DNA from: a virus
Virus record (IMG/VR): IMGVR_UViG_3300021964_000087
Span: 1-55,237 of that record
Direction: 5' to 3' (one strand)
Length of the DNA stretch: 55,237 nt
Shown: positions 1 through 55,237 of the stretch, piece by piece
Numbering within the stretch: the stretch's first letter is position 1
How the letters are laid out: each line of letters begins with the position of its first letter
The notes under the pieces: model-generated
Database searches by the model: none
What the model saw: only the letters and a program-made list of their open reading frames with translations
What the model was told of the DNA's origin: nothing
Position numbers and translations under genes: made by a program

Positions 1-56
1 GTTGAGCGATTTTGCTGTTCCGCTAGTTTTGCGCGGATTTCTGCTAATGATGCCAT
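1..56 (-). CDS. N-terminus of probable ssDNA-binding protein (gp32-like), partial
   Basis: Only the first 18 codons are inside the window; the gene runs off the left edge. The peptide begins MASLAEIRAKLAEQQ, which resembles the short helical N-terminus I recall for gp32 homologues of marine T4-like phages. The rest of the protein, with the OB fold that would prove this, is not visible. The start is well supported: a strong AAGGAGG Shine-Dalgarno lies just upstream, behind a consensus sigma70 promoter. A strong early promoter suits a highly expressed replication protein. The identity is inference. Confidence 0.45.
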   Translation of the reverse strand, partial: MASLAEIRAKLAEQQNRS

Positions 57-116
57 TTTGTAGCCTCCTTTGTTTGCCTAATAAAAAATGTCATTTATGC
101 CTAATGCATACTTACT

Positions 117-145
117 ATTATATGCAATGTTATTTATCTTGTCAA
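117..145 (-). promoter_or_regulatory. Consensus sigma70-type promoter for the gp32-like gene
   Basis: On the minus strand there is TTGACA (140-145), a 17-base spacer and TATAAT (117-122), a perfect match to the bacterial housekeeping consensus. It sits about 60 bases upstream of the start codon at 56. It differs from the TAAATA late motifs elsewhere in the window and suggests early transcription by unmodified host RNA polymerase. Confidence 0.85.
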
Positions 146-172
146 CAGGAATTTTAACTAAAAGTGAATTTG

Positions 173-192
173 TTTAACCAAACTAGGTTAAA
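173..192. other. Small AT-rich inverted repeat at a gene end
   Basis: TTTAACC and GGTTAAA form a 7-bp stem with a 6-base loop, overlapping the stop codon of the gene ending at 188. On the plus strand the stem is followed by a run of T, so it could be a weak terminator in that direction. On the minus strand, the direction of the adjacent genes, there is no good T tract. Function uncertain. Confidence 0.3.
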
Positions 193-397
193 TTTTTAGA
201 TCTGCACAAATTTCTATTTGTGTAACGGTTAGTTCTTTTAAATCTCGTTGGCAGTCTACGCCGTGTATTTCGATTGGTTCTAAAACAATATCTGGATCGC
301 CCCAGCGTTCGTCCCACGGTCCGTGCCAAATCAAAAAAGCAAAAACAACTAGAACAACTACAAGTCCCACAGGACTAGGTTGTGGTGCTTTGGCCAT
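188..397 (-). CDS. Small single-pass membrane protein, unknown
   Basis: A 69-residue protein I do not recognise. Residues about 9-25 form one hydrophobic segment rich in Val, Leu and Phe (LVVVLVVFAFLIW). A short Pro/Lys N-terminus precedes it, and an acidic C-terminal half with two Cys follows. It could be an inner-membrane protein with its C-terminal part on one side of the membrane. An AGGAG Shine-Dalgarno precedes the ATG. It lies 11 bases downstream of the 54-aa gene, so the two are probably co-transcribed. Phages carry many such small membrane proteins, and nothing here assigns a specific job. Confidence 0.6.
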   Translation of the reverse strand: MAKAPQPSPVGLVVVLVVFAFLIWHGPWDERWGDPDIVLEPIEIHGVDCQRDLKELTVTQIEICADLKI

Positions 398-408
398 ATT
401 ATAATCTC

Positions 409-573
409 CTAAACGCAGTCGCCTGTGTCTAATAATCTAATATAAACTCCCCGATCGTATTCTTTTTTAGACATCCATTCGCCTTTACTATAAACACAAA
501 AGGTTCCGTCTTGTGCATATGCTTGTTGTCCTTCAAACGGATCGGAAACTTCTTTTACTATAATTTCTTTCAT
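409..573 (-). CDS. Small hypothetical protein (54 aa)
   Basis: A short protein beginning MKEIIVKEVSDPFEG, with alternating charged and aromatic residues and no recognised domain. I chose the ATG at 573 because AAAGGA lies 6 bases upstream. A second ATG at 579 is possible. A longer GTG reading from 609 is unlikely because its first codons lie inside the terminator hairpin of the preceding gene. It is followed closely by the small membrane protein gene. Function unknown. Confidence 0.55.
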   Translation of the reverse strand: MKEIIVKEVSDPFEGQQAYAQDGTFCVYSKGEWMSKKEYDRGVYIRLLDTGDCV

Positions 574-594
574 ATTCATTCCTTTTGGGAATTT

Positions 595-625
595 AAAAAA
601 CTGCTCCACCTTGTAGGCAGAGCAG
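595..625 (-). terminator. Intrinsic terminator after the PqqA-like gene
   Basis: Minus-strand hairpin with outer stem CTGCTC/GAGCAG (6 bp), a TG/TG internal mismatch, inner stem CCT/AGG and a 3-base loop, followed directly by TTTTTT (595-600). It starts 18 bases past the stop codon of the 23-residue gene and should end that transcript. Confidence 0.75.
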
Positions 626-643
626 GTGATACCTAAAACGCTA

Positions 644-715
644 TTACTTGTTCATTACATACATTGTAACTTCAAAGCCAAAGCGCATTTCTTCTGCTGT
701 AGGTTTAGTCCACAT
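644..715 (-). CDS. PqqA-like 23-residue peptide
   Basis: The gene is below usual annotation length. The peptide begins MWTKPTAEEMRFGFEV and continues TMYVMNK. It matches the PQQ precursor peptide PqqA family: same length as the 23-residue enterobacterial form, the MW-KP start, the R-x-G-x-E-V-T core, and the Glu15-x3-Tyr19 pair that is cross-linked to make pyrroloquinoline quinone. An AAGGAG Shine-Dalgarno lies 8 bases before the ATG. The gene has its own promoter, structured leader and terminator. No pqqB, C, D or E is in the window, so cofactor synthesis would need host enzymes. Its role in the phage is unknown; it could be a true precursor, a decoy for host PqqD/PqqE, or an unrelated peptide that kept the motif. 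Confidence 0.8.
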   Translation of the reverse strand: MWTKPTAEEMRFGFEVTMYVMNK

Positions 716-756
716 AATGTTTCTCCTTGTTAAGATTAAATTATGTAAACAGTTCA

Positions 757-779
757 CGGGAGAGATGAATCAGGTCCCG
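757..779 (-). other. Second stem-loop in the PqqA-like gene leader
   Basis: CGGGA and TCCCG pair across a 13-base loop in the transcribed leader, with a few more pairs possible outside a small bulge (TCA/TGA). No T tract follows, so it is not a terminator. It may be part of a structured 5' leader. It matches no riboswitch consensus I know. Confidence 0.4.
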
Positions 780-792
780 CTTGAGTCTACCA

Positions 793-828
793 AAATAAAA
801 GTGCAACATTTCTGTTACACTCTTATTT
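793..828 (-). other. Long 5'-terminal hairpin in the PqqA-like gene leader
   Basis: Two 16-base arms (793-808 and 813-828) pair completely if G-U pairs are allowed, around a four-base loop that reads GAAA in the minus-strand RNA. The promoter -10 box ends at 835, so the hairpin would begin at or next to the 5' end of the transcript. This could protect the mRNA 5' end or act as an attenuator. A terminator role is less likely because it would stop the transcript almost at once. Confidence 0.65.
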
Positions 829-834
829 AATACT

Positions 835-862
835 ATTATAGATTGTTTTTAAGAAAAATCAA
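835..862 (-). promoter_or_regulatory. Sigma70-type promoter for the PqqA-like gene
   Basis: Minus strand: TTGATT (857-862), a 16-base spacer, then a perfect TATAAT (835-840). It lies between the oxygenase stop codon at 883 and the long hairpin, so the peptide gene is an independent, probably early, transcription unit. Confidence 0.7.
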
Positions 863-882
863 TAGTGAAAATCATTAAAACA

Positions 883-1464
883 CTATAAGCCTATATTAAA
901 ACTAATTGCTATTTTTTCTCCGGCTGGTTGAAGTCCATTACCGTGTAGCATATCATTTTTAAAAATTAAAAGAGTTCCGGGTAAGCATTCGAAGGCAATT
1001 TCTTCTGCTGTAAATAAATTTGGATTTTGCATCTGTATTTTGTATTGCTTTGGATCATCATAAAAATGTAAAAAACAATTCTGTGGTGCTTTTACATAGT
1101 ATACTCCTGATAATAAGCAATCTCCGTGATTATGCGGAAAGAGGAAATCATTTTCGTTACTAATATTAAACCACATTTTGTGAAACTTACACTCCTCTAT
1201 CAAATGATGATCATAATCAAGAGTTTTCATAAATTCAATTGAATAATCAAATATAGATTTTGATAGATAATTTAATTTAGGGTCTTTATTAAGTGTATTA
1301 ATAGTTTCTGCTGTTGAGTTAACATTTAGTGTATTTGATCTTTTAGTTTCATGTAATTCACAATAATTTTTTAGAACCTGTTCAGTTTCTGGGAGTTTAT
1401 CTAAGTGTAGATTTGGTATTTGATATACTGGTTTAGGGAATAAAGAATGTAATTTTGGTTCCAT
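883..1464 (-). CDS. 2-oxoglutarate/Fe(II)-dependent oxygenase family protein
   Basis: A 193-residue protein of the small phage 2OG-Fe(II) oxygenase type (2OG-FeII_Oxy_5-like). The expected landmarks are in order: H111-x-H113-x-D115 in PHNHGD followed by the strand SGVYYV, a GTLLIF strand, H174 in the MLHGN segment, and K184 in GEKIAISFN as a candidate 2-oxoglutarate ligand. These enzymes use Fe(II), O2 and 2-oxoglutarate to hydroxylate or otherwise oxidise a substrate, which cannot be told from sequence. A TAAATA late core lies 6 bases upstream of the ATG, so the mRNA would be almost leaderless. It is one of five such proteins in the window and lies apart from the island at 22901. Confidence 0.8.
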   Translation of the reverse strand: MEPKLHSLFPKPVYQIPNLHLDKLPETEQVLKNYCELHETKRSNTLNVNSTAETINTLNKDPKLNYLSKSIFDYSIEFMKTLDYDHHLIEECKFHKMWFNISNENDFLFPHNHGDCLLSGVYYVKAPQNCFLHFYDDPKQYKIQMQNPNLFTAEEIAFECLPGTLLIFKNDMLHGNGLQPAGEKIAISFNIGL

Positions 1465-1470
1465 TAATGT

Positions 1471-1476
1471 TATTTA
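1471..1476 (-). promoter_or_regulatory. Late promoter core, oxygenase gene
   Basis: TAAATA on the minus strand, 6 bases upstream of the ATG at 1464; no Shine-Dalgarno fits in between. Confidence 0.55.
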
Positions 1477-1508
1477 ACACATAAACATTCTGGAACCAAA
1501 GAAAAAGA

Positions 1509-3689
1509 TTAAAAACCGCTAAGTGCTTTAATGCGTTCTAGTTCTTCTAGTTCTTCTGCGCCTTGTTCTTGTGCAGGTGCCATTCTCTCTACAAACTTAC
1601 GAGCAACCTGTTCAGCCTGTTCGCCAAACTTTTTGCCAACCATTGTGCATACGCCTTCTGGACCTTTTGGAAAAGTTCCTGTAGCACTATCATAAAAAGA
1701 TTTAATAAATTCTGCCACGCCTTCTAGTGTGTGTTCTTCACCATCTGATGTCTTAAACTTGGTGCCTTTTTTAGCGCCTTGTGACTTAAGGTCCTGAACT
1801 TTTTTACTGAATTCATTACCTTCAGTTTCTTGGCTTTCCATATCCATAACATCGCCTGCAATATCACCGTGAAACTCTTGACTGTCAATTTCGTGTCTCA
1901 CTTTATCAAAGCCATCTGTTTTAATCTTTTCAATATAGTCTTTGTAAATCATATCTGCATAGGATTCGTCTGGCTCATTGCTACCTGTGATTTCATCTTC
2001 AAGTCGTTTAATGCATTCTTCTTCATCGTTACAGTCTTGAATAATTTCCATTCCTGTAGTAACTGCTAAATCCCAAGCATTACCGCCTTCTGCAACTTCA
2101 ACTGATTCTTCTTTGTTAAGTAATTCTTCTTGATGTTTTTTAAGTTCTTCAATGCTATCAAACTCGCCTGTAATCTCATTGTCTTTAATGCTAAAGAATT
2201 TGCCATCTTTATTAATAGCAGCAAGTCCGTATTTGTTCATACCCATTGACATATCTTCTTGCTGTGGTTCAACTTCGTCTGCTCCAACTGCTGGCTCATC
2301 AACCATGTCGCCAAAATCCAATTGGTCAAGAACGTCAGGAGCATTTTCTTCTACCCAAGCCTTGACCATTGGACGAACGTCCTGTTCTGGCTCTGCCTTC
2401 TTGATGTCCTGTTCTAGTTTTGGATCTTCGATAATGCCTTCTAAACTTGTAATAGCATTTGTGCCATCTACGCCTGCTTGGAATTCCGTGTTTAGTAGTC
2501 CATTCAATTTTTTAATTAGGTCTGCCTTTTCTTCTTCGTCAGCCATTGTTAGAGGTGATTCCTCACCTAGGTTATTAACCCAACTTTCAAAGCCTGATAA
2601 TGGATCTTCTGAAACTTTTTCTTCTGATTGTTCTTCTTCTACTTTACCTGTCATCCCGACTATGTCGTCATAGCCTACACTCTCTTCTTCTTTCATTAAT
2701 CTGTATAATACTGGAAATACTGAAGTTAGGTCTTCCTTAAAGTTCTTAACCGTGAATTTTTCTTTGTATTCTTCCATCACGTCATCTGGAACTTCCATAG
2801 CCTCTGGTGCCTGGAATTCTGTTACATAGTTTTCATAGTGTGCTTGTTTTGATAGTCTAGCAACTCTTTCTCTTAGTCCATCCAATTGTGCCTTGCTGCG
2901 TTCAACGATGTTATTAGTGTCGGAGTTCATTAAATCGTTTCTCACGCAGTAGTTTGTAAAACTCTTTAGTTGTGCAATTTCTTCGCTCATCTTGATGATG
3001 CTTTCGCCGATAGCGTCATATGGTAACCCGCCGTTAGCCACGTGTCTCTGCATTGCTCTTGCACCCGCTAGGTGAATGAAAGGATACTTAAATCTTTCCC
3101 CGTCTTGATTTTCAACGAACAGTGCAGAAATATTTCTACTTCTATCACCTGGTTTTTGTTCAAAGTCATCAGCAAGTTTCTTGCTGTGCTTAATTATTAA
3201 TCTAGTGTCCATTAACTTCTGGAAACTCTGTGTCTTGGTTCCATAAAGATTACTCTCATTCATTACTGCTTCTCCGACGGGTTTTGTTATTGTATCGTTA
3301 TCCGATTGTGGTGTAGAGTGTTGGCTAAGGAACGCATAATCACGCTTATCTAAATTATCCTTTGCAATATCTCTAGTGTCAAACGCTAATAATCTGCGCT
3401 TTGCAAACATTCTTAATTCTTTTAGGAAACCATACCAATTGCCTTTTTGATCTTGATCCATTCCTTCGGTAATACCATTTGAAAAGTAAACCTTCATTGA
3501 ATTGGGTTCTGCTAAACTAATGCTTACATGTCCTATATTCTTGTCATTTTCTGTATAGTCAAAATCAAAGAATCTAGCATTTTCAGGATTGATCGTGATC
3601 TGTCCTGTTGCTTCGCCTAGTTTTAAACCTGTAAATCTACTTCTAATTTTATAGAAAAGATCTGTTGCTATATTATTGGTTGCATCCAT
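1509..3689 (-). CDS. Large conserved hypothetical virion-region protein (726 aa)
   Basis: I recall homologues next to the large terminase in marine T4-like phages but no assigned function. The first about 120 residues look like a compact alpha/beta domain (SMKVYFSNGITEGM, then FLKELRMFAKRRLL). The middle is helical. From about residue 330 the protein is strongly acidic, with long Glu/Asp-rich stretches and several PxxE repeats, suggesting a flexible region. There is no signal peptide or membrane segment. A TAAATA core lies 7 bases before the ATG. Its position beside gp17 and the late promoter suggest a virion or packaging role, but this is inference. Confidence 0.7.
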   Translation of the reverse strand: MDATNNIATDLFYKIRSRFTGLKLGEATGQITINPENARFFDFDYTENDKNIGHVSISLAEPNSMKVYFSNGITEGMDQDQKGNWYGFLKELRMFAKRRLLAFDTRDIAKDNLDKRDYAFLSQHSTPQSDNDTITKPVGEAVMNESNLYGTKTQSFQKLMDTRLIIKHSKKLADDFEQKPGDRSRNISALFVENQDGERFKYPFIHLAGARAMQRHVANGGLPYDAIGESIIKMSEEIAQLKSFTNYCVRNDLMNSDTNNIVERSKAQLDGLRERVARLSKQAHYENYVTEFQAPEAMEVPDDVMEEYKEKFTVKNFKEDLTSVFPVLYRLMKEEESVGYDDIVGMTGKVEEEQSEEKVSEDPLSGFESWVNNLGEESPLTMADEEEKADLIKKLNGLLNTEFQAGVDGTNAITSLEGIIEDPKLEQDIKKAEPEQDVRPMVKAWVEENAPDVLDQLDFGDMVDEPAVGADEVEPQQEDMSMGMNKYGLAAINKDGKFFSIKDNEITGEFDSIEELKKHQEELLNKEESVEVAEGGNAWDLAVTTGMEIIQDCNDEEECIKRLEDEITGSNEPDESYADMIYKDYIEKIKTDGFDKVRHEIDSQEFHGDIAGDVMDMESQETEGNEFSKKVQDLKSQGAKKGTKFKTSDGEEHTLEGVAEFIKSFYDSATGTFPKGPEGVCTMVGKKFGEQAEQVARKFVERMAPAQEQGAEELEELERIKALSGF

Positions 3690-3696
3690 AGTAAAG

Positions 3697-3702
3697 TATT
3701 TA
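3697..3702 (-). promoter_or_regulatory. Late promoter core, 726-aa gene
   Basis: GATAAATAC on the minus strand, 7 bases before the ATG at 3689 and abutting the gp17 stop codon at 3703. Confidence 0.6.
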
Positions 3703-5292
3703 TCAAAAACCGCCCGATACGAATATTGGCATTGGGAACTCGTCTTCTGTCATTCTCTCCGTCATTTTTTCATATATTTTTGGATCCCAATCAGCCAATT
3801 GATTAGCCATCCTTATGATCAATAGGCAAGCACTTACTAAATCGTCGTGTTCACCTGTTTTAGCATTGTAACCAACACCCGTGGCCACAAATGTCTTTAA
3901 TTCCGATATCAGTGGTTTACTGTTTATCTTCATTTTGTTCTTTTCGATTGCGTTTTTAAATCCGCTACATGCTGTAATTTTAGTCTTGTGTGTTGTGTTA
4001 TATCCTTTACGGAATCTTCTTACATGACCTTTTCTAATTGGTTCGCTTAAGAATAATCCGTGAAAGTTTTCTTCGCCGATGTCCTTAATTACAACAAGTG
4101 CTGCTTCACCTATGGAATTATTTTCACAACTGTAATATATTGTTGGGTTAGCATTCCCTCCAGCAACCTGTTCGTCATATATGTATTTTAGAATACTTTT
4201 TAAATGTCTAATCTGTTGTTGCACAGGAGTAAGGTTATGTCTCCATTCTCCCACTTGTTCCATTGAAGGCATTTCAAATATCTGTATTGCGGCATAGTCG
4301 CCGCCTGTTCCTAGACTAGGATCAAGTGCTAACAAATAAGTTGCTTTAGGATTAATTTTCTTATACCAGCGTGTCTGCCCCATATTCTGAATAGGTTCCA
4401 TGCCTTCTAGTTCTGCAAGTTTAACACTGTTGATTAAGGTTTCATCAAAGATCAAGAATTCGCAGTCAAACTCACGACGGAATCTTTCTTCTCCGATCTT
4501 GGCACGTTCTTCCTGTGCCCATGCTTCATCTCTGTCTGGATGTTCTACCCAGGGTGCGAAGAATGGGAAGAAACCATTTGTGCCTACCACATTGTCATTG
4601 CCATACTCGTCAAATTTTTTGTTTGCTTCGGTCCATATCTGTGCAAATTGGTCCTCGTCCGAGTTTGGTGTGCTTGTAACGATTGCCTTACCACCCGTTG
4701 ATAGTGTAGGTGAAAGTGCAGTCCAAAACTCTCGAGCCTTTTCGGGCGGTTGCACGAATGCAAACTCATCACAGTATATTAATGAAAGTGATTTACCACG
4801 TCCAGTATCTTCTGTTGTGGTAGTTGCCTGTATTCTACTGCCATTATCAAACTCAATTGTGTTTCTGTTGTATGTATAAATGCCTGCACGAATAAAGTCT
4901 GGCAAATTCTCATATCCAAATCTATATCTGTTCATAATGTCCTGCGCACCCGTATACTTGTGTGCAGCAATTAGGACCTGTGCTTCAGGAGTAAACATGC
5001 AATACCATAATAGGTATGCAGCAGCACATGTGGTCTTACCCATCTGTCTTGGCAGCATGGCAATTGTGTATCTATGATCGTGGTATGCCCTTAATAGATC
5101 TTCCTGATATCCATAGGGTTCAAATCGCATGCTCCCCTTGGTAGGGTGCTGAATCTTTATGAAGTTTTTTGCAAAATATAACGGACCGTCAACAGGATCC
5201 ATACACTTTTCCAAGTGAGTAAGTTCCTCTATAGTGTATTTTACTTGACTGTGCGCCTTCTTAATTTGGACGCCATCTAAACTCTTTGCCAT
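3703..5292 (-). CDS. gp17: Terminase large subunit (gp17)
   Basis: The motor and nuclease that packages DNA through the portal. The N-terminal ATPase shows Walker A PRQMGKTT at residues 81-88 and Walker B LIYCDEFA around 171-178, with D175 and catalytic E176. The C-terminal RNase H-like nuclease begins near residue 320 with ALDPSLGTGGDYA and has a late DDLVSA acidic motif near residue 485. At 529 residues it is slightly shorter than T4 gp17. The ATG at 5292 is 5 bases after a TAAATA core with no Shine-Dalgarno, suggesting a leaderless mRNA. A strong terminator separates it from the gene upstream, so it has its own transcription unit. gp16, its partner, is about 2 kb upstream. Confidence 0.97.
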   Translation of the reverse strand: MAKSLDGVQIKKAHSQVKYTIEELTHLEKCMDPVDGPLYFAKNFIKIQHPTKGSMRFEPYGYQEDLLRAYHDHRYTIAMLPRQMGKTTCAAAYLLWYCMFTPEAQVLIAAHKYTGAQDIMNRYRFGYENLPDFIRAGIYTYNRNTIEFDNGSRIQATTTTEDTGRGKSLSLIYCDEFAFVQPPEKAREFWTALSPTLSTGGKAIVTSTPNSDEDQFAQIWTEANKKFDEYGNDNVVGTNGFFPFFAPWVEHPDRDEAWAQEERAKIGEERFRREFDCEFLIFDETLINSVKLAELEGMEPIQNMGQTRWYKKINPKATYLLALDPSLGTGGDYAAIQIFEMPSMEQVGEWRHNLTPVQQQIRHLKSILKYIYDEQVAGGNANPTIYYSCENNSIGEAALVVIKDIGEENFHGLFLSEPIRKGHVRRFRKGYNTTHKTKITACSGFKNAIEKNKMKINSKPLISELKTFVATGVGYNAKTGEHDDLVSACLLIIRMANQLADWDPKIYEKMTERMTEDEFPMPIFVSGGF

Positions 5293-5297
5293 ACTAG

Positions 5298-5303
5298 TAT
5301 TTA
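5298..5303 (-). promoter_or_regulatory. Late promoter core, gp17
   Basis: GTAAATACTAGTATG on the minus strand: TAAATA, five bases, then the ATG. If initiation occurs 6 bases after the core, as in T4 late promoters, the A of the ATG is +1. Confidence 0.7.
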
Positions 5304-5306
5304 CTC

Positions 5307-5334
5307 AAAAAAATAGGGCCCGGAGGCCCTATTT
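5307..5334 (-). terminator. Intrinsic terminator upstream of gp17
   Basis: A perfect 10-bp stem (AAATAGGGCC with GGCCCTATTT) and a TCCG loop, followed on the minus strand by a run of seven T. It ends the transcript of the 228-aa gene and overlaps the region just upstream of the gp17 late promoter. Confidence 0.9.
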
Positions 5335-5356
5335 GGATTAGTATGAAAACGTTATA

Positions 5357-6043
5357 TTATGCTGGGCCTTCTAGTGTATAGGTTACACCAGTTGGTGTTC
5401 CAGCAGTCGTTGATATTGCTGCGCCGCCTGCTGTTGCAGATAATGTAAATGTTGTTGATTCATTTGTTGCAATTATATGATAAGTTGTAGGATCACTATA
5501 TCCAGAAATTGCGCCGCCGCCGCCTAATGTTCCGGCAATGGTTAATCTCTGTCCTACTTCTAATGCACCTTGTGTATCTGTGCAAGTAAATTGGCCTGCT
5601 GTTCCCGCAATAACTACACTAGATAACGTTGTTGCAATACTAACAGAAGTTGCCGGAGTCACGGTAGAACCACTAATATCAATATCATTTGGACCGATCG
5701 AAGTGGTTGATGCGCCTCTATCTTTTCCAATTCTTCTAATGCGTGTTTGTAATTCTGCAGCATCTGATTTATTAATGTCTAATGTAATAAACATTGTTCC
5801 TGAATTATCATCAACAACAAAAAACGACATAGGATTTAATTCACTAACAATTGCCTGGACCGCTTCTCTTGAAGCGTCGTCTTCCGCTCTTAGGTCAATA
5901 GCAGATGCGCCTGTATCTTTTATCACAATTTTGTATTGTTTACAATACGGATGATAATTTACATTAACCGTATTATCTAATCCGTTGGCTAAGACTAATA
6001 TTGAACTGCCGCCGCCGATTTGTGTGGTTGTTAAATCTGCCAT
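5357..6043 (-). CDS. Hypothetical virion protein with fibre-type C-terminal module (228 aa)
   Basis: Residues 1 to about 130 form a domain I recognise only as conserved in marine T4-like phages; it contains a short helical stretch ending in LQTRIRRIGKDRG. The C-terminal 95 residues are Ala, Thr and Gly-rich beta sequence with GYSDPTTYHIIATN followed by STTFTLSATAGG. This matches the TTYYV/TFTIS modules seen twice in the 2574-aa fibre, so it is probably a surface beta-sandwich. GGAG precedes the ATG, one base beyond the end of the 262-aa gene. A structural role is inferred from the shared module and position. Confidence 0.65.
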   Translation of the reverse strand: MADLTTTQIGGGSSILVLANGLDNTVNVNYHPYCKQYKIVIKDTGASAIDLRAEDDASREAVQAIVSELNPMSFFVVDDNSGTMFITLDINKSDAAELQTRIRRIGKDRGASTTSIGPNDIDISGSTVTPATSVSIATTLSSVVIAGTAGQFTCTDTQGALEVGQRLTIAGTLGGGGAISGYSDPTTYHIIATNESTTFTLSATAGGAAISTTAGTPTGVTYTLEGPA

Positions 6044-6044
6044 A

Positions 6045-6833
6045 TTATTTTGCTCCTTTAGTTTCTTCTAGTGCTTGTAGAAGTTGATTTCTAATAGAAG
6101 CACGTAGGTCTTCACCTTCTTTCACACGCTGCATTGGATTGTCACCGCCAGCAACCTTAGGATGTGTTCCCTTCATTCTGTTCATGCCGCCTGACATCTT
6201 CTTAGTCATGAAATGAATATCTCTTTCATCTTCATCAGGCTCGTTTTCCCATGCTTCGTCTTTTTCTTTTTTCTCCATGTCATGGTCATCCATGTCATGA
6301 TCACCGTCATTGTCTCTATCAACTGACTTGTGAAGTTTTTCTTCCTCGTCATGATCTTTTTCATGGCGATCTAATTTACCGTCATCATCATAATCGTTGT
6401 CTTCACCTTCGTCGCCCATTGCTTTAATAGCAACCATATCGTCTTCACCGCCTGGCATGTCGTCATTGTCGCCGTCGAAGTCTGGAATTAGTTTATTAAT
6501 AGGTTTAGGCATTGGAGGTCCTTCTGGTGCATCCATTGGTCCATCCATTGGTCCATCCATTCCCGGTGCCATGATAGATAATGTAGGCATCTCTGGCTTT
6601 TCCGGTTGATTGATCATATCCGGATTAACTTTTGTCATTAATCTTAATACATCATCAATAGCGTCACCTTGTGCATTAATGTTAATGCTCATCGAGGCCT
6701 TGTCCTTAGGCTCTGGTGTAGGCATATTTGGTGCCATTGGCATTCCGCATTCTTCTGTGCTTTGCTCTACAGGTGCCTCTGTCTTTACTGTATCCAGTTC
6801 CTGCATTTTGGCTAATAATTCATTAAAGTTCAT
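6045..6833 (-). CDS. Acidic protein with calcium-loop-like repeats (262 aa)
   Basis: A very acidic protein. The N-terminus (MNFNELLAKMQEL) and C-terminus (SIRNQLLQALEE) look helical. Between them is a Pro/Met-rich linker with GPMDGPMD repeats. Three Asp-rich loops then resemble EF-hand or dockerin calcium loops: near residues 118-130 (DFDGDNDD), 147-158 (DYDDDGKLDRHE) and 172-185 (DRDNDGDHD). The flanking helices of a classical EF-hand are poor, so calcium binding is a guess. It lies between two other head/tail-region genes and could be an internal or assembly protein. No function is known to me. Confidence 0.6.
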   Translation of the reverse strand: MNFNELLAKMQELDTVKTEAPVEQSTEECGMPMAPNMPTPEPKDKASMSININAQGDAIDDVLRLMTKVNPDMINQPEKPEMPTLSIMAPGMDGPMDGPMDAPEGPPMPKPINKLIPDFDGDNDDMPGGEDDMVAIKAMGDEGEDNDYDDDGKLDRHEKDHDEEEKLHKSVDRDNDGDHDMDDHDMEKKEKDEAWENEPDEDERDIHFMTKKMSGGMNRMKGTHPKVAGGDNPMQRVKEGEDLRASIRNQLLQALEETKGAK

Positions 6834-6834
6834 A

Positions 6835-7425
6835 TTAGTTACTCCCTACAGGACTTTTTACCCCTGCTTTATCTTGTTTTAATTTTGGTGTATCCTGATA
6901 AACATCTGCTTTTAGTTTATCAGTCCCTAATTCTTTTTTTCTTTCTTTTGCTTCTTTAGAAAGTTCTTTTAAAAATCCTTTGTTAAAGTCGTCACCAAAA
7001 TATTCCTTGTGTTTAACTTTCACGCCATCCTTATATTCGTTGTCGTGTAGTAATGCACCTTCATAATCTACATTAGACCCTGCTGTAATTTGATCAATTT
7101 CAGTAGGACTAGCACTGTTTCTTACCTTATAGTAACCTGCTTGACAACAGTCCATTTCAAAAATTTCTTTTTCAATTTCTGTTGTAGTTAGTGGATATTC
7201 AGTCATTACATCAAACATATGAACTTCCATATTCTTAAGTTCTGGAAAATCATGTGGTAGTTCAACAACAGGAGTAGACTTCATCTGTTCAAACTGCATA
7301 ATACCGCGACCTTCCAATCTTGCTTTTAATTCGTCGGCAAAACCTTCAGGCAAGTCACCAGCAATTTTAACCTTAAAACTATAGGTTTTTTTGCTTTCTG
7401 TCAAATATTCTTTAAACGTCTTCAT
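6835..7425 (-). CDS. Conserved hypothetical with capsid-targeting-like N-terminus (196 aa)
   Basis: The protein starts MKTFKEYLTES, very close to the capsid-targeting sequence of T4 internal head proteins (MKTYQEFIAEA), and contains a gp21-type cleavage site (L-T-E|S). The following 100 residues form an alpha/beta domain with FKVKIAGDLPEGF; the C-terminal 70 residues are Lys-rich and probably disordered. This N-terminus suggests it is taken into the prohead and trimmed by gp21. The ATG is 5 bases after a TAAATA core with no Shine-Dalgarno. A head location is inferred, not shown. Confidence 0.65.
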   Translation of the reverse strand: MKTFKEYLTESKKTYSFKVKIAGDLPEGFADELKARLEGRGIMQFEQMKSTPVVELPHDFPELKNMEVHMFDVMTEYPLTTTEIEKEIFEMDCCQAGYYKVRNSASPTEIDQITAGSNVDYEGALLHDNEYKDGVKVKHKEYFGDDFNKGFLKELSKEAKERKKELGTDKLKADVYQDTPKLKQDKAGVKSPVGSN

Positions 7426-7430
7426 ATGTG

Positions 7431-7436
7431 TATTTA
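7431..7436 (-). promoter_or_regulatory. Late promoter core, 196-aa gene
   Basis: AATAAATACACATATG on the minus strand: TAAATA, five bases, ATG at 7425. Confidence 0.7.
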
Positions 7437-7952
7437 TTCCTTTTCGCTTAATTTCTTAATTAATTCATTGCGATCTAGCATAACATATCCCTTTCCATCC
7501 AATACATCGTTAGGATCTTCTGGGGAATCCTTATCAATTTTAAGTTTTTTAAGTTGTAGATCAACTGCTTTTAATTTTTTATCCACTTTTGCTGTTTTGG
7601 CATCAATAGCGTTTTTCAGCATGCTGCTAGCCACTTCGAATATCCGGCCGCTATATCTTACTTCAACATTCATGCCCAAATCCATTAAATCATCGTATGC
7701 TTGTTCTGCTTTTGTGGCTAGATGATCCAGATCTTTTTCTTCCAATTCGGCAAGTTCGCGCATTTGTGGCAAATCTTTTGTAATATTTTGGACAGCACGA
7801 TAACTGTCATCCACGCTTCTAACCTGTTGGTGCTTTTCCTCAACTTCTTCTGCTGTTATTTCCGTTGTAGTGGGTTCAGCAGATTGATTTTCCTGCTCAA
7901 CTGCGGGTTCTTTGTCTTCTAGATTGAATAATTCTTCTAATTTTTTCGTCAT
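7434..7952 (-). CDS. gp16: Terminase small subunit (gp16)
   Basis: A 172-residue protein matching the gp16 form of marine T4-like phages. It has an acidic disordered N-terminus, a helical region, and the signature run DLMDLGMNVEVRYSGRIFE followed by a long coiled-coil helix (about residues 110-140, DAKTAKVDKKLKAVDLQLKK). The small subunit recognises or organises the DNA and stimulates gp17. T4 gp16 is 164 residues, so the length fits. The end overlaps the promoter of the downstream 196-aa gene. A TAAATA core lies 14 bases upstream of the ATG. Confidence 0.85.
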   Translation of the reverse strand: MTKKLEELFNLEDKEPAVEQENQSAEPTTTEITAEEVEEKHQQVRSVDDSYRAVQNITKDLPQMRELAELEEKDLDHLATKAEQAYDDLMDLGMNVEVRYSGRIFEVASSMLKNAIDAKTAKVDKKLKAVDLQLKKLKIDKDSPEDPNDVLDGKGYVMLDRNELIKKLSEKE

Positions 7953-7966
7953 ATTAACACCAATAG

Positions 7967-7972
7967 TATTTA
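7967..7972 (-). promoter_or_regulatory. Late promoter core, gp16
   Basis: GGTTAAATACTATTG on the minus strand, 14 bases upstream of the ATG at 7952. Confidence 0.6.
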
Positions 7973-7990
7973 ACCGTATTACAGGCTCTG

Positions 7991-8587
7991 TTAAAAATTA
8001 TATCCATAAGTTTTAAAATCTAAACTGCATCGATCTTCAACAATTTTTCTTGTTGTTTGATTATAAAACGTTTTATAATGATCGTGTATTGTAACATTGT
8101 TGTTAGGCAATGGATCAAAACAGTTTAACTTTTCTTGTATTATCTTAAAATCTTCATTTATATTTTCCAATCTTAAAATACAATCAATCCTATTAATTTT
8201 TTCTGCCTGAATATCACTTAAAATAGAAGGGTCTGTATCCAGCCATTCTTCAAATGATATTTTATATGTATCTCTAGCCGCCCAGGCTGCTTTATAAGAC
8301 TCTTTTCTTGTAGCACCTTTTTTATATTTTTCAATTCTATCTTCTATTTGCTTAATGTGATAGTTGTATGAACTTACAACTCTTGCAAATGGATTTCTTA
8401 TTATGCAAAATGTAAATCCCATTATATCTCTATTTGTATTCTGTTCCAGTCTTTGGAATGAGCAATGTTTTGCTCCTAATTTGTTACATGTAGTATTTTT
8501 AAATAACCATTTTGTCACACTTGTTCCGCCATTTTTCTTTAAATGAACGAATGTCATTTTTAATGGATGTGTAACTAAAATTGCCAT
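7991..8587 (-). CDS. Sulfotransferase family protein
   Basis: A 198-residue protein with both PAPS-binding signatures of sulfotransferases: the 5'-phosphosulfate loop HLKKNGGTSV (residues 15-24) right after the first beta strand, and the 3'-phosphate motif RNPFARVVSSY (64-74). The length and motif style fit the Sulfotransfer_2 group, which usually sulfates sugars. Donor would be host PAPS; the acceptor is unknown (tail glycan, host surface or metabolite). The ATG overlaps the stop codon of gp4 (TAATG) behind AGGAAA, so it is translated with a head-completion gene. Its placement among packaging genes is odd for a metabolic gene and suggests late expression. Confidence 0.8.
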   Translation of the reverse strand: MAILVTHPLKMTFVHLKKNGGTSVTKWLFKNTTCNKLGAKHCSFQRLEQNTNRDIMGFTFCIIRNPFARVVSSYNYHIKQIEDRIEKYKKGATRKESYKAAWAARDTYKISFEEWLDTDPSILSDIQAEKINRIDCILRLENINEDFKIIQEKLNCFDPLPNNNVTIHDHYKTFYNQTTRKIVEDRCSLDFKTYGYNF

Positions 8588-9024
8588 TATCTTTTCTTTC
8601 CTGTGTGAAAGATATCATCCTCACTCACTATTCTGAATCTAACTCTTTTCTGTTTGCACCATGCAGCGGCCGCTTCCCATTTGGCTTGATTCTTAATATA
8701 CTGTTCTTGATTGTATCTACTCTTACCAACCTTTTCTCTCAGAGTTTGATTGGCTGGTTTTACCTCAACCACTTCAGCATTCTTCCTACCATTCTTATCT
8801 TGATAGACAATAAAAAAATCTGGAACGTATATAGAATATTTTCCGGTTAATGGATCTCTATAAGGAATTTGTATGCTTTCGCTTGCCCAACTCTCTACTC
8901 CCGGGTGTTCATCAAGCATTCTCATAAAGACAAATTCCCAACTACTCCTAGCAAGTGGTTTTTTGTTACCTACATACTTGCTTGGGTTTTTCATTTCAAA
9001 TCTACCCTGAGCAAACTTAGGCAT
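8587..9024 (-). CDS. gp4: Head completion protein (gp4-like)
   Basis: A 145-residue protein, close to the 150 residues of T4 gp4 (gp50/gp4), which completes the head before tail joining. It contains a TnsA/PD-(D/E)xK nuclease-like core: E30 in SSWEFVFMR, a PDFFIVY strand with Asp, then VVEVKPANQ with the E-x-K pair, and a helix-rich C-terminus ending in basic residues. The ATG overlaps the previous gene's stop (TAATG), and its own stop overlaps the sulfotransferase start, so three genes are translationally linked. Confidence 0.85.
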   Translation of the reverse strand: MPKFAQGRFEMKNPSKYVGNKKPLARSSWEFVFMRMLDEHPGVESWASESIQIPYRDPLTGKYSIYVPDFFIVYQDKNGRKNAEVVEVKPANQTLREKVGKSRYNQEQYIKNQAKWEAAAAWCKQKRVRFRIVSEDDIFHTGKKR

Positions 9025-9395
9025 TATGGCACCACGTTACGTTGTTTTGAAACATTTGATATCTGTTGTCTGTATCCTAGAGTTGATGTTGCTGGTCTGT
9101 TGTTGTTAAGTATTTCACTGACTAATGCACTAATTTCTAATTCACCAAAGCCTTTTAAATCATCTAATATAGAAAATACACTTACATTTTCAAGTTTAGC
9201 CTGTTTCAATAATGTTAGAGAAGTAACCTTTGCAGCATCATCGTTAAATCCCTTGGATCTAAAAAAGTTAACAGCAGTGTCAACTTCTGTCGAATTAAAT
9301 TCTAAAGGTTCCTGTCCATAAGTATCAAAAAATAGTTTTGTTCTTGCGGCGCTATCGGTTATTTGTTTTTCAGGTAGATTTGTTTTTGCTTCCAT
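9024..9395 (-). CDS. Conserved hypothetical of tail operon (123 aa)
   Basis: A soluble, mostly helical protein (KLFFDTYGQEPLEFNSTEVD, then a run ending LDDLKGFGELEI) ending in a Gln/Asn-rich tail. I recall similar proteins between the tube-cap gene and gp4 in marine T4-like phages, without a known function. Both ends overlap neighbours by TAATG. Its operon position between a tail-tube cap and a head-completion gene suggests a neck, connector or assembly role, but nothing in the sequence proves it. Confidence 0.6.
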   Translation of the reverse strand: MEAKTNLPEKQITDSAARTKLFFDTYGQEPLEFNSTEVDTAVNFFRSKGFNDDAAKVTSLTLLKQAKLENVSVFSILDDLKGFGELEISALVSEILNNNRPATSTLGYRQQISNVSKQRNVVP

Positions 9396-10480
9396 TATGT
9401 TGAATCTCCTGTCAGTCTTTTTTGTGATCCTCTTGTGGATGTATTTTGTGGGTCATTCCTGTTGAATATTGCACCGGCTACTCCACTAACTGTGTTAGCC
9501 ACTGCACTGGCTCCTGCAGGGCTTGACAGAATGTTAATCGCTTCTGCTTTTAATCCACCCTTGCTTAATCCTTTAAAATTTTTATATGTATTAACTGCTC
9601 CTATTGCTGTTTTTAGAAAACCCTGTCCGGAACTAAATGCTGTTCCGTCACCAACTGCACCGAATACACTTTCAAGTCCGTCAAGAACGCCACCCGGTCC
9701 TAGCAATGCACCCGTGCCGCCACCTGCTACGTCTAATGGTGATGGTGATCTATCATAATGTAATGTTGCAAATCCCTTAGGTGTTCCTTCAGAAACTGTT
9801 CCAGCACTGTATATCACTGCTTCATATTCTAATGTCATTTTTGATTCAGCAGGTGTCGATGCATCAGCATAATCCATTGACCCGTGTTCCCAAGAAGTTA
9901 TTTTAGGATTAACTAAAGTGTAACCTATAAATCTTCTTCGACCCATTGTGTATAATGTAACGGATTTAAATAATGGTGTTGTTATATCAGCATCTAATCC
10001 GTATCTAAAAAGACTCTCCGGTGTTCCTGAATTTCTATAATGATTGGCATCGTATGCTGTCGTTGGTAATTGTCTATCCTTAACATAGTAGCCGTAATAG
10101 ATTGCCCATAGAGCACTTACAACACCTTGATTATCGTCGTGGAATGAAAAACTAACTGGATCGTAGTTTAGCATCTTATACATAATCTTTTTTCTATTAT
10201 ATTGATTAAATGTTTCTGTTTCGAAATTAAATTTAGGAAGATCAGCAGTTTTAACTAGCAACCCTACTTCATTGGCATGCTTATTTGTAAAATTACTTGC
10301 CTTATGTGCTGTATTATCTATTTCAAGTCTTAGATAATAATTAAACTTTGTTTTAGGTGCAAGACGCAACCCGTCATCAATAAACAATCTTGTAGCGTGC
10401 TGATAGTTAGAAACACGCCCCTTGGGGTTTGTGATACCGGTGAATACGTCTGACAGAAATCTTGTAAATTTGTTGGCCAT
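9395..10480 (-). CDS. Tail tube cap/initiator-like baseplate protein (gp48/gp54 family)
   Basis: A 361-residue protein, close to T4 gp48 (364). The first 250 residues show the tube-like beta fold: KFNYYLRLEIDNTA, LLVKTADLPKFNFETETFNQ, DPVSFSFHDDN, and near residue 190 a GYTLVNPKITSWEHG strand followed by KMTLEYEAVIYSAG. The rest is Gly/Ala-rich. Such proteins cap the baseplate hub and nucleate tube polymerisation. gp48 and gp54 share the fold and cannot be separated here; the length favours gp48. The ATG is 5 bases after TAAATA, and a terminator separates it from gp19. Confidence 0.75.
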   Translation of the reverse strand: MANKFTRFLSDVFTGITNPKGRVSNYQHATRLFIDDGLRLAPKTKFNYYLRLEIDNTAHKASNFTNKHANEVGLLVKTADLPKFNFETETFNQYNRKKIMYKMLNYDPVSFSFHDDNQGVVSALWAIYYGYYVKDRQLPTTAYDANHYRNSGTPESLFRYGLDADITTPLFKSVTLYTMGRRRFIGYTLVNPKITSWEHGSMDYADASTPAESKMTLEYEAVIYSAGTVSEGTPKGFATLHYDRSPSPLDVAGGGTGALLGPGGVLDGLESVFGAVGDGTAFSSGQGFLKTAIGAVNTYKNFKGLSKGGLKAEAINILSSPAGASAVANTVSGVAGAIFNRNDPQNTSTRGSQKRLTGDST

Positions 10481-10485
10481 ACTAT

Positions 10486-10491
10486 TATTTA
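10486..10491 (-). promoter_or_regulatory. Late promoter core, tube cap gene
   Basis: GGCTAAATAATAGTATG on the minus strand: TAAATA, five bases, ATG at 10480. Confidence 0.7.
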
Positions 10492-10496
10492 GCCGT

Positions 10497-10527
10497 AAAA
10501 AAAGCCCGGAAAAAATCCGGGCTTTTT
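10497..10527 (-). terminator. Intrinsic terminator after gp19
   Basis: GCCCGGA pairs with TCCGGGC around a 5-base loop, extended by A/T pairs, with a run of T on both strands. It lies between the gp19 stop codon (10550) and the tube-cap promoter; it could work in both directions. Confidence 0.9.
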
Positions 10528-10549
10528 AATTTCAATACTAAAACTAGTA

Positions 10550-11191
10550 TTAACCCTGGCCGCCACCAGCACCAGTTGTTGATTCTCCGATAGTTCTTTC
10601 TACCGCAGCACCAATTCCTATGCCAACGCCAGTTTCGCCTGCACCCCACTGTGTCATGTTATCAAAGCGGATTGTTAGTGCAACCTGCATTGCTTCATTA
10701 GTAGCGTAGTTAGCGTCACCGTAGTCAACGTTAGTTAGGAAACAACCATACAAGTTTGCAGTTTCTAGAACGTTAATTCCAGAAGCGTTGTTACCATTAC
10801 CACCGTCTAATACTTCGATCTTAGTAGTAAATTTATAGTCAATACCAGATCTTGCAGAAGCCTGTTCAACAAAGTCGAACTGTTTCTGGACCTGTTGTCC
10901 AACCATTTTCTGAACTTCACCGCTAGCGTCGTCACGCAAGTTAAGCGTAACAGTTTCAAAGGTATACTTACCTGCTAGGTAAACCTTTGAGTTGTAAACG
11001 TCTAACGGAATTTCTTCAAATCCAACTTTCGGTCTTGCAACATCAACTACCTGTTTAGTAAGTTCAGTAGCAGCAGCAACTCCGAATCCAAGTAAAGTAA
11101 CGCGGAAGCGATACTTTAACTTTGGCATCAAGAGCACTTGGTTGCCTGCGTCTGTTGGAACTGAAAAGTTATTTAATGATGTAATAGGCAT
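10550..11191 (-). CDS. gp19: Tail tube protein (gp19)
   Basis: A 213-residue protein just downstream of the sheath gene, as in T4 (163 residues). Typical strands are LKYRFRVTLLGFG at the start, KVGFEEIPLDVYNSKVY (the tube surface hairpin region), TFETVTLNLRDD, and NEAMQVALTIRFDN near the C-terminus. A Gly-rich tail of about 30 residues extends past the usual end. It stacks in rings to form the inner tail tube through which DNA passes. GGGGAG precedes the ATG, three bases after gp18, and a strong terminator follows, consistent with a gp18-gp19 operon. Confidence 0.92.
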   Translation of the reverse strand: MPITSLNNFSVPTDAGNQVLLMPKLKYRFRVTLLGFGVAAATELTKQVVDVARPKVGFEEIPLDVYNSKVYLAGKYTFETVTLNLRDDASGEVQKMVGQQVQKQFDFVEQASARSGIDYKFTTKIEVLDGGNGNNASGINVLETANLYGCFLTNVDYGDANYATNEAMQVALTIRFDNMTQWGAGETGVGIGIGAAVERTIGESTTGAGGGQG

Positions 11192-11194
11192 TTC

Positions 11195-14100
11195 TTATAT
11201 CTCCCCTGTGTTCTTGACACGCAACGGAATGTATATGAACTCAATAGCCTTGACTGGTTCAATCGCAATGTCTACATATAGTTCGTTACGATCGATTCTA
11301 GCCGGAGTATTGTTTGTTTCATCACAAACTACTGCGAAATCGTAAAGAGCTCTAAGACCAACTAATTCAAGCAGTAAACTTTCAACTGATTGTTTGATCT
11401 CGTCTCTTGTGATTTTATCATTTGGTTCAAAGATATACGGACGAGCCAATTTGTTAAGTTGACTACGTAGGTATACTACCAAACGTGCTACGTTAATTCT
11501 GTCTAGTGCAGAAGCATTTCTTGCTCTAGTCTTTTGACCGTAGTTGACTAGTCCAACTCCATTAAAGAATGTAATTGGGTTAATCTTTAGATCATATAAC
11601 GTATCTCTTTGTCCTTCATTAAGTGCAACTGTTTGGAATTCGCCCGTTGCAGCATCAATATATCCTACTGCTGTAGCATTACTGATTCCACCACGTCTTG
11701 TTCCTGCTGGAGCAAACCATGGAAACGATACTTGATCGCTAAGTGCAATAGTTCTCATCATCATGTGTGATGCTGGAACAACTGCATTTGATCCACCTAG
11801 GTCAGTTGTAAATCCATTTGGATAAAACGCACCTAAGTATTCATCGTATGTCACTAATCCATCGTCACCGTTGTCAGTAACTAAATTAGCATTTGAACCC
11901 CAGTTAGTTAGTGTAGTTGCATCTGCTGCTAATCTTAAAGGTGTATCACCAATTACAAATGCTGTTAAGCCTCTGTCAATGTTAAGATTAACTAGGTTAC
12001 TCATTAGTTCTGGATAACCTGGTGCAGAAATAATGTTGAAGTTACGTCTTTCTTCATCACGTATTTGGCTGCTTGTGTCAATTACACTCTTCATTCTTTG
12101 AATAACAACCTTACGCTGTGCCTTTCTTCCGAAAGAACCTGAGCCGTCTTCGTTATTACCTGATTCAGTAACCCAACGGTCAGTTGCGTAGTCAGCCATT
12201 GCTTCATCGTTATTAAAGCGTTGGTTGTCTGCTGTTGTATCAATGTAGTTGTTAGCGTAACGCTTAACGTTACCACCACTTCTACGTAGATTCCATAACA
12301 ACATTCCTTGTGGATACAGTGCAGGATCTGGAGCATCTGGATCTAGGAAGTCTGCCTTCATTAAATCCTTAATAGTTGCTGCTGTGTTACCAGTAGCACC
12401 TGTTAATCCATAACGTGCATCTCCAAATAGGATACCGTCTTCAGTTGTTTGATCAGTCTTGTCAATTAAAACCCATCTGTCTGAAGCAGGACCTGACTGG
12501 TTGCTGTCATACTTGTAAATTGTTGGATAATTTTCAATATCCGCTGTTGAAATCCAAAGATCGCCATCAGCAGTTGTTCCTGATACATAAGGATTTGATG
12601 CAGCCACTGTTGGAGTATAACCAACTCTGTCGCTGACTGCTTCAGTGTATGGACTTGTTGCACTTCTGTAACCTACCCATGTAGTTCCATCATGTATCAT
12701 GATGTCAACATCTGAAAACTCTGGGTTATACCAAAGTTGTCCATCTGCTGGCTCTGCTTCTGGATTATTTGAACTAGCATAAAAATCATTTACTGATAAT
12801 GGTTGCCAGTTTGAAGCAAGATATCTGTTTTCAGCAGTTGAGTCATCAGCACCTGGTGCTAGTTGACTTGCGCCGCCTGTTAGTGAAGCATCTGATAAGT
12901 TATAAAAATTAGCAGTTCCTTCGCCTGTGTCGATATTGTATGGTGTAAACAATGCACCAACAGCATCTCTACCAATGTCACGCATTCTAATTTCACCGCC
13001 TAGTTTGTGTGAAATTGTAATTTCATTGTTTGCTGTGACTGCTGCTTCAACATTTGTTAGTCCTGCTGCATTAATGGCTGCTGCCATTGTATTAGCATCT
13101 GCACTGCTTCCAGAACTTGTAAATTCAACAACTACTGCTGAGTTTAACGTTTCCTGGTTCAGGATCGATTCTTCAATCTCGAACTGATAATCATCTGCTG
13201 TAAGTTGTGTTGCAACTACTGAAGAAGTAACTGTTGTGTATCCTGTGTTTGCTCTACGCCATACACGGAATACTGCTGTTGCAGGTGAACTGTCATATGC
13301 ACTGTGTTCAAAAGCATTTGTTTGAACAAACAAACTGTCTGCTGCAATATTTGCACCAGCGCCGCTTCTGTCTAGTGAGTAAATTGCTGAATGTCCGCTT
13401 GAATAAAGTGGAGCATCTGCTGATACCCAACTAGTTGTTGCTGTATCCCACTTGCTTGCTCTCCATCTAGAACCGTTGTTTGGCTCAGTGGTCTTGATCC
13501 AAATAGAACCAGTTGGTCTAGCATCTGCGTCAGTTCCTGGAGTTCCCTTCCATTGTGGAACCAAAGTATGTGGATTCTGGTAAAGATCAGGACCTTTGTA
13601 TGTTGCCGCACTAATTTCTAGTTCGTCTAGGTCTGCTGTTCCAGCACCAATTGTGATTGTATTGGCATTTGTGTTACTTGTTCCATCTGTATAAATTCTA
13701 ATAGTTGAATTAACATTTTTTGCAGTAACACCTGTGATTCCATAACCATTAATTTGTGTAACAATCTCATCAACTGTATCACCGGTCGTAATTGTAACTG
13801 TTGTGCTATTAATTGTAAAGTTACCTGCTGCTGCTGTAATTTTGGCACTAGTTAATTGAGCAGTAGTAATTGTTGGATGACTTGCTCTCCATTCTGAAGA
13901 ACCAACTAATACCCAATCGCCTGCTGCAACACCTGCTTGTGTGTTACCTGCTGACTTGTAATACATTCTTGCTGGATCTTTGCTAAATGAAAATGTTCCA
14001 GTTGTTGCTGTCCCGACAGTTTCAAATACAACTGCGTAGTCACCAATTGAACCAACTGAACCTAGTGGAGCGTTATTTGAAATTTTTGCTGCATCGTCGT

Positions 14101-14614
14101 CTGTTAAAACAATCGGTTCTTTACTAGCAAATTTCTGACCGCCAGTGGTGCTAATTGCAGCACTGTTCCACTCCTGAATACCCCATGATGTAGAGCCTGT
14201 ATTAATCCACCAAGTCCCGTCTGGGGGATTCGCTCCCGGAGCCTCTGCTGTTCCTTCTAGTTGTCCTAGGTCCATATCTGCTCTAACAATAAAAGCAGCG
14301 TTTGATACGCCTAGTAAACTGTATGCTGCCAATAACCCATATTCATTTAATTCGCTACCATGAATAGGTGTATTGCTCGCTGTCTTTTCGAAGTTTGGAA
14401 CTCCAAAAAGATCTACTAATTCTTTTTGACTTGTCACTTTAAATGCAGAACCTGCATTCGCCGCCGTAGTTGCTGAAGCAACGCCTGTGCCTGCGGCATT
14501 TGTTTTATCTTGGGCTGTTGCCACGACAATTAGTGGAGTTGTTCCCGGTTCAGCCGGGGTGTAAAAACTCTCGTCGATTACCGTAACTTCTACGCCGGGT
14601 GATGTAAGTGCCAT
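11195..14614 (-). CDS. gp18: Tail sheath protein (gp18), enlarged
   Basis: The contractile sheath subunit. The last about 350 residues are clear gp18: LNIDRGLTAFVIGD, the FPWFAPAGTRRGG strand, QKTRARNASALDRINV, and DRNELYVDIAIEPVKAIEF at the end. The N-terminus starts MALTSPGVEVTVIDESFY, also typical. At 1139 residues it is nearly twice T4 gp18 (659). The extra mass, about residues 115-750, consists of beta-rich modules with recurring DGTWWINTGS, GSIWIKTTEPNNGS, DGQLWYNPEFSD and DGDLWISTADIENYP motifs, probably exposed on the outside of the tail. AGGAGA precedes the ATG; a TAAATA core and a 12-base palindrome lie upstream. Confidence 0.93.
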   Translation of the reverse strand: MALTSPGVEVTVIDESFYTPAEPGTTPLIVVATAQDKTNAAGTGVASATTAANAGSAFKVTSQKELVDLFGVPNFEKTASNTPIHGSELNEYGLLAAYSLLGVSNAAFIVRADMDLGQLEGTAEAPGANPPDGTWWINTGSTSWGIQEWNSAAISTTGGQKFASKEPIVLTDDDAAKISNNAPLGSVGSIGDYAVVFETVGTATTGTFSFSKDPARMYYKSAGNTQAGVAAGDWVLVGSSEWRASHPTITTAQLTSAKITAAAGNFTINSTTVTITTGDTVDEIVTQINGYGITGVTAKNVNSTIRIYTDGTSNTNANTITIGAGTADLDELEISAATYKGPDLYQNPHTLVPQWKGTPGTDADARPTGSIWIKTTEPNNGSRWRASKWDTATTSWVSADAPLYSSGHSAIYSLDRSGAGANIAADSLFVQTNAFEHSAYDSSPATAVFRVWRRANTGYTTVTSSVVATQLTADDYQFEIEESILNQETLNSAVVVEFTSSGSSADANTMAAAINAAGLTNVEAAVTANNEITISHKLGGEIRMRDIGRDAVGALFTPYNIDTGEGTANFYNLSDASLTGGASQLAPGADDSTAENRYLASNWQPLSVNDFYASSNNPEAEPADGQLWYNPEFSDVDIMIHDGTTWVGYRSATSPYTEAVSDRVGYTPTVAASNPYVSGTTADGDLWISTADIENYPTIYKYDSNQSGPASDRWVLIDKTDQTTEDGILFGDARYGLTGATGNTAATIKDLMKADFLDPDAPDPALYPQGMLLWNLRRSGGNVKRYANNYIDTTADNQRFNNDEAMADYATDRWVTESGNNEDGSGSFGRKAQRKVVIQRMKSVIDTSSQIRDEERRNFNIISAPGYPELMSNLVNLNIDRGLTAFVIGDTPLRLAADATTLTNWGSNANLVTDNGDDGLVTYDEYLGAFYPNGFTTDLGGSNAVVPASHMMMRTIALSDQVSFPWFAPAGTRRGGISNATAVGYIDAATGEFQTVALNEGQRDTLYDLKINPITFFNGVGLVNYGQKTRARNASALDRINVARLVVYLRSQLNKLARPYIFEPNDKITRDEIKQSVESLLLELVGLRALYDFAVVCDETNNTPARIDRNELYVDIAIEPVKAIEFIYIPLRVKNTGEI

Positions 14615-14652
14615 CTAGTTTTCTCCTGGTAATGTATACTTTCTTTTCAATT

Positions 14653-14664
14653 CATTACGTAATG
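14653..14664. other. Palindrome in the gp18 leader
   Basis: CATTACGTAATG is a perfect 12-base inverted repeat between the gp18 late promoter and its ribosome site. It could be a small protein-binding site or simple chance; nothing else supports a function. Confidence 0.25.
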
Positions 14665-14675
14665 TATTGTTACTG

Positions 14676-14681
14676 TATTTA
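14676..14681 (-). promoter_or_regulatory. Late promoter core, gp18-gp19
   Basis: CGCTAAATACAG on the minus strand, about 60 bases before the gp18 ATG, leaving a leader with an AGGAGA ribosome site. It diverges from the plus-strand promoter at 14740. Confidence 0.6.
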
Positions 14682-14739
14682 GCGGAAACATCAAAAAATG
14701 GTGTGTTATACAGTTAAATATAAAGGGGTTAAAAAGGTG

Positions 14740-14745
14740 TAAATA
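14740..14745 (+). promoter_or_regulatory. Late promoter core, zinc/HNH-like gene
   Basis: GTGTAAATATATGTATG: TAAATA, five bases, ATG at 14751. Another TTAAATATAAAGG copy (core 14714-14719) lies further upstream. Confidence 0.6.
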
Positions 14746-14750
14746 TATGT

Positions 14751-15086
14751 ATGAGACCGTTATGTCAGTGCGGTTTAAGGCCGCGAGCAGTAAACTATAA
14801 GAAGGGTAAAAAGACCTACTATAGAAGTCTCTGTGAAGTATGCTTAAACAACGGTGTATATCACGGAGTTCCGAGATGGTATAGAGCCGGATATCGAATG
14901 AAGAATGCCTGCGATAAATGCGGTTTTAAATCAGAGCATTATGAAACTTTTAGAGTGTTTCATGTTGATCAAAACCTCGACAACTGTCGGCATAGTAATC
15001 TAAAAACTGTGTGTGCAAATTGTAGAACAATATTAGCCAAGGAAGGAATACGCTGGAAACAGGGAGATCTAACTCCCGACTATTAG
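14751..15086 (+). CDS. Small zinc-finger/HNH-like protein
   Basis: A 111-residue protein with metal-ligand pairs C5-x-C7, C28-x2-C31, C54-x2-C57 and C88-x2-C91. The C-terminal half (VFHVDQNLDNCRHSNLKT, then VCANC) has the H-x-D ... N ... NL-x-x-VC-x-x-C pattern of HNH nucleases, with H71 as the likely catalytic His. Close relatives are common in marine T4-like phages beside neck and tail genes. It may be a DNA nick/cleavage enzyme or only a zinc-binding regulator; free-standing homing use cannot be excluded. It is a lone plus-strand gene between minus-strand neighbours, and its end overlaps the gp1 end by 18 bases. Confidence 0.7.
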   Translation: MRPLCQCGLRPRAVNYKKGKKTYYRSLCEVCLNNGVYHGVPRWYRAGYRMKNACDKCGFKSEHYETFRVFHVDQNLDNCRHSNLKTVCANCRTILAKEGIRWKQGDLTPDY

Positions 15087-15686
15087 TTCTATTTTTTTAT
15101 ACAATTCATCAATAGTTGTATTATTAGTAACTTCGTGATCAAACTCCGTTCCTACCCATGCCCACTCAGAAGCATGAATTTTACGAATCTTCATCTCATT
15201 AATTGATACGTTCGACCCACCATTTGCCCGTATCGCATGATCATACCATTCAGGAAGATTTCCTCTTTTAACCCATACAATTTGTCCGCCAAGATTCTTA
15301 ATGGCTTTAATTTCATTAGGAAATCGAACATCACTAACCACAATATTATCCTTACTCTGACGAAGTTTATTTTCTAAACTAGCAATCCAAATATCGTCAT
15401 GAAATGTTTTACGGCAAACTTCAGTTCCCCAATACTGTAGGACCCAACGTGGTGTAAGAGTTGGCATTGCTAGGCGTTCTGCCCACCAAGGATCTACCTG
15501 TTCGCGCCACTCTCTAGATTCTTTTGTTCTTCCTTCCAGCATGGTCCTATTCCAACCAAAAACTGCTGCTACAGAATCTTTAAGTGAATCTGCAAAACTT
15601 TCTCTACGGAATTCTTTGAAGTTAACCAAATAATCAGCAATGGTATCTTTACCAGACCCGATAAATCCGCAAACGCCTATAATCAT
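15069..15686 (-). CDS. gp1: Deoxynucleoside monophosphate kinase (gp1)
   Basis: A 205-residue P-loop kinase with GFIGSGKDT at residues 7-15, a LID-like region with TKESREWREQVDPWW, and the NIVVSDVRFPNE strand typical of phage dNMP kinases. It phosphorylates dGMP, dTMP and modified dCMP to the diphosphates for phage DNA synthesis. T4 gp1 is 241 residues. It is metabolic and lies among virion genes. Its sigma70-type promoter and AGGAGA ribosome site suggest early expression, unlike its late neighbours. Confidence 0.9.
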   Translation of the reverse strand: MIIGVCGFIGSGKDTIADYLVNFKEFRRESFADSLKDSVAAVFGWNRTMLEGRTKESREWREQVDPWWAERLAMPTLTPRWVLQYWGTEVCRKTFHDDIWIASLENKLRQSKDNIVVSDVRFPNEIKAIKNLGGQIVWVKRGNLPEWYDHAIRANGGSNVSINEMKIRKIHASEWAWVGTEFDHEVTNNTTIDELYKKIELIVGS

Positions 15687-15707
15687 ATAACTCTCCTATA
15701 AAGTTAT

Positions 15708-15735
15708 ATTATAGCGTCTTTAGATTAAATGTCAA
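15708..15735 (-). promoter_or_regulatory. Consensus sigma70-type promoter, gp1
   Basis: Minus strand: TTGACA (15730-15735), a 16-base spacer, TATAAT (15708-15713), both perfect. The -10 box lies 21 bases upstream of the start codon at 15686. It directly follows the stop of the basic 113-aa gene. Confidence 0.85.
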
Positions 15736-15739
15736 GTGT

Positions 15740-16081
15740 TTAATAGAAGGGTTTTGGCTGTCCTGGCTTGCCTGTATTGAGTTTTCTTGCCAAAACACTT
15801 GCGGTGTTGATTGATTTTGTTCTTTGCTGTCTGCGTGCTTGTGTGGGTGAAGTTCTAGCACGAGTGGTTTTCATCTTCTGTGCTCTTGCAACATTATACT
15901 GCTGAACACATTTTGAAGGGTGGCTCACTTGTCTTCCTGCTCTTGGACCTACAGAGCATCTAAAGCGAAGTGAAGTTTTACCACCTTTGGCTGTTCCGCC
16001 GGTTCTACCCCATACCATCTTGGCTACTTCGTTGTAGATTTGATCGTGCTCTTCTTCTGTTAAAAATTCTTCTGCTCTCAT
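15740..16081 (-). CDS. Small basic protein after gp13 (113 aa)
   Basis: The first 25 residues are acidic and helical (MRAEEFLTEEEHDQIYNEV); the rest is strongly basic, with LRFRCSVGPRAGRQVSHPSK and a long Arg/Lys/Thr/Gln-rich tail that could bind DNA. I chose the ATG at 16081 because it overlaps the gp13 stop codon (TAATG). The MRAEEFLTE|E start also fits the gp21 cleavage rule, so it may be carried into the head; this is inference. I recall similar proteins after gp13 in marine T4-like phages, without a name. Confidence 0.6.
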   Translation of the reverse strand: MRAEEFLTEEEHDQIYNEVAKMVWGRTGGTAKGGKTSLRFRCSVGPRAGRQVSHPSKCVQQYNVARAQKMKTTRARTSPTQARRQQRTKSINTASVLARKLNTGKPGQPKPFY

Positions 16082-16839
16082 TAACCTATAATCCAACTGT
16101 ATCCGTGTCCGCCTGCAACCTGTGTGCCAAGTTCCATAGTCAATCTTTCAATATCGTTAAAGCCTTCCTGTTTAATGCTTGCACCATTAAGTGCTGTTCC
16201 GCCTTGTGGTCCTGCGATACTAGCAAATTTCTCACGTGCTTGTCCTAGCATTACCTTACAGTTTGCAAGAGTATAATCCTTAATCCACTGTCCTGAATAT
16301 ACATCTTCAAGTATCACAAAGTCTGGTTTATCGTTATATGCCCACAACAGAACTTCTTCGGTGCCTCTTGGACGCTGCATAATAATTAATTTCTTACTCT
16401 GTGGATTCCAAGTAAAGTTAATGAATGATCCAAACATTTTACCAACTAATTCTTGATACTGAGCAAATAATTCGTATGTTGCTAAACCACCCATGTTAGT
16501 TGAGCTTAACAAATATGTGTTTGTATATGCTAGGTTAAATGGTTCAAAGACAGTGCCGCCTGTTCCGTTACCCGTTCTAGAACCAACGCTTCTTCGATAA
16601 ATTTGTCTTACCTGTTGTATCTCTTTTGGTAGAATATATTCGTTTTGATTTTCTTCCAGGCTTAAAGTAATGTAACTTTCTTCAACCGAGTTGTCAGAAC
16701 GCTGTCTGAATACACCCAGTGCTCTTTTTAATCCTGTTTCGTAGTGTTCTGGATCTAGCTCAACGTCAATCATGCCATCGCCTAGCATGAGTCTAACATA
16801 GTCGAATACTTCTTGTTTTGCTTTGTCTATTTGGCTCAT
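16081..16839 (-). CDS. gp13: Neck protein (gp13)
   Basis: A 252-residue protein adjacent to, and divergent from, gp14. Landmarks are SQIDKAKQEVFDYVRLMLGD at the start, ILPKEIQQVRQIYRR, then KLIIMQRPRGTEEVLLWAYN and a C-terminal helix region with YTLANCKVMLGQAREKFA. gp13 and gp14 form the neck that closes the head vertex and joins the tail. T4 gp13 is longer (309). I chose MSQIDKAK at 16839 over an upstream ATG because that reading would run through the late promoter. The start is 5 bases after TAAATA, with no Shine-Dalgarno. Confidence 0.75.
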   Translation of the reverse strand: MSQIDKAKQEVFDYVRLMLGDGMIDVELDPEHYETGLKRALGVFRQRSDNSVEESYITLSLEENQNEYILPKEIQQVRQIYRRSVGSRTGNGTGGTVFEPFNLAYTNTYLLSSTNMGGLATYELFAQYQELVGKMFGSFINFTWNPQSKKLIIMQRPRGTEEVLLWAYNDKPDFVILEDVYSGQWIKDYTLANCKVMLGQAREKFASIAGPQGGTALNGASIKQEGFNDIERLTMELGTQVAGGHGYSWIIG

Positions 16840-16844
16840 ATAAC

Positions 16845-16850
16845 TATTTA
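16845..16850 (-). promoter_or_regulatory. Late promoter core, gp13
   Basis: GCATAAATAGTTATATG on the minus strand: TAAATA, five bases, ATG at 16839. It diverges from the gp14 promoter 20 bases away. Confidence 0.7.
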
Positions 16851-16869
16851 TGCCTTGTGCGGAAAACGG

Positions 16870-16875
16870 TAAATA
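16870..16875 (+). promoter_or_regulatory. Late promoter core, gp14 operon
   Basis: GGTAAATACATATACTATG: TAAATA, eight bases, ATG at 16884; no Shine-Dalgarno. Confidence 0.65.
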
Positions 16876-16883
16876 CATATACT

Positions 16884-18215
16884 ATGCCAAGACTCAGTTT
16901 ATATCGCCCGGAAAAGGGCAATGATTATAAGTTCATAGACAAGACTGCCTGGGAAATGTTCCAAGTTGGCGGAACCGATGTGCTTATGCACAAGTATCTC
17001 GGTGCCGAAGCAACAGCGGATACTGTAGGAACTCCATCGCAGCCTAAATATGATACTCTAAACCCCACAAACATACAGGACATGCTATTTCTAGAAAATA
17101 GAGATAGGAAGTATGATCCAGATGTATTTGTCATGCGCGGAGTTTATAATGTTCAGGATATTGACTTTAATCTCAGCCAATTTGGACTGTTTTTACAGAA
17201 CGATACAATATTCATAACATTTCACATAACTGATACTGTAGAAAAACTTGGTAGAAAAATTATTCCAGGTGATGTAATTGAATTACCGCACCTAAAGGAT
17301 GAATACGCACTAAATGATTTAAACTATGCACTCAAGAGATTCTATGTTGTAGAAGACGTAAATCGTGCTGCTGAAGGTTTTAGTGTAACTTGGTATCCAC
17401 ACTTATACAGAGCAAAATGTAAACCGTTGGTAGATTCACAAGAATTTAAGGATATTCTGGATCAAATTGCAGATTCAGAAAACTTCAAAGGTGCGTGGAA
17501 TCCGGATTCGACATACTATCCAGGCGATACCGTTACTGCACCTAATGGTGAAAAATATACCGTTGTTCAAGAAGTTACAGGCATTGCACCACCGGACTTA
17601 ACATATTACAAACCTGCAGACACGCTCAAAGATATTATGAGCACCTATGAAAAGGAAATGCAAATTACCAGTGCAGTTCTAGATCAAGCAGAAGCAGATA
17701 CTCCACAGAGTGGTTACGATACTACAAAACTATATACACTGCAACAAACAGAAGATGGTAAGTCAGAACTTGTATCGGCAGATACTACACTCGACGATGC
17801 TACCATTGATACTGTAACTGCTGATACAGTTTACCAATCAGCAGAAGCAAATGGATACAAGGGATATCTTATTGAAGATGGTATTCCGCCTAATGGTGCA
17901 CCATTTACTCAGGGAATAGCATTTCCGTTAGGGCCTGCTGAAGGTCAATTTCATTTACGAACAGATTATAAACCTACAAGATTGTTCCGTTATGCCAAGG
18001 GCAGATGGAGCAAGGTAGAGGATGATGTGAGAACAAACATTACACACCTAAGCGGAACTGATGTTGAACCGGGAGCAGAGTTTGCTGGCAAAACAGAAAA
18101 AGAAACACAAAAATCATCATTCATTAATAATACAAACGAAAATGTTATCGATGGGCAGACTGTTAAAGAAAAACAGAGTCTATCTAAAGCACTTAGACCG
18201 GAGGCAGATGAATAA
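16884..18215 (+). CDS. gp14: Neck protein (gp14) with inserted carbohydrate-binding-like module
   Basis: A 443-residue protein; T4 gp14 has 256. The gp14-like core covers about residues 1-190 (DVFVMRGVYNVQDIDFNLSQ, IIPGDVIELPHL, then FYVVEDVNRAAEGFSVTWYP). Near residue 200 is FKGAWNPDSTYYPGDTVT plus GEKYTVVQEV, a CBM5/12-like motif also repeated in the giant fibres. The C-terminal 200 residues are low-complexity and fibre-like. The start is MPRLSLYRPEKG at 16884; the upstream extension reads through the promoter. The stop overlaps the next ATG (TAATG). It probably joins head and tail, with an exposed extra domain. Confidence 0.8.
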   Translation: MPRLSLYRPEKGNDYKFIDKTAWEMFQVGGTDVLMHKYLGAEATADTVGTPSQPKYDTLNPTNIQDMLFLENRDRKYDPDVFVMRGVYNVQDIDFNLSQFGLFLQNDTIFITFHITDTVEKLGRKIIPGDVIELPHLKDEYALNDLNYALKRFYVVEDVNRAAEGFSVTWYPHLYRAKCKPLVDSQEFKDILDQIADSENFKGAWNPDSTYYPGDTVTAPNGEKYTVVQEVTGIAPPDLTYYKPADTLKDIMSTYEKEMQITSAVLDQAEADTPQSGYDTTKLYTLQQTEDGKSELVSADTTLDDATIDTVTADTVYQSAEANGYKGYLIEDGIPPNGAPFTQGIAFPLGPAEGQFHLRTDYKPTRLFRYAKGRWSKVEDDVRTNITHLSGTDVEPGAEFAGKTEKETQKSSFINNTNENVIDGQTVKEKQSLSKALRPEADE

Positions 18216-18385
18216 TGCGCATTGAAGAGATACTAGGTTTTGCAAGAACAAACAGTAAGAAGCACACGGTCAAAAGGCGTCCACCTGAAAAGGAAGAGGA
18301 ACCTATTGCACTAAAGATTAAACAGCGACGAGCAGCAGCAGCCAAGGGCGACGAAAAAGCATTTAAACACGGATTTAAAAAATAA
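18215..18385 (+). CDS. Small basic protein between gp14 and gp15 (56 aa)
   Basis: A short gene overlapping both neighbours by TAATG, so it is clearly part of the operon. The protein starts MRIEEILGFARTNSKKH and is Lys/Arg-rich, with an acidic patch PEKEEEP and a basic alanine segment KQRRAAAAKG. There is no membrane segment or recognised domain. The N-terminus loosely resembles the capsid-targeting-like starts elsewhere in the window but lacks a clear cleavage site. Function unknown; operon position suggests virion assembly. Confidence 0.7.
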   Translation: MRIEEILGFARTNSKKHTVKRRPPEKEEEPIALKIKQRRAAAAKGDEKAFKHGFKK

Positions 18386-19809
18386 TGGATTTTTTCTACG
18401 ACGGACAGATTAGAAGATATGTAACACAGTTTATGAGAATCTTCATTGGCTTTAAGTATGAAGCAGGCAATGGAGATCAACAATCAATTCCTGTTATGTA
18501 TGGCGATTTAACAAGACAGGTAGCAAATATTATTAGAGAAAATTCAGAAAATAAGTTACCAACAGTTCCGAGGATGGCGTGTTATGTTACTGGTCTTGAT
18601 ATTGACACTTCACGATTATCAGATCCAACATTTGTAAGCAAGGTTAATATTAGAGAAAGAGATTATAACATCAATCAAGCAGGCGAAAGAGAATATACAG
18701 GTGCACCAGGAAAAAGTGTTACAGTAGAAAGACTAATGCCAACTCCATACAAAATGACCATGAAGTGCGATATATGGACATCTAATACGGATCAAAAATT
18801 ACAGTTGCTTGAACAAATATTAGTTTTATTTAATCCTTCTTTAGAAATACAAACAAATGACAACTATATAGATTGGACTAGTTTAAGTGTTGTTTACCTT
18901 ACAGGAATGAATTTTACTTCAAGGTCAATACCAGCAGGTGCAGATAGCGATATTGATATATGCTCTGTTGATTTTGAAATTCCAGTATGGATTTCGCCGC
19001 CGGCCAAAGTTAAGAAACTAGGAATTGTCCGTAGCATTATTGCAAACATCTTTACCGAAGATGGTGATGTTCAAAATATTTCTTCTTTAATTTACAATCA
19101 AAGCAATTCAAACACCGTTTACGTAAATGCAAGATATCCGGTATTATTGTTTAAGGCAAATAACGGTCAAGACTATGATTACGAACTTACCATACTAGAT
19201 CAGAGTGCAGCAATACAATCATTAGGACTTGATGAAAAAGAATTTTCAAATGGTAAGAAACTTGATTGGAACGGAGTGTTAGCATCACTAGGAAACTTTA
19301 CGGAAGGAACTAGCATGGTTCATTTTCGACAGCCGGATGGAAATGAGATATCAGGAACAGTTGCAATTAATCCTGTTGATCCTTACATATTGTTAGTCAG
19401 TGTTGATAGAGACACGCTAAAAGAAAATACATTAATCAATAGCACACAATATCCAGACGGTAAGGGAACTGTTGATGCTATCGTCGATCCTACTAGATAC
19501 AATCCCATAGATAAACTAGGAACTATTCCTACGGGTCATAGATTCTTGGTATTAGACGACATACCGGATGACGCCGATGCTTGGAAAAATTTGGATAATA
19601 CAAATACCGTTGTAAGGGCTAATTCCATAATTGAATGGAATGGATCAGCATGGTCTATTATATTTGATCCTGCAACAGTTATTTCAATAACGTATGTTTC
19701 TAACTTAACCACAGGAATTCAATACAAATGGGATGGCATGCAGTGGCTTAAATCCTTTGAAGGAGAATATGCTCCAGGTTATTGGAGATTTGATCCAGAA
19801 GGCGCATAA
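18385..19809 (+). CDS. gp15: Tail sheath stabiliser/terminator (gp15), enlarged
   Basis: A 474-residue protein; T4 gp15 has 272. The N-terminal 230 residues match the family: MDFFYDGQIRRYVTQFMRIF at the start, IPVMYGDLTRQVANI, TPYKMTMKCDIWTSN, and EIPVWISPPAKVKKLG. gp15 forms the ring that caps the tail and binds the neck. The remaining 240 residues are extra, including GHRFLVLDDIPDDADAW, IIEWNGSAWSIIFDP and YKWDGMQWLKSFEG, Trp-rich motifs seen in other virion proteins here. The start overlaps the previous stop (TAATG). Confidence 0.85.
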   Translation: MDFFYDGQIRRYVTQFMRIFIGFKYEAGNGDQQSIPVMYGDLTRQVANIIRENSENKLPTVPRMACYVTGLDIDTSRLSDPTFVSKVNIRERDYNINQAGEREYTGAPGKSVTVERLMPTPYKMTMKCDIWTSNTDQKLQLLEQILVLFNPSLEIQTNDNYIDWTSLSVVYLTGMNFTSRSIPAGADSDIDICSVDFEIPVWISPPAKVKKLGIVRSIIANIFTEDGDVQNISSLIYNQSNSNTVYVNARYPVLLFKANNGQDYDYELTILDQSAAIQSLGLDEKEFSNGKKLDWNGVLASLGNFTEGTSMVHFRQPDGNEISGTVAINPVDPYILLVSVDRDTLKENTLINSTQYPDGKGTVDAIVDPTRYNPIDKLGTIPTGHRFLVLDDIPDDADAWKNLDNTNTVVRANSIIEWNGSAWSIIFDPATVISITYVSNLTTGIQYKWDGMQWLKSFEGEYAPGYWRFDPEGA

Positions 19810-19812
19810 GTA
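19807..19812 (+). promoter_or_regulatory. Variant late promoter core, Nudix-like gene
   Basis: CATAAGTATTCGTATG: TAAGTA instead of TAAATA, then five bases and the ATG at 19818, overlapping the gp15 stop codon. The spacing match supports it; the G makes it weaker than the others. Confidence 0.4.
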
Positions 19813-19817
19813 TTCGT

Positions 19818-20204
19818 ATGCAAAAACGTGTAGGACTACTTTATCTTTCTCTTTCAACAAGAAGAATTCTACTTATTCTAGAAAATGATAAGTGGACTGT
19901 GCCTACATTCTCCAAGGAAAAATCCGTAATAGAAGATAGTCAAGATGTGCAGGAGAAGTTTGCTCAGGGAAAAATTTTACCTATAGAATTGTATCTTTCC
20001 AAGGATAAGGGTTTCGAATACGGAACTTACATATGTCTCGTAAATGAAGAATTTTTAACAACAACAGTTCCTACATTTTGTTGGGCTGACTTAGATTATC
20101 TTCCCAAAAACGTGCATGTAGGACTAAAGAGCACATTAAATAATAACTTAATTAGAACTAAAATCGAAACAGTATTGGAGTTAGAAGATGCTATCACTTT
20201 ATAA
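19818..20204 (+). CDS. Degenerate Nudix-like protein (128 aa)
   Basis: The start RVGLLYLSLSTRRILLILEN followed by KWTVPTFS resembles the first strands of a Nudix hydrolase (GLLxL...R.LL...W.VP), and I recall similar proteins in marine T4-like phages near gp15. The Nudix box with its G-x5-E-x7-REUXEE catalytic helix is absent, so it should not hydrolyse nucleotides. A conserved-looking central motif is ILPIELYLSKDKGFEYGTYI. It may be a structural reuse of the fold. The gene overlaps the next by 17 bases. Confidence 0.55.
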   Translation: MQKRVGLLYLSLSTRRILLILENDKWTVPTFSKEKSVIEDSQDVQEKFAQGKILPIELYLSKDKGFEYGTYICLVNEEFLTTTVPTFCWADLDYLPKNVHVGLKSTLNNNLIRTKIETVLELEDAITL

Positions 20205-20475
20205 ATCAGAAAGATTTCAGAATGATTTACACACCTATAAAGAAGAAATTGAAAAAATTTCCGACGATACCGTTAAAAAGAATGTTGAAAATCTAATTTC
20301 AAAATTAGTATCAGAAGTAAAAAGACTAGATTCTCAACACGAAGAAATGATCATCAATAGACAGATGAGTTCAATGTCAGACGATTCAAAGACACGAATA
20401 ATGGAAATTAGAAAATCAATCGATAAAAAATTAAAGGATTGGAACTCAGTTTCTAGATCGAAGCAAAGTCTTTAA
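20188..20475 (+). CDS. Small coiled-coil protein (95 aa)
   Basis: An all-helical, charged protein with heptad-like repeats (DTVKKNVENLISKLVSEVKR, then KSIDKKLKDW). No domain recognised. It overlaps the previous gene by 17 bases, and its end overlaps the convergent fibre gene by 23 bases. It ends the plus-strand gp14-gp15 operon. It resembles in style the 90-aa helical protein at 51520, but I see no clear alignment. Possible assembly or chaperone role; unproven. Confidence 0.6.
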   Translation: MLSLYKSERFQNDLHTYKEEIEKISDDTVKKNVENLISKLVSEVKRLDSQHEEMIINRQMSSMSDDSKTRIMEIRKSIDKKLKDWNSVSRSKQSL

Positions 20476-21700
20476 TTAAAATACTTCCTACCATTGCAAC
20501 ATGGACGCTACACTGATATCTGTATCCTCCACTGATAGTTTCGGGTATCTTCCAATATAGTGTTCCTGTAGTTTTTCCTTGTGCATCAGCACCTGTCGAA
20601 ACAGTTCCGTTTTCAGCAACATGGAATAGTCCGGTGTTATAGTTTACTCCAGCAGAGGTTTGTATAAGGAATGGATGTCCTGATACATTGTTTAAATTAA
20701 ATGCTATTGTTGTTCTGTTGATGGCATATACCGTAGGATTATTTGACGTGCCGTATTGATCAAATCTGTATGCAACTGCTCCTGCATTTGTAACTTCGAG
20801 CATAGTAATTGCAGGAAGATAAACCTTGTTGATTGATAAAGATGCAGTGGTTGCATCAGTTAATTCAGAAAAATTATCAACGCCAGGCTGACTGTTCTCT
20901 ATTGTTATTGTGTCAGTGCCGTCGTTAGTTGTTAGTGCAATACCCACTCCTGCTTGAAGGGTCAATGTGTCTGTTGCACTATCCGCAACAACAGTATTTT
21001 GTCCAGTTACTGCTATATGTGCAAAACTGTTAGTAGTTGCGCCGGATGCTGCCGAAATAGTTAAAGTATCAGTTGATGCATCTGTTGACAGTATAATTCC
21101 AGACCCTGCAGAAACTGTCAACGAATTAGACGGTCCAGAAACAATATCCGATTGTCCTGTTACACTAACTCTTTCAAAACCAGAGGCACCATCTGAAGAG
21201 ATTGTTATTACACCTTCCGGATCGCTTGAAGTCGATATACCAGAACCGCCTACTATTTGTAAGACTTCACCAGCATCAATCTGAACCTGCGTAGAATCAT
21301 CAGCAGCAACGGTTATTGCCCCGGATCCACCTCCGCCGCCTCCGGCTTCTCCTAGATTGGCTACTGCTACCCACTGTCCTGCATGTGCAAAATACAATCT
21401 ACCTTCTGCATGAACATGTGCAATCATTCCATGATATGTTGTAGGATTTACTTCACTTTGTAAGTCTGCAAGAGTATCCCAATGAAATCTTATTTTATTC
21501 TTTTGTGCTGTGATATCAACACTGCCATCGCTACTGGTTTTAAATAGTGATTGTCCACCAGCAGTATTACCATCATATAAACGCAGTGTGTTGTTATCTT
21601 GGTCGAAAAATATTTCGCCTCTCAAACCGCTTTTTCGATCAAGATAGTCGGCGTCTCTTGGAATAATTCTTATTGCATTGTAAACTGGTATTTTGGACAT
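20453..21700 (-). CDS. Fibre-like virion protein with C-terminal cupredoxin-like domain
   Basis: A 415-residue protein. Residues 1-110 form an N-terminal domain with GEIFFDQDNNTLRLYDG, usual in phage fibre attachment modules. Residues 120-130 are a Gly-rich hinge. Then come three similar beta repeats ending in DTLTISAAS, DTLTLQAG and DTITIENS. The last 115 residues look like a cupredoxin: H342 in NVSGHPFLIQTS, then C397, H400 and M403 in YRYQCSVHVAMVGSI, the usual His/Cys/His/Met type 1 copper set. Copper binding is inferred. The ATG is 4 bases after TAAATA. Probably a tail or head fibre; the metal domain is unusual. Confidence 0.75.
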   Translation of the reverse strand: MSKIPVYNAIRIIPRDADYLDRKSGLRGEIFFDQDNNTLRLYDGNTAGGQSLFKTSSDGSVDITAQKNKIRFHWDTLADLQSEVNPTTYHGMIAHVHAEGRLYFAHAGQWVAVANLGEAGGGGGGSGAITVAADDSTQVQIDAGEVLQIVGGSGISTSSDPEGVITISSDGASGFERVSVTGQSDIVSGPSNSLTVSAGSGIILSTDASTDTLTISAASGATTNSFAHIAVTGQNTVVADSATDTLTLQAGVGIALTTNDGTDTITIENSQPGVDNFSELTDATTASLSINKVYLPAITMLEVTNAGAVAYRFDQYGTSNNPTVYAINRTTIAFNLNNVSGHPFLIQTSAGVNYNTGLFHVAENGTVSTGADAQGKTTGTLYWKIPETISGGYRYQCSVHVAMVGSILIKDFASI

Positions 21701-21704
21701 ACTG

Positions 21705-21710
21705 TATTTA
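21705..21710 (-). promoter_or_regulatory. Late promoter core, cupredoxin-fibre gene
   Basis: GCATAAATACAGTATG on the minus strand: TAAATA, four bases, ATG at 21700. Confidence 0.65.
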
Positions 21711-21719
21711 TGCGATAAG

Positions 21720-21725
21720 TAAATA
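21720..21725 (+). promoter_or_regulatory. Late promoter core, 79-aa gene
   Basis: AGTAAATATAAGG on the plus strand, 20 bases before the ATG at 21746, with AAGGAAG as ribosome site. It diverges from the minus-strand core 10 bases away. Confidence 0.55.
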
Positions 21726-21745
21726 TAAGGATTAAGGAAGAACGA

Positions 21746-21985
21746 ATGAATTTAACCATTAATATATTCAAAAATCAAGAAATAAATCCGGCATTTGTCA
21801 AGGGCAATACATCTATTGTTAGCGATAATCTTGGTAAGTTTCAATCGAGCAGTGAGCAAGAAATGCTGTTAAAGAACCTATGGAAAACAAAACATAAATG
21901 TGATCTTGACATAGAAAAAGCAACGCTAACTTTTGATGATTATCAATCTATGATGGTTTTTATGCTTAAAAATTCGTCGGCTTAA
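21746..21985 (+). CDS. Small hypothetical protein (79 aa)
   Basis: Protein starting MNLTINIFKNQEINPAF, soluble, with no recognised domain; the C-terminal half is predicted helical (FDDYQSMMVFMLKN). It has its own late promoter and ribosome site and overlaps the convergent gene end by 4 bases. Function unknown. Confidence 0.55.
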   Translation: MNLTINIFKNQEINPAFVKGNTSIVSDNLGKFQSSSEQEMLLKNLWKTKHKCDLDIEKATLTFDDYQSMMVFMLKNSSA

Positions 21986-22323
21986 TCGACCCAGAAAGAA
22001 TTTATTTTTAAATCAATACCTAACTTAGAACAAAAAGTTTTTACATCGTTTCCTGCGTTATTACCAGAAAAAACCTTGCTACCATTTTTTCTATCTGAGA
22101 ATACTCCGTAGGTAACAAGATATAATTCAATTCTAGGTTTAGCAGCAACATACACACCGATAGTTCCTGGCAAAAAATAAACTTCTTCCCATAGATCAAT
22201 ATTCGTTATATTGTTGCTTTCGGTAATTTGTATCTGATGAGAATGATAATTCTCAGGAGGTGTTGTTGTTGTTTGACTAGCCCAAACATCCGCGAAAATC
22301 TGCTTGGTTGTTTTGAACAGCAT
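21982..22323 (-). CDS. Hypothetical protein, paralogue of the 155-aa gene (113 aa)
   Basis: Shares its plan with the protein at 27564-28031: an MLFKTTKQI start (versus MPQFKTTYNI), a central IDLWEEVYFLPGTIGVYVAA (versus VDIWEVISIGMGGAGVYAAW), PRIELYLVTYG (versus PYAEFYMVITG), and near the end LGIDLKINSFWVD (versus LGMDLQVYNTWIPD). I recall similar proteins among fibre genes of marine T4-like phages. It is shorter, lacking the C-terminal 20 residues. The start overlaps or abuts the 172-aa gene stop. Possibly a fibre accessory or assembly protein. Confidence 0.65.
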   Translation of the reverse strand: MLFKTTKQIFADVWASQTTTTPPENYHSHQIQITESNNITNIDLWEEVYFLPGTIGVYVAAKPRIELYLVTYGVFSDRKNGSKVFSGNNAGNDVKTFCSKLGIDLKINSFWVD

Positions 22324-22841
22324 TATTCAATAGGACCTTCTTCTACCCCTAGAACTATTCTCATAATTCCTTCCTTATCAAGTTCCCATTCCTGGTTTTC
22401 CTCATTCCATACGTAAGTCTTGTTTATATCTGCTGGATCGCTTGGATCTGGTTTTGGAGCAACGTATTTTTGTCCATCCCATATCCATGAAGGATATGGA
22501 GGTTTTGGTAAGGGACACACAAATTCGTGCATATGATAATGACGTTCTCCTGAATCTTCGGCCCAAAACATTATTTTGTATTTTGAATTATACTTTAACA
22601 TTGTTGGATATTCGTCAAGATACATCAGATCACTCTTTTTAAACCTAATGCCAAGCGGCGGGAAACCTTCAACTTGTTTGAGTTCTTCATCCTCAAAGAT
22701 TTCATATCCAAATTTAAAGTTATCTAGCTCTTTATCAGTTTCAAATTTTATTGCCAAGAATGTTTGTAAAGGCTCTATATTTACATTTTCAACAGTCCAA
22801 TTTTTTTCGTCAATATTGTATTTTGCTTCTATTTTACTCAT
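22323..22841 (-). CDS. Hypothetical protein with Trp-rich fibre-type repeat (172 aa)
   Basis: The first 110 residues form a beta-rich domain (LDNFKFGYEIFEDEEL, MLKYNSKYKIMFWAEDSGER). The C-terminal segment PPYPSWIWDGQKYVAPKPDP followed by YVWNEENQEWEL is a repeat I recognise from structural proteins of marine phages, where the PxPSWxWDGxxYVAP pattern recurs. It is followed directly by the 113-aa gene, so the two form one unit. Function unknown; likely virion-associated. Confidence 0.6.
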   Translation of the reverse strand: MSKIEAKYNIDEKNWTVENVNIEPLQTFLAIKFETDKELDNFKFGYEIFEDEELKQVEGFPPLGIRFKKSDLMYLDEYPTMLKYNSKYKIMFWAEDSGERHYHMHEFVCPLPKPPYPSWIWDGQKYVAPKPDPSDPADINKTYVWNEENQEWELDKEGIMRIVLGVEEGPIE

Positions 22842-22884
22842 TTTATCCTCTATTCAGTATCAACTGATTGATATAAACTACACA

Positions 22885-22892
22885 TATAAATA
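22885..22892 (+). promoter_or_regulatory. Late promoter, oxygenase/halogenase island
   Basis: TATAAATA is a full match to the T4 late consensus, 8 bases before the ATG at 22901. It is the only clear promoter before the six-gene run ending at 27567. Confidence 0.7.
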
Positions 22893-22900
22893 CTTATCAA

Positions 22901-23545
22901 ATGTGCGTGGATGTATTTAAACAAATGGATATAAAAGTATATGATGTAGTAGGATTTCCTCTCGTAGTAATTGATAATTTCTACAGTGAAAAATCTTGTG
23001 ATAGTATCTGGCAAGAATTATGCTTTTTGAATAGCGACGGTAGAAAATTAAAAATGCCAGAAGATACCGGTGGCGCAATACGCGAACAAGAGTCTGAAAC
23101 TATTTCTTTAAAAAAGAACAAAGGTTTAAGACTCGAGGATGCATACGCAGATAGGAATATTTCAAACATTTTTTTCGAAAATAGAAAAATTTTTGATGAA
23201 GAAATTGTTAAGAAATTAGAATCCATCAGTCCAATTTTTAGATATCTGTCATTATCAAATAGTGACGTAACTATTATGCATTATTATGAAAATAATGATT
23301 ACTATCTTGCACACAGGGACGGTGCTGCTATTACAGCCGTAAGTTGGTTTTATAAATTTCCAAAATCATTTAAGGGCGGCAATTTAAAATTTGAAAATGG
23401 GTTATCCATCGAATGTATTCATAATAGGACTGTTATATTTCCATCATTTTTAGAACATTCTGTGGATGAGATTATAATGGATCAAGAAAAAACAAGTAAT
23501 AATTATGGTAGATATTCCTTAACACATATGATTGGAGTTTATTAA
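22901..23545 (+). CDS. 2-oxoglutarate/Fe(II)-dependent oxygenase, island gene 1
   Basis: A 214-residue protein. The iron site reads H138-x-D140 in LAHRDG and H186 in FLEHS; R204 in RYSLTHM fits the 2-oxoglutarate salt bridge. The strand pattern SWFYKFPKSFKGGNL between them is that of prolyl-4-hydroxylase-like enzymes. Substrate unknown. The start is uncertain: ATG 22901 follows the promoter closely, but MDIKVYD at 22925 is also possible; neither has a Shine-Dalgarno. It is first in the island. Fe(II)/2OG chemistry is a safe class call; target is not. Confidence 0.85.
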   Translation: MCVDVFKQMDIKVYDVVGFPLVVIDNFYSEKSCDSIWQELCFLNSDGRKLKMPEDTGGAIREQESETISLKKNKGLRLEDAYADRNISNIFFENRKIFDEEIVKKLESISPIFRYLSLSNSDVTIMHYYENNDYYLAHRDGAAITAVSWFYKFPKSFKGGNLKFENGLSIECIHNRTVIFPSFLEHSVDEIIMDQEKTSNNYGRYSLTHMIGVY

Positions 23546-23560
23546 TGAAAGTGAGGGAAA

Positions 23561-24196
23561 ATGAGTAGAATGATTAATGGAATTTTTCCAGGAAGAATAG
23601 AGCCATCTGTTATGCTGGCTGGTAATATTGCTGTATATGAAAATATATGGCCAAATCCTGAACAAACTATAGAAGCGGCTAATAATGAATGTGCTAATCC
23701 AGAATCGGGAGCATACTGGCGGAGGGCAGAAACACACGGGCAGGGTGCTCATCAAACACACAGGACAAACAAACTTTTAGATATTACACATTTGGCTACT
23801 GTTAATGATAATAAACTTTTACAGAATATTCACAATCAGTTTTACATGTTATTGATGGCAGCCAGTGTTCCGTATGCTGAAAGATGTCAAATTACTGAAA
23901 CTTTATTTCATGAAGGTTATTGTTTGTTAAAATATTCAAACGATCAGGAATATAAACAACATTATGATACTGATACATCGGGTGGTAGAATTATTTCATG
24001 CATATGCTATCTTAATAATGACTTTGAAGGCGGAGAATTAGAATTTCCTAATTTTGATATTAAAATAAAACCACAGCCTGGAATGTTAATTTTATTTCCA
24101 TCAAATTATGCATATACGCACATTGCACACCCTGTAACTTCAGGAAAAAAATATGCATTAGTAACATGGATTAAAGATAGAGACCTTAACGCATGA
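23561..24196 (+). CDS. 2-oxoglutarate/Fe(II)-dependent oxygenase (P4H-like), island gene 2
   Basis: The best of the set: KQHYDTDTSGGRIISCICYL gives H134-x-D136, DFEGGELEF is the usual beta hairpin, GMLILFPS the strand before the distal His, then H187 in YTHIAHPV and K197 in SGKKYALVTW as the 2-oxoglutarate partner. This is the prolyl-4-hydroxylase pattern, so a peptidyl substrate is plausible but not proven. It starts 15 bases after the previous gene and ends in an ATGA overlap with the next. Confidence 0.9.
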   Translation: MSRMINGIFPGRIEPSVMLAGNIAVYENIWPNPEQTIEAANNECANPESGAYWRRAETHGQGAHQTHRTNKLLDITHLATVNDNKLLQNIHNQFYMLLMAASVPYAERCQITETLFHEGYCLLKYSNDQEYKQHYDTDTSGGRIISCICYLNNDFEGGELEFPNFDIKIKPQPGMLILFPSNYAYTHIAHPVTSGKKYALVTWIKDRDLNA

Positions 24197-24798
24197 GTTT
24201 CAAAGACAAAAAATACAGCATAGTTAGGTCAGTTATATCCGATGAATTGAGAGATTTTGTTACTCAGTATGCATTGTTTGACGAAATGCAGGATTTTAAC
24301 TTAGAAAAGGGTGATGGTCAGGTTCCGAATGCTCATTCAAAGTATGGAGACCCGGCAATGGAAACCGTTTTATTGAATCTTAAAAACCCCATGGAAGAGA
24401 CTACTGGATTAGAACTACTGCCGACCTATTCATACTACAGGGTATATAGAAAAGGCGATGATTTAAAACCGCACACTGATAGACCTTCTTGCGAAGTGTC
24501 GGCAACACTTTGTTTTAATTATAGTTATGATGATAATGTATACAACTATCCTATCTTTGTGGAGGGTAAAGAAATTATTCTTAAACCAGGAGATATGGTG
24601 GTATACAGAGGGTTAGAATTAAGTCATTGGAGAGAATCAATGAATGTAGGTGCCGATGATTGGCAAGTGCAGGGATTTTTTCATTATGTTGATGCAAATG
24701 GTCCTTATGCGGAGTGGCAAAATGATAAGAGAAACACAGTCGGTGAGCCTAGAGGAACACCTATTTCCAATCAACAAACACACATGGTTTGGAAATAA
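24193..24798 (+). CDS. 2-oxoglutarate/Fe(II)-dependent oxygenase, island gene 3
   Basis: A 201-residue protein. H94-x-D96 in LKPHTDRPSCE, then a strand SATLCFNY, EIILKPGDMVVYRGLE and H145 in LSHWRES are the iron-site landmarks; R147 may bind 2-oxoglutarate. It is less like prolyl hydroxylase than island gene 2, and more like small phage 2OG proteins. A C-terminal region with HYVDANGPYAEWQNDKR follows the core. The start overlaps the previous stop (ATGA) and the end overlaps the next start (TAATG), so it is translated with both neighbours. Confidence 0.85.
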   Translation: MSFKDKKYSIVRSVISDELRDFVTQYALFDEMQDFNLEKGDGQVPNAHSKYGDPAMETVLLNLKNPMEETTGLELLPTYSYYRVYRKGDDLKPHTDRPSCEVSATLCFNYSYDDNVYNYPIFVEGKEIILKPGDMVVYRGLELSHWRESMNVGADDWQVQGFFHYVDANGPYAEWQNDKRNTVGEPRGTPISNQQTHMVWK

Positions 24799-25484
24799 TG
24801 TCTATCAACATCTATTGGTGCTGTATCGAAAAGGAATGGATGAGAGCAGAACCTCCTATGCCTATTTTAAATTCTTTCTCTGAAGAAAATAAGTATACAG
24901 AATCTGGTATACTTAGATGTCCGGCAATGAGAGATGAAATGAACAATACGTTTTCGTTAAGTTCCATATATGATTATAATTTTACAATATCAGAAAATGA
25001 TGTTTCAAGTCCTATGTATGATCAAGAATTTTTCAATAAGCACATTATAATTAGATCTGTCAAGGAACGCATTTTTAGTTTTAGCCAAGAAATAATATTT
25101 TTTACGGATGAGCCTTCCCTAATGATGAGTGCAAACTTGCACCCTTATCTAGAAAATAATGAAATAACCAAAAGATGTATTTCATTGCCTGGAAAATTTG
25201 ACATAGGTAAATGGTTTAGAACCGTAGAATACGGATTCAAATTAAATGAAAATTTTAATGAATTTAAAATTAATATGGGTGATGTTTATCAATACATTAC
25301 CTTCCATACAAACGAAAAGATTGTTTTTAAACAATTTTATAAAACAGACAAGATTCAACAAATGCTTTATGATACTAGAGATATCAGATCAAATCGAAAA
25401 AACTTTGTTTTACTTGATTGGTTTTATAAAAAATTTAGATTCAAAAATTTTGTTCTTGATGAAATAAAGAAAAATTTAGTATGA
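24798..25484 (+). CDS. Conserved hypothetical, island gene 4 (228 aa)
   Basis: Not an oxygenase by motif. It starts MSINIYWCCIEKEWMRAEPP, has the segments IIIRSVKERIFSFSQEIIFF, CISLPGKFDIGKWFRTVEYG and GDVYQYITFHTNEKI, and ends helical. I recall similar proteins beside 2OG oxygenases in marine phages, but with no function. I chose the ATG at 24798 because it overlaps the previous stop (TAATG). The association with oxygenases suggests it is a partner or substrate carrier, which is only inference. Confidence 0.7.
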   Translation: MSINIYWCCIEKEWMRAEPPMPILNSFSEENKYTESGILRCPAMRDEMNNTFSLSSIYDYNFTISENDVSSPMYDQEFFNKHIIIRSVKERIFSFSQEIIFFTDEPSLMMSANLHPYLENNEITKRCISLPGKFDIGKWFRTVEYGFKLNENFNEFKINMGDVYQYITFHTNEKIVFKQFYKTDKIQQMLYDTRDIRSNRKNFVLLDWFYKKFRFKNFVLDEIKKNLV

Positions 25485-26110
25485 TGGAAATGATAGACCT
25501 TTTTTCTACAAAAATATACAAAACAAAAATTGATAAAAATTTGTATAATTATGATGAACTTTTGTCAATTATTGAAGAAAATTATAAAATTCAACCAAGT
25601 AGGTTGGACGTAACAGATTTTACTGCTAATACTCATAACTACTATGAGGGATGGAATAACGAAAAATTTAAAAAATTAAATTTAGAATATCTATCAAAAA
25701 TTTATTTTAAAGAAACTAAAAAATTCTTTACTTACTATAAAATTGAAGAGAATGTAGATTGGTCAATGTCGATTGTAAACCTAAGCGCAAGTAAAAAACA
25801 TCAAGGTATTGCTATACACGACCATCTTCCTGCCTTCTATTCAACTGTTCATTATCTAAGATTAACACAAGAGCAGCAAAAAATAAGATTTTTTAATCCG
25901 TTAAGCATAGGAAAATATACAGGGTCTTTATATAATCTTGACAAGATAAAAAACCATATTGATAATTCAAACCTATATCAATCTTGGACTTTTGATGTAG
26001 AAGAAGATGATATGATATTTTTTCCATCATATTTAGAGCATGATGTAGTTTATGGTGAAACTGATGATTTGCGAATTTCTATATCTAATAATATTTATTT
26101 GGAACAATAA
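25481..26110 (+). CDS. 2-oxoglutarate/Fe(II)-dependent oxygenase, island gene 5
   Basis: A 209-residue protein of the 2OG-FeII_Oxy_5-like type, starting IDLFSTKIYKTKI. The proximal motif is GIAIHDHLPAFYSTVHYL (H113 and H115 region, followed by the usual YSTVHYL strand); the distal His is H187 in YLEHDVVYGE, with R198 near the end. It is the closest in the island to the protein at 883-1464. ATGA overlap at the start, TAATG at the end leads straight to the first halogenase. Confidence 0.8.
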   Translation: MMEMIDLFSTKIYKTKIDKNLYNYDELLSIIEENYKIQPSRLDVTDFTANTHNYYEGWNNEKFKKLNLEYLSKIYFKETKKFFTYYKIEENVDWSMSIVNLSASKKHQGIAIHDHLPAFYSTVHYLRLTQEQQKIRFFNPLSIGKYTGSLYNLDKIKNHIDNSNLYQSWTFDVEEDDMIFFPSYLEHDVVYGETDDLRISISNNIYLEQ

Positions 26111-27567
26111 TGAAAGAAATAAAGAAAATTTTAATTGTAGGTGGCGGAACTGCTGGATTAATTACGGCACTAATTCTTAAGAAGCATTTAAACATGCAGG
26201 TTGATGTTGTATATTCCAAAGATATAGGAATTATTGGTGTAGGTGAAGGATCAACCGAACACTTCAGGGATTTCTTACAATTCGTAGGCATCGATCATTA
26301 CGAATTACTTAAACAGTGTGATGCTACATACAAGTCAGGAATAATGTTTAAGGATTGGGGTTCAAAGGATTATCTACATAATGTGGGCGAACCCTTTAAC
26401 AATAGAGTGGGCCAGTATCCTATGGTTTATGCTAATCAAATAGCCAAAGGAGATACAATAGTAACTTCTCCGTTACTATGGAAAAATAAAATTAACAAAT
26501 GGTTTATCAACCAGAGAGAAGAGTTTCCATTTAATCAATTTCATTTTAACACACATAAATTAAACGACTTTCTAATAACCATTGCAAAGGACATGGGCGT
26601 TGGTCTTTATGATGATAAAATCGTAGATGTTATATTAGATGAGTCTGGAGATATAGCATATCTACAAGGAGAAAAAACTCTACATAATTATGACTTCTAT
26701 ATTGATTCAACAGGGTTTAGAAGAATATTAATGAATAAACTAGGTGCTAGGTGGGAGTCTTTTGGAAAATATCTAAAAATGAAGTCTGCAATTACATTTC
26801 CTACAGGAGACACTGAAGAATATAATTTATGGACGCTGGCAAAGGCCATGAAAAATGGATGGATGTTTAGGATCCCTGTTTGGGGTAGGCATGGTAATGG
26901 TTACATATATGACAGTGATTATACCGATGCTGAACAGGCAAAAAAAGAAGTAGAAGAATACTTTGGACATGATATTGAGGTAGGCAAGGAATTTAATTTT
27001 GATCCAGGTAAATTAGATAGAGCATGGATAAGAAATTGTGTTGCCGTAGGACTTAGTGGCAGTTTTGTCGAACCGTTAGAGGCAACTAGTATCGGTTCTT
27101 CCATAGTCCAAAGTTTTATGCTGATGCATAAAATTGTTAATTATGATCAAAACACAATTGACAAATATAATAAATCGTTTGATGACATTCTATACAACAT
27201 AAGAGATTTCATTATTCTACATTATATAAATGATAGAAGAGATTCTGATTTCTGGAAAGACATTAGCAAATTAGAACTTCCAGAGTCGCTATTAAAAAAT
27301 ATAGAAACTTGGAAAAACAAATTACCGCTTGATGAAGATTTTAATACGGTATCAGATTATGTTCTATTTAAGGCTGCAAACTTTACCGTAGTTATGGAAG
27401 GATTAAATCTCTTCAACCGAGAAAACATAATTAAAGAATATAATTCATATCAATATCAATTTAAGGATTATGCCGTAGGAGATTTAAGGCATCATTTTGA
27501 GTTTAATAAATCAATAACAACTATAGGTCACAAAGAATATATTTCCATAATAAGAAAATATTTTTAA
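26110..27567 (+). CDS. Flavin-dependent tryptophan-halogenase-like protein 1 (485 aa)
   Basis: The FAD-binding start is ILIVGGGTAGLITA (residues 8-20). K75 in ATYKSGIMF matches the catalytic Lys of tryptophan halogenases (K79 in PrnA). E324 in SFVEPLEATSIG matches the second catalytic-site Glu region. The signature WxWxIP is altered: GWMFRIP at 250-256 has Phe at the second Trp position. Such enzymes use FADH2 and O2 to form HOCl or HOBr and halogenate electron-rich rings. Substrate and partner flavin reductase unknown. It overlaps the previous gene (TAATG) and the convergent 155-aa gene by 4 bases. It may be a halogenase or a related FAD monooxygenase. Confidence 0.85.
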   Translation: MKEIKKILIVGGGTAGLITALILKKHLNMQVDVVYSKDIGIIGVGEGSTEHFRDFLQFVGIDHYELLKQCDATYKSGIMFKDWGSKDYLHNVGEPFNNRVGQYPMVYANQIAKGDTIVTSPLLWKNKINKWFINQREEFPFNQFHFNTHKLNDFLITIAKDMGVGLYDDKIVDVILDESGDIAYLQGEKTLHNYDFYIDSTGFRRILMNKLGARWESFGKYLKMKSAITFPTGDTEEYNLWTLAKAMKNGWMFRIPVWGRHGNGYIYDSDYTDAEQAKKEVEEYFGHDIEVGKEFNFDPGKLDRAWIRNCVAVGLSGSFVEPLEATSIGSSIVQSFMLMHKIVNYDQNTIDKYNKSFDDILYNIRDFIILHYINDRRDSDFWKDISKLELPESLLKNIETWKNKLPLDEDFNTVSDYVLFKAANFTVVMEGLNLFNRENIIKEYNSYQYQFKDYAVGDLRHHFEFNKSITTIGHKEYISIIRKYF

Positions 27568-28031
27568 ATATCTTTAGTAGGAAAAATAAAAGTATTTGGG
27601 TCAGGTTTAGGATCATTATATACCCAGGCTTTATCATCAGGAATCCATGTGTTATAAACCTGTAAATCCATACCTAATTCCTTAGCTCTCTTGAATACTT
27701 TTTTCTGAGCACCTTGCCCGTAATAGGTTTCTATTTTTTTAGAATCGACTGAAACTCCATCCACTACCCTTGGTGCATTTCTATTATCATAGCCTGTAAT
27801 TACCATATAAAATTCTGCATAAGGTTGCCAGGCTGCATACACTCCAGCACCGCCCATTCCAATGGATATTACTTCCCAAATATCAACATCTTCTACCGTC
27901 ATTTCTCTTTTGTAGTCCCAGTCGGTTTTTGGTGGTAAAACTACTTTATCCGAATCCATCCAATTTGAATCCCATAATTCGTCCTGATCCACTCTGGTTA
28001 GTATATTGTATGTTGTTTTAAATTGAGGCAT
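27564..28031 (-). CDS. Hypothetical protein, paralogue of the 113-aa gene (155 aa)
   Basis: Shares the plan of the protein at 21982-22323 (FKTT start, VDIWEVISIGMGGAGVYAAW centre, LGMDLQVYNTWIPD) plus a C-terminal extension with DPKPDPNTFIFPT. Soluble; no catalytic motif seen. It interrupts the plus-strand halogenase island, lying convergent to halogenase 1 and divergent from halogenase 2. It may be a fibre accessory protein; the pair bracket most of the island, suggesting insertion between or duplication of them. Confidence 0.65.
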   Translation of the reverse strand: MPQFKTTYNILTRVDQDELWDSNWMDSDKVVLPPKTDWDYKREMTVEDVDIWEVISIGMGGAGVYAAWQPYAEFYMVITGYDNRNAPRVVDGVSVDSKKIETYYGQGAQKKVFKRAKELGMDLQVYNTWIPDDKAWVYNDPKPDPNTFIFPTKDI

Positions 28032-28068
28032 TTTAAATCCAGTTCGTTATATATGTTTATAGTTGGTC

Positions 28069-28076
28069 TATAAATA
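28069..28076 (+). promoter_or_regulatory. Late promoter, halogenase 2
   Basis: TATAAATA on the plus strand, 26 bases before the ATG at 28103, leaving room for the AGGAAA ribosome site. It is a full late-consensus match and is adjacent to a divergent minus-strand core. Confidence 0.7.
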
Positions 28077-28085
28077 CTTTAAATT

Positions 28086-28091
28086 TATTTA
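28086..28091 (-). promoter_or_regulatory. Late promoter core, 155-aa gene
   Basis: GATAAATAAAT on the minus strand, about 55 bases upstream of the start at 28031; divergent from the halogenase 2 promoter. Confidence 0.45.
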
Positions 28092-28102
28092 TCAGGAAAC
28101 AC

Positions 28103-29695
28103 ATGCTCAAAAATTTAAATAAGATAGTCATAGTAGGAGGCGGTAGTGCAGGATGGATGACTGCTTCCATACTAATAAAGTTTTTTCCAAATTATGATAT
28201 TTCATTGATAGAAAGCCCCGATTATCCTACCGTAGGAGTGGGAGAAAGCACGTTGCTTGGAATACGAAATTACGCAAATTTTCTAGAAATTGATGAAAAA
28301 GATTTCATGTCAAAAACAGATGCTAGTTATAAAATGAGCATTAAATTTACGGATTTTTATGAAAAAAATGACGGTGGATTTCACTATCCTTTTGGGTTTC
28401 CTCATCTAGAGGGAACAAATAGAGGCATATATGATTGGTTTATTAAGAAAGCACTTTATCCTGATACCCCTAATAATGATTTTGCAAGATATTTTTTCCC
28501 ATCAGCAGCGTTATACGAACAGAATAAATTTAGTAACAATTTAGATAACAAATTCTTAGGATGGGATCATCAGCATCATACATCCTATCACTTTGATGCT
28601 ACTAAATTTGGTAATTGGCTTAGAGATAACTATTCAATTCCTAGAGGAGTAAGATTAATTAAATCTACCGTTATTGAGTCAATTGTAGGTAACGATGGAA
28701 TAGAAAAATTAATTCTATCTAACGGTGAATCAATCAGTGCTGATCTATTTGTGGATTGCACAGGGTTTAAGAGTTTGCTATTAGGTAAAGCACTGCAAAC
28801 TAAGTTTAATGATTTTTCTCACATGCTTCCTAACAATAGAGCTTGGGCAACTAGGATACCATATAAGAATCAAGATGAAGAACTAGAACCTTTTACAAAT
28901 TGCACAGCACTAGGGAATGGTTGGGTATGGAACATTCCCAGTTGGTCAAGACTAGGAACGGGTTATGTTTACAGTGATAACTTTATCGACCCAGAAGATG
29001 CTAAAGAAGAATTTAAACAGCATCTAATGTCAGATAAAATGATTCATCCTAGATCGCAACAAGAAGTCGACTCGCTTGAATTTAAGGATATTCCCATGCG
29101 TGTGGGAATACACGACGAGTTGTTTGTGAAAAATGTTGTTGCTATTGGGCTGAGTGCTGGATTTATAGAACCCTTAGAATCGAACGGTTTGTTCAGCGTT
29201 CATAGTTTTCTAGATAAACTGATTAAGGTATTGCTTTCAGGATCAGTAAATCAATTTGATAGAGATTGTTTTAATGCTGCATGCAAAGGACAGTTTCAAA
29301 ATTTTGCTGATTTTGTTGCCATGCACTATGCATTTAGTAAAAGAAACGATACCGAATATTGGAAGGCAAATAACAATAGAGTATATGATCGAGAAATGAT
29401 AAATTTAAAACACAGTCATAACGGAGTGGGATTTTTTGATTATATGAATACCAAAAACTTCAGTAAGGATTCTTTAAGCACAGGCCTTGGATTAATATGG
29501 ATATCCACTGGAATGAATCATCATCTTGTTGATAGCATTGATGTATTAAATTGGCAATATGAGGAAGATGCTAATTTCAAAGAAGATTTTGCGGAGTTTT
29601 TTAATGATCGTCACGAACTCATAAAAAAAGTGTGGGAAGAAGCAAAACTCCAACCCACACTATACGAATATCTTAAGAAAAATATCTATAACTAA
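28103..29695 (+). CDS. Flavin-dependent tryptophan-halogenase-like protein 2 (530 aa)
   Basis: All halogenase landmarks are intact: GGGSAG in IVIVGGGSAGWMT at the N-terminus, K77 in ASYKMSIKF, the signature GWVWNIPSW at residues 273-281 (WxWxIP), and E359 in GFIEPLESNGLF. Its length fits the family and the cyanophage Syn10 halogenase VirX1, which was shown to accept many substrates and favour iodide. Substrate here is unknown. The gene has its own TATAAATA promoter and AGGAAA site and ends 6 bases before the convergent adhesin gene. Confidence 0.93.
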   Translation: MLKNLNKIVIVGGGSAGWMTASILIKFFPNYDISLIESPDYPTVGVGESTLLGIRNYANFLEIDEKDFMSKTDASYKMSIKFTDFYEKNDGGFHYPFGFPHLEGTNRGIYDWFIKKALYPDTPNNDFARYFFPSAALYEQNKFSNNLDNKFLGWDHQHHTSYHFDATKFGNWLRDNYSIPRGVRLIKSTVIESIVGNDGIEKLILSNGESISADLFVDCTGFKSLLLGKALQTKFNDFSHMLPNNRAWATRIPYKNQDEELEPFTNCTALGNGWVWNIPSWSRLGTGYVYSDNFIDPEDAKEEFKQHLMSDKMIHPRSQQEVDSLEFKDIPMRVGIHDELFVKNVVAIGLSAGFIEPLESNGLFSVHSFLDKLIKVLLSGSVNQFDRDCFNAACKGQFQNFADFVAMHYAFSKRNDTEYWKANNNRVYDREMINLKHSHNGVGFFDYMNTKNFSKDSLSTGLGLIWISTGMNHHLVDSIDVLNWQYEEDANFKEDFAEFFNDRHELIKKVWEEAKLQPTLYEYLKKNIYN

Positions 29696-29701
29696 ACAAC
29701 A

Positions 29702-30679
29702 CTATTGCGGATATCTAATGATTACGATTCCTGAACCGCCTGTTCCACCGTTTGATGTTCCACCGCCCGTGTAGTAGCCACCACCACCGCCAGCGCCTCT
29801 GCCGTTGGTTCCTGATTCGCCGCCGCCGTTGGGTCTAAACTGTGCATCCGATGAGGAGCCTCTACCAGCGCCGCCTGGATGCCCGCCCTGTGTTGTGGTC
29901 CATGAACTCTGCGTTCCGCTGACGTGGCTTCCGCCACCTCCGCCACCTGCTCTAACAACAGCAGATCCCGAAATTGATGAAGATCTTCCTGAACCGCCCT
30001 GGCGTCCGTTAGGGTTTCCACCACCACCACCGCCACCACCGCCGGTGTGCGTTCCTGATCCAGTGCCGCTTGTGAGGTTTCCACAATTATAACCATTTGC
30101 GCCAGTATTGAACGTCGAACCAGTGTTTGATACTCCTGGTTGTGATGCTGGTCCGCCACTACCAGAGGGATCAGAGGGTCCAGTGCCGCCGCCTCCTGAG
30201 CCGCCTGACTGGCCTGTAGTCGGACCCTGCCATGATCCTCCTCGACCGCCGCCGTTGGCTGTTAAACCGTTAAATGTAGAATTTCCGCCTGCTGTTCCAA
30301 TTGGTGTGCTTGAATAGTTTGTTGAACCTTCACCGCCACCACCGACGCCAACTGGAAATGAACCTGCCGATACTGAGCTCGAGCCTTCAACGTAGCCTCC
30401 GGCTCCACCACCACCACCGATGCAGCCACCACCGCCACCACCGCCAATCAATAACCACTCTATATCAAGTGTTGCTGATTGTAGATGTGCCATGGCTGGG
30501 TTGTTGGCATGGGTGTTTGTTACCGTAAAATTGTGTGCTTCTTCTGTATTGGTAAACATGTGTATAACATATCCACCAGCAGTTATTACTGAGTTACCTC
30601 CAGTAACTTCAAATACATCTGAATTTTTTGTGCTTGCGGGCACATCATGGTTTTTTCTTAGTGAACTTATAAATGGCAT
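29702..30679 (-). CDS. Glycine-rich receptor-binding adhesin candidate (325 aa)
   Basis: About 75 N-terminal residues form a normal domain (SVITAGGYVIHMFTNTE). The rest is dominated by Gly stretches alternating with short Ser/Thr/Asn loops and ends GGSGIVIIRYPQ, the usual ending of the Gly-rich phage tail family. In phage S16 gp38 such stretches pack as polyglycine helices that display variable loops to bind the host. This is thus a good candidate for the distal receptor-binding protein. ACGGAGA precedes the ATG. It lies directly downstream of the trimeric-type fibre genes and convergent with halogenase 2. Confidence 0.8.
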   Translation of the reverse strand: MPFISSLRKNHDVPASTKNSDVFEVTGGNSVITAGGYVIHMFTNTEEAHNFTVTNTHANNPAMAHLQSATLDIEWLLIGGGGGGGCIGGGGGAGGYVEGSSSVSAGSFPVGVGGGGEGSTNYSSTPIGTAGGNSTFNGLTANGGGRGGSWQGPTTGQSGGSGGGGTGPSDPSGSGGPASQPGVSNTGSTFNTGANGYNCGNLTSGTGSGTHTGGGGGGGGGNPNGRQGGSGRSSSISGSAVVRAGGGGGGSHVSGTQSSWTTTQGGHPGGAGRGSSSDAQFRPNGGGESGTNGRGAGGGGGYYTGGGTSNGGTGGSGIVIIRYPQ

Positions 30680-30698
30680 ATTTTGTCTCCGTTATACG

Positions 30699-31595
30699 TT
30701 ATGATACTGATAACGTTCCTCCTCCAGTGCTTGTAAATGTAAAGATACTAAATCCTGCCGCTGCACTTGGAGTTCCACCAGTTGCTGATGCGCTAAGATT
30801 CTTAGGAACATCCACAATGTTCCACTCATTAGTTGATCTCTTTCTTATGTAAAATTCTTCGCTTGTTGCAATAGTTCCTGTCTTGTTCAGAGTTACTCCG
30901 CCTTCTGCTGCTATTGTAACTGAGTCTGCTGTTGATGTTCTGTATATATATACCACCGCTCCTATTGGAAAGGCTGCTGTAGCATTACTTGGAATTGTGA
31001 GTGTTGCAGCAGTAGGATTATTCATAGTAACTACTTTGTCCTGATCAGTCAGTGCTAGTGTATGACTTGCAGTGTATGTCACTTCCTGTCTTAGTGATCT
31101 TACCGTTCCGCTAAATGTTCCTTCTACTGCCTCTAATCTTCCCGGATCCGGATAGTATTTTAATCTTGAACTTGCTGTTTTAACATTTAACAGTGTTCCG
31201 CTTGTTGCTAATCCAAAAATAGGATAGTTTGGATCTGTATCCGAAGAATCCTCAGCAATCTGTGCACCTGTTGTTACCCAACTAAGTGTTCCTGATGCGT
31301 TTGATACTAAAGATTGATTTGCTGCTGTTGCATCTGCATCCGGAAGTGTCCATGTTACATTTGATCCAACTGTGGCAGGAGACTTAAATGCAACGTAATT
31401 ACTGCTATCACTATCCGCAAATCTTAAATCGTTGGCTGATCTTATTTGTTGAGGACCATCAACGCTGAAAACACCAGTTCCTTCTGGATCAATTGTAATA
31501 TCAGTGTTGTCTACGGCTGTTAGTGTATTTTCAATGATGGTGAAACCACCCATTCCTGAACCACCTGCTATACCACCATGCTGTCTTCTTGCCAT
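30699..31595 (-). CDS. Fibre-like virion protein (298 aa)
   Basis: Begins MARRQHGGIAGGSGMGG, then beta-rich sequence with NNPTAATLTIPSNATAAFPIG and GSNVTWTLPDADATAANQSL, both typical of phage fibre and collar proteins. A short C-terminal segment FSIFTFTSTGGG follows. No catalytic residues seen. AGGAAA precedes the ATG. Probably one of the short or side fibres; the TLTIPxNAxxxFPIG motif is a common phage fibre motif but its structure is not known to me. Confidence 0.7.
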   Translation of the reverse strand: MARRQHGGIAGGSGMGGFTIIENTLTAVDNTDITIDPEGTGVFSVDGPQQIRSANDLRFADSDSSNYVAFKSPATVGSNVTWTLPDADATAANQSLVSNASGTLSWVTTGAQIAEDSSDTDPNYPIFGLATSGTLLNVKTASSRLKYYPDPGRLEAVEGTFSGTVRSLRQEVTYTASHTLALTDQDKVVTMNNPTAATLTIPSNATAAFPIGAVVYIYRTSTADSVTIAAEGGVTLNKTGTIATSEEFYIRKRSTNEWNIVDVPKNLSASATGGTPSAAAGFSIFTFTSTGGGTLSVS

Positions 31596-31613
31596 TTTGC
31601 TTTCCTATTGTCC

Positions 31614-31946
31614 TTATGCTGTTGCTGTTTCAATACCCATAGCAGTCACTGAAACACCGGTGTTGCTTGAATAGACTGATAAAATCTTGCCAGCCTGTAA
31701 AACAATACCTGTTCTTTCCAATACACCACTTGGAGCAAGTGTTACATCGTATTCGATGAATTCTGCGTTTGTTGGTGCGCTTGGAGGTGTTTGCGTGGTA
31801 ATTGCTATTCTAACGGTAACATTTGATGCACCCCTATTTAACACGGAAAGTGCTGCTACTGCAAACGTATCCGAAGGGCAAGTATACACCTCAGTGTATG
31901 TTAACCCGGTTAGATCGCGCTGTGTTCCTAATATTCCTGTTGCCAT
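31614..31946 (-). CDS. Small beta-sandwich virion protein (110 aa)
   Basis: All-beta protein, beginning MATGILGTQRDLTGLTYTEV with a later VLNRGASNVTVRIAI strand. It resembles in plan the small proteins at 45746 and 49622, each with a LxNxxxxxVxVxL strand and an acidic or Pro loop (LAPSGVLERTGIVL). These may be fibre or collar attachment units. A TAAATA core precedes it, overlapping the end of the giant fibre gene; GGAGA ribosome site. Confidence 0.65.
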   Translation of the reverse strand: MATGILGTQRDLTGLTYTEVYTCPSDTFAVAALSVLNRGASNVTVRIAITTQTPPSAPTNAEFIEYDVTLAPSGVLERTGIVLQAGKILSVYSSNTGVSVTAMGIETATA

Positions 31947-31964
31947 TTATTTGTTCTCCATAGT

Positions 31965-31970
31965 TATTTA
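31965..31970 (-). promoter_or_regulatory. Late promoter core, small fibre cluster
   Basis: TTGACATAAATAAC on the minus strand, 18 bases before the GTG/ATG region of the 110-aa gene and overlapping the last codon of the 2574-aa gene. Confidence 0.6.
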
Positions 31971-34900
31971 TGTCAAAAAGTAGTTAAACGCTATTGGAAG
32001 CCCTGTAACTCCTCCTTGGAAATTAAATTTAGCCTGCATTTTAATTATATCGCCGGTTGTGGTTGTAATTTGATTATTGGCGATATAAACAAATCCAGCA
32101 GTTACGCTGTTAACATTAAGTGATGCACCACCGCCACCAATTTGTGAACTAATGTATGCCTTAATTGCTCTCTGCGTAGGAACAACACTATCACTGTTTG
32201 CAGTAAAGAACGGATCTGTTGAGAATTCAGTAATACTTGCTGAGCCTCCACCTAGTGTTACTTCACCCAGTGTAAGTTCCTGTAGTCCTGAAATATTAAA
32301 TGCATCAGCATTCAATGTTGCAACACCAGTTGATTGTTCAATTGTAAACAGATCACCAACTCTGAAGTTACCATCTTGGTCAGTTGTGGTGTAGAATACT
32401 CTACCTCCATCGCTATCTCTAGTTTCTTGAGCCTGGACTGGAACCTGTGTAGGTGTTCCTGGATAGTTAGTTTCAGTAAAGTTACCAGTTCCGATGTCTA
32501 GGAAATCGTGTCCTGTTAATCTAACCTGAGAATATCTAATCCTAGTAGTAACTGAAGTTCCGTCTGGTGGACTATCAAATACGGTTACGTTAGGTGCTAC
32601 CTGTAGGAATGCAGTGTATGATCCGTCATACTCGCCCAACAATGTAAGAACCTGAACCAATTTATAAACTGTGTTTGGTTTGTGTCCAAACACAACATTT
32701 GAACCAGGAACTGGTCTTTCTGTTAATCTTCTTACCGCAATAAACTGTCCTTCTTGTTGGAATTCTGCATACCCGTCTCCGGTATCTAAGTCAGCACTCG
32801 CACTAATGTAGCCTGTTCCTCTATTAGTCCAACTAGGTTGTGACAATGCTCCATTACCAATTTTAACTTCGGTAGGTGCTTCAAATGTATTATTCGGATC
32901 AGTAATAGTTATAGTTGGTGCTGTCGAATATCCTGAACCAGGTTCAAGCAGTCTAATTGCAAATATTTTATTTTCAGCAACTGCTGCTCTTGCTCTTGTT
33001 GTTGCACCAGCAAGTGTTTGGCTAGCCACCGTTCCAGAAGTGCCTGCTATTGATACAAAAGATCCTGATTGATTTGGATTTCCGTGAACACTGGCTACAA
33101 AACCGTTTGCGCTGGTGCTCATTGTTCTAGAAGTCCATAAAATACCGTCTTCTGATGTAGCACCCGTATTATCTGTATCAGTAACAGCAAGGAATACACC
33201 CTGTCCGTATGTTACATGAGTCCAGTCCTTGGATGCAGGAAGTGTTGTTTCAGTCCAAGTTGCACCGTAGTCTATGCTTATCGCTGCTTTAGTTCCCGTT
33301 GTATTAGAAACTGCAACAAATCTATTGTTACCCCACGCAACTGATGTCCAATCTGAACTTGACAATCCTGAGCCTGATGACCATGTATCACCATCATCAT
33401 CTGAGTATGCAACTGCTGTTCCGCCTGTTGCTATTACTACCCATCTTCCGCCACCGTATGCAACATCTGACCAAGTTGCTGAACTTGGTAGTGCTGTTGT
33501 TGCAGTCCATGTTACTCCGCCGTCTTCTGTAATTGCTGCATTAGTAGTTCCGCCTTCAATGGCCATCCATCTTCCGTCACCGTATGCCACTGCGTTCCAT
33601 GATCCTGTGCTTGGCAAGTTGCCGCCCGCAGTCCATGTTTCGCCGCCATCTTCCGAATAAGCAGTATCGTCAATTCCAGAACCGCCTGCAATCGCTATTA
33701 ATCTTGCTGCAATTGGTTTTGCTTCACCTGCTGTTGTTGTAAATGTTCCAGGACCCGTTGCTGTAAAGAATGTTCCTGCAAGGATTGAAGAAGACCCGAT
33801 CGATAACCAAGGTGTGTCGCCACTGTCTGTTATTTCGTAGGATCTACCAGTCACAAAATTTGTAGCAGTTTCTGTTATTGTTAGTTTTCCACCAGCAATA
33901 CTGGTCCAAGTAGTTGATACTGGAAGTGTTGTAACTGCTGACCAACTATTGCCGTTACCGCTGTAGTTTACAGTGTTACCACTTGCACTCGGAAGAGCAA
34001 GGAAATTTCCGCCTGCTGCATAACCAGCAATATCAACTGCTTGTATTTCTCCATTAACACTGTTTACTGAAGTAATAGTAATTGTTAAATCATTTGCAGT
34101 AGTTGCTCCGCCTAGCGATGTTCCTAAAATCGTTATAGTTTCAAGTCTAGAATAACCAGATCCGCCATCCTTAATCTGAACAACATACTTTGTTCCTTTT
34201 CTGAATATATCAAAAGTAGCATTTTCTCCGTCGCCTGTATATGTGCCAGGAATAGTATTTAAATAACTTGTGTATATAGGAGCATATGCAATATCTGCCC
34301 AAGTAGTTGTTGTTGTCAACGACCTAGCAGTCGAACTAAATGCTGGTGCGGTAAACGAAATCGCTGGTTCAATTGTATATGTTGTTGATGCATCCGGGGA
34401 AGCAATAGTTGTTCCTGGAATAAAGTGATCAAACCCGCTTGAACCGTCTGATTCTTTAACTATACCTGCAATCTTAGTTCCTGAATTGTATGAATCGATT
34501 ATACCATACTGTCCAACACCTGCGCCGCCTGTAAGTATTAATTTCATTCCTATGTATGCTAGACTAGTTTCCGAATCTGTTGCAGCAATGGTGACCGAAC
34601 TTGATGTTCCACCCTGTGCTGTATTTGAATTTGTGATATATCCAAACCCACCATAGTTTCCATCTGCTTCAGGAGCAGTTGTTGAATCGTCAACGTTATC
34701 AAGTAAATCAACAGTAAAGACTGCGCCGTCTCTAAATTCATCAGCAGTTGTAGCCGCATTAGCGCCTGCCCCAAATATTCCCCATGTAGCCTCAGTATAA
34801 TCTGATCCTGCATTGGTAAACTCAAGGCTCACAACCTCGTTGGCTCCGTCAGTAACTGTGTTGCCTATCGTTGCTTCGTATTGGAATTTGTTATCAACTA

Positions 34901-37900
34901 TAGCAGTTCCTGGAGTTTCATCTGCGTCAAAGCCTTCAGCAACAGAACCAAAGTCACCGTATGAGTTGTTACCGTTGGTTCCTCTAATTCTACCACCACT
35001 TTCTGCTAGATATCCAACATGTGAGTAGTATGTAAACACTGATACAAGTTCTGCTCTACCATTGTTAAGAATGTGAGCGCCAATACCGTCACTAATAACC
35101 TGTGTAAAGTCGTTTGATACGATCGAATCATTGCCGCCGGCATGTAGCGATCCGTCAATCTTTTGGCCAGTTGCTGCGTAACCAAACGTTGTATTGTTTT
35201 GAACGTAAGGTGAACGTGCAATAATCCAAGTTCTAAAGTCATCTGGTCCCCAACCTGGATCCAATGAGCAGTATGCACCTGCGGATACTCTTGAAGTTCC
35301 GTATTCGTTTTCTGGAAGGACATCACCGTTCAATCCATCCAAGGTTTGGTTTCTAATACCCGTTCCGTTTCTTAGATAATACATGTCTTCTTCTTGTGAT
35401 CCAAGGACTGCATTAGCATAGTATCTTGAAACATATCTTGATTTATAATTAGAAAGCCATTTAATATCCCATTTAAGTGCATCAATATATGTGTCTACGT
35501 CTCTCTGGCATAGAGTTTCGTTGTATGTAATTTCAACTTCACAACTACCGCTCGCTGTTGTTAGCGTCAACGGTGTATTTGAATTTCTAGTTTCAGAAAT
35601 TGTAAATGTCGTTGAACTTTTTACATCCTGAACATAGTAGGTAGTTCCTGCTGTAATTCCACCAAATGTAGTTCCTGTAAATTCAATCGCTGCATCTCTA
35701 ATTAACCAGTTTGTATTTCCGCTAACCGTAATTATATTAGTTGACGCTGTTGTATTTGTAACAGTGTCGCTGTATTCGTTATCGATGTATGCAGACATTT
35801 CTGCTTTTAGGAATGCTCTATTCTGCTCTAATTTTAATGAAGCATAATCTCTAACTCTTAAATCTGTTTGACACACGCTTCCTTCATTTGTTGATCCGTA
35901 GAATATAGTATCAAGTTTGTCCATTAGAGAAGCAACTCTTGCAGCCGCTGTTGCATTACTATTTAGATATGTTGCAGTATCGCCAGCAATTACTGTTGCT
36001 AGATATTGATATGCTGCTCTTGTTGCTGCCTTTTGTCCTAACGTATACACATCACTTGATGTGCTTCTCAAGTATGATAACCCTGCAATGTGTGTTGCAA
36101 AATCAGTTGATGCATTTCCCGACCCGTCACCTAACATAAAGTCAAACATTACTGCTTCAAGAATTAGTCTTGTATCTCTCTTACACTTGGCTTCGTTGTA
36201 TTCTAATGTAGGATATTCAGTTGAGATATAAGTATCAACCAGTGTTACAAGGGCCTCTTGCTGCGCATCTAAGGTCTCTGCAGCGGTGATAAGTGCTGTT
36301 GTTGAACTTACAGCATTCGTTACTGCTGGTAAATCTTCTTTGTGTGCAGGTATGCTTAACCCAGAACCGTCAACCAGCGTAAATGTAGATCCACCAAATG
36401 TTTCACTAATGGTCATTTCGTCAGTTGCTGGAACAGTAATTACCCAATATTTTTCATTTGCTACTAGATTTTTATCTGATTCAAGCGGAGTTATTGTATC
36501 ACCAACTTGTAGTCCGTGAGCTGCTGCTGTTGAAATAACGTTTGATGCAATATCTGAGATAGTAATACTCGGTAAATCTGCACCTGTTGAATCGCCAGCA
36601 AGTGTATTAAGAATAATATCAAAATTATTTTCTACAAACGTTTCAGCACCTGTGCCTGCATCTGTATTGAAATACTGCGAAACAGTTGATTGTAGTTCTG
36701 AAATATTTGTGTTTCTTACTACTTGGCTTAAAATACTTTTTAAATGTCTGTATGCTGCAATAGTTTGAGGAACCGTTGCTTCTGATAATGCCCTAACTGA
36801 ACTAGTTCCGTCCCAATATGCTCTTGCAGCATTTAAAGTTTGGAAATGTCCGCCATATGTTAGGTCATAACTTAATGCATCAATGATATATCCAACATCC
36901 TGTTTACATTTTGTCTTACTATATTTTAGTGTAGGATAGTTGTTGGTAATATATTGAACAATTTCTTCCTGGAAGAATTTTTTGTTTAGTGTAATATTCT
37001 TTCTCGCAGTTCCGTAGCCAACTAGATATGAACTGTTATATCCTGTAGGATCAACTAGTGTTGTTGTATGTTTTGTTCCAAGTCTAAAATCAACCTGTTC
37101 CTTCATAACATTTACAAGTTTAGCAACTACATCTCCAGTTTCACTATCGTCAGCCAATGGCCATGTTTGATCCTGTGCAGTTGTATTTCCTGAAGAAGGA
37201 GTTACGGTTGTTCCAGCAACCACTTTAGACGCAATGTCTGCAAAGTGATTAAATGTTCCAACAGTATAAAATGCATCAGTAATGTCCGTAGTTCTATCAC
37301 TTGCTGCTGCTGCCCTAACATTTGTAGATCTAACTTCGTCACCTAATATACATGTTTCTGCCGGAACAATAATTGGTAATACTTCTCTGTATTGTCCTGC
37401 TTTAACATTAATTAACACATTAGGAACTAATCTTTCTGGTATAGCACTAGTATCACCTGCTGTGATTGTGTCAGTAACAATTTTCATTAGTGCTGTAATA
37501 GTAGTCGTTACACCTGCTTCTGATGTGTAATCTGTATCAATGTATTGTGCTGCAACAGCAGATGAGTCACTACCGTCTTGGTAAGCAACTGCTGGTGCTT
37601 CGTTTGCTAAAACATTACCAATAATTGTTTGTAAATATGTGTAGGCTGCAACTGACTGTTCTGCTTCTGCTGCTAGACCTGCTCCGGCATAAACTTTATC
37701 TTCTGATGCGTCTGAAAATTCTCCGTCAGCACTAAAACCATTTACAAAAGAAAGTGCCGCTGCCCTTACTTTAAGATTTCCGCCATGGCCGATATCCCAA
37801 ATAAGTCTATCGATGATAAATCCAACGTCTCTTTCACACTTGTATTCATCATAATCAAATCCTGACCAAATTCCAGATCCTGCTGTAACCTGTGCTTCAA

Positions 37901-39692
37901 TCCAACTAGAAGTTTCTCTTTGTAAGAATACTCTATTCATTTCTAATAGACGTTGTGCATTAGGATTTCTTGGTCCGTTTTCTACCTGTTCACAAGCATA
38001 GCGTATTGTTTTAAAAGGTTTATCTAGAGTTACACCATACCCCGGTGCTGGACTATCTGTTCCGCTTGGAGCCACATAGTAAACTTGATCTACTTGTCCT
38101 AGTGTTACCCATTCAGGATATGTTCCATCTGATCTTAAAACTTGTCCTGCTGTTCCGATAGGAAGTCTTGTTGGTCCTGCGCCTGAGTAATAAACTAAAT
38201 CACCCTGTGTTGTAAGAATGTCAGTGTCACTACCAATACTCAATACGTTCCAGTATGTTCCTGTAGTATCTTGATCAGGTCTTGAATTATCTGCGCCGCC
38301 GCCTTCAACTCCAATTGTTGAGCCGTCATCACCTTCTGATCTATGTGCTAATATACAAATATATGCATTTGATCCAAATCTTACAGAGTCCCCTAGCACA
38401 TATTCTACATCATCTTGCCATTCGCCTTGCCAACTTATACCACTGTTTAAAAGATTCCAGTAACTAGAGTTAGGCGGAACTGCTCCTGCTTCTGCAGTCA
38501 TCGATCCACTGGCGGTCGAAAGTGTAAACACTGTCCCGCCTGGAGTTGTTGAAATTGTAAATTGTGTTGGCGATACTACAGTTTTAACGTAATAGGTTGC
38601 ATCGGCTAGTATTCCACCAAAAGTAGTTCCGCTAAATTTAATTGCCATATTGGCAACTACACCCGTTGTGTCATTTGCAGTATAAAGATTTCCTATACTG
38701 TTTGACGCAGTAATAGTCATCGAAGTCGATGGTGAATCTGTTAATGCTCTATAGGTATAACCATTGAGTCTTACAACATCGCCAATCTTGTAACTTGTTG
38801 AAATGCTCCAAGATGCTCTGTATTTTAATCCTTCTGAAAAGATGTCCCAATTGACTGAGGATGTAGATGGTGTTTGACCAGTATTAATAGTTTTTGATAG
38901 GTATTGGTTACCACCATATGTTACAACATCACCGTTTTGATAGGTTGTTGCAACTGACCAGTCATTCTCAAATTCGAATCCTTCTACAAATTGATCCCAA
39001 TAGTTTGATGTAACATCATTTCCAAACGTAGATGCATCAGCAGTGTGTGCAACTATACAAATCCAAGATCCGGCACCCTGTTTGACAACATCATTAACTT
39101 TGTATCTAGTTGCAGCAACCCAGTCTCCCTTGTAGTCCAGACCTTGATTAAATGTCTGCCAGTATATGGTTTGTGCTTCTAATCCAGATGTTATATCTGC
39201 TGAAGAATAGTGTCCTGATACTGCAACGTATGTATATCCGCCATACTTGACTAAATCATTTTCTTTATATCTTGTGTTAGGAGTCCAGTCACCCTTCCAG
39301 TCTAGTCCTTCTGCAAAAATATCCCATTCTGTTTCATTGGCTTCTAAACCTGTTGCTGTTTCTTCTCCCGCCACTCCTGAATCTGTTGCAGAGTTTGATG
39401 TGTGTGAATCTGTGCAGATATATAAATTAGCACCATACTTAACAATGTCCTGTTCCTTGTAGAATGTGCTGATTGTCCAATCACCGCGCCATTCCTGGCC
39501 GTCACTCATTTGATTCCATTTAGTAGGACTGAAGTCTAAATCTGTATAAAAATCCAATGCCGATGTATGTCCTACGGAACAAATATACGTTCTTCCTCCG
39601 TATCTAATTACATCATCAACGTAATATGTTGTAGAAGGAGCCCAGTCGCCCTTCCATACAAATCTAATTCTACCTAGTTTAAATTCTGCCAT
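31968..39692 (-). CDS. Giant modular tail fibre protein 1 (2574 aa)
   Basis: N-terminal residues 1-470 contain about seven carbohydrate-binding-like repeats of the pattern W-x-G-D-W ... Y-x-x-x-D-V-V-x-Y-G-G-x-x-Y (CBM5/12 style). Then a QGDLVYYSGAGPTRLPIG linker and the start of a right-handed beta-helix near 550 (LDKPFKTIRYACEQV). Four copies of an unknown helical module with a conserved Cys follow near 620, 934, 1170 and 1394 (VGYIIDALSYDLTYGG). A conserved beta-helix lies near 1480 (SLDPGWGPDDFRTW), Asp-box repeats near 1995-2185 (EDGGETW, EDGGVTW, DDDGDTW), and a fibre C-terminus (LTGHDFLDIGTGNFTE). Paralogue of the 1874-aa protein. Probable long side fibre or baseplate-attached glycan-binding arm. 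Confidence 0.85.
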   Translation of the reverse strand: MAEFKLGRIRFVWKGDWAPSTTYYVDDVIRYGGRTYICSVGHTSALDFYTDLDFSPTKWNQMSDGQEWRGDWTISTFYKEQDIVKYGANLYICTDSHTSNSATDSGVAGEETATGLEANETEWDIFAEGLDWKGDWTPNTRYKENDLVKYGGYTYVAVSGHYSSADITSGLEAQTIYWQTFNQGLDYKGDWVAATRYKVNDVVKQGAGSWICIVAHTADASTFGNDVTSNYWDQFVEGFEFENDWSVATTYQNGDVVTYGGNQYLSKTINTGQTPSTSSVNWDIFSEGLKYRASWSISTSYKIGDVVRLNGYTYRALTDSPSTSMTITASNSIGNLYTANDTTGVVANMAIKFSGTTFGGILADATYYVKTVVSPTQFTISTTPGGTVFTLSTASGSMTAEAGAVPPNSSYWNLLNSGISWQGEWQDDVEYVLGDSVRFGSNAYICILAHRSEGDDGSTIGVEGGGADNSRPDQDTTGTYWNVLSIGSDTDILTTQGDLVYYSGAGPTRLPIGTAGQVLRSDGTYPEWVTLGQVDQVYYVAPSGTDSPAPGYGVTLDKPFKTIRYACEQVENGPRNPNAQRLLEMNRVFLQRETSSWIEAQVTAGSGIWSGFDYDEYKCERDVGFIIDRLIWDIGHGGNLKVRAAALSFVNGFSADGEFSDASEDKVYAGAGLAAEAEQSVAAYTYLQTIIGNVLANEAPAVAYQDGSDSSAVAAQYIDTDYTSEAGVTTTITALMKIVTDTITAGDTSAIPERLVPNVLINVKAGQYREVLPIIVPAETCILGDEVRSTNVRAAAASDRTTDITDAFYTVGTFNHFADIASKVVAGTTVTPSSGNTTAQDQTWPLADDSETGDVVAKLVNVMKEQVDFRLGTKHTTTLVDPTGYNSSYLVGYGTARKNITLNKKFFQEEIVQYITNNYPTLKYSKTKCKQDVGYIIDALSYDLTYGGHFQTLNAARAYWDGTSSVRALSEATVPQTIAAYRHLKSILSQVVRNTNISELQSTVSQYFNTDAGTGAETFVENNFDIILNTLAGDSTGADLPSITISDIASNVISTAAAHGLQVGDTITPLESDKNLVANEKYWVITVPATDEMTISETFGGSTFTLVDGSGLSIPAHKEDLPAVTNAVSSTTALITAAETLDAQQEALVTLVDTYISTEYPTLEYNEAKCKRDTRLILEAVMFDFMLGDGSGNASTDFATHIAGLSYLRSTSSDVYTLGQKAATRAAYQYLATVIAGDTATYLNSNATAAARVASLMDKLDTIFYGSTNEGSVCQTDLRVRDYASLKLEQNRAFLKAEMSAYIDNEYSDTVTNTTASTNIITVSGNTNWLIRDAAIEFTGTTFGGITAGTTYYVQDVKSSTTFTISETRNSNTPLTLTTASGSCEVEITYNETLCQRDVDTYIDALKWDIKWLSNYKSRYVSRYYANAVLGSQEEDMYYLRNGTGIRNQTLDGLNGDVLPENEYGTSRVSAGAYCSLDPGWGPDDFRTWIIARSPYVQNNTTFGYAATGQKIDGSLHAGGNDSIVSNDFTQVISDGIGAHILNNGRAELVSVFTYYSHVGYLAESGGRIRGTNGNNSYGDFGSVAEGFDADETPGTAIVDNKFQYEATIGNTVTDGANEVVSLEFTNAGSDYTEATWGIFGAGANAATTADEFRDGAVFTVDLLDNVDDSTTAPEADGNYGGFGYITNSNTAQGGTSSSVTIAATDSETSLAYIGMKLILTGGAGVGQYGIIDSYNSGTKIAGIVKESDGSSGFDHFIPGTTIASPDASTTYTIEPAISFTAPAFSSTARSLTTTTTWADIAYAPIYTSYLNTIPGTYTGDGENATFDIFRKGTKYVVQIKDGGSGYSRLETITILGTSLGGATTANDLTITITSVNSVNGEIQAVDIAGYAAGGNFLALPSASGNTVNYSGNGNSWSAVTTLPVSTTWTSIAGGKLTITETATNFVTGRSYEITDSGDTPWLSIGSSSILAGTFFTATGPGTFTTTAGEAKPIAARLIAIAGGSGIDDTAYSEDGGETWTAGGNLPSTGSWNAVAYGDGRWMAIEGGTTNAAITEDGGVTWTATTALPSSATWSDVAYGGGRWVVIATGGTAVAYSDDDGDTWSSGSGLSSSDWTSVAWGNNRFVAVSNTTGTKAAISIDYGATWTETTLPASKDWTHVTYGQGVFLAVTDTDNTGATSEDGILWTSRTMSTSANGFVASVHGNPNQSGSFVSIAGTSGTVASQTLAGATTRARAAVAENKIFAIRLLEPGSGYSTAPTITITDPNNTFEAPTEVKIGNGALSQPSWTNRGTGYISASADLDTGDGYAEFQQEGQFIAVRRLTERPVPGSNVVFGHKPNTVYKLVQVLTLLGEYDGSYTAFLQVAPNVTVFDSPPDGTSVTTRIRYSQVRLTGHDFLDIGTGNFTETNYPGTPTQVPVQAQETRDSDGGRVFYTTTDQDGNFRVGDLFTIEQSTGVATLNADAFNISGLQELTLGEVTLGGGSASITEFSTDPFFTANSDSVVPTQRAIKAYISSQIGGGGASLNVNSVTAGFVYIANNQITTTTGDIIKMQAKFNFQGGVTGLPIAFNYFLT

Positions 39693-39715
39693 TGTCGTTT
39701 CCGCTTGTTATGTTA

Positions 39716-39721
39716 TATTTA
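39716..39721 (-). promoter_or_regulatory. Late promoter core, giant fibre 1
   Basis: TTGATAAATATAAC on the minus strand, 23 bases upstream of the ATG at 39692. Confidence 0.6.
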
Positions 39722-39747
39722 TCAATACGTTGCATTGTTACCTACCT

Positions 39748-42700
39748 TTACTCTGGATCAAAAGATCTAAAAAACATTGTTTGAGCCATCATGCTACCAC
39801 TTATTTCTGCGCCTGCTCCTGAAAAATCTGCAAGTTTAGGAATTTGAACTTCAATTCCTGCAACATTACCAATTAAATTAGGACCAACCTTTACAGTTCC
39901 CGCAATAAAACTAGCCGTTAGTAGATCTGATCCACCAACGTTTAACCTATTTTGTAGATAGGCTTTAATTGCTCTCTGCGTAGGAACAATATTATTTGAA
40001 TCAGCGGTAAATGCAGGGTCTGTTGAAAACTCTCTAACAACAGTTCCTGATCCACCTAGTCTTACACCACCTAGCGCAAGTTCTGTTAGACCTTTTAGAT
40101 CAAAGAAGTCTGCACTAATTGTAACGATACCAGTTGCTTGCTCAACCTGGAATAATTCACCTGTTCTAAAGTTACCTGATTGGTCAGTGGATGTATAGAA
40201 TACACGTCCACCATCTAATTCTAAGACTTCATTTTCTGGTGCAGAAGCATAGTTTTCTCCTGATGTGTATATAGTAGGATAATTTGTTTCAGTAAAGTTA
40301 CCGGATCCTACATCCAAGAAGTCATGTCCGCTAATTCTAACCTGTGAATACCTTTCTCTAATTTCAACCTGCGATGTATGTTCTAGGAAATCATCAACAG
40401 TTAATTCGGGAGAAACTCTAAATCTACCAGTTATCGTTCCGTCAGCATCGGTGCTTTCTAATGCTGTTGTAATTACTGTGTAGAAGGTTGAGGTATCCCC
40501 TCTAAATCTAAACTGTGTGCCAGGTCCTGGTAATAACGCTAATCCGCTCACACTAACAAACTGATCGCTCGGTATAACATCGGCAAATCCGTCTCCAAGT
40601 AATGTGACCTGTGTAGTAGATGTTCTATATCCAACACCTCTGTTAATCCAGCTCGGTTGTGCAAGAACTGCATCTCCGGTTCTAACTTCGACATATGCAT
40701 CAGCAGTATTTGCAGGATCAGTAAATGATACAGTAGGAGGGGAAGAATATCCAGATCCAACATTCCATAATCTAACTTTATCTATGGATCCTGCTTCTAC
40801 GATTGCTCTACCTTGAGCCTGCGCACCTGTCAATACTTTAGACCCATGATCTAATCCGTATGCAACTGCTACCCACATTCCTGTGCTGTTTGATTGTGTT
40901 GTAGAATCTCCTAGTGTAATATCCGGATTACCAAATGCAACACTTTCCCATTTCGCATTTTGTGTGAGTGTTCTAGTTGTCCAATGAACTCCATCTTCTG
41001 AAGTTGCTGAAAAATTACTATCAACGGCTGGAGGAATGTCACCTCCTATTGCCCTATTTGTTCCACTATCACCCACCGCAAAGAATACGCCTTGGCCATA
41101 TCTAATTTTTTTCCAGAAGTGGGCTGTTGAACCATCCTGTGTTGGCATTGTTGCTGGTAGCCAATCTTCACCATCAAAACTATAAGCAATTTCGCCGGTT
41201 CCAGATACGGCTACGAATCTATTATTTCCGTATGTGACACTCTGCCAATCTTTTATGGTTGAATCTGCAATTACATCCATTACAAATGTTTGCCATGTCA
41301 TGGTTCCTGTTACTGAACTGTATGTTCCTACAGCCGCAAAGTTACCACTGTTAGCAATTGCTACAAATTTATTCTTTCCATATGCAATATCAACCCATTC
41401 ATTAAAACTAGAATCGCCTATATCCGGAAGTGTAGTTGCCGTCCAATTTTTTCCATCGGTGCTAAATGCGCCAGCATCGCCGTCGCCTGCTATTGCAACA
41501 AATAAACCGCTTGCGCCATTGTTTAATCTACCAAATGTTACAGCATTCCATTGAGAAGAGCTAGGAAGTGATCTAGTAGACCAAGTCTTTCCGTCTTCTG
41601 AATATGCTGCTCCTGTTGATCCTTTTCTTATGGCTACAAACTTATTGTCGCCGGCAGCAATTGATGACCAGTCTGCTGACACAGGAAGAGTTCCTGTAGT
41701 CCAACTATCCCCGTCTTCAGAATAAGAAAATGTATCCCCGTCTGTTTCTATTGCAACAAATCTACCACTTTGAGCTGTTCCTATATGAGTAAATCCTAAA
41801 ATGCTGTTTGTGCTATCGTCTGATGTTGCTGTTATAGTTATTACAACATCGTGTTCACCGTCAACTCCCCCAACATCATCGCCGCTAATTGTAACTGTTT
41901 GTCCTACTTCATATCCTGCACCTGGATTAGTCACTGTTACTTCGTATTTCCTTCCGACCTTATCTACAGTAAATTCTGCGGTAATTGGTATGATTCCTAG
42001 AGTTACTCCTGTTCCTGCGCCGCCGGTTACTGCCAGATATGTTTCTTTGGTTTCGCCATATGCTATATCAACCCATTTTCCGCTATCGCCTAGATTAACA
42101 TCTGAAGCCGTAAACCCAGGGTGACTAAATGTAACTCTAGGTTCAAATCTATATGTGTTATCAGTGAATAATTGTGTTTGGATTGGAGTTCCTGGAATAA
42201 CATGATCCCACCCTGCAGTATCGTCAGTTTCTTTGGCAACGTTCAACACCTTTGAAATAGGATTAAATCCTGTCACATACCCATACTGTCCTGCACCCTT
42301 ACCACTTGTAATAATAACCCTCAACCCAAGTAATTCTGATTCTTCGCTGTCATCGTTTGATGCAAGAGTAAGTGTTGTTGTTGTTCCTAACTGTGCATTG
42401 TTACCTTTCAGCGAATAAGCAAGACCGCCTATTGTTCCTCCACTGTCTCCGGGAGCATTTTTGAGAAGTGCTTCAAAAACAGCATTGTCTCTAAATTCAT
42501 CCTGCACTACTTGTGCATTAACACCTGAACCAACAAATGTGTAATTTGCAAAAGAATAATTCTCTCCTGCATTTTCATATTCTAGTATTAAAATTTCGTC
42601 ATTCACTTCGCCTGCAAAAGCCGATGCAATAGTTGCTTGGGTGGTTCTAGTATCAACTTCTGCAAATGCAGGAGTTTCAGTTGGGTCATTACCATCTGCT

Positions 42701-45372
42701 ACTGCACCAAAACTACCATAGGATGAGTTTCCGTTGGTTGCCCTGATAACTCCGCCGTCTTCAGCGAACATACCAATCTGTGCATAATAGGTAAACACTG
42801 ATACTAATTCTGCACGTCCGTTGTTCAATACCCACGCACCAATTCCGTCGCTACATACTTGCGTAAAATCGTTTGATACTATTGATTTGTTGCCGCCGGC
42901 ATGTAACGCTCCGTCAATTTTCTGTCCAATACAATTGTCACCAAATGTAGTTACGTTTTGTATATATGGAGATCTAGTAGTAATCCACGTTCTATCATCA
43001 TTAGGTCCCCAGCCTGGATCGAGAGATACAAATGATCCACCGGTTGGTCTTTGGTATAGTTCAAATACGTTAGGCGGGTTTAAGGTTCCTGTTAATCCTT
43101 TAGTTGTTAAATCTCTAATTCCTGTTGAATTTCTAACATAGAACATGTCGTCCGAGGAAGATCCTAAAACAGCATTTTTATAATATCTTGCTGCTTCGAT
43201 CATATGATAAGTTCCTGGATACAGTGTATCATTTATAACTGCGTCTACAAAATGTCTGCCAAACTTATCATAATAAAATTCGTCGACAACATACGACGGA
43301 TATGTTTGTTTAACAAATGCAATCATTTCTGCAATTATAAATTCTCTGTTTGCTGTAATAATCTTTTCAATATTTCCGTATGCGTTACTGGAGGTTTCTC
43401 TAGTATTTGTTCCGGATAATGTTGGCTCTGCTCCTGAGCTATCTAAGTAAAATGTAATATAATCAGTAGCCGTATCAACAGTATCTTGCACTTCAGTAAT
43501 AATATCTGTTGGAACAACATCGTCATATTGTTCATTTAGATTAAAGTCAAATACGGGTGGTGAAAAACTAACATTTTCTAAACCACTTACTGATATTATC
43601 TGACTTTGATCATTGCCTGGTGATTTTGTAAAGGATGTTAATTGTAGTATGCTTCCTAATATAGATTTAAGTCTACCCAGTGCTGTTTTTTGATAGGCAC
43701 TATCATTGGCTAATGAAGCAACTGCCGGTAATGGTTTAACTGTTGTTGATCTTAGTTCACTTCCTTGAATTGCTACTCCTGCTGGAACGATGATAGGTAA
43801 AATTTCATGATAGATTCCTGTTGCTACTTTGATCGTTGTTAGCTCATAATCAGTTGATTTTGCAACCTGTTCGCAGGCAAATCTTAAAGTTCTATATGGG
43901 CTGTCAGCACTAGTTCCTCTATCAGAATCAGTTTCGTCGTCTAGTGCAATTCTGTCGTCTGAACTAACATAAACTACTTTTTGTATAACTCCAAACTGTT
44001 TATATCCAACTCTTATTTCGTCAGTAACATGAACAACTTGGTTGGCTGTTCCTATAGGAACGTTGGTTGCACCAAATGTTGATCCGTCACCTGCTAGTTC
44101 TCTTGAAAGATCATATGTTAGTAAATCTCCCGGTGCACTAAGTCCGACATTATCTCCGGCTTGTAACACAAGATCCCAATAATAAAATCCGTTACCATTA
44201 TCTCCCGGATAGTTTGTATTGTCTGCTGGATGGGCTATATTACATCTGTAAACATTACCAAGAAATAATACCAAGTCACCAATTTCATAATTATTAACTG
44301 CTGACCAACTTGATGTCCAATTATCGCCTGCAACCACAATTTCCCAGTTAGATGAATCGAGATAGTCTAGTGTGCTTCCGTCATCTGAACTGATAGTAGT
44401 ATCTAGTAGAGCAACATATAAATATCCGCCTCTTCTTACTAAATCGCCTGTAAGGTAATCAGTATTTGTAGACCAATTTCCTCTTAATCTAACTGCCTTG
44501 GATATCAGTGACCAAGACGTGTCAGGAGATGGTTGACCGTATATTGATGTTGCTGGATTTATATCATTGTTATTGATCTTTGCAACATACACATATCCTC
44601 CATGTCTGACTACATCTCCTACTGCATAGTAAACACTAGAAGACCAATTGTCATAGAAGTTGAATCCTAGAAATTCGTTTTGGAATTTGTCATTATCAAT
44701 TGAAGTTTCAGCAGAGTGTCCTTCTGTGCATCTTAAAATGCTTCCGCCATACTTGACCAAATCGTTCTGTGTGTATCTAATACCGTCAGTCCAATCTCCT
44801 CGATATTGAATTCCTTCGTAGTATACTTCCCATAACTCAGCAGTGCTGTCGTTATTACCATCTTGATTTCCAAGTTCTAAACCTAGTGTTGTTGATAATG
44901 AAGTGTGTTCAGCAATACACTTGTAAACTATACCGTTATACTGGACTATATCTCCAATACCGTATCGTGTAAGTGGAGACCAATCGTTTGCCCATGCTAA
45001 TGCAGAAACATATTCAGCCCATTTATCTGCATTATCTAAAAATGTTGCATCTGAAGTATGACTTTCAATTGCTAGATAAATTACACCCTTGTATAATACT
45101 GTATCGCCTGGGGAATAAAGTTCTCCACTTGGAACCCATGCATGACGGAATTTTCTACCATCTGTCATCTTGATCCATGCTGGTGTGTATCCGCTATCGC
45201 CTGGATTTGCTAGATATTCTTGGTCATTTTGAAAAGCAGATGCTGTGTGTTTTCTAAAACATACCCAGGTAGACCCGCCAAAACTTACAACATCATCTTT
45301 TTGATATTCTTGGCTAGTTGTCCATGCACCTTTCCAGGTATATCTAAGTCTACTTATTTTATATTCTGCCAT
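39748..45372 (-). CDS. Giant modular tail fibre protein 2 (1874 aa)
   Basis: Same architecture as giant fibre 1 but shorter. Residues 1-410 hold six or seven CBM5/12-like repeats (KGAWTTSQEYQKDDVVSFGG is the first). Then LTYDLSRELAGDGST and a beta-helix start near 490 (SADSPYRTLRFACEQV), one divergent copy of the helical module (REFIIAEMIAFVKQTYPSY), a conserved beta-helix near 787 (SLDPGWGPNDDRTW), Asp-box-like repeats near 1207-1424 (SEDGDSW, SEDGKTW, STDGKNW), and a C-terminus with VRISGHDFLDVGSGNFTE. The copies share many identical stretches, so duplication is likely. Expected role: a trimeric fibre or arm contacting host glycans. Confidence 0.85.
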   Translation of the reverse strand: MAEYKISRLRYTWKGAWTTSQEYQKDDVVSFGGSTWVCFRKHTASAFQNDQEYLANPGDSGYTPAWIKMTDGRKFRHAWVPSGELYSPGDTVLYKGVIYLAIESHTSDATFLDNADKWAEYVSALAWANDWSPLTRYGIGDIVQYNGIVYKCIAEHTSLSTTLGLELGNQDGNNDSTAELWEVYYEGIQYRGDWTDGIRYTQNDLVKYGGSILRCTEGHSAETSIDNDKFQNEFLGFNFYDNWSSSVYYAVGDVVRHGGYVYVAKINNNDINPATSIYGQPSPDTSWSLISKAVRLRGNWSTNTDYLTGDLVRRGGYLYVALLDTTISSDDGSTLDYLDSSNWEIVVAGDNWTSSWSAVNNYEIGDLVLFLGNVYRCNIAHPADNTNYPGDNGNGFYYWDLVLQAGDNVGLSAPGDLLTYDLSRELAGDGSTFGATNVPIGTANQVVHVTDEIRVGYKQFGVIQKVVYVSSDDRIALDDETDSDRGTSADSPYRTLRFACEQVAKSTDYELTTIKVATGIYHEILPIIVPAGVAIQGSELRSTTVKPLPAVASLANDSAYQKTALGRLKSILGSILQLTSFTKSPGNDQSQIISVSGLENVSFSPPVFDFNLNEQYDDVVPTDIITEVQDTVDTATDYITFYLDSSGAEPTLSGTNTRETSSNAYGNIEKIITANREFIIAEMIAFVKQTYPSYVVDEFYYDKFGRHFVDAVINDTLYPGTYHMIEAARYYKNAVLGSSSDDMFYVRNSTGIRDLTTKGLTGTLNPPNVFELYQRPTGGSFVSLDPGWGPNDDRTWITTRSPYIQNVTTFGDNCIGQKIDGALHAGGNKSIVSNDFTQVCSDGIGAWVLNNGRAELVSVFTYYAQIGMFAEDGGVIRATNGNSSYGSFGAVADGNDPTETPAFAEVDTRTTQATIASAFAGEVNDEILILEYENAGENYSFANYTFVGSGVNAQVVQDEFRDNAVFEALLKNAPGDSGGTIGGLAYSLKGNNAQLGTTTTLTLASNDDSEESELLGLRVIITSGKGAGQYGYVTGFNPISKVLNVAKETDDTAGWDHVIPGTPIQTQLFTDNTYRFEPRVTFSHPGFTASDVNLGDSGKWVDIAYGETKETYLAVTGGAGTGVTLGIIPITAEFTVDKVGRKYEVTVTNPGAGYEVGQTVTISGDDVGGVDGEHDVVITITATSDDSTNSILGFTHIGTAQSGRFVAIETDGDTFSYSEDGDSWTTGTLPVSADWSSIAAGDNKFVAIRKGSTGAAYSEDGKTWSTRSLPSSSQWNAVTFGRLNNGASGLFVAIAGDGDAGAFSTDGKNWTATTLPDIGDSSFNEWVDIAYGKNKFVAIANSGNFAAVGTYSSVTGTMTWQTFVMDVIADSTIKDWQSVTYGNNRFVAVSGTGEIAYSFDGEDWLPATMPTQDGSTAHFWKKIRYGQGVFFAVGDSGTNRAIGGDIPPAVDSNFSATSEDGVHWTTRTLTQNAKWESVAFGNPDITLGDSTTQSNSTGMWVAVAYGLDHGSKVLTGAQAQGRAIVEAGSIDKVRLWNVGSGYSSPPTVSFTDPANTADAYVEVRTGDAVLAQPSWINRGVGYRTSTTQVTLLGDGFADVIPSDQFVSVSGLALLPGPGTQFRFRGDTSTFYTVITTALESTDADGTITGRFRVSPELTVDDFLEHTSQVEIRERYSQVRISGHDFLDVGSGNFTETNYPTIYTSGENYASAPENEVLELDGGRVFYTSTDQSGNFRTGELFQVEQATGIVTISADFFDLKGLTELALGGVRLGGSGTVVREFSTDPAFTADSNNIVPTQRAIKAYLQNRLNVGGSDLLTASFIAGTVKVGPNLIGNVAGIEVQIPKLADFSGAGAEISGSMMAQTMFFRSFDPE

Positions 45373-45377
45373 CTGTT

Positions 45378-45746
45378 TTATCCGTTACTTGAGGTTCCTG
45401 TTGGATATTCATAGTTCTGATTTATTCTTTGAACTAACATACCTTCGCTATCTACATAATATAGAATACTTCTATTATCCCATCTATATTGTGTGTAATA
45501 CATATTGTCATATTCTTTTTCGTGATCTGCTTTAACTCCGTCAAAGTAATCAATTCCTGGTTCAAAATCTTCAAAAGTTTCTGCTGGTGGTCCGGGCAAG
45601 TTTAGATCAACACTATCCTTGTCAACAATATTATCAACTCTTCTTAAATAAATTTCGCCATCATCATTGCGTCTAATCATGTATAGATAACGAGGACTAT
45701 CTCCTAGTGCATTTTCAGGGGTTTGTCCAAAATAGTATGTTGACAT
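45378..45746 (-). CDS. Hypothetical virion-cluster protein (122 aa)
   Basis: Begins MSTYYFGQTPENALGDSPRY with many Tyr and acidic residues; the central run FEDFEPGIDYFDGVKADHEK looks like a small alpha/beta domain. I recall such a protein just upstream of the giant fibre in marine T4-like phages, without a known role. The ATG overlaps the previous stop (TAATG), so it is coupled to the 110-aa gene. Perhaps a fibre attachment protein. Confidence 0.6.
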   Translation of the reverse strand: MSTYYFGQTPENALGDSPRYLYMIRRNDDGEIYLRRVDNIVDKDSVDLNLPGPPAETFEDFEPGIDYFDGVKADHEKEYDNMYYTQYRWDNRSILYYVDSEGMLVQRINQNYEYPTGTSSNG

Positions 45747-46078
45747 TATGATATCTCCACATAACTTACTGTAACATCAATGCTGTCATCAGTATCTGTT
45801 TCTAGTCTTAACCCTGCCGTTGCAGGCAATATTAATCTTTCACCGTTGGTAATAACTTTAGCACTAGACCCTGGTGGTATTGGAACTTGCCTTGCATAAT
45901 TACCTTGTGTTGAATTTTCATCTACTACATACAAATTACAAACTACCATGTCATAATCTGAAGTATTTGATAGATTGCATCCTACCACTGTTGCTCTAAC
46001 GCCCGCTCCAATTTGTAGAATATCTACCGGAGTTATTCCTACTCCTGTTACTACATCCTGTTTAAATACCGTTGGCAT
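45746..46078 (-). CDS. Small beta-sandwich virion protein (110 aa)
   Basis: All-beta protein with VVGCNLSNTSDYDMVVCNLY and an IPPGSSAKVITNGERLILP hairpin, matching the plan of the 122-aa protein at 49622 (IPAGETIFFSDEKIILDGGD). Such proteins may cap or link fibres. GGATAAAG precedes the ATG; the stop overlaps the next ATG. Confidence 0.6.
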   Translation of the reverse strand: MPTVFKQDVVTGVGITPVDILQIGAGVRATVVGCNLSNTSDYDMVVCNLYVVDENSTQGNYARQVPIPPGSSAKVITNGERLILPATAGLRLETDTDDSIDVTVSYVEIS

Positions 46079-46084
46079 ATTTCT

Positions 46085-47152
46085 TTATCCTAACATTAAT
46101 GCAAATGACGCACCAATGTCATTCGCTACAATTTCTGATACCGCACCAGAGGAACCTGCTGGAGAAGCCCATGCAGCACCGTCCCATACTTCAATGGCTT
46201 TTGAAGTTGTGTTATATCTTGTCATTCCAACCACTGCATACGCACTTGGTCTTTCTGCGTCTGTTCCTCTCGGAGGAACAAAACCGTTTGTCGTATCAAT
46301 TTTAAAATAACCGTTTCCTGTTTGTGTAATTTGTGTAATTGCGCCGCTCGAAACATTTTCAATTACATTATCAGTTATTTTAAAATTACCTAATCTTACA
46401 CCGCCGGTTCCATTACCGTTGATGTATAAATCTAAACCTGTTGTTGTTGTAATTTCGTTATCACGAAACATCAAATTACCAACATCTAGTGTATCCAATG
46501 TTAAACTGTCTGCAACCACATTGTTAATAAACAATTCCTTCCATCTAAATGTTGGACTTCCTAAACTATAAGTGTTATCAGTTTCAGGAATAAGATCACT
46601 CTTGATAGCAGCATTAATTTGTATTGTATCAGTTAGTGCATCACCAATCGTAATATTGCCGCCAATAGTTACATCTCCATCTGCATCAATATTTCCAGAA
46701 ACATATAAGTTTCCATCAATGTTAGTGGAGGCAAAAACTTCTAGTGTTCCTGTTCCGTTAGGGCGTAGCTCTAGTGTTGCATTTGAATTAGTTGTTGATA
46801 TAGTGTTACCTTCAATTTCAAGATCGTCAACTTGTAATCTTGAATGATAGATAACTGGATCTGCGCCTGACGGCACAAATGAAATAGTGTCTAAATCACT
46901 TGAAATTGTATTGCCGGTAATGTGTAAGTTACCAACATCTACTTGGTTGTCTACTGTTAGTGTTGTAGTTCTTGTGGATCCGGTTACGTGTAGGTCAGTT
47001 GTAGGCGCTGAGTTATTGACACCAATGCGAGCATTGTTTACATCAATATACAAAATATCAGGGTCACTTGCTCCATTTCTAAAGGTTAAATCCACACCAT
47101 CACGTATGAGATTTGCCTTTAAGAGCGGACCACTTATACGACCAATCGCCAT
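46085..47152 (-). CDS. Trimeric-fibre-like protein, paralogue A (355 aa)
   Basis: Starts GRISGPLLKANLIRDGVDL, then LYIDVNNARIGVNNSAPT, LELRPNGTGTLEVFASTNI, repeated NGTG-type strands, and FVPPRGTDAERPSAYAVVG; it ends GASFALMLG. The same landmarks occur in the following 551-aa protein. Repeats of GNxxIxGN and DNxxS point to a parallel beta structure, as in trimeric phage fibres. A TAAATA core and a structured 115-base leader precede it. Likely a fibre or fibre-tip subunit. Confidence 0.75.
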   Translation of the reverse strand: MAIGRISGPLLKANLIRDGVDLTFRNGASDPDILYIDVNNARIGVNNSAPTTDLHVTGSTRTTTLTVDNQVDVGNLHITGNTISSDLDTISFVPSGADPVIYHSRLQVDDLEIEGNTISTTNSNATLELRPNGTGTLEVFASTNIDGNLYVSGNIDADGDVTIGGNITIGDALTDTIQINAAIKSDLIPETDNTYSLGSPTFRWKELFINNVVADSLTLDTLDVGNLMFRDNEITTTTGLDLYINGNGTGGVRLGNFKITDNVIENVSSGAITQITQTGNGYFKIDTTNGFVPPRGTDAERPSAYAVVGMTRYNTTSKAIEVWDGAAWASPAGSSGAVSEIVANDIGASFALMLG

Positions 47153-47213
47153 TTGCTCTCCTTATACACGGGGATCCTGTCCCTCCAACTACCTTACATT
47201 GCGAGTTGACCAC

Positions 47214-47254
47214 AGTAAAAGATTAACGTTGGTCTACGTTAACAATAGTATTTA
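47214..47254 (-). other. Late promoter and leader inverted repeat
   Basis: In the leader of the 355-aa gene, TTAACGT and ACGTTAA pair across AGACCA (47224-47243) just downstream of TAAATA (47249-47254). The element CGTAGACC is also found in the leader at 51459. This may be a stable mRNA 5' structure or a binding site; unproven. Confidence 0.45.
47249..47254 (-). promoter_or_regulatory. Late promoter core, fibre paralogue A operon
   Basis: GGCTAAATACTATTG on the minus strand, about 100 bases upstream of the ATG at 47152, giving a long leader that carries inverted repeats. Confidence 0.6.
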
Positions 47255-47268
47255 GCCAAAAGGAAAGA

Positions 47269-48924
47269 TTAGCCAAGCATTAGGCTGTATATGTCTCCTA
47301 GATCTTCCATAAGAGCAACATTAACTTCTGCGCCGCCACCTGTTGATAGTTCATAACCATCATTAATTTGAGCGCCTACTGTAATGGTTACATCATTTGC
47401 AGGACTAGATCCTCCTGTAAATTCTGTTCCTAGTATTAGAATAGTATCTCCTGTGTTATATCCTTGACCTTGATCTGTGATTGTAACACTGTTTATTGCT
47501 CCTGATGCAATATTAATGGAAAACTCTGCGTTGGTTCCGTTGCCACTAGTGGTGCCGGTAAGCTCTGATTTAGTTTGATTAGTTAATCCTGATACATTTC
47601 CTACTGCTGTTACGATGTTAATTCTTCCTGCGAATGATTCAAGATAGTTTTGGTCAGTATTCCATCTAGTGTCACCTAATTCAGAAGTAGAAGGTCTTTC
47701 TGCATCAGTTCCTGATGGAATAACGAAAGCATTATTTCCCATGAATCTAAGATATCCAATTCCTGTTGAAGTAAAAGTTAATGGAGTCTCTGGAGTGAAT
47801 CTAGGGCCACCACCTATATCCGTTAAATTTTCAATCACATCAACTGTTCCTGTTATAGCAATAGTTCCGGTTGGTGAGGGATTCGATCCTGCACTGTCAT
47901 AATTTACATTAACAGTATAAGTTCCTGAACTATCGCTTCCTGTTGAAGTGCCTGTAATAATAGTTCCTGCTCGTATTCCAATTCCACTTAATAGTGTTCC
48001 AGGAATAAATGATCCTGTTATAGTTCCTCCTACTGTAAGTGTAGTTCCTGATATGCTTGCGGAAGAACTAGATGCTGATATCTCCTGCCAGCGTGTGCTT
48101 TCAATGTAATATATTCCAGTATCAGGAGATAGAACAACAGGATCGTTTGATTGCATTGCAAAAATTTCATTTGTTCTACCATTAAGATGCAGTTGGTCAC
48201 TTATAAAAACTTCTTGTGGATTTATTCTATCAGCATTTACTAAATTATCAGTAACATAAACATTGTCCCATCTTCTTGGACTAGAGTCTAATTGATCTCT
48301 ACCTAAATCCCATAGGTTGTCATCTCCTGGAATAATTGATTGAGAAAAGTCCGGAACAAATTCTACGGTATCTCCTTGGCCTGTATCTGGATCGTATAGT
48401 TCGTCACCTACAGTAAGATTTCCTAGTTTTGTTAAATTTCCGTCAAGTGTTATGTTACCAGTTATATTAAGGTTACCATAAATGTTTGTAGATGAAGATA
48501 CTTCAACGGTTCCTGTTCCATTTGGTTTTAACTCTATTGATTGATTTGAAGTTAGGCCACTAATTGTGTTATCGTTAAATTCTAAATCATCAGAATGCAT
48601 TCTTTGTAATTCAATGTAACTTCCAGCAGTTTGTGGCATTATGTTTATAGGGCCAACAACTGTTGTAAAATAACTATCGGATCTTGGAATAATATTATCT
48701 ATTTTTGCAGTATCATCAACTATCATATTAGTTGTTCGAGTATCACTATTAATATCTAGATCAAACGAAGGAGTATCATCCTTGATACCTATTCGTCCGT
48801 TATTAACATCGATGAATAAGACTGGAGTTGAATCAAACGTTGTGTTTGAAAATTTTAAATCTATATTATTTCTTACTAGGTTTTGTTCTAGTAGCGGTCC
48901 GCCAATTCGCCCCAATTGCGCCAT
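47269..48924 (-). CDS. Trimeric-fibre-like protein, paralogue B (551 aa)
   Basis: Starts GRIGGPLLEQNLVRNNIDLK, shares LFIDVNNGRIGIKDDTP, SIELKPNGTGTVEVSSSTNI and IPSGTDAERPST with the protein at 46085, and ends DIYSLMLG. It is longer, owing to inserted beta repeats (FIPGTLLSGIGIRAGTII) and a GQGYNTGDTILILGT module near residue 490 that also occurs in both giant fibres. AGGGGGT precedes the ATG. Likely a fibre subunit; the two paralogues probably arose by tandem duplication. Confidence 0.75.
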   Translation of the reverse strand: MAQLGRIGGPLLEQNLVRNNIDLKFSNTTFDSTPVLFIDVNNGRIGIKDDTPSFDLDINSDTRTTNMIVDDTAKIDNIIPRSDSYFTTVVGPINIMPQTAGSYIELQRMHSDDLEFNDNTISGLTSNQSIELKPNGTGTVEVSSSTNIYGNLNITGNITLDGNLTKLGNLTVGDELYDPDTGQGDTVEFVPDFSQSIIPGDDNLWDLGRDQLDSSPRRWDNVYVTDNLVNADRINPQEVFISDQLHLNGRTNEIFAMQSNDPVVLSPDTGIYYIESTRWQEISASSSSASISGTTLTVGGTITGSFIPGTLLSGIGIRAGTIITGTSTGSDSSGTYTVNVNYDSAGSNPSPTGTIAITGTVDVIENLTDIGGGPRFTPETPLTFTSTGIGYLRFMGNNAFVIPSGTDAERPSTSELGDTRWNTDQNYLESFAGRINIVTAVGNVSGLTNQTKSELTGTTSGNGTNAEFSINIASGAINSVTITDQGQGYNTGDTILILGTEFTGGSSPANDVTITVGAQINDGYELSTGGGAEVNVALMEDLGDIYSLMLG

Positions 48925-48934
48925 GTGTTACCCC

Positions 48935-49612
48935 CTAGTTTGCAAATCCAAAGAATACCGTTACATATTTTGCTACTGGAACTGCTGACGCAAATGTTAG
49001 ATACCAGCCTGTTGGTCTGGCAAGACCTGTTACATCGGGAGTTCCTATACTGGCAGCCGTAAACGTAGTTCCAGGATTATTGTCTGCTGCACCGTGTTCG
49101 CCAACAAAATCAGTTGAGCCAGTTGCAGTTATAATATACTCTACACCTATTGTAAAGTTACCGCTGTCAATTTCTCCTCCACCCGTTCCTGTGCTGGTAG
49201 GATTTTGATTAAGGGTAAAATTAGTTGTTGGAATTTGCATTACGTTTTCAACCAACACTATAACATTATTAGCACTAGCCGGAACGTTTGATAGCGGGCC
49301 AAAAACAGTATCTGATAAATTACCAGGTCCGAATGTTTCGATTGAAATTGCTGTTGCACCCGGAGCTCTCACTGTTTCCCAGTTGCCTCCGACATATGCT
49401 TCGATCTCATTTAAGTCTGTGTTGTATCTAATGGTGCCGTTTGCATCAGTAGGCTGTCTAACACCAGTAAGTTGAGGACGCTGTGCTGTTGTTCCTTTTG
49501 GTAACAACACTCCACCATTAAAATCCATGACTGCTCTACCATAGGTGTTTACTCTAATGGTATTGTCACTAGGACTATAACGAGATGTATATTGTGATTT
49601 TAAAAACTTCAT
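48935..49612 (-). CDS. Fibre-like virion protein (225 aa)
   Basis: N-terminal 35 residues end in AVMDFNGGVLLPKGTTAQRP, then GTIRYNTDLNEIEAYVGGNW, a phage fibre motif. A middle domain has NNVIVLVENVMQIPTTNFTL, and a module with FTIGVEYIITATGSTDF and GTTFTAASIG, which is like the FVTGRSYEITDSG...GTFFTATG module in giant fibre 1. No enzyme signature. AGGAAA precedes the ATG. Likely a small fibre or decoration subunit. Confidence 0.7.
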   Translation of the reverse strand: MKFLKSQYTSRYSPSDNTIRVNTYGRAVMDFNGGVLLPKGTTAQRPQLTGVRQPTDANGTIRYNTDLNEIEAYVGGNWETVRAPGATAISIETFGPGNLSDTVFGPLSNVPASANNVIVLVENVMQIPTTNFTLNQNPTSTGTGGGEIDSGNFTIGVEYIITATGSTDFVGEHGAADNNPGTTFTAASIGTPDVTGLARPTGWYLTFASAVPVAKYVTVFFGFAN

Positions 49613-49621
49613 CTATTTTTC

Positions 49622-49990
49622 CTATACAGGCAGTGAACTAACTGTCACAGTAACCAAATTAGCATCATCGGCCTTAATGTGTATTTCATCTCCGCCATCT
49701 AAAATAATTTTTTCATCGCTAAAGAAAATTGTTTCTCCTGCGGGTATTGCTAAATTTGCAACGATCTGATTTCCAACTACTGGAGTGTTACCACTTTTTA
49801 CTAGGTAGATATCAACTTCAGTTTTGTTAACAGTTTCGTCTGTGATAGTTACAGCGCCAGTATTACAAAGTATAATGTTAGTTACTGCTCTGTCCTGTGC
49901 TGTAACGCCGCCGCCAACTGCTGCACCTGTTGTCGAAGCAGTGAAAACTTTTGTTATACTTGTAGTCGTTAATTGTTGGCTTGTAATCAT
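49622..49990 (-). CDS. Small beta-sandwich virion protein (122 aa)
   Basis: All-beta protein with AVTNIILCNTGAVTITDETV, VDIYLVKSGNTPV and LAIPAGETIFFSDEKIILDG, the same plan as the proteins at 45746 and 31614. AAGGGA precedes the ATG. Likely a virion attachment or collar subunit. Confidence 0.6.
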   Translation of the reverse strand: MITSQQLTTTSITKVFTASTTGAAVGGGVTAQDRAVTNIILCNTGAVTITDETVNKTEVDIYLVKSGNTPVVGNQIVANLAIPAGETIFFSDEKIILDGGDEIHIKADDANLVTVTVSSLPV

Positions 49991-49999
49991 TGTTTTCCC

Positions 50000-50983
50000 T
50001 TAAAATATCATGCTAAACAGCAATGCTTTATTTTTACTTATCAATTCATCTGTGGTATTATTTGAATTTCTGTAGAATAATCCGGTATCACCAATGCTTG
50101 GTTCCTTGGCATACTGTATTGTTGACCCTGATACAAATGCTGGATCTACAGCAATTTGTTCTAGTTGCAGTCCGTAATTTGTTCTAACCTTACCAGTTCC
50201 GTTGGTTTGTAAGTAAATATTATCGTTTGTATTGTTAACAGAAATAGTAGGATTGTTTGATTCGTTTTGGTTAAATTCTAATCCCTGTATTATTGCTCTG
50301 TTTGCATAAAATTGCGTGTTAAGTGTATTGTCAATTAATACGCTTACTGCACTTTCGCCAAACGTGCTGTAGCCAGTATTATCAATTAGATACTGTAGCG
50401 ACCCCGACACTTCCTTGTCACTAACAATAACTCTTGTGTTATCGTCAATAATTTGGAATGTAGGATTATCTCTAATTGAATCATCTACGTATTTTTTGTT
50501 TGGAATATCGTCATCATCAGTAACTTGATTTTCATAATCGTTAGTTCCTGCTACTGTAATAACACCATCACCGTATCCAATTAAAACTAAATCAGGATCA
50601 CCGCTATCAGTTGTGATCTTTTTGAGTCTTAAAGTTGAATTATTATAATTAAATGTGCTTGCCGGTGAACCGGTTGCTAGATTGAACGAATCATCATTTT
50701 CATCCCAGAAGAACGAAGCGGGATCCAGGCTTCCTCTATCAATCTGTAAACCAGAATATCTTAGAGAAACACCTGCACCCGTTTCGCCATAGTTTAGTTC
50801 AATAATATTGTCTCGAACATTTAAGTTCTCTGCTTCTACTGTAAGAGTGTCACCTTCAACAATAAGGTCAGCGGTAACAATTACTTGTCCTCCAGCGGTT
50901 GGAGGGCCAACATCAAGTTTAATGATACCTCCCTCTCGGGTCTTTATATTATAATCGCCGTTGGTTTGTAGAAACTCAGACAT
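50000..50983 (-). CDS. Fibre-like virion protein (327 aa)
   Basis: Beta-rich fibre-type protein. N-terminus MSEFLQTNGDYNIKTREGGI, then repeated short strands with GDTLTVEAENLNVRDNIIEL; VTDDDDIPNKKYVDD, a motif I recognise from phage side-tail fibres; and a YLQTNGTGKVRTNYGLQLEQ strand related to the NGTG repeats of the neighbouring fibres. It ends LFSMIF. AGGA precedes the ATG. A structural role is likely; the fibre type is not determined. Confidence 0.7.
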   Translation of the reverse strand: MSEFLQTNGDYNIKTREGGIIKLDVGPPTAGGQVIVTADLIVEGDTLTVEAENLNVRDNIIELNYGETGAGVSLRYSGLQIDRGSLDPASFFWDENDDSFNLATGSPASTFNYNNSTLRLKKITTDSGDPDLVLIGYGDGVITVAGTNDYENQVTDDDDIPNKKYVDDSIRDNPTFQIIDDNTRVIVSDKEVSGSLQYLIDNTGYSTFGESAVSVLIDNTLNTQFYANRAIIQGLEFNQNESNNPTISVNNTNDNIYLQTNGTGKVRTNYGLQLEQIAVDPAFVSGSTIQYAKEPSIGDTGLFYRNSNNTTDELISKNKALLFSMIF

Positions 50984-50999
50984 TATCTATTCCTATAGT

Positions 51000-51431
51000 T
51001 TACTTCTGAACATCAATGTTAGCAAGTGTGAATCCATCACCTAGGATTGCATCATCACCAGTTGCTGTTAATTGATATGGTAAGTGAATCATTCCTGTTG
51101 GATCGTTATCAGGCTGACAACTTACTGTTCTATTGTGTAACTTGGTTACATAGTATGTTGCTGAGTCATCTAAGTTTGTATCAGCATCATCATCTACCGT
51201 TACGCGAATGTTAAACTCACCTGCTGCCGGTGTTGCTTTTCCTACTAGTTTTAGTTTTTCAGAACTTGAATTGTTCTTAACTAAAAATTGTAGCGATCCT
51301 CTCTGACGATCAATGTATAAAGGATCAGCAATATCACCTGAAATAACGCCGCCTGTTGAAAATCTAGCAGCGGATACTTCGATCTTTGCAGATCCTAGTC
51401 CTATTTTTCTTTTTTGAATTGGTCTTCCCAT
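51000..51431 (-). CDS. Conserved virion-region protein (143 aa)
   Basis: Starts MGRPIQKRKIGLGSAKI with a Lys/Arg-rich patch, then beta strands (SLQFLVKNNSSSEKLKLVGK, EFNIRVTVDDDADTNLDDSA, TYYVTKLHNRTVSCQ). I recall a similar MGRPI-type protein near gp23 in marine T4-like phages, with no function. AAGGAG precedes the ATG behind a structured leader. It may be a decoration or fibre-foot protein. Confidence 0.6.
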   Translation of the reverse strand: MGRPIQKRKIGLGSAKIEVSAARFSTGGVISGDIADPLYIDRQRGSLQFLVKNNSSSEKLKLVGKATPAAGEFNIRVTVDDDADTNLDDSATYYVTKLHNRTVSCQPDNDPTGMIHLPYQLTATGDDAILGDGFTLANIDVQK

Positions 51432-51450
51432 TTTGTTTCTCCTTAAGTTG

Positions 51451-51513
51451 ACGTTCTAGGTCTACGCGGATGGTTACCGCATAAGTCCGCCCTGCGGCAC
51501 ACTTATTAGACAT
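51451..51513 (-). other. Structured leader upstream of the 143-aa gene
   Basis: Minus-strand leader with two stem-loops: AAGT-GTG-CCGC with GCGG-ACTT around an AGG loop, and GCGG with CCGC around TAACCAT. The element CGTAGACC (51459-51466) and a nearby ACGT recur in the leader at 47224-47243. A 50-codon frame starting MSNKC at 51513 exists but overlaps the next gene and has no ribosome site, so I do not call it a gene. Confidence 0.4.
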
Positions 51514-51516
51514 ATG

Positions 51517-51522
51517 TATTTA
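51517..51522 (-). promoter_or_regulatory. Late promoter core, 143-aa gene and fibre cluster
   Basis: GGATAAATACATATG on the minus strand; it overlaps the stop codon of the 90-aa gene and opens the long leader. Confidence 0.6.
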
Positions 51523-51792
51523 TCCTTTGCTCAGAATTGCCATTAACTCTACTTTACTAATTGTGTTCATTAGTGCGTTAATTTTGTCTATTTCTTCCTG
51601 TGCTTTTTCTATGCAGTGATTGCTTTTGGTCTGTTTATAGCGTATGAGATGTTCCATGTAATTTTTCATGTGAACTTCTATTGATGATTGTATGCGCCTT
51701 ACATCATGTGAAAACATGGGAAAGCGTTTTCGCCATTTGTCTAGTTGCGATCTTAACTTGTCAAAATCATTATGACTTGTAATCTCTTGCAT
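51520..51792 (-). CDS. Small helical protein after gp23 (90 aa)
   Basis: Begins MQEITSHNDFDKLRSQ and is almost all helix, with Lys/Arg-rich central segment (KWRKRFPMFSHDVRR) and KAQEEIDKINALMNT. I chose the ATG at 51792 because the upstream MLNTS codons are formed by the late promoter itself (TTAAATACT). It is 5 bases after TAAATA with no Shine-Dalgarno. Two terminators and a promoter separate it from gp23. Possibly an assembly factor; unknown. Confidence 0.65.
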   Translation of the reverse strand: MQEITSHNDFDKLRSQLDKWRKRFPMFSHDVRRIQSSIEVHMKNYMEHLIRYKQTKSNHCIEKAQEEIDKINALMNTISKVELMAILSKG

Positions 51793-51797
51793 ACTAG

Positions 51798-51803
51798 TAT
51801 TTA
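51798..51803 (-). promoter_or_regulatory. Late promoter core, 90-aa gene
   Basis: GTTAAATACTAGTATG on the minus strand: TAAATA, five bases, ATG at 51792. A TTGACA box (51822-51827) lies 18 bases upstream, so a sigma70-like reading (TTGACA-17-TTAAAT) is also possible. Confidence 0.6.
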
Positions 51804-51832
51804 ACACTCATTTTGCTAGATTGTCAAGCCAT

Positions 51833-51862
51833 AAAAAAAGGGCGACATAAAGCCGCCCTTTT
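51833..51862 (-). terminator. Intrinsic terminator after gp23
   Basis: AAAAGGGCG pairs with CGCCCTTTT (9 bp) around a 9-base loop, followed on the minus strand by a run of T. It sits 27 bases past the gp23 stop codon. A second small hairpin precedes it (51865-51878). Confidence 0.85.
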
Positions 51863-51864
51863 AA

Positions 51865-51878
51865 ACACTCGAAAGTGT
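51865..51878 (-). other. TTCG-loop hairpin between gp23 stop and terminator
   Basis: ACACT-TTCG-AGTGT in the minus-strand RNA: a 5-bp stem with a UUCG loop, a very stable tetraloop type. It may protect the 3' end of gp23 mRNA from decay. No T run. Confidence 0.5.
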
Positions 51879-51888
51879 AATTTATTGC

Positions 51889-53061
51889 TTACGCAAAACG
51901 TAGGTTCGCTGATGTAACACCAACTTTACCCAAGTAGTCAGCCGCATTACCAAGAGATGATGCAGTGTTTGTTAACTCTACATAACCATATCTTGTCATG
52001 AACGAAACTACTGGTTCAAAAGTTGATGGATCAAGAACCACACCGCTTGACATTAATGGAATGTATGGGCAGTAGAACGCTGCTGCGTCTGATTCGCTTG
52101 AACCTTTGTAACCAATTAACACATCGTCTGATGTAGCATAACCGTTTACATACACCTTCATCGCACTGTTTAGAGTTCCTACAAACTTAGTGTTTGTTGG
52201 TGCTTCAAAAGTGCCTTCAGTTGTTCTTGCGAACGCTGAAGTTGTTGCAGATTGTAACAGAGTTAATACTGTTGGTGAAACAACAGCCCAGTTACCTGCA
52301 CCACGACGTGTTCTTTGAGCAATCAAGTTAGATACTCTGTTGATTTGAACTGCAAGTGCTGCATGCTCATCACCAACAAAAGTAGCAGTTCCTGATACCG
52401 CTGCTTGGTCGTATGTTAACGCTGCTGTGCCAGCAAGCGTGTTAAGTGAACCAATCACCTCTTGATCAATTTCAGCAGTAATCTCTTGTGCAAGAGCTGC
52501 CATGATCTCAGCCTCGATGTCAATACCCTGTTGAGCTTGTGCATCTTGAGCTGCTTCAAAAGTCCAGCGAGCTGACAATTTACGTGTCTTCGCTTCGACT
52601 GTTTGTTTCAAGATTTGGATTGATAGTCTGTTACCTGCCTGTCCTTCTAAAGCGGCTGTTGAAGCGGCCTTATCGTTAGCAGCACCAGAATATCCTTCTG
52701 CAATCTTGAATGGTGATAGTGCTTCTTCACCTGCTACTGTGTCTGTTCCTGATGTTGAATCGAATGCATCAGCATAACGAACACGTAGAGTGTGAATTTG
52801 CCCTACTGGTCCAGTCATTGGTTGAACACCAACTAATTCATTTGCGATGACAGTTGGCATTACACGTCTAATTACTGGTAATATGACGCGGTTTAATGTT
52901 GCGACGTTGCCGGCAGAAGTGGCGCCTGCTGTAGCACTCTCTGACAAATACTTACGGGTATTTTCCAGAGTCGTTGCCATAACAGTTCGCTTGTTACCTT
53001 GAAGACCTTCTAAAAGGGCGTCTTTGGTTTCTGACCAGCGTGACTCTAATAGTTGTGACAT
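51889..53061 (-). CDS. gp23: Major capsid protein (gp23)
   Basis: The 390-residue precursor of the hexameric shell. Residues 1-41 are the propeptide (SRWSETKDALLEGL ... TRKYLSE) with a gp21-type cleavage site YLSE|S after E41. The HK97-fold body follows: NRVILPVIRRVMPTVIANEL, GQIHTLRVRYADAFDS, RKLSARWTFEAAQDAQ (the E-loop/spine region), and VSFMTRYGYVEL near the end. It is shorter than T4 gp23 (521), as is usual for marine T4-like phages. AAGGAG precedes the ATG. A terminator follows. Confidence 0.97.
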   Translation of the reverse strand: MSQLLESRWSETKDALLEGLQGNKRTVMATTLENTRKYLSESATAGATSAGNVATLNRVILPVIRRVMPTVIANELVGVQPMTGPVGQIHTLRVRYADAFDSTSGTDTVAGEEALSPFKIAEGYSGAANDKAASTAALEGQAGNRLSIQILKQTVEAKTRKLSARWTFEAAQDAQAQQGIDIEAEIMAALAQEITAEIDQEVIGSLNTLAGTAALTYDQAAVSGTATFVGDEHAALAVQINRVSNLIAQRTRRGAGNWAVVSPTVLTLLQSATTSAFARTTEGTFEAPTNTKFVGTLNSAMKVYVNGYATSDDVLIGYKGSSESDAAAFYCPYIPLMSSGVVLDPSTFEPVVSFMTRYGYVELTNTASSLGNAADYLGKVGVTSANLRFA

Positions 53062-53073
53062 TGTTTGTTCTCC

Positions 53074-54174
53074 TTAAACTTTTAGTCCCGCAAGCCTGCG
53101 GATGTCAAATATCTCAGCGGTTTTTTGCTCCGAACCACCGATTTGTGCTGCCTGTTTATCGCCTGTAATTTCTTTGCCTTCTGTCAACGCTACCTTGTCC
53201 CTCTTCGGCACATTACCTTCCATTACGGCTGGAATGTATTTGTCAAAGGCTGCGTGTAATTTATCTGTTTGAACAGATTCTAAGAGTTCACCCATTACTT
53301 CTTGCTTTTCCTTAGAAAGAGGTGACATCAATTCTGACATTACTTCCTTTCTAGCGGCTGCATCTTTCATGCGTTTGATCTCAGCGTCTTTGCTCTCAAC
53401 CAGTTTCTTAACTTCCTCTGCATTTGCAGTGGCTTCAGCAACCGCTTCTTCTTTCTGTTTTACAACTTTAAGAAGTTTAGAAGTTTCTGATTTTTCATTA
53501 AGATGGCTAGTTGCATATTCACTTGCGAAACTTTCAAAGATTCTACGTCCAAAATCATTTCGACGAGCTGCTTCGATATCCTCTTTTAATTGTGACATTT
53601 CAGAACGCAGTCCTTTTGATACTGTTTCCTGAACGGCTGTTGCTGCTTTAGCAATGAATTCTTTTTTCACCGCTTCAAACTTATCCTTGCTATCTCTAAC
53701 AAGTTTAACTTTGGTTTCAGCAAGATCCTTTTTGTCTGCATGGAACTCTGCGATTTCTTTCGCTAACGAGTCCACTATAAAAGATTCAAGTTTAGCAACA
53801 TTACTTGCTACATTCTTACGATCTTCGCGAAGTTCACCAAGTTCCTTTTTAAGGTTGTTAAGAACAAATGATTCCATTGCTTTAGAATCATCTTTAATTT
53901 TCTTAGCATACTTGGCACGTGCTTCGATAAGTCCTTGACGGTCTTCAGCAAATTCAGATAATTCAGCAGTAATTCTGTCTGAAAGCATCTTTTCTACTGC
54001 TTCTACCATCGCGCCCTTATCATGCTCATACTTCGTTGCGAATTCTTCACGTAATTGTGTAGAAATTGTGTCGCGGTTTTCTTGAACGGCAGTTTCCCAA
54101 GCGGATTCAATCTCCGACTTAGTTTCTTCGGAAATCACGTTGTTTTCGAACAATTGTTTTACAAAATCTAGCAT
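53074..54174 (-). CDS. gp22: Prohead core scaffold protein (gp22)
   Basis: A 366-residue, highly charged, almost all-helical protein with long coiled-coil repeats (LREEFATKYEHDKGAMVEAV, KKIKDDSKAMESFVLNN, VKQKEEAVAEATANAEEVKK). It fills the prohead and is cut up by gp21. T4 gp22 has 269 residues. The C-terminus ends with a short motif, AEIFDIRRLAGLKV, that often binds the shell. AAGGAG precedes the ATG. It lies between gp21 and gp23, the T4 order. Confidence 0.92.
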   Translation of the reverse strand: MLDFVKQLFENNVISEETKSEIESAWETAVQENRDTISTQLREEFATKYEHDKGAMVEAVEKMLSDRITAELSEFAEDRQGLIEARAKYAKKIKDDSKAMESFVLNNLKKELGELREDRKNVASNVAKLESFIVDSLAKEIAEFHADKKDLAETKVKLVRDSKDKFEAVKKEFIAKAATAVQETVSKGLRSEMSQLKEDIEAARRNDFGRRIFESFASEYATSHLNEKSETSKLLKVVKQKEEAVAEATANAEEVKKLVESKDAEIKRMKDAAARKEVMSELMSPLSKEKQEVMGELLESVQTDKLHAAFDKYIPAVMEGNVPKRDKVALTEGKEITGDKQAAQIGGSEQKTAEIFDIRRLAGLKV

Positions 54175-54185
54175 TGTGATTCTCC

Positions 54186-54815
54186 TTAAGATTTAAGACC
54201 TTGAATTATTTTTTTCAAGCTCTCTGCTATGTATCGTTGTGCCTGTGCGTCGCCTTGGACTTCTTGTGCTACTTTAAATGCCTCGTAACCACCGTTATTA
54301 TTCATAAGGTGTTCATAAACTGGTGTTGGATAGGCGCCTGGAGCACTTGGTTGTGCTACCACATCCACAGTGATAATTTCAAATCCATTGACATTACCAC
54401 CTGGATCTACTTCGCCTGATCCACGACTAGAAACTCCTAGTTTCACTCCCGACTCCAACATGGTCGAAACTAATTGACCCATTGGAGTTGGAAGCATTTT
54501 AAGTTTTCCGTAGCCGTTAGGACCGTCCATCCACATTTTTGTAATCATGTGGCTAACACGGTCGAGGTTGATACGTAAATCTTGAGGATGATCAACTTCA
54601 CCTAGCACTGAATACCCCCCAGAAATCTGTTCGTTGAGCGTAGTAACAGCCCTGTCAATCTCCTTAGAAGAATAAATGCGTTGATTGGCATTGCGTATAT
54701 CACCTTGAATGCAAATTCCACTCAGGTGTAACGTTTTGCCATTCTCGCCTTCATCACGCTCTACGACGATTTTAGCCTGATCGAAGCTCAGATGTTCTTG
54801 TAGGTTAGTTTTCAA
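54186..54815 (-). CDS. gp21: Prohead maturation protease (gp21)
   Basis: A 209-residue serine protease of the gp21 family. Catalytic landmarks are H76 in GEVDHP, S129/S130 in GVSSRGSGEV, and an Asp near 151 in ITVDVVAQPSAPG. It cuts scaffold, capsid and internal proteins after (L/I)-x-E. The only in-frame start with a fitting ribosome site is TTG at 54815 (GAGGAGA 9 bases upstream), so a non-ATG start is likely. Its own N-terminus contains LQE, a possible self-cleavage site. T4 gp21 is similar in length. Confidence 0.92.
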   Translation of the reverse strand: MKTNLQEHLSFDQAKIVVERDEGENGKTLHLSGICIQGDIRNANQRIYSSKEIDRAVTTLNEQISGGYSVLGEVDHPQDLRINLDRVSHMITKMWMDGPNGYGKLKMLPTPMGQLVSTMLESGVKLGVSSRGSGEVDPGGNVNGFEIITVDVVAQPSAPGAYPTPVYEHLMNNNGGYEAFKVAQEVQGDAQAQRYIAESLKKIIQGLKS

Positions 54816-54830
54816 CCTTAGTCTCCTCTA

Positions 54831-55237
54831 TTATCTACGACCACGGAAAATTGATTGCTTGTTATCCGCTGATTCTTTGCTACCTGCTTTTTCAGCACCG
54901 TGTCCTTTTGTGCTGTCCATTTTAGTTGCATTCTTTGAACCTGGCGTGTTAACATTGCCTGCATTCTCTTCTTTAGGTGTAATGTCTGCTAGTCCGCCGT
55001 CATTTTTACCTGACTCTTCACCGCCTTTTGCGATGTTAGCAGCAGTGCCACCCATGTCATTTTTCATGTTATCAACAACTGATTTTTTGTTGTCCGCAGA
55101 TTCCGCACCGCCTTTTGTTTCAGCACCGTGTCCACCTGCTACTTTCTCAACATACTCACGCATTGTTGCTAATTCAGCGTCGCCTTCTGGGTCTGCAGAT
55201 GCTTCAGGAGCAAAAGTTTCTTCTTTTTCTGCATCCA
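54831..55237 (-). CDS. Partial acidic low-complexity core-type protein (gp67/gp68 position)
   Basis: The reading frame is open to the window edge, so the start lies outside. The visible 135 residues are Ala, Glu, Gly and Lys-rich. It has an internal repeat: GHGAETKGGAESADNK and GHGAEKAGSKESADNK, followed in turn by KSVVD and QSIF. In T4 this position between gp20 and gp21 holds gp67 and gp68, core proteins of the prohead. The composition agrees with a disordered core or internal protein. Identity is by position only. Confidence 0.55.
   Translation of the reverse strand, partial: DAEKEETFAPEASADPEGDAELATMREYVEKVAGGHGAETKGGAESADNKKSVVDNMKNDMGGTAANIAKGGEESGKNDGGLADITPKEENAGNVNTPGSKNATKMDSTKGHGAEKAGSKESADNKQSIFRGRR

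Follow-up and report, generated by a model that had tools for sequence, protein, structure and literature searches.

A stand-alone pqqA gene with a palindrome and a covarying leader RNA in a T4-like phage

Bacteria of the family Methylophilaceae have 3-12 copies of pqqA and one set of the other pqq genes (PMC4109929), and the supply of PqqA is reported to be rate-determining in Methylovorus (Ge 2015, as cited in PMC11317620). In the parts of the literature on which we draw (PMC4109929, PMC9851590, Ge et al. 2015), these orphan genes are stand-alone, are accompanied by a single pqqBCDE set and encode the same peptide as the gene described below, but they are chromosomal. A phage gene of this kind has already been reported once, in VP_266 from Lake Baikal (PMC7678222), a T4-like Methylophilaceae phage for which an aid to methanol oxidation was proposed. 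VP_266 is one case, it also carries a methanol dehydrogenase, and the part of that report used here does not describe regulatory elements. In the methylotroph Methylophaga, a c-di-GMP riboswitch is listed as preceding a pqqA gene (PMC12530212), and the OM43 phage Melnitz has a glutamine riboswitch and a tmRNA (PMC9004378), although this riboswitch is a different RNA from the one described here and the paper makes no mention of the Melnitz pqqA.

Here, we analysed a stand-alone pqqA in a virus record of 55,237 bases (the window). The window represents part of the genome of a T4-like myovirus, as a first-pass annotation of the DNA had supposed; a T4-type large terminase, a tail sheath and a gp23-type head protein were found in it. 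That annotation also pointed to PqqA-like genes in marine T4-like phages, and Melnitz indeed has one, in addition to the published Baikal case. On the evidence given below, the phage probably supplies PqqA to the host PqqBCDE under host-type control. As far as the literature and Rfam were searched, the breadth of pqqA across methylotroph phages, the palindrome common to phages and hosts, and the leader RNA are new; for the palindrome and the leader, no report was found in that literature, including that on the host orphan genes. The case for a phage metabolic gene is usually made on gene content only, and a phage pqqA with a host-type palindrome and a covarying leader would be a direct, testable sign of tuning to host physiology. 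A PQQ regulon is also indicated, as is a candidate new RNA regulator, in streamlined methylotrophs that play an important part in coastal methanol turnover.

Layout of the pqqA unit

The 23-residue peptide encoded by the window gene was described as PqqA-like in the first-pass annotation, and it scores above the cut-offs of both Pfam PqqA PF08042 (40.8 bits, E 2.1e-10, cut-off 21.1) and the NCBIfam equivalog TIGR02107 (38.8 bits, cut-off 20). The Glu-x3-Tyr pair that is cross-linked, Glu15 and Tyr19, is intact. The features of the locus are the following:

601-625, minus strand: intrinsic terminator, an 11-bp stem followed by a T run
715-647, stop codon 646-644, minus strand: pqqA, 23 amino acids, MWTKPTAEEMRFGFEVTMYVMNK, from the open reading frame and the PqqA model matches
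723-728, minus strand: ribosome-binding site AAGGAG, with the same spacing in phage relatives
743-750, minus strand: GUUUACAU, the P1 3' strand, with a predicted alternative pairing to AUGUGGAC (715-708) over the start codon
745-790, minus strand: conserved leader RNA with helices P1 (790-785/750-745), P2 (780-775/761-756) and P3 (771-769/766-764)
793-828, minus strand: folded hairpin of 16 bp with a GAAA loop, where the 5' end of the RNA is predicted
835-862, minus strand: predicted promoter, -35 TTGATT at 862-857 and -10 TATAAT at 840-835, with an N16 spacer
862-878, given as plus-strand sequence: 17-bp palindromic operator over the -35, ATAGTGAAAATCATTAA, consensus CTAATGA-N3-TCATTAG

The proposal of a stand-alone unit with a strong ribosome site, a 5' hairpin, a second stem-loop and a terminator is borne out by these sequences, in which the second stem-loop is real and forms part of the conserved leader RNA. 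The limits first drawn for the unit, 595-862, contain all of these parts but end just short of the conserved operator. The -35/-10 pair of the proposed sigma70 promoter is also present, with 10 of 12 consensus matches. This match is at the level of chance (9 promoter-like sites found, 9.2 expected in such AT-rich DNA) and its strength has no significance without other evidence; the predicted promoter is supported by its position relative to the palindrome, and it looks activator-assisted and not plain sigma70. Terminator-like sites follow pqqA at 51 of 129 phage loci and 116 of 140 host loci, against 2 of 127 and 7 of 139 random segments, and the whole predicted transcript folds much better than its shuffles (z = -5.3). 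Counterparts of the 5' hairpin, GAAA-capped and of 13 bp, occur in the relatives L017 and L075; the hairpin is shorter in L064 and absent from L019 and L255. It is a lineage-specific element, whose role may be to shield the RNA at its 5' end.

Linkage to pqqBCDE is lacking near pqqA in the window. Such linkage is not a strict requirement for PqqA, and most host copies are also unlinked. Judged by sequence, the window gene is a bona fide, stand-alone phage pqqA. Directly upstream of the unit there is a gene for a 2OG-Fe(II) oxygenase (883-1464, minus strand), with its stop codon a few bases past the palindrome. The window phage also has two tryptophan-halogenase-like genes (phrog_2928), at 26110-27567 and 28103-29695 on the plus strand.

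Phage carriers and the fate of the peptide

A tblastn search of 50,697 phage records gave ten full-length matches, all in phages of Methylophilales or Methylophilaceae or in one environmental podovirus. The carriers are Venkman, P19250A, MEP301, MEP401, MEP402, four Melnitz strains and the podovirus, and their deposited taxonomy is Kyanoviridae, Zobellviridae or unclassified Caudoviricetes. In published phage genomes the 23-codon gene is left unannotated, as in five isolates, or overlaid by an ORF annotated on the opposite strand, as in Melnitz (L269) and the environmental podovirus MW202481 (L270). Two further matches, named as Acinetobacter phage, were rejected; CAKLQF020000010.1 (L271) holds polyphosphate kinase and pqqBC and is apparently bacterial DNA. 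A scan of IMG/VR returned at least 120 pqqA rows, in which every copy read has exactly 23 codons; the peptide has 23 residues in all of the more than 130 phage copies read. Sorted by flanking sequence, the 132 distinct phage loci form 61 unrelated groups. As is required of an auxiliary metabolic gene, pqqA is host-derived and intact in lytic phages, among them six isolates of known methylotroph hosts, and it is under purifying selection. Other PqqA types are found on contigs that also have terminase, portal or head genes, which makes it probable that phages infecting other PQQ-making hosts have pqqA as well. In relatives L061 (1471), L066 (6393) and L048, whose head gene is 76-77% identical, pqqA adjoins the head protein gene, while in the window (644-715), L017 and L255 it is on the terminase side; the unit therefore occupies different places in related T4-like phages.

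For the other pathway genes, 42 phage records were searched, comprising the window, six complete isolates, one complete environmental phage and 34 other phage contigs. None of the 42 has PqqE above the cut-off, PqqD or a PQQ alcohol dehydrogenase (PQQ-MDH), and pqqB is missing from all 137 IMG/VR phage contigs sampled. The lack of pqqB-E noted in the first-pass annotation agrees with this, with no pqqD and no pqqE above cut-off in the window, where the absence covers a 55-kb fragment of a larger genome. That a PQQ dehydrogenase is carried along, as in the Baikal phage, was rejected for these 42 records, which differ from VP_266 in this respect. The hosts show a similar separation of pqqA from the pathway. 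Each of the 80 host-family genomes sampled has 1-12 copies of pqqA, 131 of 143 host pqqA loci have no pqqB within 1.2 kb downstream, and the three copies of the OM43 genome KB13 are all more than 100 kb from pqqE. In the OM43 hosts L188 (about 6723-6990), L209, L235 and L238, two pqqA genes lie in tandem about 200 nt apart, and the first of them, of the MWTQP type, bears the leader RNA.

Three options had been put forward for the peptide, namely that host PQQ enzymes act on it, that it blocks or mimics the host pathway, or that it is a modified peptide of a new kind. The first is the best supported, by purifying selection, by the orphan host pqqA and by the common operator, and it is very likely that phage PqqA is a substrate for the host enzymes. 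On this reading, a T4-like phage that infects a marine OM43-type methylotroph would carry its own copy of the host pqqA unit. Its 23-residue peptide would be the precursor from which host PqqD, PqqE, PqqB and PqqC make PQQ, the cofactor used by the XoxF methanol dehydrogenase. Because one PqqA is consumed per PQQ, the 69-bp gene would be the cheapest means of increasing PQQ, or of keeping up its level, in the infected cell. Hosts rely on the same device, with several dispersed pqqA and one pqqBCDE set. Carrying only pqqA makes sense, because PqqA is a consumed substrate and works in trans.

The two other options are not needed, and the intact substrate residues count against both of them. Conservation of Glu15 and Tyr19 in related phages had been set beforehand as a check, and both residues are invariant in all copies read. 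E15 and Y19 were required by the pattern of the first scan; when the scan was repeated with both positions left free, E and Y were still present in 255 of 255 sites. R11, G13 and F14, which were free in the first pattern, are invariant as well. For phage pqqA as a whole, pN/pS is 0.17; in the core it is 0.045, a value lowered by the residues that the scan pattern fixed. The commonest phage peptide, found at 35 loci in 34 nucleotide variants, is identical to the host consensus. These substitution patterns indicate strong purifying selection on E15, Y19 and the whole core. A decoy or inhibitor that occupies PqqD, PqqE or a host peptidase, lowers PQQ and shuts down methanol oxidation would bind the same enzymes, and it would fit phages that carry the precursor only. 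Such a peptide could lose the cross-linked residues, but these are kept in every copy, the core is conserved like that of a substrate, and the commonest sequence is that of the host, which makes a decoy improbable. About equally improbable is a modified peptide with another function, such as a signal or a lanthanide-related peptide. The orphan pqqA of Methylobacterium extorquens respond to the neodymium source, and a role in lanthanide uptake has been suggested for them (PMC11317620), but the phage peptide is indistinguishable from host PqqA and its gene has the same palindrome as the pqqB operon.

The palindrome common to phage and host

De novo motif searches, run separately on the upstream regions of phage and host pqqA, returned the same 17-bp palindrome, which also stands before host pqqB operons. 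Six host genomes contain 12 sites that differ from it at no more than one position, and 11 of these precede pqqA or a pqqB operon. A matrix trained on host sites was applied to 55 independent phage clusters, and in 36 of them the top-scoring segment of the contig was the one upstream of pqqA; scores are poor in about a third of the clusters, some of them with other PqqA types. The contigs with other PqqA types (L003/L009, L012/L015, L059/L115/L118, L062, L071/L097) are mostly without the palindrome. The phage lineage with a PqqA ending in IANR (L036, L105, L328, L344) has the leader RNA, and L036, its scored copy, is without the palindrome. In the window the palindrome is the best match to the host matrix, at 14.4 bits, which is not exceptional alone (the maxima of simulated 55-kb sequences average 12.2 and reach 18.0); what gives it weight is its position, together with the population of sites.

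The operator is centred on 870; this point and the first base of the -10 hexamer are 30 bp apart, which puts the centre at about -42 from the predicted transcript start. Phage spacings fall into two classes, of about 30 bp, as in the window, and about 52-53 bp, which correspond to -42 and -64 and are roughly two helical turns apart. At 62% of host loci, exactly 53 bp separate the centre from a -10-like hexamer, and a second half-site lies in the interval. The simplest inference is that a putative activator of the host PQQ regulon also reads the phage gene. Transcription would be set by this palindrome, presumably the site of that activator, and there is a strong likelihood, on the motif evidence, that phage pqqA shares the transcriptional control of the host.

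Most of the isolate genomes checked have the palindrome as their best or nearly best site, and together with the leader RNA it is kept with the gene, as would be expected if copies of either element sequestered a host regulator or ligand in trans and the peptide were secondary. The fixed distances of the palindrome from the -10 and the placement of the RNA against the ribosome site are, however, cis positions, and the coding sequence is itself under purifying selection, so that titration of this kind is very unlikely.

The leader RNA

A search pattern derived from the second stem-loop, which contained no pqqA letters, was found only at pqqA; it occurred in 35 IMG/VR contigs, and pqqA follows directly in every contig with enough downstream sequence. 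The internal loops CUCAA and GAWCU are conserved, and the window leader matches the RNA model with 104 bits. All three helices covary in 22 phage sequences, whose alignment was not fitted to the model. In 37 host and phage sequences, aligned by fitting to the model, compensatory changes occur in 14 of 15 pairs, 94% of cells pair, and the covariation score is 0.709, against 0.235 when shuffled and at most 0.142 when slid. It is highly improbable that phage pqqA is unused passenger DNA, recently picked up by chance from hosts with up to 12 dispersed pqqA copies. The substitution patterns of codons and RNA already count against this, with compensatory changes in the leader and almost as many nucleotide sequences as copies for a small number of peptides, and so do the flanking sequences, which form at least 61 unrelated groups.

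Matches of a first RNA model at 20-30 bits covered the ribosome site and start sequence only, and a core-only model was built. Among 80 host-family genomes, seven each gave a single strong match to it, always before pqqA; all seven genomes are of 1.2-1.4 Mb and include KB13 and LSUCC strains, and the palindrome is about 80 nt upstream of the core. The leader was missing from Methylophilus, Methylopumilus and other non-OM43 hosts, and from most phage copies. The host of the window phage is most likely an OM43-clade bacterium, because the leader RNA is confined to OM43-type hosts among the family genomes searched. An identity with a known Rfam family was rejected: no family, those for c-di-GMP included, reaches its gathering score, which also sets the leader apart from the Methylophaga riboswitch, and the nearest by position is DUF2815 RNA (17.4 bits against 41.2).

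Substitutions in the P1 3' strand keep its pairing with the start region, where the sequence is fixed by the protein. In constrained folds of the window, the start is predicted to be paired at 1.00 with P1 blocked and at 0.71 with P1 formed. The group of the window behaves in the same way, with the start codon paired at 1.00 with P1 blocked and typically at 0.5-0.7 with P1 formed, and the energies are nearly equal. In hosts and some other phages it is the ribosome site that is covered when P1 is open, and the effect is weaker (0.46 against 0.26 in hosts). A 5' UTR that sequesters the start codon in all host and phage pqqA found no support, as the hosts are equal to shuffles. These folds suggest a switch-like layout in which P1 favours translation: when P1 is formed the start region would be free, and when P1 is open its 3' strand would lie over the start codon. 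Translation of the phage gene would be set in this way by a leader RNA that one host pqqA copy also has.

As expected of a riboswitch, the leader has a conserved structure with covarying pairs and lies in the 5' UTR of a single gene, and it is likely to be a cis-acting regulatory RNA. That it is a true metabolite riboswitch is a more tentative reading. As tentative is its placement in a new riboswitch class that would sense PQQ, a PQQ intermediate or a methylotrophy signal and control pqqA translation in OM43, the phages having copied leader and operator. If true, the riboswitch reading would wire phage pqqA into host cofactor homeostasis at two levels. The window has another RNA at 51429-51501 on the minus strand, the curated cis-regulatory motif freshwater-2 (RF02980, 58.4 bits), which extends as far as the start of the gene 51431-51000, not far from the gene for the major head protein.
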